From assembly GCF_006715165.1 (NCBI RefSeq), contig NZ_VFMS01000001.1, positions 1,612,001 through 1,676,000 on the forward strand: 64,000 nt of DNA, given 5' to 3'. Shown here one piece after another: positions 1 through 64,000 of the stretch. A program made the translations under genes and the position numbers. The notes under the pieces are model-generated. The model saw nothing but the letters and a program-made list of their open reading frames with translations. It was not told where the DNA came from and did no database searches. The first letter of the stretch is position 1. Every line of letters begins with the position of its first letter. This DNA comes from Arthrobacter sp. SLBN-122. GTDB lineage: Bacteria > Actinomycetota > Actinomycetes > Actinomycetales > Micrococcaceae.

Positions 1-167
1 TCAACGTCATCGGCAACGTGCTGGCAACAGTCGTCGTCGGCAAATGGGAGAAAGACTTCGACCTGGCACAGGCCCGCGACGTGATACACGCATCGGGTCG
101 AAAGAAAAACGAACTCCCGGCAAGGACGGCCGACCACGTCGAGACCGAGACGGTCGACGCCCACTAA
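1..167 (+). CDS. C-terminal end of a dicarboxylate/cation symporter (DctA-like), truncated by window edge
   Basis: Only the last 54 residues are present (frame starting at base 3, TAA at 165-167). They read NVIGNVLATVVVGKWEKDFD and then a hydrophilic tail. The pattern of a final helix ending in a G-N-x-x-A-T-V-V-V-x-K-W motif is what I know from the C-terminus of DctA-type sodium or proton:dicarboxylate symporters (DAACS family). Those proteins import C4-dicarboxylates across the cytoplasmic membrane. The following genes act on hydroxy- and dicarboxylic acids, which fits an uptake gene at the head of the cluster. Most of the protein lies outside the window, so the call is tentative. Confidence 0.6.
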   Translation, partial: NVIGNVLATVVVGKWEKDFDLAQARDVIHASGRKKNELPARTADHVETETVDAH

Positions 168-174
168 ACCCTGT

Positions 175-207
175 CAGGGCCGCCTCTCTCCCCGGGGGGC
201 GGCCCTG
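175..207 (+). terminator. Hairpin terminator after the symporter gene
   Basis: A perfect 10-bp inverted repeat (cagggccgcc at 175-184, ggcggccctg at 198-207) with a 13-base loop begins 8 bases after the stop codon. No clear T-run follows, as is common in high-GC actinobacteria. Confidence 0.6.
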
Positions 208-266
208 CCCGGTGCGTACTTCACCCAGCACCAGCCCACCGCTATACCGACGAGGAACACCACACC

Positions 267-1214
267 ATGGCCCGGCGCATACTCATCACTACCGACTACC
301 TGCACGCCGGAGATGCCGTCTACGACCTCCTCCGCGACCATGGCCTGGAACCCGTCTACGCACCGTCCAGAGGCTCACGGACACTGGAGGAACGCCGCTC
401 GTTGTTCGACGGCATCTCCGGAGCCATCCTCGCCAGCGAACCGGTCACCGCCGACATGCTCTCCGCCGCCGCATCCCTGAAAGTCATCGCCCGCAGCGGC
501 GTGGGATACGACTCCATCGACGTCGAGGCCGCGGCCGCACAAGGAATCAAGGTCTGCAACGCCCCGGGCACCAACCACCACTCCGTCGCCGAACTGGCCA
601 TCGGACTGATCATCATGTCCGCACGCCGCCTACTGGAGGTCACCACCGCCGTCCGCCACGGCCGCTGGCCCCGGGAAGCCGGCCACGAACTGCGCGGATC
701 CACTCTCGGCATCATCGGCTACGGTCCCAGCGGACGCGCCACCGCGAACCTGGGCGCAGCGCTCGGCATGAACGTGCTGGTCAGCACCGCCCACCCGGAC
801 CCAGCAAACACCACATTCCAGTACACGGATCTCGACACCGTCATCGCCAGCGCCGACTACCTCTCCCTGCATACCCGCGGAGGCCAAAGCCCCCGCAAAC
901 TCATCGACGCGCCCCGGCTGCAAACAATGAAACCCACCGCGGTCCTCATCAACACCGCACGCGGCTCCCTCGTGGACGAACAAGCCTTGGCCAAAGCACT
1001 CTCCGACGGAACCATCGCCGGCGCCGCGCTGGACGTACTCGAGAGCGAACCCCTACCCGACGACAGCCCTCTACGCGGCCTGGACAACCTGGTCATCACC
1101 TCCCACCTCGCCGGACAAACGATCGAGGCACGGGCACGGGCCGGCCTGGCAGCCGCACACGCCGTCATCGACGTCCTCGAAAACCGCGAACCGGCCCACC
1201 CGGTCGATCGCTAA
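267..1214 (+). CDS. D-isomer-specific 2-hydroxyacid dehydrogenase (NAD-dependent, PGDH-like)
   Basis: This 315-residue protein has the two-domain layout of the D-2-hydroxyacid dehydrogenase family, which interconverts 2-hydroxy and 2-keto acids with NAD(H) in the cytoplasm. Visible signatures are the Rossmann glycine motif at residues 151-156 (GYGPSG), the catalytic Arg in NTARGS (R232), the Glu in ESEPLP (E261) and the catalytic His in TSHLAG (H280). The length matches short-form members without a regulatory domain. The gene lies 99 bases after the symporter and 36 bases before the tartrate-dehydrogenase-like gene on the same strand, so a hydroxyacid substrate from that pathway is likely. 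Closest-looking relatives are phosphoglycerate and glyoxylate/hydroxypyruvate reductases; the true substrate cannot be read from sequence. Confidence 0.88.
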   Translation: MARRILITTDYLHAGDAVYDLLRDHGLEPVYAPSRGSRTLEERRSLFDGISGAILASEPVTADMLSAAASLKVIARSGVGYDSIDVEAAAAQGIKVCNAPGTNHHSVAELAIGLIIMSARRLLEVTTAVRHGRWPREAGHELRGSTLGIIGYGPSGRATANLGAALGMNVLVSTAHPDPANTTFQYTDLDTVIASADYLSLHTRGGQSPRKLIDAPRLQTMKPTAVLINTARGSLVDEQALAKALSDGTIAGAALDVLESEPLPDDSPLRGLDNLVITSHLAGQTIEARARAGLAAAHAVIDVLENREPAHPVDR

Positions 1215-1250
1215 CCCCAAACACCCGACAACGACGAAGAAGGTTCCCTG

Positions 1251-2420
1251 ATGTCGAAACCCCACCGCATCGCAGTCATTCCCGGCGACGGAATCGGCAC
1301 CGAAGTCGTACCCGAAGGACTGCGCGTCCTGGACGCCGCAGCCTCAGCCTTCGACCTCAACCTCAAATACGAGCACTTCGATTACGCCTCGGCTGACTAC
1401 TACACCCGGCACGGCAAAATGCTGCCCGACGGGTGGTTCGAGGAACTAAACCAGTTCGACTCCATCTTCTTCGGCGCCGTCGGCTGGCCCGACGTCGTCC
1501 CTGACCACGTATCGCTGTGGGGAAGCCTGCTGCAGTTCCGCCGGCATTTCGACCAGTACGTCAGCCTGCGCCCGGTCAAGCTCCTTCCCGGGGTGCCCAG
1601 CCCCCTGACCGGCCGCGTCCCGGGCGACGTGGACTTCTACGTCGTGCGCGAAAACACCGAAGGCGAATACTCCAGCATCGGTGGGAAAATCTTCGAAGGC
1701 ACCGACCGCGAAACCGTGGTCCAGGAAACCGTCATGACCCGCACCGGCGTGGACCGGATCCTCAAGTACGCCTTCGACCTCGCCCAAAGCCGGCCCAAGA
1801 AGCACCTGACCTCCGCCACGAAGAGCAACGGCATCTCCATCACCATGCCCTACTGGGACGAACGCGTGGAAGCCATGGCGAAGGGTTTCAAGGACCTGAA
1901 GGTCGACAAATACCACATCGACATCCTGGCCGCGAACTTCGTCATGCACCCGGACTGGTTCGACGTCGTCGTCGCCAGCAACCTCTTCGGCGACATCCTT
2001 TCTGACCTGGGCCCGGCCTGCACCGGGACTATCGGCATCGCCCCGAGCGGCAACATCAACCCCGAACGCCGGTTCCCCAGCCTCTTCGAGCCCGTCCACG
2101 GCTCCGCGCCGGACATTGCCGGCAAGGGCATCGCCAACCCCATCGGCCAGATCTGGTGCGCCGCAATGATGCTGGACCACCTGGGGGAACCCGAGGCCGC
2201 AACCGCCATCACCACCGCCATGGAAACCGTGCTCGCCGATGGACATCAGGCACTCACACCGGACATGGGCGGCAATGCCACCACAAAGGAACTGGGCAAA
2301 GCCGTGGCATCGTCCCTGACTGCATCATGGCCCCCTCGACCGGCCCCAGCAACGGGCGCACACCCGCCGTCGGAGAGCGGATCATGCTCCGCCAGCACCT
2401 CCACTGGCGACGGCTCATAG
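1251..2420 (+). CDS. Tartrate/D-malate-type decarboxylating dehydrogenase (isopropylmalate dehydrogenase family)
   Basis: This 389-residue protein opens with KPHRIAVIPGDGIGTEV, the hallmark of the isocitrate/isopropylmalate dehydrogenase superfamily. The segment around FDYASADYYTRHGKMLPDGW and the motifs SLRPVKLLPG, VVRENTEGEYS and LFEPVHGSAPDIAGKG fit the tartrate dehydrogenase/D-malate dehydrogenase branch (TtuC/DmlA). These NAD- and Mn-dependent enzymes oxidise and decarboxylate tartrate, D-malate or isopropylmalate. AGAAGG sits a few bases ahead of the ATG. Family members end shortly after the ELGKAV helix; here about 40 further residues, low in complexity and rich in Pro and Ser, continue to 2420. 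That tail overlaps the next small gene and may reflect a lost stop codon. Neighbours (symporter, hydroxyacid dehydrogenase, CitE-like lyase) support a role in hydroxy-dicarboxylate catabolism. Confidence 0.87.
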   Translation: MSKPHRIAVIPGDGIGTEVVPEGLRVLDAAASAFDLNLKYEHFDYASADYYTRHGKMLPDGWFEELNQFDSIFFGAVGWPDVVPDHVSLWGSLLQFRRHFDQYVSLRPVKLLPGVPSPLTGRVPGDVDFYVVRENTEGEYSSIGGKIFEGTDRETVVQETVMTRTGVDRILKYAFDLAQSRPKKHLTSATKSNGISITMPYWDERVEAMAKGFKDLKVDKYHIDILAANFVMHPDWFDVVVASNLFGDILSDLGPACTGTIGIAPSGNINPERRFPSLFEPVHGSAPDIAGKGIANPIGQIWCAAMMLDHLGEPEAATAITTAMETVLADGHQALTPDMGGNATTKELGKAVASSLTASWPPRPAPATGAHPPSESGSCSASTSTGDGS

Positions 2421-2596
2421 GATCGACCGTTCAGATCCGCCAGCACGGCCAACTCATCCGCACTGGAACCGTGGATGACGCCATGGCAGACTCCACAGCT
2501 CTCTGGATCGCAGGCGACGCCACCCAACCACGCACCATGTACGAAGCCGCGCCCCGGATCGAGGTGTGGGCGCACCCGGAAGAAGCCGAAGACTGA
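2384..2596 (+). CDS. Small conserved-looking protein of unknown function (70 aa)
   Basis: I chose the ATG at 2384 because GGAGAG lies 6 bases upstream; an upstream in-frame ATG at 2327 would give 89 residues but has no such site. The protein reads as one compact beta-rich domain (GSTVQIRQHGQLIRTGTVDD, then a TALWIAG strand and EVWAHP near the end) with a short acidic tail. I associate similar small proteins with Arthrobacter genomes but know no function. The gene overlaps the 3' end of the dehydrogenase by 37 bases in another frame and precedes the CitE-like gene, so it is probably co-transcribed with the carboxylate cluster. Confidence 0.5.
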   Translation: MLRQHLHWRRLIGSTVQIRQHGQLIRTGTVDDAMADSTALWIAGDATQPRTMYEAAPRIEVWAHPEEAED

Positions 2597-2653
2597 TCTG
2601 CTACCGCACGACCTCGACAGCACCATCGCATGACTGAACTAGCACGGAGACCC

Positions 2654-3571
2654 ATGACGCAGCCCACCTACATGCCCCAAAGCACCGAAGACACCTCCTA
2701 CACCTCCCCGGTGCTAAGCAATGTGCTCCCGGGCTTCGTCCCTGAACGCAATATCTCCGCAGAGATCGCCCGCTCCTGGCTGTTGGTCAATGCCATGAAG
2801 CCGGAGCTCTTCGCACAGTCGGCCGTCTCCCGTGCCGACTCGATCATCCTGGATATTGAAGATGCGGTGGACCCGTCCCAGAAGGACCAGGCCCGCGGCA
2901 ACGTGATTGACTGGCTGACCGCCGGCGGCAAGGCCTGGGTCCGGATCAATGACGCCACCAGCCCGTTCTGGGCCGATGACCTCGCCGGGCTGCGCGGCAC
3001 GCCGGGCCTGCTGGGCGTCATGCTCGCCAAGACCGAATCCGCGGACCAGGTCACCGAGAGCTTCCACCGCATGGACGGCAAGACCCCCGTGATCCCCCTG
3101 GTGGAATCCGCCCTCGGCATCGAGGAAGCCAACCACATCGCCAAGGCCCAGGGCGCGTTCCGCCTGGCCTTCGGTTCCGGCGACTTCCGCCGCGACACGG
3201 GCATGGCCGCCACCCCGGAAGCCATGGCCTACCCGCGCGCCAAGCTCGTGGTCGCCAGCCGCGTGGGCAACCTGCCCGGCCCCATCGACGGCCCCACCGT
3301 CGGCACCAACCACCCCATCCTGCGCGAGCAGACCGGCATCACCGTAATGATGGGCATGACCGGCAAGCTCTGCCTGGCCATCGACCAGACCCCGGTCATC
3401 AACGAGGTCATCAGCCCCACGCCGTCCGACGTCACCTGGGCCACCGACTTCATGAACGACTTCGAAGCCAACGGCCGCGTCATCCGCGACGGCTCCGAGC
3501 TGCCCCGCCTGGGCCGCGCCGAGAAGATCATGAAACTCGCCGTCGCCTTTGGCGTGGACCCGGCACACTAA
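2654..3571 (+). CDS. CitE-like HpcH/HpaI aldolase / CoA-ester lyase family protein
   Basis: The reading frame is open from 2630, but the ATG at 2654 follows a GGAG and is preferred (305 residues). The protein contains RSWLLVNAMKPELF, then SIILDIEDAVDP, the metal- and substrate-binding strand typical of citrate lyase beta subunit-like enzymes, followed by WVRINDATS and a PLVESALGIEEA segment that supplies the conserved Glu. This TIM-barrel family cleaves or forms C-C bonds next to carboxyl or CoA-ester groups (malyl-, citramalyl- or citryl-CoA, or hydroxy-keto acids). Absence of citrate lyase alpha and gamma genes nearby argues against a citrate lyase complex. Its place between the tartrate-type dehydrogenase and a FAH-fold hydrolase suggests a late step of the same carboxylate pathway. 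Confidence 0.82.
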   Translation: MTQPTYMPQSTEDTSYTSPVLSNVLPGFVPERNISAEIARSWLLVNAMKPELFAQSAVSRADSIILDIEDAVDPSQKDQARGNVIDWLTAGGKAWVRINDATSPFWADDLAGLRGTPGLLGVMLAKTESADQVTESFHRMDGKTPVIPLVESALGIEEANHIAKAQGAFRLAFGSGDFRRDTGMAATPEAMAYPRAKLVVASRVGNLPGPIDGPTVGTNHPILREQTGITVMMGMTGKLCLAIDQTPVINEVISPTPSDVTWATDFMNDFEANGRVIRDGSELPRLGRAEKIMKLAVAFGVDPAH

Positions 3572-3684
3572 CGCCCGCTCCCGACTCGGACGCCTGCATG
3601 AGGCGGCCAAGGCGAACAACCAGGCCCTTCGCACGTCCGACCCGAGCAGCCTCATCAGCAAACACAACCATGAAGAGAGAACGA

Positions 3685-4506
3685 ATGGCTTACGCAAACT
3701 ACCGGTATAAGGGTCACAACTACCTCGGCGAAGTTCACGGCGATTACCTCATCCCGTTAGCCGGGCTCACCGACATCGGACCGGAAACCTCCGCCGATCT
3801 CCTTGCCAGTGCCGCCCGTCTGACCGAATCCCGGGTTCCCCTATCCGAAGTCACCCTGCGCGCGGCGTCACCGAGGGCTGGCAAGATCCTCTGCGTGGGC
3901 CTGAACTACAAAGACCATGCCGATGACCCCAGCACGGCCACCTTTCCCGTCCTTTTCCCCAAGTACACATCCACCCTCATAGGACCGGCCGACGACATCA
4001 TCCTTCCCCCGGAATCCACCCAGGTCGACTTCGAGGGCGAACTCGCCGTCATCATCGGCAAGACAGGCCGCCGCATCGCCGAACACAACGCCATGGAGCA
4101 CATCCTTGGCTACTGCGTCTCCAACGACGTAACCATGCGCGACTTCCAGAACAAGTCCCACCAATGGCTGCAGGGCAAGATCTGGGACAACACCACCCCG
4201 CTCGGCCCGCACATCGTCACGCCGGCAGACACCGACATCAGCAAAGCTGGCATCAGCACCACCCTGAACGGGGAAGTGGTACAGAAATCCGACCTCTCCC
4301 ACCTGATCTTCAGCATCCCCACACTCATCGCCACCATCTCCGAATTCACCACCCTGGAACCAGGGGACGTCATCCTCACCGGTACACCAGCCGGAGTCGG
4401 TTACCGCCGGGACCCCCAACTATTCCTCAAGGACGGCGACGCCATCACCGTGGCCGTCGAAGGAGTCGGCAGCATCACCAACACCGTTAGGGCAGAAGCC
4501 AGCTGA
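3685..4506 (+). CDS. Fumarylacetoacetate hydrolase (FAH) family protein
   Basis: The frame is open from 3598, yet the ATG at 3685 is directly preceded by GAAGAGAGA and gives the usual short-FAH length (273 residues). A small N-terminal domain is followed by the FAH fold: KILCVGLNYKDHA, then FEGELAVIIGK with metal-binding acidic residues, NDVTMRDFQ, and the C-terminal GDVILTGTPAGVG. Family members hydrolyse C-C bonds of acylpyruvates, decarboxylate oxaloacetate, or isomerise/decarboxylate aromatic-ring cleavage products, using Mg or Mn. It closes the carboxylate cluster; an acylpyruvase or oxaloacetate decarboxylase role would suit the neighbouring enzymes, but that is inference. Confidence 0.86.
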   Translation: MAYANYRYKGHNYLGEVHGDYLIPLAGLTDIGPETSADLLASAARLTESRVPLSEVTLRAASPRAGKILCVGLNYKDHADDPSTATFPVLFPKYTSTLIGPADDIILPPESTQVDFEGELAVIIGKTGRRIAEHNAMEHILGYCVSNDVTMRDFQNKSHQWLQGKIWDNTTPLGPHIVTPADTDISKAGISTTLNGEVVQKSDLSHLIFSIPTLIATISEFTTLEPGDVILTGTPAGVGYRRDPQLFLKDGDAITVAVEGVGSITNTVRAEAS

Positions 4507-4544
4507 CGAGAACCGGTATCAAGAAACCAACGCACTTCTGTCTC

Positions 4545-5171
4545 AGAAAACAAAAGCTTTTCGAGACACGCGTCCGCTTCCGCGCCCGCGCCGTCTTCTA
4601 CACTCCTGAAGTACTCTGCCGTCCCAAAGAACTCATGGCAGAAATCCATCGCTCACAAGTCCGGATCGCCTCCTGTATCGATGGCCACCTCCACCGAGAC
4701 GACACAACAACCCCCCGCATCATGAACGGCATCACCAAACTGGTCGAACTGCTGATCATCGACGAAGCCGAACGCCTCACCCCCACTGCACTGGAACTTC
4801 TCCGCGACAATCACGACCGCACCCACCTCGGGATCATCCTCATCGGCATGCCCGGCATCGACCAACGCTTCCGCCACTACCCCCAGCTATACAGCCGCCT
4901 CGGCTTCTCCCACCGCTACCGCCCGCTCGGCCGGGACGAACTCTTATTCGTCCTCGACCGGCACTGGAAAAGACTCGGCAGGACCTCGATCCGGACGACT
5001 TCACCGACACTCAAGCAATCGCCGCAATCGAACGCATCACCCGCGGCAACTTCCGGCTCCTCGAACGACTCTTCCCCCAGATCACCCGCGTACTGACCGA
5101 TCAACCAACTCGAAACCATCACCGACGACGTCATCGAAGCAGCCGCCAGCACCCTCGTTATAGGTAACTAA
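4545..5171 (+). pseudogene. Remnant of a transposition-type AAA ATPase (TniB/MuB/IstB-like)
   Basis: One frame (about 4545-4980) encodes an interior part of an AAA ATPase: AVFYTPEVLC, a Walker-B-like LLIIDEAERL, LGIILIGMPG and YSRLGFSHRY. The N-terminal Walker A portion is missing. Near 4980 the homologous reading jumps to another frame (DLDPDDFTDTQAIAAIERIT and onward) and near 5100 it jumps again (INQLETITDDVIEAAAS), ending at TAA 5169-5171. At least two frameshifts plus the missing 5' end mark it as a dead gene. Such ATPases are target-selection helpers of transposons. No transposase or terminal repeats are visible beside it, so this is a leftover of a mobile element lying between the carboxylate cluster and metH. 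Confidence 0.72.
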
Positions 5172-5398
5172 CGACAAAGAGCGCCACCAGAACACCGCCA
5201 AAAAGCTCAGGCCACAAGCGCCGTCGACCAAATCTCGTCCCTGAAGGCTCCGTGTCGCAACTGCACGACAATGGCGCCTAATCCCCAGCGTGGTCCTCTG
5301 TACGCGCCTTCGGTGGGAGACAGCTCCTTTGCCGGGTATATGCGATGAGCCGAGGGGAGCCTTCTGATTTTTAGGAGACAAAGAAGTTTTCCGAAATT
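5172..5398. other. Intergenic region with no recognisable gene
   Basis: This stretch lies between the dead ATPase and the 3' end of metH. I see no convincing terminator, RNA or conserved short frame in it. Confidence 0.6.
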
Positions 5399-8300
5399 TC
5401 ACACCTTGAAGTACTTCGCCTCCGGGTGGTGGAACACGAACGCGTCGGTGGACTGCTCGGGGTGCAGCATGAGCTCATCGCTGAGGACCACGCCCATGCG
5501 CTCCGGCTTCAGCAGCTCCGTCACCTTGCGCCGGTCCTCCATGTCAGGGCAGGCGGGGTAGCCGAGCGAGAACCGCGCACCGCGGTAGTCGAGCTTGAAA
5601 TACCCTGCCGTGTCCTTGGGCTCCTCGGCCACAAAACCGAGCTCCTTGCGGATCCGCGCGTGCCAGAACTCCGCCAGCGCCTCGGTGAGCTGCATGACCA
5701 GGCCATTGAGCTCGTAGTAGTCGCGGTACTGGTTGGCCGCGAACATCTTGGAGGTGAACTCCTCGATCTTGGAACCGGCGGTAACCAACTGCACCGGCAG
5801 CACGTCGATCTGCCCGGACTCGCGGGACTTCACGAAGTCAGCCAGGCACAGGTGCCGGTCGCGCCGCTGGCGCGGGAAATCGAACCGCAGGCGGTCGGTG
5901 CCGATCGGGCCGCCTGAACCACCGTCGGGGGCGAGCAGGCCTGCCTGGCCCAGGACGCCGTCGTGATCCTCGCCGTGGTGCAGCACCACCACCTGTTCAC
6001 CCTCGGAGACCACGGGGAAGTAGCCGTAGGCGACGGAGGCGTCCAGCATGCCCTCGCCCAGGACGCGGTCCAGCCAGTAGCGCAGGCGCGGCCGGCCTTC
6101 GCGTTCCACCAGTTCCTCGTAGGAGGCGCCGTCCTCGCCCCGGCCGGGCTTGAGGCCCCACTGCCCCATGAACGTGGCGCGCTCGTCAAGGAAGGCGGCG
6201 TAGTCGTGGAGCGAGACGCCGCGGACAATGCGCGTGCCCCAGAACGGCGGCACGGGGACCGGGTTGTCGGAGGTGACGTCGGACCGGCCGGGCATGGCTT
6301 CGGGCTCGGTCACCGTGAACTTCGCGCCGCCCTTGTGGATGCGCTTCTTCAGCGGCGGCAGGCCGACGTCCTCCGGTGATTCGCCGCGGGCCACGCGGAC
6401 CAAGGGCTCCATGAGGGACAGGCCCTCGAACGCGTCCTTGGCGTAGCGGACCACGCCGTCGAACTGCTCGGCGAGGTCCTGCTCCACGTAGGCGCGGGTG
6501 AGGGCCGCGCCGCCCAGGATGACCGGCCACTTCTTGGCGAGCCCGCGGGACTGCAGCTCCGCAAGGTTTTCCTTCATCACCACGGTGGACTTCACCAGCA
6601 ACCCGGACATGCCGATCACGTCGGCGTTGTGCTCCTCGGCGGCGGCCATGATCTCGGCGATGCCCTGCTTGATGCCGATGTTGACTACCTTGTAGCCGTT
6701 GTTGGTGAGGATGATGTCCACCAGGTTCTTGCCGATGTCGTGCACGTCGCCGCGGACGGTGGCGATGACCATGGTGCCCTTCCCAGAGGAGTCCGACTTC
6801 TCCATGTGCGGCTCCAGCAGGGCCACGGCGTTCTTCATGACCTCGGCGGACTGGAGGACGAAGGGCAGCTGCATTTCACCGGCACCGAAGCGTTCGCCCA
6901 CCACCTTCATGCCCTCGAGCAGGTGGTCGTTGATGATGCCCAGCGGGGTCATGCCCTCACTGCGGGCCAGGTCCAGGTCTGCCTCGAGGCCCTTGCCTTC
7001 GCCGTCGATGATGCGCCGTTCCAGGCGCGCGCCCGTGGGCAGCGCGGCGAGTTCGGCGGCGCGCTGGTCCTTGAGCGCTGCGGTGTCGACGCCGGCGAAC
7101 ATGTCGAGCATGATGGCGAGCGGATCGTAGGTAGTGTTGCCGTCGGCGTCGTATTCGCGGCGGTCCCAGACCAGGTCCAGGGCCACCTTGCGCTGGTCTT
7201 CCGGGATCGAGGCGAGCGGGACGATCTTGGCGGCGTCGATGATGCCGCTGGTCAGGCCGGCCTGAACGGCTTCATGCAGGAACACGGAGTTCAGCACGAT
7301 GCGCGCAGCGGGGTTCAGACCGAAGGAGACGTTGGACACGCCGAGGGTGGTGTTGATGCCCGGGTACTTCGTGGTGATCTGGCGGATGGCCTCGATAGTT
7401 TCGATGCCGTCGCGGCGGGTTTCCTCCTGGCCGGTGGCGACGGGGAAGGTGAGGCAGTCGACGATGATGTCTTCGACGCGCATGCCCCACTCGCCCACCA
7501 GGGCGTCGACGAGGCGGGAGGCGATGGCCACCTTGCCGTCCGTGGTGCGGGCCTGGCCCTGTTCGTCGATGGTCAGGGCGATGACGGCGGTGCCGTGTTC
7601 CTTCACCAACGGCATGATCCGGGCGAAGCGGCTGTTCGGACCGTCGCCGTCCTCGTAGTTGACCGAGTTGACCACCGGGCGGCCGCCAATGAGTTCCAGG
7701 CCGGCCTGCAGGACGGGCGGTTCGGTGGAGTCGATGACCAGCGGGAGGGTGGAGGCGGAGGCGAAGCGGCTCACCACCTCCTTGATGTCCGCGACGCCGT
7801 CGCGGCCCACGTAGTCGATGCAGACGTCCAGCAGGTGCGCGCCGACGCGGATCTGCTCGCGGGCGATGTCCACGCAGTCGTCCCAGCGCTCTTCGAGCAT
7901 GGCCTGGCGGAAGGCCTTGGAGCCGTTGGCGTTGGTGCGCTCACCAATGGCCAGGTAGGCAGACTCCTGGTCGAAGTTCACATGCTGGTAGAGGGAGGCG
8001 ACGCCGGCTTCGCGTTCTTCCGGGATTCTTGCCTGCTTTCCGCTGTTAGTGACCACGGCTTTGGCGCGGAAGGGCGCAAGACGTTCGACGACGGCGGCCA
8101 TGTGCTCTGGCGTCGTACCGCAGCAGCCGCCCACCAGGCCCAGGCCGAATTCGCGCACGAACTGCTCGTGCGCGGTGGCGAGTTCGGCGGGCGAGAGCGG
8201 GTAGTGCGCGCCGTTGGCGCCAAGGACGGGCAGCCCGGCGTTGGGCATGCAGGCGATGGCGACGGAGGACTGCTTCGAGAGGTGGCGGAGGTGCTCGCTC

Positions 8301-9040
8301 ATCTCGTCCGGACCGGTGGCGCAGTTCAGGCCGATGGCGTCGACGCCGAGCGGCTCGAGCGCGGTGAGCGCGGCGCCGATTTCGGAGCCCATCAGCATGG
8401 TGCCTGTGGTCTCGACCGTCACCTCGACGAAGATCGGGAGGCGAACTCCCTTGGAGACGATGGCCTGCTTGCAGCCGTTGACCGCGGCTTTGGTCTGCAG
8501 GAGGTCCTGGCTGGTTTCAATGAGGAACGCGTCCGCGCCGCCGTCGATGAGGCCCTCGGCCTGGAGGGCGAAGGTCTGCTTAAGGTAGTCGTAGCTGGTG
8601 TGGCCCAGGCTGGGGAGCTTGGTGCCGGGGCCCATGGAGCCGAGGACCCAGCGCATGCGGCCGTCCGTTTCCTCGGCCGCTTCGGCGCGTTCGCGGGCGA
8701 TTTTGGCGCCTTTTTGTGCGAGCTCCTCGATCCGGTCGTCAATGCCGTAGTCGGAGAGGTTGGACCAGTTGGCGCCGAAGGTGTTGGTTTCCACGGCGTC
8801 GATGCCGGTGGCGAAGTAGGCGTCGTGGATGTCAGCGATGACGTCCGGACGGGTGTCGTTGAGGATCTCGTTGCAGCCCTCCAGGTTCTGGAAGTCCGTG
8901 TCGAGCTGCAGGTCCCGGCCCTGGAGCATGGTGCCCATGGCTCCGTCTGCAATGACCACGCGGTGGTTCACGGCGTCCAGGAGTTCCTGGGAACGGGCGG
9001 GGCGGGGGACGGACTCGATGTCCAGTGCGAAACGAGGCAT
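5399..9040 (-). CDS. metH: Cobalamin-dependent methionine synthase MetH
   Basis: This 1213-residue enzyme transfers a methyl group from methyltetrahydrofolate to homocysteine through bound cobalamin. Four modules are seen in order. The homocysteine domain begins with VVIADGAMGTMLQ and has zinc ligands C240 and C306-C307 in GGCCGTTPEH. The folate domain includes AIGERTNANGSKAF. The cobalamin domain has a helical cap and the DVHDIGKN motif whose His (near residue 765) ligates cobalt. The C-terminal reactivation domain ends in FSLGYPACPDMEDRRKV, where S-adenosylmethionine binds during reductive repair. Length is normal for MetH. The start is the ATG at 9040; only about 65 bases separate it from the structured block upstream. 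Regulation is not evident; no clear B12 or SAM riboswitch was found. Confidence 0.97.
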   Translation of the reverse strand: MPRFALDIESVPRPARSQELLDAVNHRVVIADGAMGTMLQGRDLQLDTDFQNLEGCNEILNDTRPDVIADIHDAYFATGIDAVETNTFGANWSNLSDYGIDDRIEELAQKGAKIARERAEAAEETDGRMRWVLGSMGPGTKLPSLGHTSYDYLKQTFALQAEGLIDGGADAFLIETSQDLLQTKAAVNGCKQAIVSKGVRLPIFVEVTVETTGTMLMGSEIGAALTALEPLGVDAIGLNCATGPDEMSEHLRHLSKQSSVAIACMPNAGLPVLGANGAHYPLSPAELATAHEQFVREFGLGLVGGCCGTTPEHMAAVVERLAPFRAKAVVTNSGKQARIPEEREAGVASLYQHVNFDQESAYLAIGERTNANGSKAFRQAMLEERWDDCVDIAREQIRVGAHLLDVCIDYVGRDGVADIKEVVSRFASASTLPLVIDSTEPPVLQAGLELIGGRPVVNSVNYEDGDGPNSRFARIMPLVKEHGTAVIALTIDEQGQARTTDGKVAIASRLVDALVGEWGMRVEDIIVDCLTFPVATGQEETRRDGIETIEAIRQITTKYPGINTTLGVSNVSFGLNPAARIVLNSVFLHEAVQAGLTSGIIDAAKIVPLASIPEDQRKVALDLVWDRREYDADGNTTYDPLAIMLDMFAGVDTAALKDQRAAELAALPTGARLERRIIDGEGKGLEADLDLARSEGMTPLGIINDHLLEGMKVVGERFGAGEMQLPFVLQSAEVMKNAVALLEPHMEKSDSSGKGTMVIATVRGDVHDIGKNLVDIILTNNGYKVVNIGIKQGIAEIMAAAEEHNADVIGMSGLLVKSTVVMKENLAELQSRGLAKKWPVILGGAALTRAYVEQDLAEQFDGVVRYAKDAFEGLSLMEPLVRVARGESPEDVGLPPLKKRIHKGGAKFTVTEPEAMPGRSDVTSDNPVPVPPFWGTRIVRGVSLHDYAAFLDERATFMGQWGLKPGRGEDGASYEELVEREGRPRLRYWLDRVLGEGMLDASVAYGYFPVVSEGEQVVVLHHGEDHDGVLGQAGLLAPDGGSGGPIGTDRLRFDFPRQRRDRHLCLADFVKSRESGQIDVLPVQLVTAGSKIEEFTSKMFAANQYRDYYELNGLVMQLTEALAEFWHARIRKELGFVAEEPKDTAGYFKLDYRGARFSLGYPACPDMEDRRKVTELLKPERMGVVLSDELMLHPEQSTDAFVFHHPEAKYFKV

Positions 9041-9461
9041 TTAAACAGGTTACGGGCGGGGGCGCCTGCGTTGCGCTGTGTGTCTGTGTACTACGACGGG
9101 GGTTGGTGTGCTTGCTGGGTGAGGCGAGGGATAAGCCTCGGCCTGTGAATAGCAATGACACTGAAGCCTTTTGATAGACCGGCAATAAGCCGGTGGCGGG
9201 TGTGGATTGCCCACCGATGCCAGCACTGATAGAGCCGGCTCTGGAACCGTGAGTTTCGAAGCAGGTGAGTCCGAGGCGGTCCCACCGACAGCCCCGTCCT
9301 GGCGAGCGCGTTCCTAGGTCTTCACAAAAGGATTTACTTGAAGAGCTGCCCTGTAGCTGATCGTTTTCGCAGGTGAGCCGGACAGTATGATCGTAAATGA
9401 ACCTAAGCGGGGAACGACTTATCACTTTCCGGACTTCAGCCCGGCACAAAGGGGAGCACTT
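9041..9461. other. Divergent intergenic region between metH and the ATPase operon
   Basis: About 420 bases without a supported gene if the TTG at 9462 is the ATPase start. It contains the structured block at 9106-9335 and must hold the promoters of metH (minus) and the ATPase operon (plus). A strong Shine-Dalgarno sequence AAAGGGGAG at 9448-9456 sits just ahead of the TTG. Confidence 0.6.
9106..9335 (+). ncRNA. Structured non-coding block, candidate 5' fragment of a group II intron
   Basis: Short helices suggest a folded RNA on the plus strand. From 9121, GAGGC pairs with GCCTC (9135-9139). ACCGGC (9178-9183) pairs with GCCGGT (9189-9194). GCCAG (9219-9223) can close a multibranch domain with CTGGC (9299-9303). 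Inside it lie the palindrome AGAGCCGGCTCT, a GGAAC-cgtga-GTTTC hairpin that needs a G-U pair on the plus strand, and GGTG...CACC. The block starts with GTGTGC at 9106, matching the GUGYG 5' boundary of group II introns, and its general look resembles domain I of bacterial introns. No reverse transcriptase or 3' domains follow, so it would be a truncated copy. Alternatives are an unknown structured RNA or leader. Confidence 0.35.
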
Positions 9462-11315
9462 TTGTACATTCAGAGAGTCCAGGTTGAGACGGAGGGGTTC
9501 CTATCTGGATTAGATGTTGAATTTTCGCCTGGCTTAAACGTCATAATCGGCGCGCGAGGGACCGGCAAGACCTCCTTAATAGAGCTCATTCGCTACTGCC
9601 TTGGAGCTGGAGCGTTTACTGAAGATGCTGCAAATCGAGGACGTCAGCAGGCCGTGGCGATCCTAGAAGGGGGAGCTGTCACCGTCACTATGCGGGATGG
9701 TGACTCTTCATTTCTTGTGACGCGATCAGCTTCAGGTCATGTGACCACCACAGGGACAAGGCAACCTACGTGCACCGTTCTCGCCCAAAATGAAGTGGAG
9801 GCAGTGGGCGCCCAAGCGGCGGGCAGACTTCACCTCATTGACCGATTCAGGGCCAATCGAGATGAGACAGCAAAGATGATGAGCAATCTGCTGGCTCATG
9901 TCCGGAGCTTAACGACCGAGATACTGGCCATCCTCAATGACGGCGGCCGATTGTCGGAACAGATAGCCTCGATGTCCGCTGTCACGGCAGATCTTGATGA
10001 GGCAAGGAAGCACCAGCAGCAGCTACTGGATAACGCCCGGGCTACAGAGGATCAGCAGCTCCGGTTGCTGTCGCTCCAACAAGACAGCCAACGTCTCGCT
10101 CTGCGTGAGTCCGTGGTGGACCAAAGCGAATCAAGTGTTGAATCCTTGGCTGGCGCACTGACTCGTTTAGCTTCCGATGCCTCGTCCGTCCTGCAGACGT
10201 GGCCGGCCGACGACCAAGATGATCCACTGACAGGTGCGCGTTTCCTCCTAGCAGACGTAGAGCGCCTGCTCAACACCTCGTTGACACGGTTGGCAGAGGT
10301 AAGAAACAGCCTGCAGGCTGCACGAAACGAAACGGCGCAGCGCCAAGTCCAGGTAGACGAGGCCAGTCGTCAACTTCGGCAAAGTCTTGAAGAGCTTCAG
10401 GCAGGAATAGGTCTTACCACTCGGCGTGTGGTCGAGCTCGAGGAATATCAAGGTCAGCTTTTCGCACTTCAGAACCGGCTATCTGAACGGACGGACAGAC
10501 TGCGGAGCGTCTCAGCACAACGCGATAGCGTCCAGCTCAAGGCAGAGGAACTCCGTGACCAGGTGTATTCAGATCGCCTTGCAATCGTGCGTGAACTGAA
10601 CCGAACTCTAGCTCCCGCTATCCGCATCAGGCTAGCGAAATCGGAAAATTTGGAGGCATATCGCTCTACCATCGTCGCAGCTCTGAGAGGTAGCGGCCTG
10701 CATTACAACTCGCTTGCGCCGATGCTCGCCCAAGCAGCAGCTCCTCACGAAGTCGTTAGTTGGGTTGAGCAAAACAACGCGACTGAACTTGGCGGCGCCA
10801 TCGGTATTTCACCTGACAGAGCCTCCTCCATTATCGCCGCCCTCAGAGCGGGAGGCACCCCTGACATCATCGCCAGCACTGTTGAGGACGGAGTTACGCT
10901 TGAACTCCTTGACGGGCAAGAGTTCAAGGCGAGCGACCGCCTCTCTATTGGGCAAAGATGTACAACAGTTCTACCCATACTTCTTGGTCATCATGGCGAC
11001 CCCCTCATTGTTGACCAACCCGAAGACCATCTAGACAATGCCTTCATCGCTTCTACATTAGTCTCAGCCCTGCAAAGCCGCCAGCCTAGCGACCAGTTTA
11101 TTTTTTCTTCCCACAATGCCAATATCCCTGTGCTCGGAGGAGCAAATCGCGTACTTGTGATGAACTCCGATGGAGACCGCGGTTATCTCACCCATGCGGG
11201 TGACTTGGACGCGCCAGAAATTATTGCGGCCGTCACTGACATCATGGAGGGAGGCGAACGAGCGTTTGCAACTCGTGCCGCTTTCTATCGCAATGAAACG
11301 GTGAGCCGTCGTTGA
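9462..11315 (+). CDS. SMC/RecN-like AAA ATPase of a three-gene signalling operon
   Basis: I place the start at TTG 9462 (617 residues): AAAGGGGAG lies 5 bases upstream, and the protein then opens with YIQRVQVETEGFLSGL, the usual first strand of SMC-like ATPases. The frame is open from an ATG at 9387, giving 642 residues. Walker A is GARGTGKTS (30-38). A long heptad-rich coiled coil follows (roughly 150-390). Then come an ABC-type signature LSIGQRCTT, Walker B LIVDQPEDHLDN and an H-loop FSSHNANIP. This C-terminal set resembles stand-alone ATPases found in phage-defence loci (TrlF-type and relatives). The stop overlaps the next gene, so all three genes are coupled. Codon use and GC are clearly lower than in flanking genes, which suggests horizontal acquisition. 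A sensor or DNA-tracking role is inference. Confidence 0.85.
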   Translation: MYIQRVQVETEGFLSGLDVEFSPGLNVIIGARGTGKTSLIELIRYCLGAGAFTEDAANRGRQQAVAILEGGAVTVTMRDGDSSFLVTRSASGHVTTTGTRQPTCTVLAQNEVEAVGAQAAGRLHLIDRFRANRDETAKMMSNLLAHVRSLTTEILAILNDGGRLSEQIASMSAVTADLDEARKHQQQLLDNARATEDQQLRLLSLQQDSQRLALRESVVDQSESSVESLAGALTRLASDASSVLQTWPADDQDDPLTGARFLLADVERLLNTSLTRLAEVRNSLQAARNETAQRQVQVDEASRQLRQSLEELQAGIGLTTRRVVELEEYQGQLFALQNRLSERTDRLRSVSAQRDSVQLKAEELRDQVYSDRLAIVRELNRTLAPAIRIRLAKSENLEAYRSTIVAALRGSGLHYNSLAPMLAQAAAPHEVVSWVEQNNATELGGAIGISPDRASSIIAALRAGGTPDIIASTVEDGVTLELLDGQEFKASDRLSIGQRCTTVLPILLGHHGDPLIVDQPEDHLDNAFIASTLVSALQSRQPSDQFIFSSHNANIPVLGGANRVLVMNSDGDRGYLTHAGDLDAPEIIAAVTDIMEGGERAFATRAAFYRNETVSRR

Positions 11316-12217
11316 GCATAGATGAAGGATTTGCGTTGCTAGCGTCCCCCCGCTCGAGCGACCGCCTAAAAGGCGCCCGTCTTCTTGCAAAGTCAAAAGA
11401 TTTTTCAAAGCTTCCCGAACTTCGCCAATATGAACGCCAAGAAGCCGACTCGTGGGTGCGGCATACCTTGGCGCGCGTCATCGGCAAATGGCAAGCTAGT
11501 ACAGCCATACCGGATTCAGATGAAAGTTGGATATCCCCCAAGGCGGAGTCCGAGTTAGAGGATATCCGGTCCCAAGCAATACAGAATGTAACTCAAACGC
11601 TACTCCACGAGATGCACCCTCTCTTGGCAGACATCTCTGCAGCAGTAGCCGCCGAGATCTCCCTCCCCTTCGCCGGCAGCCGATCTGCTGCGGCTTTGGC
11701 TAGAACCACTGAGTTTCTTCAAGTTATTCATCGACTTTACGAGGCATCTGCGTCGGCCAACAATGAAGAGTTTGACCTGTCAAGCCTAATCTTAGAAGTC
11801 ATTCACTACTGCGGATACACCGAGGAGCAAGTACTGGCGACAAGACTCGATCCGGTAATCACCGTCGGCGATCCCGGCCTACTGCGAATCGCGTTACAGA
11901 ATGTGATTAAAAATGCCGTGGAGGCAAGTGAAAAAACTGAAGTGAAAGTTCTCGTTAATTGTGCGGTTACGGACAGTTATTCTTGGGTTGTAGTCCTCGA
12001 CGAAGGAGTTGGATTCCCAGAAGGTCATGAACGCGCTTGGGAACCGGGTATCACAAGCAAGTCGAAAGAGACTCACTTTGGATGGGGGCTTCCCATAACG
12101 AAACGCGCCGTCGCCTCACTCGGTGGGACTATCAAACTGGTACCTCGAGAACATAGGGGAATATCGTGTGAGATCCGCTGGCCCTTAGTGGAGATCGTCG
12201 GAAAGGAAACTACGTGA
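11312..12217 (+). CDS. Histidine kinase-like protein with HEAT-like N-terminus and GHKL ATPase domain
   Basis: The gene begins with TTG at 11312 inside a TTGA overlap with the ATPase stop, implying translational coupling. No membrane segment or periplasmic sensor is present, so the kinase is cytoplasmic. Residues 1-65 form a helical stretch that looks like one HEAT repeat (ASPRSSDRLKGARLLAKS, then RQEADSWVRHTLARVIGKW). A dimerisation/phosphoacceptor helix follows with LHEMHPLL, where H99 is the candidate phosphorylated His (H-E-x-x-P-L pattern). The GHKL domain has the N box QNVIKNAVEA (N201), the G1 box DEGVGFP (230-236) and the G2 box THFGWGLPI. The whole is 301 residues. The next gene encodes a receiver domain, so a phosphorelay within the operon is likely. 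Confidence 0.85.
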   Translation: MSIDEGFALLASPRSSDRLKGARLLAKSKDFSKLPELRQYERQEADSWVRHTLARVIGKWQASTAIPDSDESWISPKAESELEDIRSQAIQNVTQTLLHEMHPLLADISAAVAAEISLPFAGSRSAAALARTTEFLQVIHRLYEASASANNEEFDLSSLILEVIHYCGYTEEQVLATRLDPVITVGDPGLLRIALQNVIKNAVEASEKTEVKVLVNCAVTDSYSWVVVLDEGVGFPEGHERAWEPGITSKSKETHFGWGLPITKRAVASLGGTIKLVPREHRGISCEIRWPLVEIVGKETT

Positions 12218-13614
12218 AGGTTCTGCTTATTGAAGATGAGGACCGAAGCATTCGACTTACGTCAGATGCACTTGCGAGAGTTACAACCGTAACTCCTACC
12301 ATTGCCCGCTACAGAGATGCCGCCTTATCAGCCATCCGTTTCGACGAGTTTGATCTGATTCTTTGTGACTTGCGTATTCCCCCAACCGCAAATAGCTTAG
12401 ATATCTCCGAAGAACATGGGCTCGCGGTTCACTCTGAGGCTAGGACTGTCTGCCCTGGCACTCCCATCATTTTCCTAACAGGATTCGCCACACCTAGCAA
12501 CATCACGGATCAACTGTCGTCGGGAGGAGTCGCGGATATTTACGGATTGAATTCCGTGCCAATGGTGCAGTTGTGCCTGAAGAGTGACTTGGCTCGACTG
12601 GACACACTTCTAAGAGGATTCGCTAAAGCACTGTCCGACCTTGACGACTGGTGCAAGGTGGAATCAACTCTCACAATCTCTCCCATGATGGCGAGGGCGG
12701 TGCGCTGTTACGCGAAATCCATCGGTAGTAGATCAGCTGCGGTAACACCACTACAGGGATTATCGGGGGCCGAAGTAGCCACAGCTCGATTTACCGACAC
12801 ACATGGCGGAATCGCTTCCGTATTTGTAAAAGTATTGGATTTCGAATCAGCTCGTGATGAGCTCAATCGCTACCACCAATTTGCCGGCAATCGACTGGAG
12901 CCTGGCTTCTTCGCCCCAGCCCTCACTGCTACCTTTAGCGGCTTACGCAAAGAGGCGGCCCTATTTTCCACCCTCGCAGGCAATAGCTACCGCTCCATCT
13001 TCCAGGTCCTCAGGGAAAGCCCGGAAGCTGGGGCCGAGATAGTCCGACGACTGCAAGTGGGAATGGAGGCCTGGCACAGTCCGACCGTTCCCCATTCCTT
13101 TTCCCTTGCCGATCTTCGACGGGCCCGCATTCCTGACGAAAAGCTTCCCGACGGCATTGCTGCACTGCCTGAGCTTCTCGCGCTAGAAGAAATCTCAGTT
13201 GAAGTCAGGACGGGCGTTATTCATGGAGACCTTCATGGCGAGAACGTCCTAGTGAATGCAAACGGTGGTCCCATGCTGATTGACTTCGGTGATTTGGGCG
13301 TCGGGACCTCTGCCTCAGATCCGATCACACTAGAATTGAGCGTTCTCTTCCACTTGCAGGGACCAGCCCGAGGGTCAGGATGGCCCCAACCCAGAAACCT
13401 TGAATCGTGGTGGGATATAGACCGCTTTGCCGAGGGAGCTCCCCATGAGGAGTTTCTTAGGGCTTGCCGATCGTGGGCTTCAAGTATTGATACTGAAGCC
13501 GCGATCTGCGCGATCGCTTATTCGCATGCGCTACGGCAACTGAAGTATGACGATGTAGATCCAGATATAGCGGTAGCGATAGCAGCTTCAGCTGCTTCGT
13601 TTCTTACTCGATAA
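12214..13614 (+). CDS. Response-regulator receiver fused to an APH/choline-kinase-like phosphotransferase domain
   Basis: The start is GTG 12214 in a GTGA overlap with the kinase gene. Residues 1-120 form a CheY-like receiver: MKVLLIEDED gives the acidic pair E7/D8, D52 in LILCDLRIP is the phosphoacceptor, and T89 lies in FLTGFA. The conserved Lys of strand beta-5 is missing (ADIYGLNSV), so phosphorylation behaviour may be unusual. Residues 190-460 look like a protein-kinase-fold phosphotransferase of the aminoglycoside/choline kinase group: VIHGDLHGENVLV supplies D339 and N344, and LIDFGD supplies the metal-binding D357. I know no standard regulator with this architecture; the kinase-like half is the plausible effector or output. 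The substrate, a small molecule or protein, cannot be read from the sequence. Confidence 0.82.
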   Translation: MKVLLIEDEDRSIRLTSDALARVTTVTPTIARYRDAALSAIRFDEFDLILCDLRIPPTANSLDISEEHGLAVHSEARTVCPGTPIIFLTGFATPSNITDQLSSGGVADIYGLNSVPMVQLCLKSDLARLDTLLRGFAKALSDLDDWCKVESTLTISPMMARAVRCYAKSIGSRSAAVTPLQGLSGAEVATARFTDTHGGIASVFVKVLDFESARDELNRYHQFAGNRLEPGFFAPALTATFSGLRKEAALFSTLAGNSYRSIFQVLRESPEAGAEIVRRLQVGMEAWHSPTVPHSFSLADLRRARIPDEKLPDGIAALPELLALEEISVEVRTGVIHGDLHGENVLVNANGGPMLIDFGDLGVGTSASDPITLELSVLFHLQGPARGSGWPQPRNLESWWDIDRFAEGAPHEEFLRACRSWASSIDTEAAICAIAYSHALRQLKYDDVDPDIAVAIAASAASFLTR

Positions 13615-13733
13615 CGTCGCGCTACCGCACCCCTGATTCTATGGAACGCCTTAGCTCTTCGCTCCAGTTTTCACTTGTGAGTGAAGTAGTTTAGTGAATC
13701 AGCGCAAAACTGTGCACTGCCAACTGAGAGCGC

Positions 13734-14724
13734 CTAAGACTCCGCCGCAGGCGCCGCGAACTGGGCCTCGTACAGCCGCGCGTAAGCCCCGCCAGCGGCC
13801 AACAGCGATGCGTGCGTGCCCTGCTCCACGATCTGCCCGGCTTCCATCACCAGGATGAGGTCGGCGTCGCGGATTGTGGAGAGGCGGTGCGCGATGACAA
13901 TGGACGGACGTCCGGTCGGACCGCAGCGCGCTCATCGCCTTCTGAACCAGCACCTCGGTCCGCGTATCCACCGATGACGTCGCCTCATCCAGGATCAGCA
14001 CCTAAGGCCGGGCCAGGAAAGCCCGCGCAATCGTCAGCAGCTGCTTCTCCCCCGCCGACGCGTTCGCGCCCTCGTCATCCAGCACGGTGTCGTACCCGTC
14101 CGGCAGCGACCGGACGAACCGGTCCACGTACATCGCCCGCGCAGCCTCAAGGATCTCGTCCTCGGTGGCAGCGGGCTGGCCGTACGCGACGTCGTCCCGA
14201 ACAGCCACTTATCCTGCCGCCCCATCCCACACGCGAGCGGAGCTCACGCGGCGGCGCCGGTGACGTCCACGCTATCGAGCGTTATCCGTCCGGCGTCCAG
14301 CTCGTAAACCGCATCATCAGATTCACCAACGTGGTCTTGCCCGCCCCGGTGGGTCCCACGATCGCCTCCGTCTGCCCTTGGTCGGCCACGAGGGAAAGCC
14401 CGGAGATCAGCGGGTTATCAGCCGAACACGAGAACGACACATCCGCAAACACCAGCCGCCCGCGCCCAAAAACCGGCGAAGCAGACGCGGCAGGCTCCGC
14501 AGACTCCCCGTCCTCATCCAGCAGGTCAAACCACCTGCTCGGCAGAAGCCACCCCGGACTACAGCACGTTGGCCATGGACCCAGGCTGCGCCAGAGGCAT
14601 GGTGAACTGCCGCGAGTACTGGATGAATGCCTGCACATCGCCCAGCTGCCTGGCCCCAGACGCCACCTGCGGCCCGCCGACCATGGCGATCCCCATGTAC
14701 ACCAGGTTCCCCAAGGAACGTCAT
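13734..14724 (-). pseudogene. Decayed ABC exporter (MsbA/multidrug type), N-terminally truncated
   Basis: Read on the minus strand, pieces of the last membrane-domain segment (VYMGIAMVGG, then FIQYSRQFTMPLAQPG) lead into a nucleotide-binding domain with FDLLDEDGE, Walker A IVGPTGAGKTTLVN, a Q-loop-to-signature region ([20 protein letters not shown]) and Walker [14 protein letters not shown]. The reading breaks repeatedly: frameshifts near 14560-14600 and 14220-14280, an in-frame TAG at the codon before VLILDEA (about 14002) and another shift near 13900 that puts the AHRLSTI-like H-loop out of frame. The membrane domain upstream of 14724 is gone. An exporter of this class would be an ATP-driven efflux pump; this copy cannot make a functional protein. 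Confidence 0.85.
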
Positions 14725-14752
14725 CCTTCAGTTTGGATAAGTGGCGGAAGTG

Positions 14753-15793
14753 TTACTTGCTGTCTCCGGGAACCCATCCCAAAGCCGGCCCCAGCTTCCC
14801 CGCCATGTCCGTCAGGATCTGGACGTAGTCCTCGTGGTCGAAGCTAAAGGGCAGCGCGAACGCCACCTCATCGACTTCTTGGAATCCCGCGCGCGCATAG
14901 AGCTGCTCGGCGATCTTCTCGCTCGTCCCAATCAGATCAGCTGCGAACAGCATGCCCCGCGGCCCCTGCTGAGAAGCGGTGCGGGGAGTGCGTTCATCCA
15001 CATACCGCTGGTACTTCTCCCGCTGGGTCGGCGTCGCGGAGTCGGTAGGGATCACCACCAAGCCCTGCGACACCCGGGCCGCAGCATGCCCGGAGGCAGC
15101 AGCCGCTTCGCGGAACGCCCGGATCTGCGACTGCTGGACAAGAGCGAAGTCCGGTTCCTGGTCCTTGTCCGGGAAGATCACGCTGCTGGAGAGCAGGTTG
15201 AACCCGTTGGCCCCGGCCCATACCGCTGACTTCGTACTGCCGGCCCCGTACCAAAGCCGCTCCCGCAGGCCGGGCGAGTGCGGCTCCACGCCGTTGGAGA
15301 ACTCCTCCACCACTCCTTGCTTGCCGGAGAATTCACGCACCGGCTCCCCGGCCACCAACCGCGCAAACCGCTCCACCCGGGCGTAGCTGAAGTCCTCCAC
15401 GTCCGCGGTATCCGGGTACAACTCATGCTTCACCGTGTCGTACTGCATCGGCTCACCCACGCTCACTCCGGGATTGATGCGGCCTCCGGCGAGCAAATCC
15501 ACCGTGGCCAGGTCCTCGGCCAGGCGCAACGGGTTCTCCCAACCCAGCGGAGTCACAGCAGTGCCCAGCTCAATGCGGGAGGTGCGCTGACTCGCGGCAG
15601 CCATCACCGCCACAGGGGAAGAGATCCCGAACTGCAGGTGCCGGTGGCGCAGCCAGGCGCTGTCGAACCCCAGCCGCTCCCCCAGTTCAATGATCTGCAG
15701 CGTCGACTCATGGCCGGCAGCTGGGTCAAGAGGATCGAACAGCCCAATCGTGAGAAACCCAAGCTTGCGCAAAGGACGGTCGGGCTGCGGCAT
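14753..15793 (-). CDS. LLM-class flavin-dependent oxidoreductase (luciferase-like monooxygenase)
   Basis: The protein is 346 residues and starts at an ATG preceded by GGAGGAAG. It has the luciferase-like TIM barrel: KLGFLTIGLFDP at the start, ERLGFDSAWLRHRHLQFG, then the family motif RIELGTAVTPLGWENPLRLAEDLATVDLLAGGR. A substrate-variable segment precedes the last helices. Members use reduced FMN or F420 to oxidise small organic compounds. Context is uninformative: a dead ABC exporter lies downstream and an alpha/beta hydrolase is divergent upstream. I cannot decide the cofactor or substrate. Confidence 0.85.
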   Translation of the reverse strand: MPQPDRPLRKLGFLTIGLFDPLDPAAGHESTLQIIELGERLGFDSAWLRHRHLQFGISSPVAVMAAASQRTSRIELGTAVTPLGWENPLRLAEDLATVDLLAGGRINPGVSVGEPMQYDTVKHELYPDTADVEDFSYARVERFARLVAGEPVREFSGKQGVVEEFSNGVEPHSPGLRERLWYGAGSTKSAVWAGANGFNLLSSSVIFPDKDQEPDFALVQQSQIRAFREAAAASGHAAARVSQGLVVIPTDSATPTQREKYQRYVDERTPRTASQQGPRGMLFAADLIGTSEKIAEQLYARAGFQEVDEVAFALPFSFDHEDYVQILTDMAGKLGPALGWVPGDSK

Positions 15794-15967
15794 GGCTTCC
15801 TCCAGGAATCAGGGACGTGGCTGATCCTCAGCCTAGGCACCGGGCCACCGCATGAACCAACATTTCCCGCGGCCCAGCGCCGCATGCAAAGACAACCTTG
15901 ACGGCGCCGTCCACCAAGGCGTTAGGCTCGCCACGAGCCAGCGACGGCGCCGGCACGGGAGGAAACT

Positions 15968-16945
15968 ATGTCACTGCAGGAAATCGAGTTCACGTCCGCC
16001 AACGGCCGGGACACCATCCAGGCGTGGGTCTACGAGCCGATCGGCCAGCCCAAGGCAATCGTGCAGCTGATCCACGGGCTCGGCGAGCACTCCCGCCGCT
16101 ACCTCCACCTCATCTCCACCCTGGTGGACGCGGGATTCATCGTGGTGGCGGGCGACCACTCCGGCCACGGTCGCACGGCGATGCAGCAGGGCACCTGGGG
16201 CGACGCCGGAGAGGATGCCGCCGGCGTGGTGGTTGCCGACGAGGTCACCCTCCAGGCCAAGGCCAGGGAGGCGCTCCCCTCGCTTCCCTACGTGGTGTTC
16301 GGCCACAGCTGGGGATCGATGATTGCGCGCGGCATGGCCGTGGACCCGCGGACGCAGCTGTCCGGCCTGATCCTCTGCGGAATCGCCGCCCAGATGCGCG
16401 GCATCGAGAAAATGGTCGACCGGCCGGAACTGGCGCGGCTTGCCTCCGGCGAGCGCGCTGCGGAGCCCGCACCCCAGGAGCTGGTGGCCCAGTTGTTCGA
16501 CGGCTTCCTGGGCCGCTTCGGCGAGGGCGCCGGCCCCACCGCCTGGGTGGCGCTGGACGCAGACGTGGTCGCCGACCACGGCAGGGACGCCTTCAACAAC
16601 TTCGGCGCACCCCTGAGCGCGCGGTTCCTCCAGGGCTTCGTGGACCTCTACGACCAGGTCACCTCCGACGACTGGTACAAACAGCTCCCCGCAGAACTCC
16701 CCGTCCTGATCCTCGCCGGCGACCAGGACCCCGTGACCAACTACGGCGAGGGCGCGTATCACGTGGCCAACCGCCTGGCGGATTCGGGCCACGCGGACGT
16801 CCGCACCCGCGTCTTCCCCGGCGTCCGGCACGAGGTACACAACGAACCCACCACCCGCGCCGAGACGGAGCGCGAGACGGTCGAGTTCATCCAGCGGGTC
16901 GCGCACCAGCGGCAGGACTCCCCCACACCACCAGCCACAGCCTGA
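15968..16945 (+). CDS. Alpha/beta hydrolase (monoacylglycerol lipase / serine aminopeptidase S33-like)
   Basis: This 325-residue protein has LIHGLGEHSRRY (oxyanion-hole loop), the nucleophile elbow GHSWGS (S114), the acid in AGDQDPVT (D254) and the catalytic His in VRHEVHNEP (H288). The layout matches the Hydrolase_4/monoglyceride-lipase group, cytoplasmic esterases acting on lipid or other carboxylic esters. GGAGG lies just ahead of the ATG. No signal peptide is seen. Its stop codon begins a repeat-like terminator region, and the neighbouring deaminase frame on the opposite strand runs into its 3' end. Confidence 0.9.
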   Translation: MSLQEIEFTSANGRDTIQAWVYEPIGQPKAIVQLIHGLGEHSRRYLHLISTLVDAGFIVVAGDHSGHGRTAMQQGTWGDAGEDAAGVVVADEVTLQAKAREALPSLPYVVFGHSWGSMIARGMAVDPRTQLSGLILCGIAAQMRGIEKMVDRPELARLASGERAAEPAPQELVAQLFDGFLGRFGEGAGPTAWVALDADVVADHGRDAFNNFGAPLSARFLQGFVDLYDQVTSDDWYKQLPAELPVLILAGDQDPVTNYGEGAYHVANRLADSGHADVRTRVFPGVRHEVHNEPTTRAETERETVEFIQRVAHQRQDSPTPPATA

Positions 16946-17511
16946 CGGTCCCGGAGGAAAGCAGCCCAGCGGAAGGGTCGACGACGGCACCGGCCCCGCC
17001 GCCGTCGTCGGCCCTTCCTGCGTGGCCGGCCGGCGGCGTCCTCGGCGATGTCCTCCGCCCACAAGTCCGGGTTGTCTTCCTGGAACGCACGCATCATCTC
17101 CACGCACCGCGGATCATCCAGGACCACCACCTCAACACCGCGTGAGCGCAACAGGTCGAACTCGCCGTCGAACGTGCGCGCCTCCCCCACCACCACCCGG
17201 GGGATCTTGAACTGGATGATGGTTCCCGTGCACATGGCACACGGGGCCAGCGTGGTGTAGAGCGTGGTGTCCCGGTAGCTCTTCTGCCGGCCGGCCGCGC
17301 GGAGTGCGGACATTTCCCCGTGCGCTATCGGGTCGCCGTTCTGGACGCGTTCGTTGTGTCCGCTCGCGATGACCACACCGTCACGGGCCAGTGCTGCCCC
17401 AATCGGGATGCCACCCTCTGCAAGGCTCTTCTGGGCAGCCTGGTACGCGGCTTCGAAGGCAGGGTCGGAGGCTGCTGGCGTAGCGGCGGACGCTTGGGGT
17501 TCGTCAATCAT
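16759..17511 (-). CDS. Nucleoside/guanine-type deaminase with an atypical C-terminal extension
   Basis: The ATG at 17511 fits the family start. The zinc site of the cytidine/deoxycytidylate deaminase fold is complete: H64-x-E66 in HGEMSAL and P90-C91-x-x-C94 in PCAMC. The enzyme hydrolytically deaminates a base or nucleoside, using zinc-activated water, in the cytoplasm. Family members end near residue 156 (PDLWAEDI). Here no stop follows, and the frame continues for about 95 residues, starting with an Arg-rich run (RPRRKGRRRRRG) encoded by a terminator hairpin and then running antisense over the end of the hydrolase gene. The extension looks like read-through after loss of a stop codon and may be absent or degraded in vivo. 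The core assignment is firm; the 3' boundary is not. Confidence 0.75.
   Translation of the reverse strand: MIDEPQASAATPAASDPAFEAAYQAAQKSLAEGGIPIGAALARDGVVIASGHNERVQNGDPIAHGEMSALRAAGRQKSYRDTTLYTTLAPCAMCTGTIIQFKIPRVVVGEARTFDGEFDLLRSRGVEVVVLDDPRCVEMMRAFQEDNPDLWAEDIAEDAAGRPRRKGRRRRRGRCRRRPFRWAAFLRDRQAVAGGVGESCRWCATRWMNSTVSRSVSARVVGSLCTSCRTPGKTRVRTSAWPESARRLAT
16941..17020. repeat. Intergenic repeat copy 1 containing a bidirectional-looking terminator hairpin
   Basis: Begins with cctgacggtccc and contains a 17-bp hairpin (16972-16988 with 17001-17017, one T-G wobble, 12-base loop). A second copy with the same opening and the same cgacgacggc/gccgtcgtcg stem lies at 25556-25632. Here the hairpin follows the hydrolase stop on the plus strand. 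Confidence 0.65.
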
Positions 17512-17545
17512 GCGGCCATTCTCGCATGCGGCCGTCACGCGCAAT

Positions 17546-18052
17546 TCAGACCGATACTGCTCGCTCCAGCAGTCTCCGGATCCGTTCCACCGTTGTGTCG
17601 ATCCCGCCCGTTGACTCAATCATCAGGCCGGATTCGTCGTCCTGCAGCTCCTCCAGGGTCTCCAGCTGGGACGTGAGCAGGGAAGCCGGCATGAAGTGCC
17701 CGGGGCGTTGCGTGAGGCGGTCCTGCAGTGCGGGCCTGTCTGCCTGCAGCAGGATGAACGTGGTGGCCGGCGCAGCGGTCCGGATGGCATCCCGGTAGCT
17801 GCGCTTGAGGGCCGAGCAGGCGACGATGGTTGCGTTGTCGGTGCTGCTGGACAGCTGGGTACCAACGAGGTGAAGCCACGGCCACCGGTCCTCATCGGTC
17901 AGGGGAACGCCTGAGGCCATCTTCTGGACGTTGGCTTCGGGGTGCAGGGCATCGCCATCGATGAAATCGGCGCCGAGCTGGGTGGCGAGCGCCTGGCCGA
18001 CGGAGGACTTCCCTGCGCCGGAGACACCCATCACCACGATGCTTTGGGGCAT
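17546..18052 (-). CDS. gntK: Gluconokinase-family carbohydrate kinase
   Basis: The preferred start is the ATG at 18052 (168 residues), overlapping the stop of the upstream ABM gene by one base. The P-loop GVSGAGKSS spans residues 9-17, followed by FIDGDALHP, KMASGVPLTDEDRWPWL and SALKRSYRD, all diagnostic of GntK, which phosphorylates D-gluconate with ATP. It is the last gene of the minus-strand operon that runs from the SAF-domain dehydrogenase (23786) through the TRAP transporter, so the natural substrate may be another sugar acid imported by that transporter. Confidence 0.92.
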   Translation of the reverse strand: MPQSIVVMGVSGAGKSSVGQALATQLGADFIDGDALHPEANVQKMASGVPLTDEDRWPWLHLVGTQLSSSTDNATIVACSALKRSYRDAIRTAAPATTFILLQADRPALQDRLTQRPGHFMPASLLTSQLETLEELQDDESGLMIESTGGIDTTVERIRRLLERAVSV

Positions 18053-18363
18053 TACAGGGCGCCCTGGTGTGCGGTGCCGGCGGGAATGGGGACCAAGCGG
18101 GTGACCTCGACGGGTTCGGCCAGGAGTCCTTCGAGTGAGGCGTTCAGCCGCTTGACGGCGTCGCCCGCGCCGTGCGCGTCGAGCAGCTCGGCACTCTCCC
18201 ATTTCTCGATCATGACGATCTGGCCGTTCGGCGCGTCATGGATGGCGTACAGGATGCAACCCGGTTCTTCGTGGACCTCGGCGATGGCGGGCTCGAGGGC
18301 CGCGACAACCTGGTCGCGGGCGCCGTCGTTGGGTGTGAAGACTGCTGTGACGACGATGGTCAT
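18052..18363 (-). CDS. Antibiotic-biosynthesis-monooxygenase (ABM) domain protein
   Basis: This 103-residue single-domain protein begins MTIVVTAVFTPNDGARDQVV and includes EEPGCILYAIHDAPN, VMIEKWESAELLDAH and a C-terminal beta strand, the dimeric ferredoxin-like fold of ABM/quinol monooxygenase (YgiN-like) proteins. Family members oxidise quinols or act in central-metabolism side reactions without cofactors. The ATG shares an ATGA overlap with the upstream dehydrogenase stop, and its stop overlaps the gntK start, so it belongs firmly to the acid-sugar operon. Its role there is unknown. Confidence 0.82.
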   Translation of the reverse strand: MTIVVTAVFTPNDGARDQVVAALEPAIAEVHEEPGCILYAIHDAPNGQIVMIEKWESAELLDAHGAGDAVKRLNASLEGLLAEPVEVTRLVPIPAGTAHQGAL

Positions 18364-19283
18364 GATGGTTCCTTCGCTCGATTGCTGGTGATGCTCAAGT
18401 AGATGCCGGTGTGGTCCAGGTCCCCGAGGCCATCGGTGACCATTGTTTCGAATGCTGTTTTCAGCGTATTGGCAACGGGCAGGGCGACTCCGGCATCTGC
18501 CGCCGCGTCTGCGACAAACCGCAGGTCTTTGAGCTGGTTTTTGGCCGAACCGCCGCCGTGAAAGTCCCCGGTGATCCAGCGGCCGCCTTTCTGTTGGAGG
18601 ACTTCGGAGTTGGCCAGCCCGCCCTTGAGGATTGCCTGGACCTTGTCCAGGTCCAGGCCCGAGGCCTTTGCCAGTGCCATCGACTCGGACAGGGCGGTAA
18701 CTGTCGCCGCCACCACGATCTGGTTGCAGGCCTTCACGATGGCGCCGGACCCTGCTTCCCCGAACCACATGACTGTGGAGCTGTAGAGCTCGAAGAGCGG
18801 CGTCAGCCACTGGACCACGCTTTGGGGCCCGCCGGCCATGATGCTCAGCCGGCCCTGCTCTGCCCCGATGGTCCCGCCGCTGAGCGGTGCGTCGATGACC
18901 ACCACCCCGTAACGGGACTTGCAGTCGGCTGCGAAGGCGGCAACCGCCGTGGGGGACACGGTGCCGTGGATGACCAGGACAGGATCAACAACACCCGCCT
19001 GCGCCCACCCCGCGAGCAGGCCGTCGTCGCCCTCCAGGAGTGCTTCCACCTGGGGCAGGTCCGGCAGGACGGTGAGGACAACATCCGCTGCGGCATCGGC
19101 CGGCCGTGGGGCTACCGTCCCGCCGTCGAGGGCTTCGGCTTTTTGGAGTGTGCGGTTCCACAGGGTCAGGGACACCCCGCCGTCGATGATGTTCCGGGCG
19201 ATGGGTGCTCCCATGGGGCCCGTGCCCAGCAGTGAAACGGAGACGCCGGGATCGAGGGGTGAGGGAGGTTTGGTTTCTGTCAT
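18360..19283 (-). CDS. Beta-hydroxyacid dehydrogenase (6-phosphogluconate / 3-hydroxyisobutyrate dehydrogenase family)
   Basis: This 307-residue NAD(P)-dependent enzyme has GTGPMG at residues 20-25, DAPLSGGTIGAEQGRLSIMAGG (substrate-binding signature) and K184 in GAIVKACNQ, the catalytic lysine. The all-helical C-terminal domain is complete. The family oxidises 3-hydroxy acids such as tartronate semialdehyde, hydroxyisobutyrate or 4-carbon sugar acids. It sits between the fused TRAP permease (3 bases away) and the ABM gene (4-base overlap) in a single minus-strand operon, so it probably takes an imported sugar acid or its derivative. Confidence 0.88.
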   Translation of the reverse strand: MTETKPPSPLDPGVSVSLLGTGPMGAPIARNIIDGGVSLTLWNRTLQKAEALDGGTVAPRPADAAADVVLTVLPDLPQVEALLEGDDGLLAGWAQAGVVDPVLVIHGTVSPTAVAAFAADCKSRYGVVVIDAPLSGGTIGAEQGRLSIMAGGPQSVVQWLTPLFELYSSTVMWFGEAGSGAIVKACNQIVVAATVTALSESMALAKASGLDLDKVQAILKGGLANSEVLQQKGGRWITGDFHGGGSAKNQLKDLRFVADAAADAGVALPVANTLKTAFETMVTDGLGDLDHTGIYLSITSNRAKEPS

Positions 19284-19286
19284 GGA

Positions 19287-21227
19287 TTAGAAGGGGATCA
19301 GGCCGGCGAGGGCGGGAAGGAAGGTGCTGAACCAGGGGACGGCGGCGAGGACGAGGAGACCGACGAACACCGCCACCAGATACGGCCAGAAGTGTTTGAG
19401 GCTGTTTTCCACGGTTTCGCGGGCGGTGGCGCAGGCGACGTAGAAGCCAACCCCTGCCGGCGGGGCGAAGGAGCCGATGCCCATGGAGATGATGAGGACC
19501 ATGGCGTACTGCACCGGGTTGACGCCGAAGTCGGTGGCGATCGGCAGGAGCAACGGGGCGAAGATGAGCACCGCGGGCAGGCCTTCCAGGAGCTGGCCCA
19601 TGATGATCAGCAGCACCACGGTGAAGAGCATGAACAGGACGGGGGAATCGCCCAGTCCGGACATCAGGTCGTGGATCTGCTGGGAGACGCCCGCCAAAGC
19701 GAGGGTCTGGGCCAGGGGCGATGCCGCGGCGATGATGAACAGCACCATGCCCGCCGTCGTGGTTGTTTCACGCAGGGTGTCGCCGAGAAGGCGCCTGCTG
19801 CCGCGGCGGTAGGCTGCCGCGAGCACGAAGGCGTAGGCGACGGCGACCGAGGACACCTCGGTGGGGGTGGCGAATCCGCTGAGGATCCCCACCACCATGC
19901 CCACCGGGAGCAGAAGCGTGGGCAGGGCGAAGAAGGTGGCGGAGCCCCGGGCCCGCCACGTGGCCTTGGCGCTGGGCACCCCGCCCTGCTTGCGCGCCCT
20001 CAGGAACACCATTGCCATGACCACCAGGGCGAGGAAGGCTGCCGGCACGAAGCCTGCGAGGAACAGGGTGGTGGTGGAGATGGTGGTGATGGAACCCAGG
20101 ATGAGCAGGACGATGCTGGGCGGGATGGTTTCACCCATGATGGCCGACGCCGACAGCACGGCCACCACTTCGCCCCGCGGGTATTTGCGTTCTTCAAGCA
20201 TGCCGCGCATGGTGGTGCCCACGGCTGCGACGTCGGCGACTTTGGAGCCGGAAATTCCGGAGAAGATGTACATGGTGACCACCACAACCTGCAGCAGCCC
20301 GCCGCGAAGATGACCGATCAGCGCATCGACGAGCTTGGCCAGCGGCAGGGTAAGGCCCGCGGAGTTCATGACCGTGCCGGCCAGGATGAAGAACGGGATG
20401 GCCAGCAGGACGAATCCCTTGGCTCCGGATGCCATGCCGATGGGGATGGCGCTCACGTCGGAAATACCACCCAGGTACAGGTAGATTCCGGAGGCCAGGG
20501 CCAGGACAAACGCGATGGGCAGGCCCAGGAACAGCAGGGCAAACAGGGCCACGAGGACGACGACGAGCAGGACGTTCGGGGAGGTGTAGTAGAACAGCGG
20601 CGGGGAGACAAGGACGACGACGACCAGGGCCGCCGCTATTCCGGCACCAACCAGGGCGGGCCGCCAGGCCTCACGCCGGAGTTTGACCAGGGCGAACCAG
20701 GCGATGAGGACCATTCCCACCGTGAAGGGCATGTTGACCCAGAAAACGGGGAGCTGCAGGATGGGGGTCTTCTCCTCGATCTGCTGGACGAGGGTGGGCA
20801 CGAACAGCGCAAGCGCGCCGGCGCTCATGACAAAGACGAGCCAGTCCACAAGCGCTGCGAGGTACGGCTTCCACGTTGCGGGCAGGCGCATGATGAGCGC
20901 CTGCACGGACATGTGGGCGCCCTTCGGATAGGCGATTGCGCCACCGATGAAGGCAATGGTCAGCAGGGCGATCTCGGAGACCTCCTGTGTCCAAAGAACT
21001 GAGTCCCCGGTGATGACGCGGACGGTGATGTTCAGGAGGATCACCACGAGCTCCGCGAGAATCGCCGCTCCCACAATCCATTCGAGGGTCTTGTCGAGCC
21101 ATGCAGCACCGCTCCAGCCGGAGGGCACGTGGTCGTGATGGAGGATTTCCTCCGCTTCGAGGGGAAGGACTTCCTCGTAGTCCTGGGGAGCAACGGTGGG
21201 TTTCATGGTTTTCCAGACTGTCGACAT
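19287..21227 (-). CDS. TRAP transporter permease, fused small (DctQ) and large (DctM) subunits
   Basis: This 646-residue protein joins both TRAP membrane subunits. The N-terminal part (about 40-200) has the four helices of DctQ, including LWTQEVSEIALLTIAFIGGA. After a linker the DctM part carries many helices, with FFILAGTVMNSAG, IFSGISGSKVADVAAVGTTM and IMGETIPPSIVLLILGS, all typical of large subunits. With the DctP protein encoded upstream it forms a sodium-driven importer of an organic acid. A second in-frame ATG at 21206 has a weak GGAAAA site and may be the true start. A hairpin separates it from dctP, and the beta-hydroxyacid dehydrogenase follows after 3 bases. Confidence 0.92.
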   Translation of the reverse strand: MSTVWKTMKPTVAPQDYEEVLPLEAEEILHHDHVPSGWSGAAWLDKTLEWIVGAAILAELVVILLNITVRVITGDSVLWTQEVSEIALLTIAFIGGAIAYPKGAHMSVQALIMRLPATWKPYLAALVDWLVFVMSAGALALFVPTLVQQIEEKTPILQLPVFWVNMPFTVGMVLIAWFALVKLRREAWRPALVGAGIAAALVVVVLVSPPLFYYTSPNVLLVVVLVALFALLFLGLPIAFVLALASGIYLYLGGISDVSAIPIGMASGAKGFVLLAIPFFILAGTVMNSAGLTLPLAKLVDALIGHLRGGLLQVVVVTMYIFSGISGSKVADVAAVGTTMRGMLEERKYPRGEVVAVLSASAIMGETIPPSIVLLILGSITTISTTTLFLAGFVPAAFLALVVMAMVFLRARKQGGVPSAKATWRARGSATFFALPTLLLPVGMVVGILSGFATPTEVSSVAVAYAFVLAAAYRRGSRRLLGDTLRETTTTAGMVLFIIAAASPLAQTLALAGVSQQIHDLMSGLGDSPVLFMLFTVVLLIIMGQLLEGLPAVLIFAPLLLPIATDFGVNPVQYAMVLIISMGIGSFAPPAGVGFYVACATARETVENSLKHFWPYLVAVFVGLLVLAAVPWFSTFLPALAGLIPF

Positions 21228-21265
21228 TGAGAGCGGGATTCTTTATGGGGAGTGGAGGGTCAGTG

Positions 21266-21297
21266 CGGGTGGGAGCCCTGCGGGAGGCTCCCACCCG
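21266..21297 (-). terminator. Intercistronic hairpin between dctP and dctQM
   Basis: A perfect 12-bp stem (21266-21277 with 21286-21297; cgggtgggagcc/ggctcccacccg) and an 8-base loop lie just after the dctP stop. It lacks a T-run. In an operon such a hairpin commonly stabilises the upstream mRNA or attenuates, giving more binding protein than permease; that role is inferred. Confidence 0.6.
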
Positions 21298-21303
21298 TCC
21301 GTG

Positions 21304-22338
21304 TTATTTCTTGCCGGCGAAGGCGATGGCCTGGTCGAAGAATTCCTTGCCGATGAGCTTGGAGAACTCGGGGTAGAGGCTTTGGGAAGCGGCCTTGAAC
21401 TCGGCGAGCCCGGAGGCGCTCAGCTCGTTGGCCTTCATGCCCTTTGCTGCCAGTTCATCCAGTTGCTTCTTGGACTGTTCCTCGTCATAGCCTGTTTTGA
21501 AGGTTGCCGTTTCCTCGGAAGCGGTGGTGAGCGCCTTCTTCTGGTCATCCGTCAGTGAATCCCACTTCTTCGATGACAGGGCCAGTACCCAGGCGTCGTT
21601 GATGTGGTTGGTCATGGAGACATATTTCTGCACCTCGGAGAACTTGTTCGTCCAGGGCACCTCAATCGGGTTTTCCTGGCCGTCGATGGTTCCGGTCTGC
21701 AGGCCGGTGAAGACTTCCGAGAAGGCCATGGTGGTGGGGCTTGCGCCCAGCTTGCCGAAGAAGTCGGTCCACAGGGTGTTGCCCGGCACGCGGATCTTCA
21801 GCCCCTTCAGGTCAGACGGCTGTTCAATCGGGCGCACGGAGTTGGTGATCTCCCGGCCCGTCCGGGTCAGGAAGGAGAGCGCCACCGTGTCCTTTGCCGC
21901 CAGCTTCTCCTTCAGGACCTTTCCGGGTTCCCCGGCGAGGAACTTTGCCTCTTCCTTCGTGTCCGCAAAGAGGTACGGGATGCTGATGCCGTTCATTTCC
22001 GGCACCACCGAAGCGTAGACGGAGGTGGACAGAATCAGTCCGTCCAGCGATCCGCCCTGCAGACGGGTCACCGCGGCATTCTGGTCGCCGCTGAAGCTCG
22101 TGCCGTTGGGCACAACGGTGACCTGGACGGAACCGTTGGAGGTCTTCTTGACCTGGTCGGCGAAGTGCTGGGCGGTGACGCCGACGGAGGACGTCAGCGG
22201 ATCCGGGATGGAGAGCTGGATCTTGGCCATGGGGCCGCTTTGGCCTGCGGGCTGGGCTCCGCCTGCACAGCCGGTCAACAGCGCTGCTGCCAGGCTGGTT
22301 GCCAGCACTCCGGTGATGGCGCGGGTCTTGAGGTTCAT
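21304..22338 (-). CDS. TRAP transporter substrate-binding lipoprotein (DctP family)
   Basis: The 344-residue protein starts with a lipoprotein signal peptide (MNLKTRAITG, hydrophobic run, then LLTGC, Cys23 as lipidation site). The mature part shows DctP features: SIPDPLTSSVGVTAQHFAD, NGISIPYLFAD and the conserved region LKGLKIRVPGNTLWTDFF with the Arg that binds the substrate carboxylate, then EVFTGLQTGTIDGQENP. It captures an organic acid outside the membrane and delivers it to the fused permease. AAAGG lies 7 bases before the ATG. It is the second gene of the LacI-controlled operon, 95 bases after the SAF-domain dehydrogenase. Confidence 0.93.
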   Translation of the reverse strand: MNLKTRAITGVLATSLAAALLTGCAGGAQPAGQSGPMAKIQLSIPDPLTSSVGVTAQHFADQVKKTSNGSVQVTVVPNGTSFSGDQNAAVTRLQGGSLDGLILSTSVYASVVPEMNGISIPYLFADTKEEAKFLAGEPGKVLKEKLAAKDTVALSFLTRTGREITNSVRPIEQPSDLKGLKIRVPGNTLWTDFFGKLGASPTTMAFSEVFTGLQTGTIDGQENPIEVPWTNKFSEVQKYVSMTNHINDAWVLALSSKKWDSLTDDQKKALTTASEETATFKTGYDEEQSKKQLDELAAKGMKANELSASGLAEFKAASQSLYPEFSKLIGKEFFDQAIAFAGKK

Positions 22339-22433
22339 TCGATGCCTTTCTTCATTGGAAGGATGCGGTGCTGCGCGGCAGACACGGGCGGTCCGCTGGT
22401 TGCAGCGGTGTTGCTTTGAGCCAGGGGTGTGGT

Positions 22434-23786
22434 TTAAGAAACGGTGACGGGGGTGGCGATCAGCGCTTCGGTTTCGCGGCGGAGTTCCAGTGCTTGGGAC
22501 AGGGAGTCATCAATGATGACATCGTCCCAACCAACGATGGCCCCCTTGGGCACATCGTTACGCAGCTCCACGTGGTGGGCGAGCGCGACGGGGAGGGCGC
22601 CGGTGGCAACCGAGTGCTTGGCGGAAACCAGCTTGCCCCAGACGGTGAAGCCGCCTTCGCCGTCGAGGAATTCTCCGGCCTTGAGGTCTTTCTTGGCGGT
22701 GGCCACCACGTCGCCGTAGAAACCGACCGGCCCGCCGGTGGGGATGCCGCGAAGGGCTGCATTGGCAATGGACATGTTCAGTTCGAGGCCCACGTAGTGG
22801 TACGGGCGGTAGAGGGCGGCGTACTGGCCCGTGGGGTCCGGGTGCCAGGGGTATTCGTTGAAGCAGCCGGAAACATAGTCGTTGGTCGCCTTGACCACGA
22901 CGAAGACGCCTTCCTGGGTGTTGTAAGGGATCCAGCTGCCGTCGCGGTTGACGCTGGACATGACGTCGACGCTTCCTTCGTGGGCGAGGGACCCGCCGAC
23001 GGCGGCCGGGCGGCAGATGGTGGCGATCTCTTCAACATTGCCGGGCGTGAAGCTCAGGCCGGAATCAGAGGGAGCCAGGCCGGCGCCGTTGGCTACCGCT
23101 GCCATCTCGATGGCCGCCTTGGTTCCGTCCCGGAACGAGGTGTGCATGTAGGGGTTGAGCTGGCCGGAGTCCGTCAGTTCCTTGGAGAACTCCCAGTTTT
23201 CCCAGACGTTGTCCGGGTTCATCTCGTGGTAGTGCTCCAGGTATTTCGCGCCCTTGCCTGCGCAAACCACGTCAAAGCCGCTGGTGCGGGCCCAGTCGAC
23301 AAGTTCCATGATGAGGGCTGGCTGGTCCCCGTAAGCCATGGAGTAGACCACGCCTGCTTCCTCCGCCCGCTTGGCGAGCGCGGGGCCGGCAAGGGCATCG
23401 GCTTCGACGGTGACCATGATGATGTGCTTCTTGGTTTCGATCGCCTTCAAAGCGTGCTTGATGCCGACGATCGGGTTGCCGGTGGCTTCAACAATGACGT
23501 CGATGTCCGCGTCGAACAGTTCGTCGGCGTTGGCAATGATGGCCGTGGTGCGGTCCTTCAGCGCTGTCGCGATGTCCGGAGCCACCTGGGAGGCAGGCCA
23601 GTCCACCAGCTCGAAGGCCCCCTGGGCCCGCTGGACGTTGATGTCCGCGATGGCGACGACGTGGATGCCGGGAATGTTGTTGGCCTGGGCCAGGTACATG
23701 GTCCCGTAGCGGCCGGCGCCGATCAGTCCGACGCGGATGGGACGGGACTGCTGCTCACGGTCGCTGAGGAGTTTATGAAGGTTCAC
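22434..23786 (-). CDS. NAD(P)-dependent oxidoreductase with C-terminal SAF domain (homoserine-dehydrogenase-like)
   Basis: I prefer the GTG at 23786 (450 residues), with AGAGAG upstream, over the longer open frame to 23846. The Rossmann domain begins IRVGLIGAGRYGTMYL (GAGRYG at 23-28), and DVIVEATGNPIVGIKHAL follows. The catalytic-type core includes VTVEADALAGP and AYGDQPALIMELVDWAR. The last third (from about LRGIPTGGPVGF) looks like a SAF domain, ending PKGAIVGWDDVIIDDS. Proteins of this type occur in clusters for sugar acids and polyols, sometimes annotated as FlgA-like. It is the first gene of the operon, directly next to the operator region, so it probably performs a committed step. The exact substrate is unknown. 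Confidence 0.8.
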   Translation of the reverse strand: MNLHKLLSDREQQSRPIRVGLIGAGRYGTMYLAQANNIPGIHVVAIADINVQRAQGAFELVDWPASQVAPDIATALKDRTTAIIANADELFDADIDVIVEATGNPIVGIKHALKAIETKKHIIMVTVEADALAGPALAKRAEEAGVVYSMAYGDQPALIMELVDWARTSGFDVVCAGKGAKYLEHYHEMNPDNVWENWEFSKELTDSGQLNPYMHTSFRDGTKAAIEMAAVANGAGLAPSDSGLSFTPGNVEEIATICRPAAVGGSLAHEGSVDVMSSVNRDGSWIPYNTQEGVFVVVKATNDYVSGCFNEYPWHPDPTGQYAALYRPYHYVGLELNMSIANAALRGIPTGGPVGFYGDVVATAKKDLKAGEFLDGEGGFTVWGKLVSAKHSVATGALPVALAHHVELRNDVPKGAIVGWDDVIIDDSLSQALELRRETEALIATPVTVS

Positions 23787-23881
23787 GGGGATCTCTCTAA
23801 CGGTGCTTGGCGAAAGAAAGCACCTCCGGCAGGCCGGACGGCACAACTTCTTTGTCGCATTTTGTAAGGAAAACTGTCCGG

Positions 23882-23899
23882 AGTGGAACCGGTTCCACT
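23882..23899. promoter_or_regulatory. Perfect 18-bp palindromic LacI-type operator
   Basis: agtggaaccggttccact is a perfect inverted repeat with the central CG step typical of LacI/GalR operators. It lies 96 bases upstream of the dehydrogenase GTG and 123 bases upstream of the LacI-family regulator GTG, so one site could control both divergent units. Confidence 0.8.
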
Positions 23900-24021
23900 T
23901 TTGTACCAGTCACTGATAAGCTGTGTCAACGATCACCTTCCCGCCCCGTCGTAATGAAGCGAACGGGCAGGAAGGAATGGCGTACGTAATGACGAAAAGG
24001 TCTTGGTCTCAAGGAGGAGCG

Positions 24022-25056
24022 GTGCGCAAAGCGCCTACTATTCGCGATGTGGCAGCGGCTGCGGGAGTGTCCGTCTCCGTGGTCTCACGGGTCCTGAACC
24101 CTGATTCGGGACCGGTGGCACCCGCGAAAAGACAAGAGGTTTTGCGGGTCATCGACGAACTGGGTTACCGGCCCAGGGCGGCCGCCCGTGAACTCAGTGC
24201 GGGGCAGGCACTCACCATCGGCCTGGTGGTCACCGACCTCTCCAACCCGTTTTTCGCCCGCCTGGCGGACAGGATCGTCTGGGAGGCGCGAAGCCATGGT
24301 GTCCAGGTGGTGTTGATGACTACGCAGGAGGATCCGCACCTGGAGGCGGACTCCCTGGATACTCTGCTGGACCGCTCCGTCAGTGGCGTCATTGCCACGC
24401 CCACCGGGGGCAACATCGAAAAGTGGCGGCGCCTGCGGGACCTTGGCGTCAACGTGGTCTTCATTGACCGCGCCATCGAAGAGCTCGAGGATGTGGACGT
24501 TGTCAGCATCGAAAACTTCGACTCCGCGGAACGCTCCACCGAGCACCTCATCAACCTTGGCCATACCCGGATCGGGCTGATCACCGGCCCGCTCACCACC
24601 TCCACCGGTAGTGCCAGGCTGAACGGCTACAAGGCCGCCCACCAGAAGGCGTCCCTGCCGGTAGACCCCACGCTGATACGTGACGTGCCTTTCCGTGGGG
24701 ACGCCGGCGGCGGCGCCGTAGGATCACTGCTTGCGATGCGTCAGCCGCCCACGGCCCTCATCGTGGCAAACACGGCACAGGTGCAAAGTTCGGTCCGCAG
24801 GCTGGTCCAAATGGGCATTGACATCCCCGATGAGCTTTCCCTCATCGTCTTTGACGACAATCCCTGGACGGAGCTGACCACTCCCCCGCTGAGCGTCATC
24901 CGCCAGCCGCTCGACATGCTTGCCGTTCACGCCATCGAGCTGGTGCTCGGGCGGATGCACGGGAAGCTGCCGGACGGGGCGCGCCGCATCGAGGTCAAAG
25001 CCGACTACCTGCCGCGCAACAGCTGCGCGCCCCTCATCCTGTCAAGCGCCCGTTGA
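24022..25056 (+). CDS. LacI-family transcriptional regulator of the acid-sugar TRAP operon
   Basis: The GTG at 24022 is preferred because AAGGAGG lies 4 bases upstream and the helix-turn-helix then begins at once (PTIRDVAAAAGVSVSVVSRVLN, residues 5-26), as usual for the family. The frame is open from 23923. Next come the hinge helix (AARELSAG) and a periplasmic-binding-protein-like effector domain (IGLVVTDLSNPFFARLAD, LINLGHTRIGLITG, LIVFDDNPWTELTTPPLSVI). The gene is divergent from the dehydrogenase-TRAP operon, with the palindrome at 23882-23899 between them. Expected behaviour is repression relieved by the transported sugar acid or a metabolite. Confidence 0.92.
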   Translation: MRKAPTIRDVAAAAGVSVSVVSRVLNPDSGPVAPAKRQEVLRVIDELGYRPRAAARELSAGQALTIGLVVTDLSNPFFARLADRIVWEARSHGVQVVLMTTQEDPHLEADSLDTLLDRSVSGVIATPTGGNIEKWRRLRDLGVNVVFIDRAIEELEDVDVVSIENFDSAERSTEHLINLGHTRIGLITGPLTTSTGSARLNGYKAAHQKASLPVDPTLIRDVPFRGDAGGGAVGSLLAMRQPPTALIVANTAQVQSSVRRLVQMGIDIPDELSLIVFDDNPWTELTTPPLSVIRQPLDMLAVHAIELVLGRMHGKLPDGARRIEVKADYLPRNSCAPLILSSAR

Positions 25057-25485
25057 GGTCCGGTTCGGGGCGGGGCTCTTTGCGCGGTTCCGGTCCAGGA
25101 GCAGCGCGAGGGCGATTCCGAACATCCAGACGTCCTTTGCCAGCGCGGTCCCTTGCTGGCTTGGCCGGATTCCGTCTTCGAGAGTCATGTCAGGAATTCT
25201 TCGGTACATGGTGAGAAGGGATCCGGAGAAGAGGCCCAGGCCCAGCCCGGCCAGCCGGCTTGGCACGAACGGGGCCAGGAGTGTTGCACCCAAGGTCATC
25301 TCGGCGTAGCTGAGCAGCTTTCCGAACGTTTCGGGTTCCATCCAGGCCAGTTGCGGGTACACCTTGGCTCCCATGCCCTGCATCTGGGCGGCGCTGTCCT
25401 TGTCCAGGTTCCGCTTGCTGTAGCCGGCGTTAAGAATGAACGCTCCGGTGGCCAGGCGGAGGGGAATATGGCTCAGTTTCATCAT
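25042..25485 (-). CDS. DoxX-like small membrane protein
   Basis: This 147-residue protein has about four hydrophobic segments (PLRLATGAFILNAGY, FGKLLSYAEMTLGATLLAPF, GLGLGLFSGSLLTMY, VWMFGIALALLL), the layout of DoxX-type integral membrane proteins of unclear function. Two adjacent ATG codons (25485, 25482) are possible starts and neither has a strong ribosome site. Its 3' end overlaps the last 15 bases of the convergent LacI gene. It seems independent of the neighbouring operons. Confidence 0.65.
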   Translation of the reverse strand: MMKLSHIPLRLATGAFILNAGYSKRNLDKDSAAQMQGMGAKVYPQLAWMEPETFGKLLSYAEMTLGATLLAPFVPSRLAGLGLGLFSGSLLTMYRRIPDMTLEDGIRPSQQGTALAKDVWMFGIALALLLDRNRAKSPAPNRTSTGA

Positions 25486-25555
25486 TAAAGTTTAGTCCTG
25501 CACCTCCGGGCCGGCCTAGGAACTACGCCCACTGCTCCCACACCGTCAGCTGTAA

Positions 25556-25632
25556 CCTGACGGTCCCAAGCAAAGCACCTTCCACGGAAGGCTCGACGAC
25601 GGCACTCACCTCGCCGCCGTCGTCGTCCCTCC
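25556..25632. repeat. Intergenic repeat copy 2 with terminator-like hairpin
   Basis: Shares with 16941-17020 the opening cctgacggtccc, ggaagg-tcgacgacggca and gccgccgtcgtcg. The core stem is 25594-25603 with 25616-25625 and again has a 12-base loop. It lies beyond the 3' end of the minus-strand monooxygenase gene and may end that operon. Confidence 0.65.
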
Positions 25633-25671
25633 CAGCAAACGCGTCCCTTTCACCAAAAAGGAACCAGTGCA

Positions 25672-27045
25672 TCAGGCGGTGACCGCCTCGGCAGTTGTGT
25701 CCGCAGTCCGCACGGGCGTCTCCAGCCCGAGGTGCTCGCGGAGCGTGCTGCCGCGGTATTCGGTGGGGTACACGCCGCGTTCCTGCAGCTCCGGCACCAG
25801 GTGGTTCACGATGTCGTCCAGGCCGGTGGGGATCAGCCACGGCGAAATGTTGAACCCGTCCACGGCCCCCACCCGGGCGTACTCGGCCAGCTGGTCGGCA
25901 ACAGCGGTGTAGGAGCCGGTGAAGGTGGCATCGATCCGCGCGGTCTTCGAGGTGACGAACTGCCGGATGGACAGCCCCTTGTCCTTGGCCTCCGCCCGCC
26001 ACTGGTCCGCCAGCTGCCGCGCCTTGGCACCATGGAAGCCGCTGCCGCGGGTCTCGGACGTCTCCTCCACCACCGGATCGATCTCAGGCAGCGGCCCCTC
26101 CGGATCGTACGCGGACAGCTCGCGGCCCCAGAACTGCTCAAGGTAGGCGATGGCCTGCTGCGGGCCGATCTGCAGGCTCCGCACCCACTCCTTCTTTTCC
26201 GCCGCCTCGGCAGCGGTGGGGGCAAGAATGAACTCGCTGGCCGGCATGATCTGCACGGCGTTCGCACCGCGGCCCGCGGCCAACGAACGCTCCACCAGGT
26301 CCTTGCGGAACTCCACGGCGTCATCGAACTTGGGGTGCGCCGAGAAGATGACGTCCGCCTGACGTGCCGCGAAGTTGCGGCCTTCCGGCGAGTCGCCGGC
26401 CTGGAACAGCACCGGCCGGTACTGGGCGCTGCGCGGCAGCCGCGGCGTCACGTCCACCGTGTAGTGCTGGCCCTCGTGCAGAACCCGGCGGGCGGGACCG
26501 GCCGGGGTCTCCCACGAGTCCCAGATCCGCTTGGCCGTCTCCACGAAGGCCTCGGCGTGCTTGTACCGGTCGGCGTGGTCCAGGTAGCCGCCGCGGCGGA
26601 AGTTCGCCCCGGTCCAGGCGTTGTCCGTGGTCACGATGTTCCACGCCGCGCGGCCGCCCGAGATCAGGTCCAGCGACGCGAGCCGGTGCGCCAGGTCAGC
26701 GGGATCGTTGTAGGTGGTGTTCTGGGTGGCCACCAGGCCGATGTTCGTGGTGACCGACGCCAGGGCAGCGAGCATGGTCTGCGCATCCGGGCGGCCCACC
26801 ACGTCCAGCGCGTGCGGGCGGCCCAGGTGCTCCCGGAGGCGGAGCCCCTCGCCCAGGAAGAACGCGGCAAACAGCCCCCGCTCCGCCGTCTGGGCAATCC
26901 GGCGGAACGACTCGAAGCCCGTCTGCGAGCCCGATTCCGGCGCCTTCCAGATGGTGCCCGAGTTGACGCCCTGGAAGAAAACACCGAACTGGATCTGCCC
27001 GGATGGTACAAAGGCATCGGATTTAGCACGGCTGTGCTGAGTCAT
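25672..27045 (-). CDS. NtaA/SnaA/DmoA-type FMN-dependent monooxygenase
   Basis: This 457-residue LLM-class enzyme fits the long NtaA/SnaA/SoxA (DszA-like) subgroup: QIQFGVFFQGVNSGTIWK at the start, FFLGEGLRLREHLGR, TTNIGLVATQNTTYNDPADLAHRLASLDLISGGR and AWNIVTTDNAWTGANFRRGG. Such enzymes use FMNH2 from a partner reductase and oxygen to cleave C-N or C-S bonds of chelators or organosulfur compounds. AGGGAAAA precedes the ATG. It is followed in the genome by the terminator-like repeat at 25556 and preceded 9 bases upstream by a second LLM gene, so it is the last gene of the ABC-transporter operon. Confidence 0.88.
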   Translation of the reverse strand: MTQHSRAKSDAFVPSGQIQFGVFFQGVNSGTIWKAPESGSQTGFESFRRIAQTAERGLFAAFFLGEGLRLREHLGRPHALDVVGRPDAQTMLAALASVTTNIGLVATQNTTYNDPADLAHRLASLDLISGGRAAWNIVTTDNAWTGANFRRGGYLDHADRYKHAEAFVETAKRIWDSWETPAGPARRVLHEGQHYTVDVTPRLPRSAQYRPVLFQAGDSPEGRNFAARQADVIFSAHPKFDDAVEFRKDLVERSLAAGRGANAVQIMPASEFILAPTAAEAAEKKEWVRSLQIGPQQAIAYLEQFWGRELSAYDPEGPLPEIDPVVEETSETRGSGFHGAKARQLADQWRAEAKDKGLSIRQFVTSKTARIDATFTGSYTAVADQLAEYARVGAVDGFNISPWLIPTGLDDIVNHLVPELQERGVYPTEYRGSTLREHLGLETPVRTADTTAEAVTA

Positions 27046-27054
27046 GGTTTTCCC

Positions 27055-28131
27055 TTACTTTCCGGCGCCGGCAGGCGCAGCGGCGGCGTGTGCGGCAGTG
27101 GCGGTTGCGTAGCGGCTCACCGGGCGCGGAAGCCCCAGCAGGTCGCGGAAGGTTCCGTCCTGGACAACCGGACGGAGCACTCCGATGCGGCGCAGTTCCG
27201 GCAGGACCAGCCGGGCCAGTTCCTCCAGGTCAACAAAGAGCGACGCCGGGTGCAGCCGTACGCCGTCGGCCTCCTTCAGGATGTCCGTCAGGAAGTCGGT
27301 GAGGCCGGCTGCCGAACCGGCGTAGACGGCGCGGCCGGCATCAATGCCAGCCAAACGCCCGGCCGCAGCCTGCCCGCGCGCGTCCAGGACGACGTCGAGC
27401 TCTGCGATCACCGCAACGGACGCACCCACCCGGGCCCGCACGTCGCGGATCTCGGCGGCGAGCAGTTCCACGGCAGGCGCGGACACCAGCACGCCATCCA
27501 CGGCATCCACCGAAACTTCCCCCAGCAGGGACGCCGGACCCAGCACCGGCAACTGGCCCTGCAGCGGCCGGGGGATGATGGACGGCCCCTTGACGGAGTA
27601 GCCCGGCCCGGCAAAACCGGCAGGCGTCTCAAAATCCACATAGTGCAGCTTGTCCACGTCGATGTACCGGCCGGTGGCCACATCGCGGATCACGGCATCG
27701 TCCTCCCACGAATCCCACAGCCGCCGGGACACCTCTATGGACGCGGCGGCCTCCTGGCCCAGCGCGGCACCGGTCGCGGAGGAGCGTCCGACGGCGGCAG
27801 CAGCCTCCGGCGATTCGGCCGCCGTCGTGATCCAGCCGGCCCGGCCGCCGGACACGTAGTCCAGGCTGGCCAGTTGGGTCGAGACGTGGAAGGGCTCCGT
27901 GTACACGGTGTCCACCTCCGGGACCAGGGCAATGGTGCGTGTGACGGGCCCGGCGAAGGCCGCCCGCTGCAGGGCGTTCGCCCGGCCGGGCACCGGGGCA
28001 TCGGTGAAGGTGGCGGCGTGGAAGCCGGCCGACTCGGCTGCCAGCACGGCACGGGCGATGTCCGCGCCTTCCCGGCCGGCGCCGTCGAGCTCGATGGCAA
28101 GGAAGCCTTGCGTAGGGGAAGAGGTGCTCAC
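27055..28131 (-). CDS. LLM-class flavin-dependent oxidoreductase
   Basis: The 358-residue protein is a shorter, more divergent luciferase-like monooxygenase. It shows FLAIELDGAGREG, AAESAGFHAATFTDAP, VHTEPFHV-like YTEPFHVSTQLASLDYVSGGRAGW and WDSWEDDAVIRDVATGRYID. Its start shares an ATGA overlap with the DUF1684 gene and it ends 9 bases before the NtaA-like gene. Together with that gene it may act on consecutive steps or related substrates taken up by the ABC transporter. The C-terminus is Ala/Thr-rich. Confidence 0.82.
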   Translation of the reverse strand: MSTSSPTQGFLAIELDGAGREGADIARAVLAAESAGFHAATFTDAPVPGRANALQRAAFAGPVTRTIALVPEVDTVYTEPFHVSTQLASLDYVSGGRAGWITTAAESPEAAAAVGRSSATGAALGQEAAASIEVSRRLWDSWEDDAVIRDVATGRYIDVDKLHYVDFETPAGFAGPGYSVKGPSIIPRPLQGQLPVLGPASLLGEVSVDAVDGVLVSAPAVELLAAEIRDVRARVGASVAVIAELDVVLDARGQAAAGRLAGIDAGRAVYAGSAAGLTDFLTDILKEADGVRLHPASLFVDLEELARLVLPELRRIGVLRPVVQDGTFRDLLGLPRPVSRYATATAAHAAAAPAGAGK

Positions 28132-28964
28132 TGCTGGTCCTGACGTTCGTAGGGAATCTTCTCGCCGGCCTCAATGGCCACGGGCAGCCGGTTCTCCGCC
28201 GGCGGCAGCGGGCAGGTGGCAAGGTCCGTATACGCGCACGGCAGGTTCACCGCCCGGTTGAAGTCCAGCAGCACCGACCCGTCCGCCGCAGGCACCGCCG
28301 AGAGCGAACGGTTGGCCGCATAGGTGGTCTTGCCGGAGGTCTGATCCGTAAACAGCACGGACAGCGAGCCGGGGGCGTGGCCGTTGAACGCGGTCAGCGC
28401 CAGCTCCCGGCCGGCCAGCTTGAAGCGGATCTCGCCCGGCGCCTCGTAGACGTGCTGGATGCCCTCGACGGCGGCACCCACCGTGGTGGGCCGCGGCGCC
28501 TCGAACGGCACGAACGTACCGCGCACCACGTACGCCGCATCCGGCGAGTAGGCGGGCGTGCCCTGGTAGGCCTGCAACAGCGGGTTCCCGGGATGACGCG
28601 GCCGCACAATGTACTCGCCGCCGCGCTTGGCCAGCTCAACGACGGTTTCGCCGGACACCAGGTGGATGCCGCCGCGCTCCTCGATAGGGCCGAGCTCAAC
28701 GGCGGCGCCGGACTCCGTGTTCAGCTCCTTGCCGTCCTGCCGCAGACTTTCGCCCGCCTCCAAAACGACGCGGACGACGTCGGCCTCCACGCTCCAGGTG
28801 CCGGGGGCACCTTCCAGCCGGGTGGGTTCGCTGCCCAGCCAGTGCAGGTGCGTCACGGCCAGGAAGCCGTGCGGGTGGGCCCGGTTCTGTTCGTGGGCGG
28901 CGTGCCATTCCTGCCAGTCGGCGTCGAAGGACTCGAGGGCGGTTTCGGTGAATAGTGCGTTCAT
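28128..28964 (-). CDS. DUF1684 domain-containing protein
   Basis: This 278-residue protein has the features I know from DUF1684: an N-terminal FLAVTHLHWLGSEP-type segment, GAVHLVSGE-like GIHLVSGETVVEL, and the strongly conserved end VLLDFNRAVNLPCAYT, CPLPPAENRLPVAIEAGE. The function of the family is not established. The gene overlaps both neighbours by four bases (binding protein upstream, LLM gene downstream), so it is part of the transporter-monooxygenase operon. Confidence 0.88.
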   Translation of the reverse strand: MNALFTETALESFDADWQEWHAAHEQNRAHPHGFLAVTHLHWLGSEPTRLEGAPGTWSVEADVVRVVLEAGESLRQDGKELNTESGAAVELGPIEERGGIHLVSGETVVELAKRGGEYIVRPRHPGNPLLQAYQGTPAYSPDAAYVVRGTFVPFEAPRPTTVGAAVEGIQHVYEAPGEIRFKLAGRELALTAFNGHAPGSLSVLFTDQTSGKTTYAANRSLSAVPAADGSVLLDFNRAVNLPCAYTDLATCPLPPAENRLPVAIEAGEKIPYERQDQQ

Positions 28965-30007
28965 GATGCCTTCCCTGAAGGAGCCGGAGTGGCCGTGGCC
29001 TGCGCGGCAGCGAAGTTTTCCTGGGTGATGGTCTTGGATTCCGGCAGCGCTTCCTCGGACAGGCCCCAGCGTTCCAGGACCTTTCCGTAGGAGCCGTCCT
29101 TGATGACAGAGTTGAGCGCCTCCGAGATGACGGGTGCCAGGCCGTTGCCGCGGAGGGTGGTGGCTGCCACCAGCGTCTCGGACGGCCAGCCGGCGTTGAC
29201 CTTGCCCACCACTTTCAGGTCGTCCCGGGTGTTCTCGCGGTACACAGTGGACGGGTAGGGGGCGATGTTCAGGTCTGTCCGGCCGGAGGACAGCGCCAGG
29301 ATGGTATCGGCGTCGGACGAGTAGTACTGCAGCGTGGCCGGCGGCTTGCCCTTGGACTCGAGTTCCTTGTTCCAGGCCAGCAGGATCTTCTCCTGGTTGG
29401 TCCCGGACCCCACGGAAACCTTCAGGCCTGAGATGTCGTCCGCACCCTTGATGTCATACGTGGCCGATTTCTTTGCCTCGAAGCCCATGTACGCGGCCCG
29501 GTAGCTGGCGAAGTCGAACAGCTTCACCCGATCCTTGTTCACGCCGACGTTGGAGAACACGGCCTCAAAGTCGCCGGACTGCGTCTTCAGCGGCCAGTTC
29601 TCCCAGGAGGTCACCTGGACGTCCAGCTCCAGGCCCAGCTTGTCCGCCACCAGCTGGGCGATGTCCAGCTCGGAGCCGATCGGCGTCTTGTCATCCGTGG
29701 CGTGGAAGGACAACGGGATGGAGCCGGCGGTGGTGGCAATCGTCAGCTTGCCGTCCTTGCCGATCAGCGCGGGGACCTTGGCGGCGAGCGCCGGGTCCTT
29801 CCCAGCCCGGATCCGCTGCTGGTCCGGGGAGGTGTTGTACACGACGCCGTTGCGGGCCGCCGTCGTCTGCGCACCTCCGCTGGCATTCCCGGCGGCGGAA
29901 GCGCCGGGAGCGGCGCACCCTGCCAGCGTGGCGGTGCCAAGAAGTACGACGGCGGGAAGCACCGCGAGTGCGCGGCTGCGGCGTAGGCCGCTGGTGGAGA
30001 ATGCCAT
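28961..30007 (-). CDS. Amino-acid-type ABC transporter substrate-binding lipoprotein
   Basis: This 348-residue protein begins with a lipoprotein signal ending LAGC, then a Gly/Ala/Ser-rich linker. The mature domain has the type 3 solute-binding pattern: GKLTIATTAGSIPLSFHATD, PIGSELDIAQLVADKLGLEL, NWPLKTQSGDFEAVFSNVGV and YDIKGADDISGLKVSVGSGT. Such proteins bind polar amino acids or related sulfur and nitrogen compounds. The ATPase and permease genes lie immediately upstream in the same operon. The monooxygenase partners point to an unusual ligand rather than a common amino acid. Confidence 0.9.
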   Translation of the reverse strand: MAFSTSGLRRSRALAVLPAVVLLGTATLAGCAAPGASAAGNASGGAQTTAARNGVVYNTSPDQQRIRAGKDPALAAKVPALIGKDGKLTIATTAGSIPLSFHATDDKTPIGSELDIAQLVADKLGLELDVQVTSWENWPLKTQSGDFEAVFSNVGVNKDRVKLFDFASYRAAYMGFEAKKSATYDIKGADDISGLKVSVGSGTNQEKILLAWNKELESKGKPPATLQYYSSDADTILALSSGRTDLNIAPYPSTVYRENTRDDLKVVGKVNAGWPSETLVAATTLRGNGLAPVISEALNSVIKDGSYGKVLERWGLSEEALPESKTITQENFAAAQATATPAPSGKAS

Positions 30008-30019
30008 GGGGTGGGTCCT

Positions 30020-30829
30020 TTAGATGTTGAAGGCCGGTTCGAGCACCTTGGAGAAGAAGCTCCGGGTGCGCGGTTCCTGGGGGTTGCTGAAGATTTCCTG
30101 GGGGGTGCCCTGTTCCACGATCTGGCCCTGGTCCATGAACACCACGGTGTCCGCCACGTCGCGGGCGAAGCCCATCTCGTGGGTGACGATGATCAGCGTG
30201 GTGCCGGATTTGGCCAGTTCACGGATGACGTCCAGCACTTCGTTGACCAGCTCGGGGTCCAGGGCGGAGGTGGGCTCGTCGAACAGCAGGATCTTGGGGT
30301 CAAGAGCCAGGGCGCGGGCGATCGCGACGCGCTGCTGCTGCCCGCCGGAGAGCTGGCGCGGGTAGGCGCCGGCGCGGTCCTTGAGCCCCACGCGGTCCAG
30401 CAGCTCCAGGCCGCGGCGGCGGGCCTCCTCCTTGGAACGCCCCTGCGACACCACAGGCGCCTCCGCCACGTTCTCCAGCGCGGTGAGGTGCGGGAACAGG
30501 TTGAAGTTCTGGAACACCATGCCGATTTCGGTGCGCTGTTTCAGGATTTCCTTTTCGCGCAGCTCGTGCAGCCGGTCGCCGCGGATTTCGTAGCCCACCA
30601 GCTGGCCGTCGACGGCGATGTAGCCACCGTCCACCTTTTCCAGGTGGTTGATGGTGCGCAGCAGGGTGGACTTGCCGGAGCCGGAGGGGCCCACGATCAC
30701 GGCCACACCGCCCGGCTCGACGGTGAGGCTGACGCCTTTGAGGACTTCGGTGGCGCCGAAGGATTTGCGGACGCCCGTGATCTCCACCAGGCCTCGGGTG
30801 GCAGTGGGGGCGGTAAGGGTCTCAATCAT
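30020..30829 (-). CDS. Amino-acid-type ABC transporter ATP-binding protein
   Basis: The 269-residue ATPase carries Walker A GPSGSGKST, the Q-loop in GMVFQNFNLFPH, the signature LSGGQQQR, Walker B ILLFDEPTSALDP and the switch His in IIVTHEM. The pattern and length match the GlnQ/HisP group energising polar-amino-acid importers. Its start overlaps the permease stop by one base, and the substrate-binding gene starts 12 bases after its stop. Confidence 0.96.
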   Translation of the reverse strand: MIETLTAPTATRGLVEITGVRKSFGATEVLKGVSLTVEPGGVAVIVGPSGSGKSTLLRTINHLEKVDGGYIAVDGQLVGYEIRGDRLHELREKEILKQRTEIGMVFQNFNLFPHLTALENVAEAPVVSQGRSKEEARRRGLELLDRVGLKDRAGAYPRQLSGGQQQRVAIARALALDPKILLFDEPTSALDPELVNEVLDVIRELAKSGTTLIIVTHEMGFARDVADTVVFMDQGQIVEQGTPQEIFSNPQEPRTRSFFSKVLEPAFNI

Positions 30830-31857
30830 CAGAAGTTCCTCCGGTTGGGCACTGCCGCGTGGGTGGCGAAGAATTTACGGGCCTTCTGCAGGGGCGTCAG
30901 CGGCAGGTTCCGCACCGCGCCCTTGGAGTAGTGCCGTTCGATGTAGTACTGGAAGACGCTCAGCACGGACGTGATCACGATGTACCAAAGCGTGGCCACC
31001 AGCAGCAGCGGCAGGACCTGCTGCGTGCGGTTGTAGATGACCTGGACCGTGTAGAACAGCTCGGAGTAGGCCAGGACGTAGACGATCGAGGTGCCCTTGA
31101 CCAGTCCGATGATTTCGTTGAACGCCGTGGGCAGGATGGCCCGCATGGCCTGTGGCAGCACAATCCTGGTGGACCTGCGCCAGGCCGGGATGCCCAGCGC
31201 GGCGGCGGCCTCCAGCTGGCCCTGTTCCACGGACAGGATCCCGCCGCGGATGATTTCGGCGGAGTAGGCGGCCTGGTTCAGGGTCAGTCCCAGCACTGCT
31301 GCCGCAAACTGGCTGATCAGTGTGGTGGTCTGTACCTCGAAGAACCGGACATCGGTGAACGGGATCCCCAGGCTGATTTTCTCGTACAGGTAGCCAAGGT
31401 TGTACCAAAGGAGCATCTGGACCAGCAGCGGCGTGGACCGGAAAATCCAGGAGAACGTCCAGGACACCGAGACCAGCAGCGGCGACGCCGAGAGCCGCAT
31501 GAGCGCCAGGATGAAGCCGAGCACAAACCCCAGGACGCCCGAGATGGCCGTCAACTTCAGGGTCTCCACCAAGCCGTTGACCACGGACTGGGCGGTGAAC
31601 CACTGCGCCACCACGCCCCACTCCCAGCGCGGGTTGGTGGCCAGGGACCACGCCACGGCAAGGACGCCAAGCGCGACGACGGCAGTCCCCACCCAGCGCC
31701 ACGGATGCCTGGCTGCCACCACCCGGTAGGACGAGTAATCCGTGGCCACCCGTTCCGGGACGCCAGCTCCGTCCGGTGGCGCGGCCGCGGCCAGCTCCGG
31801 CTCCGGCTGGACGGCTTGCGGCTGCTTTGATTGCGCCACCCTGGTTGCTGAACTCAC
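30829..31857 (-). CDS. Amino-acid-type ABC transporter permease
   Basis: The frame is open from 32088, but the N-terminal 77 residues are Arg-rich and unlike the family; the GTG at 31857 with AGGTGG upstream gives a 342-residue protein. A hydrophilic N-terminus of about 70 residues precedes one helix and then the HisM/GlnP core: VNGLVETLKLTAISGVLGFVLG, FRSTPLLVQMLLWYNL, and the cytoplasmic EAA loop EAAAALGIPAWRRSTRIVLPQA. It forms the membrane channel of the importer. It is the first gene of the minus-strand operon running to 25672. Confidence 0.92.
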   Translation of the reverse strand: MSSATRVAQSKQPQAVQPEPELAAAAPPDGAGVPERVATDYSSYRVVAARHPWRWVGTAVVALGVLAVAWSLATNPRWEWGVVAQWFTAQSVVNGLVETLKLTAISGVLGFVLGFILALMRLSASPLLVSVSWTFSWIFRSTPLLVQMLLWYNLGYLYEKISLGIPFTDVRFFEVQTTTLISQFAAAVLGLTLNQAAYSAEIIRGGILSVEQGQLEAAAALGIPAWRRSTRIVLPQAMRAILPTAFNEIIGLVKGTSIVYVLAYSELFYTVQVIYNRTQQVLPLLLVATLWYIVITSVLSVFQYYIERHYSKGAVRNLPLTPLQKARKFFATHAAVPNRRNF

Positions 31858-32033
31858 GGGGCCACCTCGCTTCTCTTTCCTGGACTGGAGCCGGAGTGCC
31901 CGGCGTCGGGGCCGCTCGCCCCGGTTACTGGCTGCAAATCTAGGACCGGCCGGAAGCGGCCAGCAAGGCGGCAGGTTGCAATACTTCACGGGGCTTCGCA
32001 CGGCGTCATGAGTCGGTTTTTTGCGTCCCTTAA

Positions 32034-32047
32034 CGCGTCGTGACGCG
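32034..32047. promoter_or_regulatory. Palindrome in the divergent promoter region of the ABC operon
   Basis: cgcgtcgtgacgcg is a 6-bp inverted repeat with a 2-base centre, flanked by ttaa on the left and gttaa on the right. It lies between the permease GTG (31857) and the divergent FAD-protein ATG (32138), the only sizeable non-coding gap of the locus. A regulator site is a reasonable guess; no regulator gene is adjacent. Confidence 0.4.
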
Positions 32048-32137
32048 GAGTTAACGGCCGTGACCAGGCGCTCGACCGCCGTCGTCACCGCTGCCTAGCA
32101 TGGGCACTCAACCCAGCCCCCGCCGTCAGGAGAGCCC

Positions 32138-34087
32138 ATGCCAGCCACCATCCCGGCCATCGTCTTCATCGGCGGCGGACCGCGCACGGCGGGCGTGCTG
32201 GAGCGGATCGCCGCCAACCGGCCGGACGTCTTCGCCGGCCCGCTGCAGCTCCATGTGGTGGAGCCGCACATCCCGGGTTCGGGCCGCATCTGGCGGTACG
32301 ACCAGGACCCCGGGCTCCTCCTGAACTCGATGGCCGCGGACATCACCATGTTCACCGACGCGTCCGTTGATTGTGAGGGGCTGGCCGTGCCGGGACCGGG
32401 GCTGGCCGAGTGGGCCGCCGGCGTGCTGGACGCCTCCATCACCGACGTTCCTGACTTCCCCCAGCCGCTGTGGGACCAGCTGCGGGCCCTGACCGCCACC
32501 ACGTTTCCCACCCGGCAGCTGCAGAGCCAGTACCTCGAGTGGTTCTTCCGCCGCGCCGCCAGGTCCCTGGGCCGCAGCGTCACAGTCCACGGGACCACCG
32601 CCGTCGGCATTACCGAGCTGGCAGCCGGCGGCCATGCGGTGGAACTGGCCAACGGCCGGACCCTGCGCGCGGACATCGTGGTGACCGCCCTGGGCCACAC
32701 CGACTCCCGCCCGGACGCCGTCTCCGCCGGCTTTACGGACTTCGCCGCCCGGCACGGCGGGTATCACGCGGCACCCAGCTACACCACCGACGTCGACTAC
32801 TCCCGCATTGCCCCCGGGCAGGATGTGGTCGTGGCCGGGATGGGCCTGGCGTTCGTGGACCTGCTGGTCCTCCTCATGGAAGGGCGCGGCGGCAGGTTCC
32901 AGGAAACGGACGACGGCGGGCTGCGCTACCTTCCGTCCGGACGGGAACCGGTGCTGTGGGCGGGGTCGCGGCGCGGCGTGCCCTACCACTCCAAGATCTC
33001 CGCGGTGCTGCGCGGGCAGGCTCCCGGGCCGCTGCAGTTCTTCACTGCCGCAGCTGTAGAGTCCTTGCTTCGGCAGCACGGCGAGCTGGACTTCCGTGAG
33101 CACCTGTGGCCCCTGATCGCCAAGGAAGCCGGCCACTACTACTACCGCGAGCTGCTGACCGGAAGCCCCGAACGCGCCACCATGGCGTGGGGGGAGTTTG
33201 CCGCTGCGTATGCCGGGCTGGACTGGTACAGCCCGGGTCGCGCGGACCTGGTTGCGGCCGCCGTTCCTGATTCCGCCCTGCACCTGGACCTGGAGCGGCT
33301 GGATCGTCCCTTCAAGGGCCTTATCTTCGCGGGCCACCAGGACGTGCAGGAAGCCGTGGCCCAGTACATCGAAACCGACCTGGCGCTGCGGGACGGCCCC
33401 GACCACCCCGAGGCCCTTGCCCTCTTCCTGGCCCTGCTGCACGTCTATATGGAGGTGGGGCGCGTGGTCCCGCCCGAGCGGCTGAATGCACAGTCGCAGC
33501 AGGTTATCCACGGCTGGTGGCACGGCTTCTTCAGCTTCGTGGACTCGGGGCCACCGCCGCACCGGCTCCGCCAGATGCTGGCGTTGCACCGGGCGGGCGT
33601 GCTGCAGTTCCTGGGTCCGGGCCTGCAGGTTTCCGCCGACGAAGCCACCGGGTTGTTTGCTGCTTCGTCCGCGCAGTCGGGGGTAACGGTCACGGCCAAG
33701 GCCCTGATCGAGGCCAGGCTGCCGTCCACCTCGGTGGCCCGCTCGCTCAACCCCGTGCTCGCCTCGCTGCACGGGAGCGGCCTGGGCAGCGAGCAGCAGC
33801 TGCTGACCTCGGACGGCATCCACTCAACCGGGAAACTCCTGGTCTCCCCGCAGCACCAGCTGGTGGGAGCCGACGGGAAACCGCGGCGCACCCTCTTTGG
33901 CATCGGTCCGGGAACATCCGGTTGGGGCGCGGGCGCCTTTGCCCGGCCCAACACCAACGCGGCGCCGTTCCGCGAAAACGACGCCGTGGCCCGCACCATC
34001 CTCGGCGTTGCCCGGGACCTGGCTGCCCAGGACCCGCCTGCCCGGGCAACAATTACTCCAGAACCAGCCGCCGCCGGAAAGAACTGA
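32138..34087 (+). CDS. FAD/NAD(P)-binding protein (FAD-NAD-binding-9 type)
   Basis: This 649-residue protein begins with the dinucleotide motif IVFIGGGPRTAGVLERI, followed by GRIWRYDQDPGLLLNSMAAD, features of the large FAD-dependent proteins that actinobacteria often carry near transport and monooxygenase genes. A second nucleotide-binding strand is DVVVAGMGLAFVDLLVLL. The C-terminal half is less familiar and ends GIGPGTSGWGAGAFARP. AGGAGAG lies ahead of the ATG. It is divergent from the ABC/LLM operon and followed after 2 bases by a GNAT gene. It could supply electrons or oxidise the same substrates, but this is not shown. Confidence 0.8.
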   Translation: MPATIPAIVFIGGGPRTAGVLERIAANRPDVFAGPLQLHVVEPHIPGSGRIWRYDQDPGLLLNSMAADITMFTDASVDCEGLAVPGPGLAEWAAGVLDASITDVPDFPQPLWDQLRALTATTFPTRQLQSQYLEWFFRRAARSLGRSVTVHGTTAVGITELAAGGHAVELANGRTLRADIVVTALGHTDSRPDAVSAGFTDFAARHGGYHAAPSYTTDVDYSRIAPGQDVVVAGMGLAFVDLLVLLMEGRGGRFQETDDGGLRYLPSGREPVLWAGSRRGVPYHSKISAVLRGQAPGPLQFFTAAAVESLLRQHGELDFREHLWPLIAKEAGHYYYRELLTGSPERATMAWGEFAAAYAGLDWYSPGRADLVAAAVPDSALHLDLERLDRPFKGLIFAGHQDVQEAVAQYIETDLALRDGPDHPEALALFLALLHVYMEVGRVVPPERLNAQSQQVIHGWWHGFFSFVDSGPPPHRLRQMLALHRAGVLQFLGPGLQVSADEATGLFAASSAQSGVTVTAKALIEARLPSTSVARSLNPVLASLHGSGLGSEQQLLTSDGIHSTGKLLVSPQHQLVGADGKPRRTLFGIGPGTSGWGAGAFARPNTNAAPFRENDAVARTILGVARDLAAQDPPARATITPEPAAAGKN

Positions 34088-34089
34088 AC

Positions 34090-34629
34090 ATGACAGCAGA
34101 ACCCCACCTTCGTCCCAGGCCTCTTGACCCTGCCAGCCTGGCGGTCCTCAGCCTGCCCATGCACGATGCGCGGGTCCGGCCGCTCCTGGACGAACTCGCC
34201 GTCGAATACGACACCCGCTACGGGGACCTGTTCGGACGCTCCGCTGCCGCGGAGGAACTGAACCGCTACCCGGCGGCGGAATTCGAGGAACCGCACGGCG
34301 CCCTGCTGATCATCCAGGAGGATGGCGAGTCGATCGCGGGCGGCGCGTTCCGCCGGTATGACGAAACCACCGCGGAACTGAAGCGGATCTGGACGCACTC
34401 GGCCCACCGTCGTCGTGGTTTGGCCCGGCTGGTGCTGGCCGAGCTGGAAGCCCTGGCTGCCGCGCGAGGCTACACCAGGCTGTACCTCACCACCGGCCCG
34501 CGGCAGCCCGAAGCCAAGCACCTTTACCTCAGCACCGGCTACCAGGCGCAGTTCGACCTCGACGCCGACCCGGAAAGCATTGGACCGCTGGCGTTCACCA
34601 AGGAATTGACCACCGCGCCGAAGGACTAA
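34090..34629 (+). CDS. GNAT-family N-acetyltransferase
   Basis: The ATG at 34090, 2 bases after the previous stop, gives 179 residues. The acetyl-CoA-binding core is visible: LLIIQEDGESIAGGAFRRYD, then AELKRIWTHSAHRRRGLARLVLAELEALA (motif A with the R-R-x-G-L-A pyrophosphate loop), and a YTRLYLTTGPRQPEAKHLYLSTGY motif B. The substrate is unknown. Tight linkage suggests co-expression with the FAD protein. Confidence 0.88.
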   Translation: MTAEPHLRPRPLDPASLAVLSLPMHDARVRPLLDELAVEYDTRYGDLFGRSAAAEELNRYPAAEFEEPHGALLIIQEDGESIAGGAFRRYDETTAELKRIWTHSAHRRRGLARLVLAELEALAAARGYTRLYLTTGPRQPEAKHLYLSTGYQAQFDLDADPESIGPLAFTKELTTAPKD

Positions 34630-34677
34630 CCGCCCGGGCACCGCCCGATCCGGGGCCGCCGCCGCTAAGCTGGCGCC

Positions 34678-36444
34678 ATGGCCACCAAAACCACAGCAGA
34701 GAAGCTTGCCACCATCCAGAAGGGCTACACGCTGGAAGGCCCCACGATTGAGCTGGGGGCCGCCATCATCGACGGCGAGCTCCACAAGGACGCGCCGGTG
34801 CGGCTGCCGCTGGCCATGATGAACCGGCACGGCCTGGTGGCGGGTGCTACCGGTACGGGCAAGACCGTGACGCTGCACATGATGGCGGAGCAGTTGTCCA
34901 CCGCCGGCGTCCCCGTCTTCCTGGCCGACATCAAAGGCGACCTCTCCGGCCTGGCGACTGCCGCCGTCGGCAGTGACAAACTCACCGCCCGCACGCAAAG
35001 CATCGGCCAGCCGTGGCAGGGCAAGACCTTCCCGGTCGAATTCCTGGCGCTGGGCGGCGACGGCAACGGCGTCCCGGTCCGCGCCACGGTGACCTCGTTC
35101 GGGCCCATCCTGCTCTCGCGCATTATGGAGCTGAACGACACGCAGGAATCGAGCCTGCAGCTGGTGTTCTACTTCGCGGACAAGAACGGCCTGGAGCTGA
35201 TCGACCTCAAGGACCTCCGAGCCATCATCCAGTTCCTCACCTCGGACGAGGGCAAGGACCAGCTCGAGGAACTCGGCGGCCTGTCCAAGGCCACCGCGGG
35301 CGTGATCCTGCGCGAGATCGTGACCCTGGAGGCGCAGGGGCTGGAGAAGTTTTTCGGCGAGCCGGAGTTCGATACCGCCGAGCTGCTGCGCACCGCCCCG
35401 GACGGCCGCGGCGTAATCACCTGCCTGGAGCTGCCCACGTTGCAGACCAAGCCCATGCTGTTCTCCACGTTCCTGATGTGGCTGCTGGCGGACTTGTTCG
35501 AGGACCTGCCCGAAGCGGGCGACCTGGACAAGCCCAAGCTGGTGTTCTTCCTGGACGAGGCCCACCTGCTGTTCAACGGCGCGTCCAAGGCCTTCCTCGA
35601 GGCGATCACCACCACCGTCCGGCTCATCCGGTCCAAGGGCGTGGGCATCTTCTTCGTGACCCAGACGCCCAAGGATGTCCCTGCTGACGTGCTGGGCCAG
35701 CTGGCCAACCGGGTGCAACACGCCCTGCGCGCCTTTACCCCCGAGGACGCCAAGGCGCTCAAGGCCACAGTGTCCACGTTCCCGCTCAGCGACTACGACC
35801 TCGAAGAGACGCTCACGTCCGCCGGTATCGGCGAGGCCGTCATCACCGTCATGAACGAAAAAGGTGCACCCACGCCGGTGGCCCTCACCCGGCTCCGGGC
35901 ACCCGAGTCGCTCATGGGTCCCAGCGACGAGTCCCTGGTCCGCAGCACAGTGGCAGGCTCAGCCCTGCTGGGCAAGTACGGAACCGAGGTGGACAACCCC
36001 TCCGCGTACGAGAAGCTCACCGGCAAGGCCGCCGCATCCACGGGTCCGGCGGCTGCATCTCCTGCTGCCGGCGCATCTAAGACGCCTGGCGGGTACGACG
36101 TCGACGCCGAAGCCCGGCGGATCGAGGAGGAGATCCTGGGCCGGCCCAGCAGCAGGCCTGCGCCGGACCCGGCACCGCAGGATCCGGAACCCCAGTACAG
36201 CGAACCGGATGACGTTGAGCCGGCGCCGTCCAAGCCTCGGGCAAAAGCGCCGCGGGCCCCGCGGACGCGACAGTCCCGGGAGCCACAGCCACAGCCCGGC
36301 GGCATGATGGGTGACCTCGGAGGGGTACTCGGCGGTGCCCTGGGTGGCGGGCTCAAGAGCATGGCGCGGTCCATGGGCACGCAACTGGGACGCGAACTGC
36401 TCCGCGGAGTGTTCGGCACGTCCTCCCGGCGACGCCGCCGCTGA
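34678..36444 (+). CDS. HerA-like ATPase, DUF853 (YjgR family)
   Basis: This 588-residue cytoplasmic protein has Walker A GATGTGKT at 56-63, VPVFLADIKGDLSGLA, and Walker B LVFFLDEAHLLF near residue 290, followed by IFFVTQTPKDVPADVLGQLANRVQHALRAF. These define the DUF853 HerA/FtsK-related ATPases, whose cellular role is not settled. The last 150 residues are a Pro/Ala/Glu/Arg-rich disordered region ending in a Gly-rich segment and RRRRR. The gene stands alone between the GNAT and a membrane-anchored protein. Confidence 0.93.
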   Translation: MATKTTAEKLATIQKGYTLEGPTIELGAAIIDGELHKDAPVRLPLAMMNRHGLVAGATGTGKTVTLHMMAEQLSTAGVPVFLADIKGDLSGLATAAVGSDKLTARTQSIGQPWQGKTFPVEFLALGGDGNGVPVRATVTSFGPILLSRIMELNDTQESSLQLVFYFADKNGLELIDLKDLRAIIQFLTSDEGKDQLEELGGLSKATAGVILREIVTLEAQGLEKFFGEPEFDTAELLRTAPDGRGVITCLELPTLQTKPMLFSTFLMWLLADLFEDLPEAGDLDKPKLVFFLDEAHLLFNGASKAFLEAITTTVRLIRSKGVGIFFVTQTPKDVPADVLGQLANRVQHALRAFTPEDAKALKATVSTFPLSDYDLEETLTSAGIGEAVITVMNEKGAPTPVALTRLRAPESLMGPSDESLVRSTVAGSALLGKYGTEVDNPSAYEKLTGKAAASTGPAAASPAAGASKTPGGYDVDAEARRIEEEILGRPSSRPAPDPAPQDPEPQYSEPDDVEPAPSKPRAKAPRAPRTRQSREPQPQPGGMMGDLGGVLGGALGGGLKSMARSMGTQLGRELLRGVFGTSSRRRRR

Positions 36445-36657
36445 GGCTGCCGCTCCCGGCCCTGACGCTGGGAACCTGCCGCTCCTTGCCCTGCACCTCA
36501 TAGCTCTGCACCGGGTGTCCCGGGGACCTGCCCAAGGTTCCTGTTGACGCTGTCCCGGCCGCCCGGCGTCGGGCGTTCACCCGCCGTTGCCGGGCAGATT
36601 AGGGGGACGCCAACTTTAGTGTGTGTCCGCACTGCCGTTACTGTAAGGAACGTGCAG

Positions 36658-37650
36658 ATGAGTCAAGCGTTGGTGAGGATCGCGGCCGGATGGCTGCTGG
36701 GCCTCATGCTTGCCGTCGCCGCAGCCGTGGTGGCCATCAACGTGGTGAACAATACCGTGGCCAGTCCGCAGCAGCCGGTCAGGGAGTATCTGGATGCCCT
36801 GAAAAGCGGTGACGGGGGGCGTGCGCTGGGGCTCCTGAAGGCCGCCGTTCCGCCCAGCAACGCCGCCATGCTGGACGGCCCCGGGTTGCAGACGTCAGCG
36901 TCCCGCGTCGCCAATGTGGCCATCGGCGACCCCGAGGAACGCCCGAACAACCAGGTGATGGTGCCCCTCGAGTACACCATAGACGGCAGCCGCCTGCACA
37001 CGGAATTCCTGCTGCAGAAGACCGGCACCGAGTGGTTGTTCTTCAACACCTGGGCGTTCGTCCCGTCCCGTCTGCCCACGGTTGATATCACCGTGGTCAA
37101 CGGCAGCGAGGCCACTGTCAACGGCGTCCCGGTCAACATGCCCAACGGCCGCAACTCCTTCGCCGTGTTCTACCCCGGGGAGTACGAGGCCTCCCTCGAC
37201 GGACAGTACTTCTCGGCACCGGCCACCCGCGCCACCGTCACTTCCAAGGACACCCCGGTGGCGCCGCTGAACCTGCTGACCCAGGCCACTGACAAGCTGA
37301 AGAACGATGTTGCGGCCAAGATCCGGGAATTCCTGGACAGCTGCGCGGCGGAGGCCGTCAAGGAACAGAAGCTCCAGCCCGACTGCCCCTTCTACTACAC
37401 CAGCAACAACAGGGTCCAGGACGGCAGCATCCGATGGACCGTGACCGAATACCCCGGTGTATCGGTGGAGCCGTTCGACGGCCGCTGGGTGGTGGCACCC
37501 CTGGACGGCAAGGCCAAGGTGGAGGCGCTCCAGCAGAACTCGTTCACCGGTGCCTGGTATCCTCTGGATCAAGAGGTGGACTTCAGCTTCACCACCCGCT
37601 TGGACGTCACCGGCGACACGGTCAAAGTCACCCCGATGCTGAGCTTCTAG
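36658..37650 (+). CDS. Membrane-anchored protein of unknown function
   Basis: The preferred ATG at 36658 has AAGGAA 7 bases upstream and directly precedes a single membrane helix (IAAGWLLGLMLAVAAAVVAIN), giving 330 residues with the rest outside. The external part begins PVREYLDALKSGDGGRALGL, resembling a small NTF2-like or lipoprotein-associated fold, and contains repeated beta-rich modules (TVDITVVNGSEATVNG; FAVFYPGEYEASLDG). Actinobacterial genomes encode similar proteins, sometimes with zinc-ribbon N-termini, which this one lacks. No enzymatic motif is seen. Confidence 0.7.
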   Translation: MSQALVRIAAGWLLGLMLAVAAAVVAINVVNNTVASPQQPVREYLDALKSGDGGRALGLLKAAVPPSNAAMLDGPGLQTSASRVANVAIGDPEERPNNQVMVPLEYTIDGSRLHTEFLLQKTGTEWLFFNTWAFVPSRLPTVDITVVNGSEATVNGVPVNMPNGRNSFAVFYPGEYEASLDGQYFSAPATRATVTSKDTPVAPLNLLTQATDKLKNDVAAKIREFLDSCAAEAVKEQKLQPDCPFYYTSNNRVQDGSIRWTVTEYPGVSVEPFDGRWVVAPLDGKAKVEALQQNSFTGAWYPLDQEVDFSFTTRLDVTGDTVKVTPMLSF

Positions 37651-37663
37651 CCCGCCTCCCGCC

Positions 37664-37691
37664 AGTCCGCGTCACGCCAGGCACGCTTTCA
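37664..37691. repeat. 28-bp direct repeat, left copy, flanking the DUF559 gene
   Basis: agtccgcgtcacgccaggcacgctttca in two parts (37664-37677 and onward) is identical over 28 bases to 38671-38698. The copies bracket a segment of about 1 kb holding one gene. Confidence 0.85.
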
Positions 37692-37780
37692 GGCCTGGTG
37701 CGTGCTGCCGCCCTTGATTTTCCAGGGTTCCGGCAACTCGGATGGCGTGAAAACATGCTCTGCGTGACCCCGCCGACTCG

Positions 37781-38599
37781 CTACCGCCGCCGTTTCAGGA
37801 CGGTAAGCACCTGCTCCACCATCTCCTGCGGCCGGAACACCACGTCGGCGTAGTAGTAGCGGAGTGCTGTGTACCCCTGCAGGACCGACTCGTTGTTGCG
37901 CCGATGGTCCTTTTGAACCTGTTTCCACTCCGCGTGATGCCTCCCGTCCAGTTCCACCACCAGCCACCCGTCCAGCAGCAGATCTACATACCCCACCCGC
38001 TCCAGGTACACCTGCGGCTGCACCTGGATCCCCGCCTTGCGGAGGTATGTCCGTGCCAGCGTCTCGAGCAGTGAATCCGCCCCACTGTCCACCCAGTCCA
38101 GAACCGCCCTGGCCCTTCCGTTGCGATGTCCCGGTAACCGCTTGTGCAGGAAATCCACAGTCATGTCGCCGCGCGTGACGGCGCACTCCACCATCACCAG
38201 CGACTCCGCAAAAGGCAGGCATCGCAGCGCATGGATCAGCACATCGGCCAGGGCAGCCACCGGCTGAAGGGGAGAAGGCGGCAGGAGAAGTCCTGCGTGG
38301 TGGACGGCGGCGCCGCAGACAGCTTCCTGGCGGCGATGGTAAACGTGGCGCCTTCCATCCGAGGGGAGTGACCAAAGGCTGTAGGGAGACGCGGCGCTGG
38401 AACACGTCAGCAGCTCCCGGTTCCGCAGCACGGCAACCAAGTCCGAAGGCGCCGTCGGAAGAGCATAAAGCCCTCGATCCGGTTGCAGCACCCCGGCCCT
38501 CACGGCACGCCGAAGGGCGGCGTCATCCACTCCGAGCCTTGCCAGGGCTGACCTTCGGGCGGCGCCGCCGCAGATTTCCAGGGCTTTGAGGGCATCCAT
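37781..38599 (-). CDS. DUF559/Vsr-like endonuclease-fold protein with winged-helix N-terminus
   Basis: This 272-residue protein has an N-terminal AbiEi-antitoxin-like winged helix (LARLGVDDAALRRAVRAGVL, then GLYALP). The C-terminal domain carries VGYVDLLLDGWLVVELDGRHH, where Asp and Glu-x-Asp match the PD-(D/E)XK/Vsr-like active-site pattern, then KDHRRNNESVLQGYTALRYYYADV. Proteins of this kind are frequent and variable in Micrococcales and their targets are unknown. It lies on the minus strand between 28-bp direct repeats, as if inserted as a unit. Confidence 0.8.
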   Translation of the reverse strand: MDALKALEICGGAARRSALARLGVDDAALRRAVRAGVLQPDRGLYALPTAPSDLVAVLRNRELLTCSSAASPYSLWSLPSDGRRHVYHRRQEAVCGAAVHHAGLLLPPSPLQPVAALADVLIHALRCLPFAESLVMVECAVTRGDMTVDFLHKRLPGHRNGRARAVLDWVDSGADSLLETLARTYLRKAGIQVQPQVYLERVGYVDLLLDGWLVVELDGRHHAEWKQVQKDHRRNNESVLQGYTALRYYYADVVFRPQEMVEQVLTVLKRRR

Positions 38600-38670
38600 G
38601 CAGCCATGCTGCCCAGCTCCTGAAGGTGGCCGACAGCCTGCCCCGGGCCTATGTGGACAGCAGCGAACAC

Positions 38671-38698
38671 AGTCCGCGTCACGCCAGGCACGCTTTCA
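38671..38698. repeat. 28-bp direct repeat, right copy, flanking the DUF559 gene
   Basis: Identical to 37664-37691 and in the same orientation. It lies 72 bases upstream of the DUF559 start and before the terminator of the thioredoxin-NHL gene. Confidence 0.85.
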
Positions 38699-38758
38699 AG
38701 ACCCTCGGAGAACGAAAACCCTGGAATTCCGCGGCTGCCATTACGCCGGAAACGCGAA

Positions 38759-38798
38759 AGGCTGCTTCCCGTGACGCAGGGTCACAAGGAAGCAGCCT
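38759..38798 (-). terminator. Strong terminator of the thioredoxin-NHL gene
   Basis: Outer stem 38759-38769 with 38788-38798 (aggctgcttcc/ggaagcagcct) and inner stem GTGAC/GTCAC (38771-38775 with 38781-38785) form one long interrupted hairpin, 26 bases past the stop codon at 38824. Confidence 0.8.
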
Positions 38799-38823
38799 CT
38801 CAGCACAACAGCAGCCGGCCGGG

Positions 38824-40848
38824 TCAGTCCATGCCGCGCAGGTCCAGGACCAGTTCGGTGTCACCATCGGCCTGCAGGACCACGGGGATGCCCCAGTCCT
38901 GCTGGTACAGGTGGCAGGCGGCGTGGTCCGGGATCTCGCCGTCCTCGGTCTCGGGGCCATCACAGGCCGCGGCCCGGGCGGTAATGTGCAGCACGCCCTC
39001 GGGCACGTCCCGGGACAGCTCCAGGGTGCGCAGCAGTCCCACGGAGGTCCCGCCGCCGGACACCAGCAGCTCCGGCGGGGTGGAGGAGATCTTCAGCTGC
39101 GTGGGGTCGCCCCAGCGGTCGTCGAGCTTCTGCCCGGTGGGCGCGGTGAAACGGACCGTCAGATCAAGCGTCCCGGGAGCCACGGGGCTCTTGGGCCGGT
39201 GGGTCTGCGACGCACCCTCATCCACCTGCTGCGCTTCCTTGGGGATGGGAACGTAGACCAGCTGGTGCTTGTTCGCCTCCACCACCACCAGCAGCGGCTC
39301 CGAGCCGGCTGACTGCGTGTGGTCCACAATCACGTCGGACGGCTCTGCGAGGCCGCGGGCCAGCGTGGACACCGTGCCGGATGCGGGATCGTAGCGGCGC
39401 ACCGCCCCGTTGTAGGTATCCGCGATCGCCACGGAGCCGTCCGGCAGGACCGTCACTCCGAGCGGGTGCTGCAGACGTGCCTCGGGGGCGGGGCCGTCGC
39501 GGAAGCCGAAATCGAACAGTCCCTTGCCCACCGCGGACTCCACGGTGATGGTGCCGCCATCGGCGATGACCAGCTTGCGCAGGGCGGAGGTTTCGGAGTC
39601 CGCCACCCAGATGTTGCCGTCGGCATCCTCGGCCAGGCCGGACGACTGGGCGAACCAGGCCTCATGCGCGGGGCCGTCGAGCAGGCCTTCCAGCCCGTTG
39701 CCGGCAATGATGGCCACGGCGCCCGTAATGGGATCGAAGCTGAAAATCTGGTGCGTGCCGGCCATCGCCACCACCACCGCGTTCAGCTTGCGCGACCACA
39801 CCACGTCCCACGGCGAGCTCAGGGCAACCTCCAGCGGATCGCTGCCCAGGGATCCACTGAACCCGGCGCCTTCCTCGTCCACGCGTGCCGGGCCGGTTTC
39901 CAGCAGGCGCTGAATGCCGTTGCCGGCCAGGGTGGAGGCCTTTCCGTCCGTGAGCGAGAGTCCCCTCAGGCGGTGGTTGACCGAGTCGGCAATGACGACG
40001 TCGTATCCCGCCTTGGCTGCCACATCTTCCGGGAGCAGGACCAGGCCCTGGGGTTCGTTGAACTGGGCGCTGGCGGTGTCCCCCGCGGCAGGCCCGTCGG
40101 CATAGCCCTTGGTGCCGGAACCGAAGGTGGCCAGGACGGTCTGGAAGTCGGTGCCCAGCTCCACCAGGCGGTGGTGGCCGGTGTCGGTGACCAGCCAGGA
40201 GCCCTTCTCCGCGGCGCCGCCGGCCGCGGCACTTGCGGAAGAACCGTCGTCGGACGTTCCAGCCGGAGCCGCGGAGCCCCGGCCCGCCGGCAGGAACAAA
40301 GCCTTGCCAGGGAAGCGGAGGGTGCCGGAGGTCGCCTCCGGCGCCACGTACGGGCCGGAGCCGCGGTGCAGGGTGCCCTTGGCCTCGTGTTCGGCGATGA
40401 GCTCGGGGATCAGCACGGCGAGCCCGTCCGCGTGGCCCTCGCCGGAGAGGTGCGCCACGATGTAGCCCTCGGGGTCGATGACCACCAGGGTGGGCCAAGC
40501 GCGGGCGGTGTAGGCCTTCCAGGTGTCCAGCTCCGGATCGTCCAGCACGGGGTGGTGGATCTCGTACCGCTCCACGGCTGCGGCCAGCGCCACCGGATCG
40601 GCTTCGTGCTCAAACTTGGGCGAGTGGACCCCCACGGTGACCAGGACGTCCGAGTACTGCTCTTCCAGCGGGCGCAGCTCATCCAGGACGTGCAGGCAGT
40701 TGATGCAGCAGAAGGTCCAGAAATCGAGCAGCACGATCTTGCCGCGCAGGGCCTCGAGGTCCAGGCTCTTGCCGCCGGTGTTCAACCAGTTGCGGCCCAC
40801 CAGTTCGGAGGCCCGGACCCGGGCATGCGTGCGTACGGTTTCGCTCAT
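38824..40848 (-). CDS. Thioredoxin-like protein with NHL repeats (NHLRC2-like)
   Basis: This 674-residue protein joins a TlpA/thioredoxin-like domain (IVLLDFWTFCCINCLHVLDEL, redox pair C48-x-x-C51) to a six-bladed NHL beta-propeller (from about 210; repeats include GLVLLPEDVAAKAGYDVVIADSVNHRLR and VAIADTYNGAVRRYDP) and a small C-terminal beta domain. No signal peptide is seen. The architecture matches the bacterial relatives of NHLRC2. Its start shares an ATGA overlap with the CopD-CtaG stop, so the two are translationally coupled; a link to copper or disulfide handling in respiratory-chain assembly is plausible but unproven. Confidence 0.92.
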   Translation of the reverse strand: MSETVRTHARVRASELVGRNWLNTGGKSLDLEALRGKIVLLDFWTFCCINCLHVLDELRPLEEQYSDVLVTVGVHSPKFEHEADPVALAAAVERYEIHHPVLDDPELDTWKAYTARAWPTLVVIDPEGYIVAHLSGEGHADGLAVLIPELIAEHEAKGTLHRGSGPYVAPEATSGTLRFPGKALFLPAGRGSAAPAGTSDDGSSASAAAGGAAEKGSWLVTDTGHHRLVELGTDFQTVLATFGSGTKGYADGPAAGDTASAQFNEPQGLVLLPEDVAAKAGYDVVIADSVNHRLRGLSLTDGKASTLAGNGIQRLLETGPARVDEEGAGFSGSLGSDPLEVALSSPWDVVWSRKLNAVVVAMAGTHQIFSFDPITGAVAIIAGNGLEGLLDGPAHEAWFAQSSGLAEDADGNIWVADSETSALRKLVIADGGTITVESAVGKGLFDFGFRDGPAPEARLQHPLGVTVLPDGSVAIADTYNGAVRRYDPASGTVSTLARGLAEPSDVIVDHTQSAGSEPLLVVVEANKHQLVYVPIPKEAQQVDEGASQTHRPKSPVAPGTLDLTVRFTAPTGQKLDDRWGDPTQLKISSTPPELLVSGGGTSVGLLRTLELSRDVPEGVLHITARAAACDGPETEDGEIPDHAACHLYQQDWGIPVVLQADGDTELVLDLRGMD

Positions 40849-43010
40849 CAGCGTCCTTCCAGCTTGTTGCGTTCAGCCAGCTTGGCGTCGCGTTCGGCCA
40901 ATTTGGCAAACATATCGTTGTAAGCGGTCAGATCGGCGTCATTATTCCTGTCCGCCGCTCGGTCCACCCGTTTGGTCTCCCTCTGGTCGGACCTGGACCA
41001 CATGATGGCGACGCCGATTGCCACCAGCAGCGTGGGCACCTCGCCGATGCCCCAGGCCACCGCTCCGCCGGTCTGCTGGTCAACAAGAGCTGACGGTCCC
41101 CACGCGCGGCCAAGGTTGCCAAAGTAATCCGCAGCCAGCAGCCCAGTGCCGCCCATGATGGAGACGCCGAAGAAAGCGTGGAAGCCCATGGTGGCCAGCA
41201 GCAGGAGCAGCCGCATGGGGTACGGCGCACGCAGCGGCAGGGGGTCGGTGCCGATCATGCTCAGCACGAAGATGTATCCGGTGAGCAGGAAGTGCAGGTT
41301 CATCAGTTCGTGGCCCACATGCTCGCGCATGGCGAAGCCGAACAGGTCCGAGTAGTAGAACAGCACGATCGAACCGGCGAAGTTCGCGGCCGCAAACAGC
41401 GGGTGGGTGACCAGCTGCGAGAACTTCGAGTGCACGAACACCAGGAGCCATTCCCGCGTGCCGCGTGAGCCGTCGCCGCGCGCGGGCAGCGCGCGCAGGG
41501 CAAGGGTCACCGGGGCACCCAGCACCAGGAAGATCGGGGCCACCATGGTCAGGGCCATGTGGTCCACCATGTGCGCGGAGAACAGGACGCGGCCATAGAC
41601 CGACGGCGGCCCGGACGTGATGTAGGTCAGGACCACCAGGCCGATGACCCAATTCACGGACCGGAACCACTGCCATGAGTCGCCGCGGCGGCGGACCTTG
41701 GCCACACCCAGGAAATAAGTCACCAGGCCGAAGAGGGCCACTGCCACCCAGAGCCAGTCCAGGCGCCATTCGGTCAGCCAGCGTTCTGGCGTCAGCTCCG
41801 GGGGCAGGTCGTAGCCGCTGAGGATGAAGGCGGGCGAGGCATTGGGCGCCGGTTCGGTGGGCTGGGGCGGAGCAGAGCGGCCCAGGGCCACGGCGATGCC
41901 GGAGGTGGCCCCCATGATCAGCAGTTCGGCCAGCACCAGCTGCCAGAGGACCCGTCGTGAAGACAGGGTGGAGCCCTTGCGGCCCAGCTGCGGGATGACC
42001 CACTGCCGGTGCATGAAGCCGATGCCGCCCAGCACCACCGCGGCCGCGCTCTTGGCCAGGATCAGCTGGCCGTAGGCGGAGCCGAAGAGATCACCCCAGC
42101 TGGTGACCCGGATGCTCGCGTTGATAACGCCGGAGGCGAAGACCAGCACGAACGCGAAGCCGGCCAACGTGGAGAACCGCCGGAGCGTGGGTTCGGTGAT
42201 GTCAGTGGCTGCCCCGGCCTTGGTCCCGGTGAGGATCCCGGACAGCAGGGCCAGGATGATGATGCCGCCCACCCAGGTGCTCACGCCCACCAGGTGCAGG
42301 CCGAGTGAGTTGATGGCGCCCTCGTGGTCGGAAGAGCTGGACGAGTGGCCGATCAAGGCGGTGGGGACCAGGCCAATGAGGGCCAGGACGAGGGTCAGCG
42401 CCAGGCCGCCCAGTGACCTGACGCCGAACAGCGCTGTGGTCACCACCGCGGCGATGATGATGACGGCAAGCCAGGCCCGGCCCGTTTCGATGTCCGTCAT
42501 GAAATACACCAGGGCCTGGGTGAACGCTGGGTCGCCGGACAGCCCCTGCCCCGCAACGTCGGCATAGGTGAGCACCAGGACTGCGATGGCGGACAGGGTC
42601 CACACGGCACCGGCGACGGCGGCGACGGCGAGGACGCGGGTGAAGGCGGGATGCTCGGGTGCACCGTTGTTGCCTGCCGCTTCCCGATCGCGGCCACGGG
42701 CATTAAGGCCTTTGGGAAGAATGCCGACGGCGAAGATCAGGCCACCGATGACCGTCGCCAGGGAGACGTTGTGGACGGCCTTGCTGATAGGAAGGCCCCA
42801 ACGCACCAGGGCGCCGGGATCGGCGACGCTGCGGGCCGCTGCAGCGCCGGAGAAGACCAGTGCTGCTGCGAGGCCCAGGAAGAGTGCTGCCAGGCCTGCA
42901 AGCTGCCAGGGCACCGGGATCCTCCGGCTTCCGGCGTCCCGGACCGCAGCTCCCTTGCCAGGATCGGACTGGGGCGCGGTGGAACGTGGTTTTGCGGCAG
43001 AAGACACCAT
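40848..43010 (-). CDS. Fused CopD (copper resistance D) and CtaG (cytochrome oxidase assembly) membrane protein
   Basis: This 720-residue polytopic protein has an N-terminal CopD-like part with helices such as AVHNVSLATVIGGLIFAVG and LHLVGVSTWVGGIIILALL, and a C-terminal CtaG_caa3 part with FSAHMVDHMALTMVAPIFLVLGAPVTLALR, HPLFAAANFAGSIVLFYYSDLF, LMNLHFLLTGYIFV and FHAFFGVSIMG. The histidines in these helices are candidate copper ligands. CtaG proteins deliver copper to the oxidase, and CopD moves copper across the membrane. A charged tail ends the protein. It is the upstream gene of a two-gene operon with the thioredoxin-NHL protein. Confidence 0.93.
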   Translation of the reverse strand: MVSSAAKPRSTAPQSDPGKGAAVRDAGSRRIPVPWQLAGLAALFLGLAAALVFSGAAAARSVADPGALVRWGLPISKAVHNVSLATVIGGLIFAVGILPKGLNARGRDREAAGNNGAPEHPAFTRVLAVAAVAGAVWTLSAIAVLVLTYADVAGQGLSGDPAFTQALVYFMTDIETGRAWLAVIIIAAVVTTALFGVRSLGGLALTLVLALIGLVPTALIGHSSSSSDHEGAINSLGLHLVGVSTWVGGIIILALLSGILTGTKAGAATDITEPTLRRFSTLAGFAFVLVFASGVINASIRVTSWGDLFGSAYGQLILAKSAAAVVLGGIGFMHRQWVIPQLGRKGSTLSSRRVLWQLVLAELLIMGATSGIAVALGRSAPPQPTEPAPNASPAFILSGYDLPPELTPERWLTEWRLDWLWVAVALFGLVTYFLGVAKVRRRGDSWQWFRSVNWVIGLVVLTYITSGPPSVYGRVLFSAHMVDHMALTMVAPIFLVLGAPVTLALRALPARGDGSRGTREWLLVFVHSKFSQLVTHPLFAAANFAGSIVLFYYSDLFGFAMREHVGHELMNLHFLLTGYIFVLSMIGTDPLPLRAPYPMRLLLLLATMGFHAFFGVSIMGGTGLLAADYFGNLGRAWGPSALVDQQTGGAVAWGIGEVPTLLVAIGVAIMWSRSDQRETKRVDRAADRNNDADLTAYNDMFAKLAERDAKLAERNKLEGR

Positions 43011-43067
43011 TCCATTGTCCGCTACGCCTGCCCGGGCCGCGAATCCGGGAGCGGGCTGTTAAAGCGA

Positions 43068-43098
43068 AGGAGCGGCAACCCAGGGGGTTGCCGCTCCT
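43068..43098 (-). terminator. Rho-independent-type terminator of hup
   Basis: A perfect 13-bp stem (43068-43080 with 43086-43098, aggagcggcaacc/ggttgccgctcct) and a 5-base loop stand 36 bases past the hup stop, between hup and the CopD-CtaG gene. Confidence 0.88.
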
Positions 43099-43133
43099 CG
43101 TTCCAGCCGGCTGCGTGCCGGACGGGACAAACC

Positions 43134-43418
43134 TTACTTCTTGGAGACTGCAGCCTTCAGCTTGGAGCCGGCGGTCAGCTTGACGCTGTGGCCTGCTGCA
43201 ATCTGGATGGTTTCGCCGGTCTGGGGGTTGCGGCCGGTGCGGGCTGCACGGTCGGTGCGCTCCACGGCGAGCCAGCCCGGGATGGTGATCTTCTCGCCCG
43301 CGGCGACAGAAGTCTCGAAAACCTCGAACAGTGCATCGAGGACGGAGTTGACGGCAGCCTGGCTGGTGCCGGCCTTGCCTGCTACCTCTGCAACAAGTTC
43401 ACTACGGTTCTTAGCCAT
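43134..43418 (-). CDS. hup: HU-family nucleoid-associated DNA-binding protein
   Basis: The 94-residue protein starts MAKNRSELVAEVAGKAGTSQ and contains the conserved beta-arm region ARTGRNPQTGETIQIAAG, ending KLTAGSKLKAAVSKK. Length and motifs are those of classical HU without the long Lys/Ala-rich tail seen in some other actinobacterial homologues. It bends DNA non-specifically and compacts the nucleoid. AGGAGG lies 6 bases ahead of the ATG. The gene is monocistronic: a strong terminator follows and the rRNA operon terminator precedes it. Confidence 0.97.
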   Translation of the reverse strand: MAKNRSELVAEVAGKAGTSQAAVNSVLDALFEVFETSVAAGEKITIPGWLAVERTDRAARTGRNPQTGETIQIAAGHSVKLTAGSKLKAAVSKK

Positions 43419-43653
43419 TTATGTCCTCCTGGACGATTCTGATTCTGAAGCCTGCACGCGGCATGCGTACAAGCCACTGTCCGAAAACTTACCAGCTTGG
43501 GCGCTTCCGGTCCGCAAATTCCGCGTGTTTCCGCGACTTTTTGAGGTTAATCACCGGTTCCAGGGGTCATTTTCAGCCGTTGGCGGAAGCCTTTGAGCTT
43601 CCCGGCAGGTTTTGCCTGAGCAGTCCTTCAGGTCCTGGGTTCGTTAAATGTGG

Positions 43654-43684
43654 GAGGCCCCAACCATGTTCTGGTTGGGGCCTC
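43654..43684 (-). terminator. Terminator of rRNA operon 1
   Basis: A perfect 13-bp stem (gaggccccaacca/tggttggggcctc) with a 5-base loop directly follows the 5S gene on the minus strand. The same hairpin ends operon 2. Confidence 0.9.
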
Positions 43685-43695
43685 GACCTAATGTG

Positions 43696-43814
43696 TGTCC
43701 GGCGGTGACCTACTCTCCCACACCCTCCCGGGTGCAGTACCATCGGCGCTGTGGGTCTTAGCTTCCGGGTTCGGAATGGGACCGGGCGTTTCCCCCACGC
43801 TATGACCGCCGTAA
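43696..43814 (-). rRNA. rrf: 5S ribosomal RNA, operon 1
   Basis: Read on the minus strand it starts ttacggcggtcatagcg, carries cccggtcccattccgaac and closes with gtcaccgccggaca, which pairs with the start. Ends are set to within a few bases by the terminal helix. Confidence 0.93.
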
Positions 43815-43979
43815 CCCTTGTACCCGTCACCAACCCGTGGGGTGGTGTGGGAAGACTTGTGTGGTTACAACATTGTGGTGTTGTTATTCAGTTGTTGGTT
43901 CCTGCCAAAACCCTGGTGTTCGGGGTTGTTGGTTGGGAACCACATAGTGGACGCTAGCAGAGTTTGTATATATCTGTGT

Positions 43980-49152
<5,173 letters not shown>

Positions 49153-49410
49153 GTAAAACAGACACAACCACAACCACCGGAAATAACGGCGACCACGGCT
49201 GCACAAAATTTGAAACCAGCTGTAAAAACCATGCCAACCACGGGGTGGCGGCACAGCAAATTCAACCAATTCATAAAAAATCGGTATCAACAAACTTGGC
49301 ACACTATTGAGTTCTCAAACAACAGACACACCCGGCACCACCCAAACATTCCGTTCAGGATCGCTCCGGAGCAACTTTCCAAACTTACCCGGTTTCAAGG
49401 AGCTTCGCAA
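49153..49410 (-). promoter_or_regulatory. Leader and core promoter of rRNA operon 1
   Basis: On the minus strand a -35 TTGCGA (49405-49410), a 17-base spacer and a -10 TAAGTT (49382-49387) form a good sigma-70-type promoter. The leader then runs to 16S and contains tttgagaactcaatag (near 49305-49320), a boxA-like antitermination/processing element. The sequence from -10 downstream is shared with operon 2; the spacer and -35 are not. Confidence 0.7.
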
Positions 49411-49717
49411 ATCAGCGTTTCCGCGATCTTCTCTACTCTGAAACCGGCCCCACCCACGTCCGGCACGCCAAGAGGCGAACCATTTTCAGGCTGTCTGGTA
49501 AGGGGGTTGGCCGCTATCTTTCCGCTTCAGCGGCGGCGACTCAGAAAACAATACCCGCCCCTACACCCAACCGCAAATCGACCCCAAGGAGGCTCCCGTA
49601 CCCCCAAAAACACCGGAATTTCAGGGTTTTGGGGTTGCCGTCAGACCACTTTCCGATGCCAGGGCGGGTTTGCTGCTTCTATGGAGTGGCTCACATCTGA
49701 CAAGGAGCCAAAGGAGG
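49411..49717. other. Non-coding region between rRNA operon 1 promoter and the lacZ end
   Basis: No gene is seen. A 21-base element (49534-49554) recurs upstream of operon 2 at 59804-59824 with one mismatch. A ccccaaaa/ttttgggg inverted repeat (49602-49609 with 49627-49634) could be a weak terminator for lacZ on the minus strand. Confidence 0.5.
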
Positions 49718-52800
<3,083 letters not shown>

Positions 52801-52845
52801 TACCAGTGCAAAAGCCTATGCGCTTACTACCGATTTGGGTAGGGG

Positions 52846-53853
52846 TCAGGCTGATTGCCGAAGGATCAGCTGGTGCCGCAGGGTCAGATGAGCCTCAGGG
52901 CTGCGGTCCTGGATGGTACCCGTGAGCAAACCATCCAAGAGGCCGACGGCGGCGCGGCCCACTGCGCGCAGGTCCAGGGAGAGGGTGGTCAACTCAGGCG
53001 TAACCAGTTCTCCGAGGGGAATTCCGTCCATGCCGATGACAGCACAATCGGCCGGGACGGAGATGCCTGACTCCTGCAATGCCTTCAAGGCGCCGGCTGC
53101 CATCAGGTCATTGAAGGCCAGAATGCCATCAGGTCGATCCTCCCCCGCCATATGGACGGCCACAGCAGACGCTGCCGCCGCCGCGGATGGGTGCGCCTGG
53201 GAGCGGACAAGGTGGATGCCTGCTTCGGCGGCGACGGCAGCTGCAGCCGCGCTCCGGCTGCCGGAGGGTCCGCCCTGGTCCGAGTCCAGGAAGACAATGC
53301 TCCGGCACCCACGGGAAACAAGATGGCTGAGGGCGAGCCGGGCTGCGTGGTGGTAGTCAAAGGAGATCCCGCCGGCGGTATCCGCGTCCGGCGAGTCCAG
53401 GGCGACGACGGGGCGCCGGCCCATTAGTGCCTGCGCCTCGTCCGGATGGGGCACAAGGTATCCGATCAATGCATCAACCTGGGGCGCAAGCCGGGCGGCA
53501 GCGTCCGCCGCGCTGCCGGTTCCATGCCCGTAGTCATCCACCACCACATTCCAGCCCCGCTCCGTGGCAGCCTCCACCACACTCGACGCGAAGGCGGGGA
53601 AGTAGGGGTTGGTCAGGTCCGGGATGGCGAGGCCCACGGAGATCCGCGCACCCTGGACAAGGCCTTTCGCGAAGCGGCTGGGGCTGTAGCCCATCTCAGC
53701 AGCGAGTTTCTGGACCCGTTCCCGCGTCCCGGCGCTGATGCCTGCCATGTCATTCATGGCCCGGGTAACAGTCTGGCGTGATACGCCTGCTGCGGCTGCC
53801 ACATCCAGGATGGTGGCACGCCGGCCCCTGGGGCTCGGGGTTCGGGGAGTCAT
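52846..53853 (-). CDS. LacI-family transcriptional regulator, probably of lacZ
   Basis: The 335-residue protein has an N-terminal helix-turn-helix (ATILDVAAAAGVSRQTVTRAMN, residues 13-34), the hinge region with FAKGLVQG and a sugar-binding domain (ISVGLAIPDLTNPYFPAFAS, LSHLVSRGCRSIVFLDSDQGG, DCAVIGMDGIPLGELVTPELTT). It lies immediately upstream of lacZ in the same direction and the palindrome at 52787-52800 is in the gap, so autoregulated repression of lacZ by a galactoside-responsive regulator is the simplest reading. Confidence 0.92.
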   Translation of the reverse strand: MTPRTPSPRGRRATILDVAAAAGVSRQTVTRAMNDMAGISAGTRERVQKLAAEMGYSPSRFAKGLVQGARISVGLAIPDLTNPYFPAFASSVVEAATERGWNVVVDDYGHGTGSAADAAARLAPQVDALIGYLVPHPDEAQALMGRRPVVALDSPDADTAGGISFDYHHAARLALSHLVSRGCRSIVFLDSDQGGPSGSRSAAAAAVAAEAGIHLVRSQAHPSAAAAASAVAVHMAGEDRPDGILAFNDLMAAGALKALQESGISVPADCAVIGMDGIPLGELVTPELTTLSLDLRAVGRAAVGLLDGLLTGTIQDRSPEAHLTLRHQLILRQSA

Positions 53854-53902
53854 AAACCGTAAGTCTAGGCGGTGTTAAATCCGGGTGCTTTGTTAAATGT
53901 GG

Positions 53903-53933
53903 GAGGCCCCAACCATGTTCTGGTTGGGGCCTC
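53903..53933 (-). terminator. Terminator of rRNA operon 2
   Basis: Same 13-bp hairpin as at 43654-43684, directly after the second 5S gene on the minus strand. Confidence 0.9.
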
Positions 53934-53944
53934 GACCTAATGTG

Positions 53945-54063
53945 TGTCCGGCGGTGACCTACTCTCCCACACCCTCCCGGGTGCAGTACCATCGGCGCTG
54001 TGGGTCTTAGCTTCCGGGTTCGGAATGGGACCGGGCGTTTCCCCCACGCTATGACCGCCGTAA
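53945..54063 (-). rRNA. rrf: 5S ribosomal RNA, operon 2
   Basis: Identical to the operon 1 copy over the gene as far as I could compare. The offset to that copy is 10,249 bases, 7 less than for 23S and 16S, because the 23S-5S spacers differ in length. Confidence 0.93.
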
Positions 54064-54235
54064 CCCTTGTACCCGTCACCAACCCGTGGGGTGGTGTGGG
54101 AAGACTTGTGTGGTTACAACAATTGTGGTGTTGTTATTCAGTTGTGTTGGTTCCGTGCAACCATTCCCCTGGTGTTGGGGGTTGTTGGTTGGGAACCACA
54201 TAGTGGACGCTAGCAGAGTTTGTATATATCTGTGT

Positions 54236-59408
<5,173 letters not shown>

Positions 59409-59666
59409 GTAAAACAGACACAACCACAACCACCGGAAATAACGGCGACCACGGCTGCACAAAATTTGAAACCAGCTGTAAAAACCATGCCAACCACGGG
59501 GTGGCGGCACAGCAAATTCAACCAATTCATAAAAAATCGGTATCAACAAACTTGGCACACTATTGAGTTCTCAAACAACAGACACACCCGGCACCACCCA
59601 AACATTCCGTTCAGGATCGCTCCGGAGCAACTTTTCAAACTTACCCGATCAACCACCCCGATGCAA
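59409..59666 (-). promoter_or_regulatory. Leader and core promoter of rRNA operon 2
   Basis: On the minus strand -35 TTGCAT (59661-59666), 17-base spacer, -10 TAAGTT (59638-59643). The leader with the boxA-like tttgagaactcaatag is the same as in operon 1. Identity with operon 1 stops at cccg just upstream of the -10. Confidence 0.7.
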
Positions 59667-59980
59667 ATCCGTCTTTCAGGATTCCCATCAGCATGAAGAC
59701 CGCCCCCACCAGTTTCCGGCGCCCTAAGGAGCAACCAGATTTTGGCTTGCATTTGGGGGGGGTTTTGCCACCCGCGGTTACCAGCTCTTCGCTGTCTCCC
59801 CCGCGGCGACTTAGAAAACAATACACGCACTCTTGGCACACCGCAAACCGGCCGTCCACCGGCTTCCAAACCCCGGAATCCCGGGGCCGATGGGGCATGC
59901 AGGCACCCAGGCCGCCTGCCGCCGCCGTCATTCCCCTCTGTGTGCTGCCGCACAGTCTGCAGTACCTGCCTGCAGACAGC
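59667..59980. other. Non-coding region upstream of rRNA operon 2
   Basis: No gene is seen. It contains the 21-base element shared with operon 1 (59804-59824) and a run of eight or nine G at about 59754-59762. Confidence 0.5.
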
Positions 59981-60016
59981 AGAAGGGCCGGCAACCCTAA
60001 GGTTGCCGGCCCTTCT
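59981..60016 (-). terminator. Strong terminator of the rpmB-rpmG-rpsN operon
   Basis: A perfect 16-bp stem (59981-59996 with 60001-60016, agaagggccggcaacc/ggttgccggcccttct) and a 4-base loop lie 27 bases past the rpsN stop. Confidence 0.92.
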
Positions 60017-60043
60017 CAAGCAGTTGGAATCAGCGGTGCTGAA

Positions 60044-60349
60044 TTACCAGGAAGACTTGGTGACGCCCGGAAGCTCACCGCGGTGAGCCATGTCGCGGAA
60101 GCGAACACGGGAGATGCCGAACTTCTGGAGCGTGCCGCGGGGGCGTCCGTCGATGATGTCGCGGTTACGCAGACGGATCGGGGACGCGTTGCGGGGCAGC
60201 TTCTGCAGGCCCAGGCGGGCTGCTTCGCGTGCTTCGTCGGTTGCGTTTTCGTCAACCAGGGTCTTCTTCAGCTCGAGGCGCTTTGCAGCGTAACGCGCAA
60301 CGATGACCTTGCGCTGCTCGTTGCGAGCAATCTTGGACTTCTTAGCCAT
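60044..60349 (-). CDS. rpsN: 30S ribosomal protein S14, zinc-free form
   Basis: This 101-residue protein begins [21 protein letters not shown] and contains [52 protein letters not shown]. No cysteines are present, so it is the long, zinc-independent type rather than the short zinc-ribbon type. It binds the 3' domain of 16S rRNA in the small-subunit head. It is third in the operon after rpmB and rpmG, two bases from rpmG. Confidence 0.97.
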
Positions 60350-60351
60350 GT

Positions 60352-60519
60352 TTAGCGCTCCTCTCGGAATTCGACGTGCTGGCGGATCTTGGGGTCGTAC
60401 TTCTTCAGGACCATACGGTCAGGATCGTTACGACGGTTCTTGCGGGTTACGTAGGTGTAACCCGTGCCCGCGGTCGACTTGAGCTTGATGATGGGACGTA
60501 CGTCCTTGTCCTTAGCCAC
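60352..60519 (-). CDS. rpmG: 50S ribosomal protein L33, zinc-free form
   Basis: A 55-residue protein that starts with GTG at 60519: [20 protein letters not shown], then [20 protein letters not shown] and ending VEFREER. It has no CxxC pairs, hence the zinc-independent type of L33. The GTG overlaps the rpmB stop (TAGTG), so the genes are translationally coupled. Confidence 0.95.
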
Positions 60520-60755
60520 TAGAGCTTCACCCCACGAGCCAGGATCTGGGCGACGACAACGTCGATGCCGCGTACGTCGATGGTCTTGATGCCCTTTGCA
60601 GATACCTGCAGCGTGACATTACGGCGCAGGGACGGGACCCAGTAGCGCTTCTTCTGAATGTTCGGATCGAACCGGCGCTTGTTGCGGCGGTGCGAGTGCG
60701 AAATGCTGTGCCCAAAGCCCGGCTCGGCTCCGGTCACTTGGCAGTGTGCTGCCAT
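60519..60755 (-). CDS. rpmB: 50S ribosomal protein L28
   Basis: The 78-residue protein [20 protein letters not shown], followed by [20 protein letters not shown] and ending LARGVKL, is a typical L28 with a single Cys, so it lacks the zinc-binding pairs of the other form. It is the first gene of the minus-strand ribosomal-protein operon; GAGGAG precedes the ATG. Confidence 0.96.
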
Positions 60756-61073
60756 GACTTCTCCTCAAGAATTGAAAGTAATGATCCGCATATCTGCTGC
60801 TGGACCATGCTGCCAAGTGCGACCCAAAAATGAAGAAGGGCAACGGTTAGTCACGCAACTTGAGCCCCTAACTACCGGCCACCCTGGAGAAAATTACCGG
60901 GTAACCGGAGCAATTGCGCACGCTCCGCGCACTTGGCGCCTACCAAGTCTACGAGTTGGCGCAATTAAAGACCAATCGGGCGGCAAAGGGTGTATAAGGG
61001 CCACCAAAACATCACAGCCAGGGCTGGCCCTTTTTCACAGCAGGATCATAGTTTTTGCGCGCATCGTGGATGC
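60756..61073. promoter_or_regulatory. Divergent intergenic region with a nested inverted repeat
   Basis: This 318-base gap separates rpmB (minus) from the reductase gene (plus). AATTGCGC (60912-60919) and GCGCAATT (60959-60966) form an outer inverted repeat enclosing ACTTGG-cgccta-CCAAGT (60931-60936 with 60943-60948). Promoters of both operons must lie here. A clear Zur box was not found. Confidence 0.5.
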
Positions 61074-62552
61074 ATGAAGACGCAGCTCCTGCCGGCATCA
61101 CCGGCCGCAAGCAGCTCCGGCCGCCCGGAGCTTTCACTGCCAGCACCGAAGAATCCCTACCGTGGCTGGTTCGCCCGCCAGTACCGGCAGCGCATGCTGC
61201 GGACGGATCTCCTGACGGTCATTGCCTGGACTTCCGTTGCCGCTGCGATTGCCCTTTGGCTTGCCGACGGCGGGGCCACCGGCATCATCTCACCCGCCGC
61301 TGCATTCACGGCAGCGGGCATTGTGGCCGGATTGGTGGGCATGGACCTGGTCCTGCTCATGCTTCTCCTGGCCGCGAGGATCCCTTTCATTGACCGCACC
61401 ATCGGCCACGACCGGGCCCTGGAGTTCCACGGGAAGCTGGGAAAGCCCTCCCTGTACCTGCTCCTGACTCACGGCCTCCTGCTCGTTATTGGGTATGGCA
61501 TGGCCGAGGGGCTGGATCCGGTCACCGAGTCCATCAACCTATGGGTCCAGGTGCCGGACATGTGGCTGGCATTCGTCTCCATGGCGCTGTTCATCGCCGT
61601 CGTGGTGACGTCTGTGGTGGCGGTCCGGCGTCGGTTCCCCTACGAGTTCTGGTACGTGGTGCACCTCCTGACCTATGCCGCGGTGGCAACGTCATTGCCC
61701 CACCAGTTCAGCGTGGGCGGCCTCTTTGCGGCCGGCACCTGGCAGCGCTGGTACTGGTTGGCCATCTGCATCTACACGGGCACGGCCCTGGTGTACTTCC
61801 GGGTGTTGGAGCCGGTGCTGGCCACGGCACGGCACCGGCTGACCGTGGCCCGCGTGGATGCCGTGGCGCCGGGCGTGGTGAACATCGTCATGAGCGGCCG
61901 GAAGCTGGACCAGCTGGCAGGCACGGGCGGACGCTTCTTCATCTGGCGCTTCCTGGCCCCGGGTATGTGGTGGCATCCGCACCCGTTCAGTCTGTCCGCC
62001 GAGCCTGTCCTGCAGGGCCCTGATGGACAGGGGACGCTGCGGGTCACCGTGCGGAACCTCGGCAACGGCTCGGCCCAGCTCCTCCGGCTGCGGAAGGGAA
62101 CCAAGGTGGCCTTGGAAGGCCCTTACGGGTTGCTCAGCACGGCTGCAAGGACCCGGAACAAGGTGGTGATGATCGGTGCGGGCATCGGCATCACACCCCT
62201 GCGCGCACTGCTGGAGACCACGCCGTTCGCACCCGGCCAGGCGACCATCCTGCTTCGCGGCCACACAGACCAGGAGCTGTACCTGGGCCGCGAGATCCTT
62301 GACCTCTGCCGGGCCCGCGGAGTTCGGCTCTTCCAACTCACCGGGCCGCGGCCACAGGGGCAGGGCCGCTCCTCCTGGCTTCCGGAAGACGCCGTGCGGA
62401 GCGGCTACAGCCTCGCCTCCTATGTGCCGGACATAGCGGAAGCGGACGTCTATGTCTGCGGTCCGGCGGCGTGGGCGGCCAATGTCATAGCGGATGCCGG
62501 GAAGGCCGGCGTCCGTGAAGAACAGATCCATCACGAAAGGTTTGACTGGTGA
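61074..62552 (+). CDS. Membrane ferric-reductase/ferredoxin-reductase-like flavoprotein
   Basis: The ATG at 61074 gives 492 residues. The N-terminal half has six hydrophobic segments of the ferric-reductase transmembrane type with paired histidines for haem (for example LEFHGKLGKPSLYLLLTHGLLL and YVVHLLTYAAVATSLPHQF). The C-terminal half is a ferredoxin-NADP-reductase module: HPFSLSAEP (FAD contact), KVALEGPYG, VVMIGAGIGITPLRALLE (NAD(P) binding) and VYVCGPAAWAANVI. It should carry electrons from NAD(P)H through FAD to haem and out across the membrane. Its stop overlaps the start of an FMN-binding protein and ApbE follows, so the three form an extracytoplasmic flavin electron-transfer operon. 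Confidence 0.9.
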   Translation: MKTQLLPASPAASSSGRPELSLPAPKNPYRGWFARQYRQRMLRTDLLTVIAWTSVAAAIALWLADGGATGIISPAAAFTAAGIVAGLVGMDLVLLMLLLAARIPFIDRTIGHDRALEFHGKLGKPSLYLLLTHGLLLVIGYGMAEGLDPVTESINLWVQVPDMWLAFVSMALFIAVVVTSVVAVRRRFPYEFWYVVHLLTYAAVATSLPHQFSVGGLFAAGTWQRWYWLAICIYTGTALVYFRVLEPVLATARHRLTVARVDAVAPGVVNIVMSGRKLDQLAGTGGRFFIWRFLAPGMWWHPHPFSLSAEPVLQGPDGQGTLRVTVRNLGNGSAQLLRLRKGTKVALEGPYGLLSTAARTRNKVVMIGAGIGITPLRALLETTPFAPGQATILLRGHTDQELYLGREILDLCRARGVRLFQLTGPRPQGQGRSSWLPEDAVRSGYSLASYVPDIAEADVYVCGPAAWAANVIADAGKAGVREEQIHHERFDW

Positions 62553-63073
62553 AAATACGCGGAACAATCGCAGCGGGCCTGGCCTCCGCCGGGATCCTCA
62601 TGGCTGGATGGCAGGCCGGCACGCAGGTGGGCGGCATCAGCACGGTGGCAACAAGTACGACGGCGACAGGCACCACGGATTCAACGGGCACCGGGTCGAC
62701 GGGGACGGGTTCGTCCGGCACAGGTGGATCGACCGGCACGGGTTCGGCAGGTTCCGCCGGCTCGACCGGCTCAACCGGTTCGACCGGCTCGTCAGCCTCC
62801 GGCACCTACAAGGGAACCGCGGTTCAGACCCGGTTCGGTCCCGTGCAGGTCCAGATCACGGTGGCCAGCGGAAAGATCACGGAGGTCACCGCCCTGCAGC
62901 TGACCAACACCGACCGCAAGTCCATCCAGATCAGCAACCGCGCGGCACCCCTGCTCCGCACCAAGGTCCTCACGGCGCAGTCGGCCGATGTCCAGACCGT
63001 CAGCGGCGCAACCATCACCAGCGACGCGTACCTGGCTTCACTCCAGGCAGCCATCGATGCCGCCAGCCTCTAA
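62549..63073 (+). CDS. Exported FMN-binding domain protein with a low-complexity linker
   Basis: This 174-residue protein starts with GTG in a GTGA overlap with the preceding stop. It has an N-terminal membrane/signal segment (IRGTIAAGLASAGILMAGW), then about 50 residues of Thr/Gly/Ser repeats (units like TGSTGS), then an FMN-binding domain. The Ser/Thr of SGATITSDAYLASL near the C-terminus is the site where ApbE attaches FMN covalently. The downstream gene encodes ApbE. It would serve as the outer-side electron acceptor of the reductase. Confidence 0.88.
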   Translation: MKIRGTIAAGLASAGILMAGWQAGTQVGGISTVATSTTATGTTDSTGTGSTGTGSSGTGGSTGTGSAGSAGSTGSTGSTGSSASGTYKGTAVQTRFGPVQVQITVASGKITEVTALQLTNTDRKSIQISNRAAPLLRTKVLTAQSADVQTVSGATITSDAYLASLQAAIDAASL

Positions 63074-63077
63074 CCCA

Positions 63078-63878
63078 GTGGGCGCAGCAACCGGCGGTCC
63101 CATCCTGAAGGCCCGCACCTTTGAATGCATGGGTACGGTCATCGGCTTGACGCTGCCCATCGGCTCCCCCACGGAACGGCAACCAGGGCTTGACGAGCTC
63201 ACCGCCGCCACCGCCGTCGTCGAACGCCTTTTCCGGGACCTGGACGAAAAATTCAGCCTGTACCGCCCGGATTCGGAAGCGGCCAGGCTGGCCCGCGGCG
63301 AATTGACGCTGCGCCGCGCCTCGGAGCAGATGCGCCAGCGGTATGCGGAGGCACATGAATGGCGGCTGCGCACGGACGGCGCCTTCACCCCTGAACGGCC
63401 CGACGGGGTACTGGACCTTTCCGGAATTATTAAAGGTCATGCAATCCGCGAGGCAGGTACCTCACTCCTGGCCCTGGGCCGGCAGGATTGGTGCCTCAAT
63501 GCCGGCGGCGACGTCCTGGTCAGCGGCTCGCCCCGTCCCGGCAGCAGCGAGCCATGGAAGGCCGGCATCGTGGACCCGGCAGACCGCCGGACCCTGGTCA
63601 CGGGCTGCGCACTGGGTGGCAGCAGCCGGCACACGGCGATTGCCACCTCCGGCTCCGCCGAGCGCGGGGAGCACATTTGGCGGGTGGGACGCGGAAATGA
63701 GTTTGTCCAGGTCACCGTGGCCGCGGCCGATATTGTCACGGCCGATGTCCTGGCTACGGCAATCGTTGCCGGCGGAAGCACCGTGCTGAACCGTGCCACG
63801 GAGCAATGGGATGTTGCCGTGCTGGCGATCCGCGCGGACAGCTCCATCCTGGCGACGCCGGCGTTCCACCCCGCCTGA
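63078..63878 (+). CDS. apbE: FAD:protein FMN transferase (ApbE)
   Basis: I place the start at GTG 63078, 4 bases after the preceding stop (266 residues); no strong ribosome site is seen. ApbE signatures are FECMGTVIGLTLP, LFRDLDEKFSLYRPDSE, the substrate loop DLSGIIKGHAI, NAGGDVLVSG, SGSAERGEHI and the Mg-binding TADVLATAI. The enzyme moves FMN from FAD to a Thr or Ser of a target protein, here most probably the FMN-binding protein encoded just upstream. Some relatives have an N-terminal lipobox; this one has none, so the location of the reaction is uncertain. Confidence 0.93.
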   Translation: MGAATGGPILKARTFECMGTVIGLTLPIGSPTERQPGLDELTAATAVVERLFRDLDEKFSLYRPDSEAARLARGELTLRRASEQMRQRYAEAHEWRLRTDGAFTPERPDGVLDLSGIIKGHAIREAGTSLLALGRQDWCLNAGGDVLVSGSPRPGSSEPWKAGIVDPADRRTLVTGCALGGSSRHTAIATSGSAERGEHIWRVGRGNEFVQVTVAAADIVTADVLATAIVAGGSTVLNRATEQWDVAVLAIRADSSILATPAFHPA

Positions 63879-63894
63879 GCCACGGCCGGGACCC

Positions 63895-64000
63895 CTACAG
63901 CCGCGTGAACGTGGGGTACTTCGGCTGCAGGTTGTCCCCGGACGACTTACCGGTTACGCGCCGGACCACCCACGGAGCCGCGTACTCGCGGAACCACTGG
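63895..64000 (-). CDS. C-terminal end of a minus-strand gene, possibly an SGNH/GDSL hydrolase
   Basis: The last 35 residues before TAG (63895-63897) read WFREYAAPWVVRRVTGKSSG and then DNLQPKYPTFTRL. A tail with a W-x-x-R-R segment followed by S-S-G-D and a short Pro-rich end reminds me of actinobacterial SGNH hydrolases. The rest lies outside the window, so the identification is weak. Confidence 0.4.
   Translation of the reverse strand, partial: QWFREYAAPWVVRRVTGKSSGDNLQPKYPTFTRL

Follow-up and report, generated by a model that had tools for sequence, protein, structure and literature searches.

Detocs is a defensive two-component system that uses a phosphorylase (purine nucleoside phosphorylase) or other known effectors, together with a stand-alone receiver that acts as a buffer. 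The NCBIfam family NF042955 is named "anti-phage protein Ppl", and its members, like those of the TrlF family (NF045780), are ATPases with an N-terminal PHP phosphoesterase domain. Classical two-component systems, for example WalK/WalR, join a histidine kinase carrying a membrane or PAS/GAF sensor domain to a response regulator with a DNA-binding output. The vWA-MoxR-VMAP ternary conflict systems, TCAD9 among their domains, are reported to use effectors that include active APH-type kinases and receiver domains, but in which no histidine kinase was found (Kaur et al., 2020; PMC7159879).

Here we describe a three-gene cassette in a window of 64,000 nucleotides, the whole stretch of DNA analyzed, from Arthrobacter sp. 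SLBN-122. Its genes encode an SMC/Rad50-type ATPase (A), a soluble histidine kinase (B) and a receiver-kinase fusion (C). Whatever its role, this is a sharply conserved three-gene system that is unnamed in the profile libraries searched, and no characterized system with these three parts turned up in the literature searched, in agreement with a sequence-only reading of the window that knew of none.

The closest relatives of A are the Ppl/TrlF ATPases, which are of the same type. Against the TrlF profile, A scored 244.9 bits (E 2.6e-72) over residues 27-634, beginning at profile position 289 of 944; four A proteins from such modules, this one included, cover the profile from near position 290 through its last part with 236-272 bits, the other three starting at 288-295. 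A C-terminal EGGxxAF motif is common to A and the long Ppl/TrlF-type ATPases. Unlike them, A lacks the PHP domain, is tied to separate B and C genes, and falls under the curated cut-offs of both families (244.9 vs. 350 bits for TrlF, 94.3 vs. 1000 for Ppl).

The other comparisons concern the signaling partners. As in Detocs, a histidine kinase is paired with a receiver-fused enzyme as effector, a description that B and C match, with His99 and Asp52 conserved; in contrast to Detocs, C carries APH/TCAD9 and no phosphorylase domain in Pfam searches, none of the three genes encodes a lone receiver, and an SMC-type ATPase gene is added, so that the comparison may serve only as an analogy. The kinase domain of C matches TCAD9, a domain of NTP-dependent conflict systems, but none of A, B, and C matches vWA or MoxR when the three proteins are searched against Pfam, and the cassette has in B a histidine kinase, which is reported not to have been found among the vWA-MoxR-VMAP effectors (Kaur et al., 2020). 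With classical two-component systems the cassette shares the DHp-like hairpin and GHKL core of B and the intact receiver of C, but Pfam finds neither a membrane nor a PAS/GAF sensor domain in B, and the output of C is a kinase rather than a DNA-binding domain. Pairs of a receiver-TCAD9 kinase and a histidine kinase also occur in two Chloroflexota loci (L070 and L085), where the sensor is instead a multi-GAF kinase and no A-type ATPase was found at a profile E-value of 1e-20.

Locus organization

The ORF listing of the window shows three translationally coupled genes on the + strand at 9462-13614 (Table 1), with 4-bp stop/start overlaps between A and B at 11312 (TTGA) and between B and C at 12214 (GTGA), as the sequence-only reading had reported. 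The module occupies a low-GC island with metH on one side and a decayed exporter on the other. Its GC content is 0.539, vs. 0.672 for metH, and its GC3 is 0.51-0.54, vs. 0.80-0.91 in three neighboring genes; a recount of the two lines earlier cited for this contrast gave the same 30 and 41 G+C of 60.

The 5' end of A needed revision. The gene encodes 617 aa from TTG 9462, or 642 aa if ATG 9387 is used, and the TTG is the more likely start because residues 3-25 are gaps in >90% of 120 aligned homologues, because homologue lengths are mostly 610-640 aa, and because a ribosome-site-like stretch, AAGGGGAG, goes with it. The ATPase gene itself stands as first proposed, with this change of boundary. 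An intron fragment suggested at 9110-9386 found no support: the segment has a single copy in the genome and no Rfam family matched above threshold (the best match, SAM-III, was sub-threshold at E 0.5). The decayed exporter remains plausible: two short ORFs were tested, and the first aligns with ABC_tran over no more than positions 3-37 of 137, whereas no match was obtained for the second. Where C ends, a pattern scan marked a possible terminator-like hairpin, one of 4 found in the region vs. a shuffle mean of 4.4, which is not above the shuffles.

Table 1. Features of the three-gene cassette, in window coordinates.
Feature	Position	Strand	Basis
Gene A, SMC/Rad50-type ATPase, PHP-less TrlF/Ppl relative	9462..11315	+	ORF, Pfam, NCBIfam
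A, Walker A motif GARGTGKTS	9549..9575	+	120 homologues
A, ABC signature LSIGQRC	10941..10961	+	120 homologues
A, Walker B region ...DQPEDHLDN	11004..11039	+	120 homologues
Gene B, soluble histidine kinase, 301 aa, TTG start over A stop	11312..12217	+	
B, N-terminal helical cap, HEAT-like	11312..11503	+	structure model, HEAT_2, profile match
B, two-helix DHp-like hairpin with predicted phospho-donor His	11546..11746	+	model helices 79-114, 124-145
B, His99, predicted phospho-donor	11606..11608	+	homologue conservation
B, ATP-binding (GHKL) domain with N, G1, G2 boxes	11765..12184	+	63 homologues
Gene C, receiver-APH/TCAD9 kinase fusion, 466 aa, GTG start over B stop	12214..13614	+	ORF, Pfam, AF2
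C, receiver domain	12214..12588	+	
C, Asp52, predicted phospho-acceptor	12367..12369	+	homologue conservation
C, APH/choline-kinase-fold kinase domain	12676..13611	+	
C, catalytic loop HGDLHGEN	13222..13245	+	120 homologues
Possible terminator-like hairpin, end of C	13581..13606	+	pattern scan only

Predicted proteins

Of the Rad50/SMC features, Walker A, Walker B and the ABC signature are present in A, which matches Pfam AAA_23 at E 1e-10. Bearing on the long coiled coil with zinc hook or hinge of that family are its length of just 617 aa and its score of 34.8 bits against SMC_N, under the cut-off of 40. Each of the Walker A residues G55, R57, G58, G60, K61, T62, and S63, the signature residues L519, S520, G522, Q523, R524, and C525, and the Walker B residues from D543 to N551 was found in 100% of 120 homologues.

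B matches HATPase_c (E 1.9e-12), with no HisKA model among its Pfam matches; in the structure model it has a histidine kinase fold, made up of a DHp-like hairpin and a GHKL domain. His99 was a histidine in 63/63 homologues and in 53/53 module loci, and the GHKL boxes were similarly conserved among the 63 homologues (N201 and G257 in 100%, D230 and G259 in 98%). Four modeled helices within residues 3-64 form the cap, for which HEAT_2 gave a weak match below its cut-off (E 0.039); a profile of 53 homologues matched residues 6-65 to alphaRep designs, which are of HEAT type.

C is modeled (AF2 pLDDT 94, pTM 0.90) as a receiver joined to a kinase of the APH/choline kinase fold. Its Pfam matches are APH (E 5e-15), TCAD9 (E 1e-14), and Response_reg (E 1.4e-6), the last at 28.9 bits, slightly below the cut-off of 30.2. 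The receiver has the acidic pocket, acceptor aspartate, and conserved lysine (E7, D8, D52, K123), with Asp52 present in 100% of 120 homologues and in 52/52 module loci with the column covered. Conservation of H337, D339, N344, and D357 (100%) and of K206 (99%) among 120 homologues suggests an active-looking kinase, and C would then be a competent effector. The proposal that an ATPase acts through a kinase and receiver on a phosphotransferase effector has held in its three-part make-up, with a relay that appears intact and a kinase that looks active, and judged from sequence the wiring from ATPase through His-Asp relay to kinase is well supported.

Distribution and mobility

Relatives of C were collected from genome contigs, 80 of 102 being taken in, and 51 of these were counted as C-type loci, the 29 left out (L058-L086) being weak C matches, mostly to the kinase motif. 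A, B, and C were found in that order on one strand in 42 of the 51 loci, in hosts from six phyla; in five of the 42 (L009, L032, L038, L047, L048) a frame is split or shortened. Seven of the other nine are partial or broken (L045, L046, L049, L051, L052, L053, L057), L045 and L046 being two contigs that cover the same region of one strain. The remaining two (L033 and L039) are the only full-length C genes among the 51 without A or B, and in these Asp52 is replaced by Gly and Ser, respectively, with the kinase residues kept. In the reverse direction, B and C adjoined 5/5 short ATPases in two genome draws; four of six weaker A-type matches in module genomes were also examined, those left out being frames of 230 and 423 aa. 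The three genes are conserved together in unrelated genomes in both directions of search, and the outcome that the sequence-only reading had named as its refutation, the genes lying apart in most genomes, did not occur.

Among the 29 weak matches, three (L066, L070, L072) pass the C profile at 1e-20 and represent a wider receiver-TCAD9 kind that lacks A and B and keeps the acceptor Asp. Since receiver-TCAD9 proteins occur without A in these three loci and in L085, C-like effectors are not bound to the A-type ATPase alone.

The cassette is rare. C was found in 2/295 and 3/396 genomes, the source genome being counted in both, a prevalence of about 1% within the family and phylum. It is a conserved, mobile element that has been horizontally transferred, with transfer across classes in the tree, and that is often close to integrases: at least 8 of 27 modules have one within 10 kb, vs. 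1.2 expected from rounded genome sizes with contig ends ignored. Matches to C were found on 47 plasmid records from ten genera, with the whole trio present in 7/7 plasmid regions examined, and the cassette is present on chromosomal contigs as well. One copy lies inside a lambda-type phage contig, between NinB/Q-type and O/P-type genes. C had no matches in 50,697 phage records, and A matched seven phage records, all unannotated, at 25-38% identity, two of them across 99% of A. The Phytobacter copy had no matches in the E. coli genomes searched.

Enrichment beside known defense genes, a check put forward in the sequence-only reading, did not emerge clearly. PADLOC profiles were run at E 1e-10 on 20 module flanks (74 + 96 = 170 proteins) and 20 control regions from the same genomes (79 + 93 = 172); 142, 14, 51, and 36 families were found per scan, and kinds were tallied among the matches listed (at most 25 families each). 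Among these, strong matches (<1e-50) comprised about six kinds in the module flanks (type I, type III, and type IIG restriction, MkoA, HamC2, AriAB-like) vs. about four in the controls (type III restriction, HKD+Snf2, HEC-09, PD-T4-6-like kinase), so that the flanks were not clearly above the controls among the matches listed. Just one of 27 modules had an N6-methylase less than 10 kb away, which we do not take as evidence.

Proposed function and alternatives

We consider it probable that the cassette is a self-contained, horizontally moving conflict system, most likely directed against phages or other mobile DNA, in which an effector-less Ppl/TrlF-type ATPase would signal through a two-component relay. 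We infer the conflict role from family kinship (A with Ppl/TrlF, C with TCAD9) and from mobility; an anti-phage function is what these sequence relationships suggest. Weighing against it are the PADLOC counts, not clearly above those of the controls, the lack of matches to C in the phage records, and the receiver-TCAD9 proteins that occur without A. In such a system A would recognize an invader-related nucleoprotein state and alter the state of B through its HEAT-like cap. B is predicted, from its fold and complete set of conserved catalytic residues, to autophosphorylate on His99 and pass the phosphate to Asp52 of C, and the phosphorylated receiver would then turn on the APH-type kinase, which is predicted to be competent and might phosphorylate a host or invader molecule, so that growth or replication stops.

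The chances seem to us even that the cassette represents an undescribed class of bacterial immunity built on a Ppl/TrlF-type SMC ATPase sensor, with the fused PHP effector replaced by a His-Asp phosphorelay that acts in trans and switches on an APH-fold kinase. If so, it would be a new architecture of immune signaling (ATPase sensor, histidine kinase, receiver-driven kinase) spread over six phyla, plasmids, and a phage-like contig. Two-component signaling would be able to drive a kinase effector instead of transcription, the output of a response regulator being a kinase, and phosphorelays would appear as a wiring principle that is interchangeable and recurs across prokaryotic immunity. It would further be predicted that His99, Asp52, and the kinase loop are all needed, and that A senses the same thing as Ppl.

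Foremost among the alternatives, unlikely as we judge it, is a DNA-damage or stress two-component system, in which A would sense broken or stalled host DNA and C would tune metabolism by phosphorylating small molecules. A resembles Rad50, through AAA_23 and through its best, weak, PDB sequence matches; LicA, MTR kinase, and other kinases of small molecules have the same kinase fold as C; and umuD, a Y-family polymerase, Ku, and LigD are found close to one plasmid copy. A prevalence of about 1% and transfer across classes are nevertheless out of keeping with a housekeeping response of the host, and no further constant gene surrounds the trio in seven plasmid regions.

Also unlikely, and next in weight, is a role in stabilizing plasmids or islands, by which C would be a conditional toxin restrained by A and B in an addiction or incompatibility device that serves the element. 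The plasmid records and integrase proximity would suit such a device, as would the completeness of the trio in 7/7 plasmid regions, one from each of seven of the ten genera, and the company it keeps there: in Leclercia it is flanked by VapBC on either side, in Rhodococcus it lies beside Fic/VbhA, and in Vibrio beside AbiEii. Against this, the cassette is also chromosomal, the trio has no small antitoxin gene, its sensor-relay-effector logic is heavier than that of a toxin-antitoxin pair, and Ppl, the kin of A, carries an anti-phage name.

That the operon encodes a kinase for an antibiotic or a sugar is very improbable. C has the APH fold and catalytic loop, and its top Foldseek matches are APH(3')-Ia, but drug-specific NCBIfam models gave tiny scores, on which we reject the drug-resistance reading (capreomycin 15 bits against a cut-off of 390, viomycin 14.3 against 400, APH(3') 13.9 against 205), and this reading would not explain why C is constantly coupled with a histidine kinase and an SMC-type ATPase. 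A chance gathering of three unrelated genes in a low-GC patch has a negligible probability and is already refuted by the co-occurrence data: every domain is common by itself, but adjacency is conserved from both C and A, and the pairwise distances of A, B, and C correlate at r 0.84-0.85 over the 46 loci judged near full length.

The locus and its gene starts

The trio formed by A (an SMC/Rad50-type ATPase related to Ppl/TrlF, without PHP), B (a soluble histidine kinase with a HEAT-like helical cap) and C (a receiver fused to an APH/TCAD9-type kinase) is a genuine, conserved and mobile three-gene signalling cassette. All three open reading frames were confirmed on the window sequence where the sequence-only reading had placed them, and the G+C counts of two lines, which that reading had offered for the module's lower GC, were exact on recount; the GC of the island is 0.54 and its GC3 0.51–0.54, versus GC3 of 0.80–0.91 in three neighbouring genes. 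The Arthrobacter sp. SLBN-122 genome is a single contig of 4.47 Mb.

Features of the module and other elements of the window
Feature	Position	Strand	Observation
Upstream stretch	9110–9386		Single copy; full length common only to L007 among the loci compared
Gene A	stop at 11315	+	ORF
Gene B	11312–12217	+	ORF, 4-bp overlap with A
Gene C	12214–13614	+	ORF, 4-bp overlap with B
Decayed ABC exporter	13740–14640		Adjoins the module
Luciferase-like monooxygenase gene	14753–15793
rRNA operon	43697–49151	-	About 10.25 kb from the other; near-identical model scores
rRNA operon	53946–59407	-

The TTG at 9462 is probably the true start of A, as residues 3–25 fall in alignment columns gapped in over 90% of 120 homologues, the closely related copy in L007 differs in sequence over these residues, and a ribosome-site-like stretch lies upstream of 9462. 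L007 (Arthrobacter sp. HMWF013) carries its copy of the module at the same metH site, with 93.6% identity over the aligned region. An Rfam scan of the single-copy stretch upstream of the module returned no family above threshold.

Co-occurrence of the three genes

When a 30-sequence alignment of C was used to scan GTDB representative contigs, it gave 102 relatives, of which 80 were kept and 51 were assigned to the C-type class by profile and rank. The full trio was found at 42 of these 51 loci, always (42/42) on the same strand and in the order A-B-C, and in all seven plasmid regions inspected, across which no constant further gene was seen around it. In the reverse direction, A was searched for across a family set of 295 genomes and a phylum set of 396; B and C adjoined A for five of five short ATPases (E below 1e-60), one of them in genome G146, where they were detectable only with profiles, and six weaker matches were frames of 869–916 amino acids, a length like that of PHP-type proteins. 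Conserved co-occurrence in unrelated genomes is supported by the searches from both C and A. Among the hosts of the module are Actinomycetota, Chloroflexota, Acidobacteriota, Planctomycetota, Campylobacterota, and alpha-, beta- and gammaproteobacteria. Across 46 loci, the three genes' pairwise distances, taken without species-tree control, are correlated (0.84–0.85).

Active-site residues and predicted signalling

His99, the predicted phospho-donor of B, and Glu100 were present in 63 of 63 homologues from the protein search. In C, Asp47, Asp52 (the predicted acceptor), Lys123, His337, Asp339, Asn344 and Asp357 were present in 100%, and Lys206 in 99%, of the best 120 of 281 matches; in A, the Walker A lysine, the signature and DQPEDHLDN were present in 100% of the best 120 of 334. 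Among 53 full-trio loci (42 genome contigs, one viral contig, seven plasmids and three genomes, excluding the copies of the window and of L036), His99 was kept in all 53 and Asp52 in all 52 with that column covered. Substitutions were seen at B Glu100 in L019 and L041, and at the G1-box Asp230 of B, replaced by Asn in L056 (one row). At the level of sequence, the predicted phosphorelay is strongly supported.

Most likely, A would sense a nucleoprotein state linked to an invader and control B through its helical cap, and B, judging from conserved residues and folds, would phosphorylate C at Asp52; the kinase of C, predicted on the same grounds, would then act, possibly by causing arrest. In Ppl-type proteins the presumed effector is fused, whereas here it apparently resides in the third gene, downstream of the phosphorelay. 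No description of the trio was found in the full-text literature searched, passages of PMC10910872, PMC7159879, PMC12839542 and PMC7824862 among it; "undescribed" holds within that literature, most subscription papers lying outside it. For vWA ternary systems, Kaur et al. (2020, PMC7159879) describe APH-type kinases and receivers among the effectors and, by their account, detected no histidine kinase.

Receiver–kinase proteins without A and B

Full-length C without A and B occurs at two of the 51 loci, L033 (Dehalococcoidia) and L039 (a gammaproteobacterium); Asp52 is replaced by Gly and Ser, respectively, and both proteins retain Lys206, His337, Asp339, Asn344 and Asp357. These two cases fit loss of the acceptor, with the kinase residues staying, where no adjoining B-type histidine kinase was found. 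At L039:4965–11197, genes for an SNF2 helicase and a GHKL ATPase (labelled MORC-like in this analysis; Pfam family HATPase_c_3) are followed by the C-type kinase with its degenerate receiver, perhaps a second system using the same effector.

Outside the 51, receiver–TCAD9 kinases occur at L066, L070, L072 and L085. Those at L066, L070 and L072 are distant, lack A and retain the acceptor Asp; at L070:6192–11939 and L085:5047–10522 (Chloroflexota) a multi-GAF histidine kinase gene directly precedes the kinase. Such proteins beyond the module, two of them so preceded, suggest that kinase-output response regulators form a broader class that has no name yet.

Mobility and phage carriage

Searches for C at E 1e-20 matched 2 of the 295 genomes in the family and 3 of the 396 in the phylum, the source genome being included in each count; G146 escaped detection at this threshold. 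A quick-search tree of A, built on 37 rows and with support assessed by SH-aLRT, contains strongly supported groups of Campylobacteraceae with Erwinia, Agrobacterium with Enterobacter, and Paraburkholderia with Rheinheimera, and places Phytobacter among Pseudomonas. At least 8 of 27 modules have a tyrosine integrase (PF00589) no more than 10 kb away, versus 1.2 expected (P ~1e-5).

A lambda-like phage contig (L087:2679–13978) carries a complete module between NinB/Q-type and O/P-type replication genes, on the strand opposite to them. At L036, where tail-fibre, moron-type, polymerase and transposase genes lie on one side of the module, the C sequence is the same as in viral contig L088. The metH flank was matched in 29 of 41 genomes of the window's genus (source genome counted), and in 19 relatives compared the match stops near 9058–9116. 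In L125, one of the relatives examined at this site, the monooxygenase gene comes straight after metH, with neither exporter nor module between them.

Defence context

A PADLOC scan of 20 module flanks and 20 matched control regions found no clear excess, and only 1 of 27 modules had an N6-methylase nearby. A role in conflict is probable; we infer defence from the kinship of A with Ppl and of C with TCAD9, from mobility and from carriage by phages, and island statistics play no part in this.

Among plasmid copies, that of Leclercia adjoins VapBC, that of Rhodococcus Fic/VbhA, that of Vibrio AbiEii, and that of Caballeronia a DUF1837 and DEAD helicase pair, which we take to be Hachiman. No such clear neighbour was found in the regions inspected for Shinella, Klebsiella and Phaeobacter; in Klebsiella a ParDE-type pair lies about 3 kb off. 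On plasmids L104, L107 and L108, toxin-antitoxin or AbiEii-type genes are directly beside the module or one transposase away.
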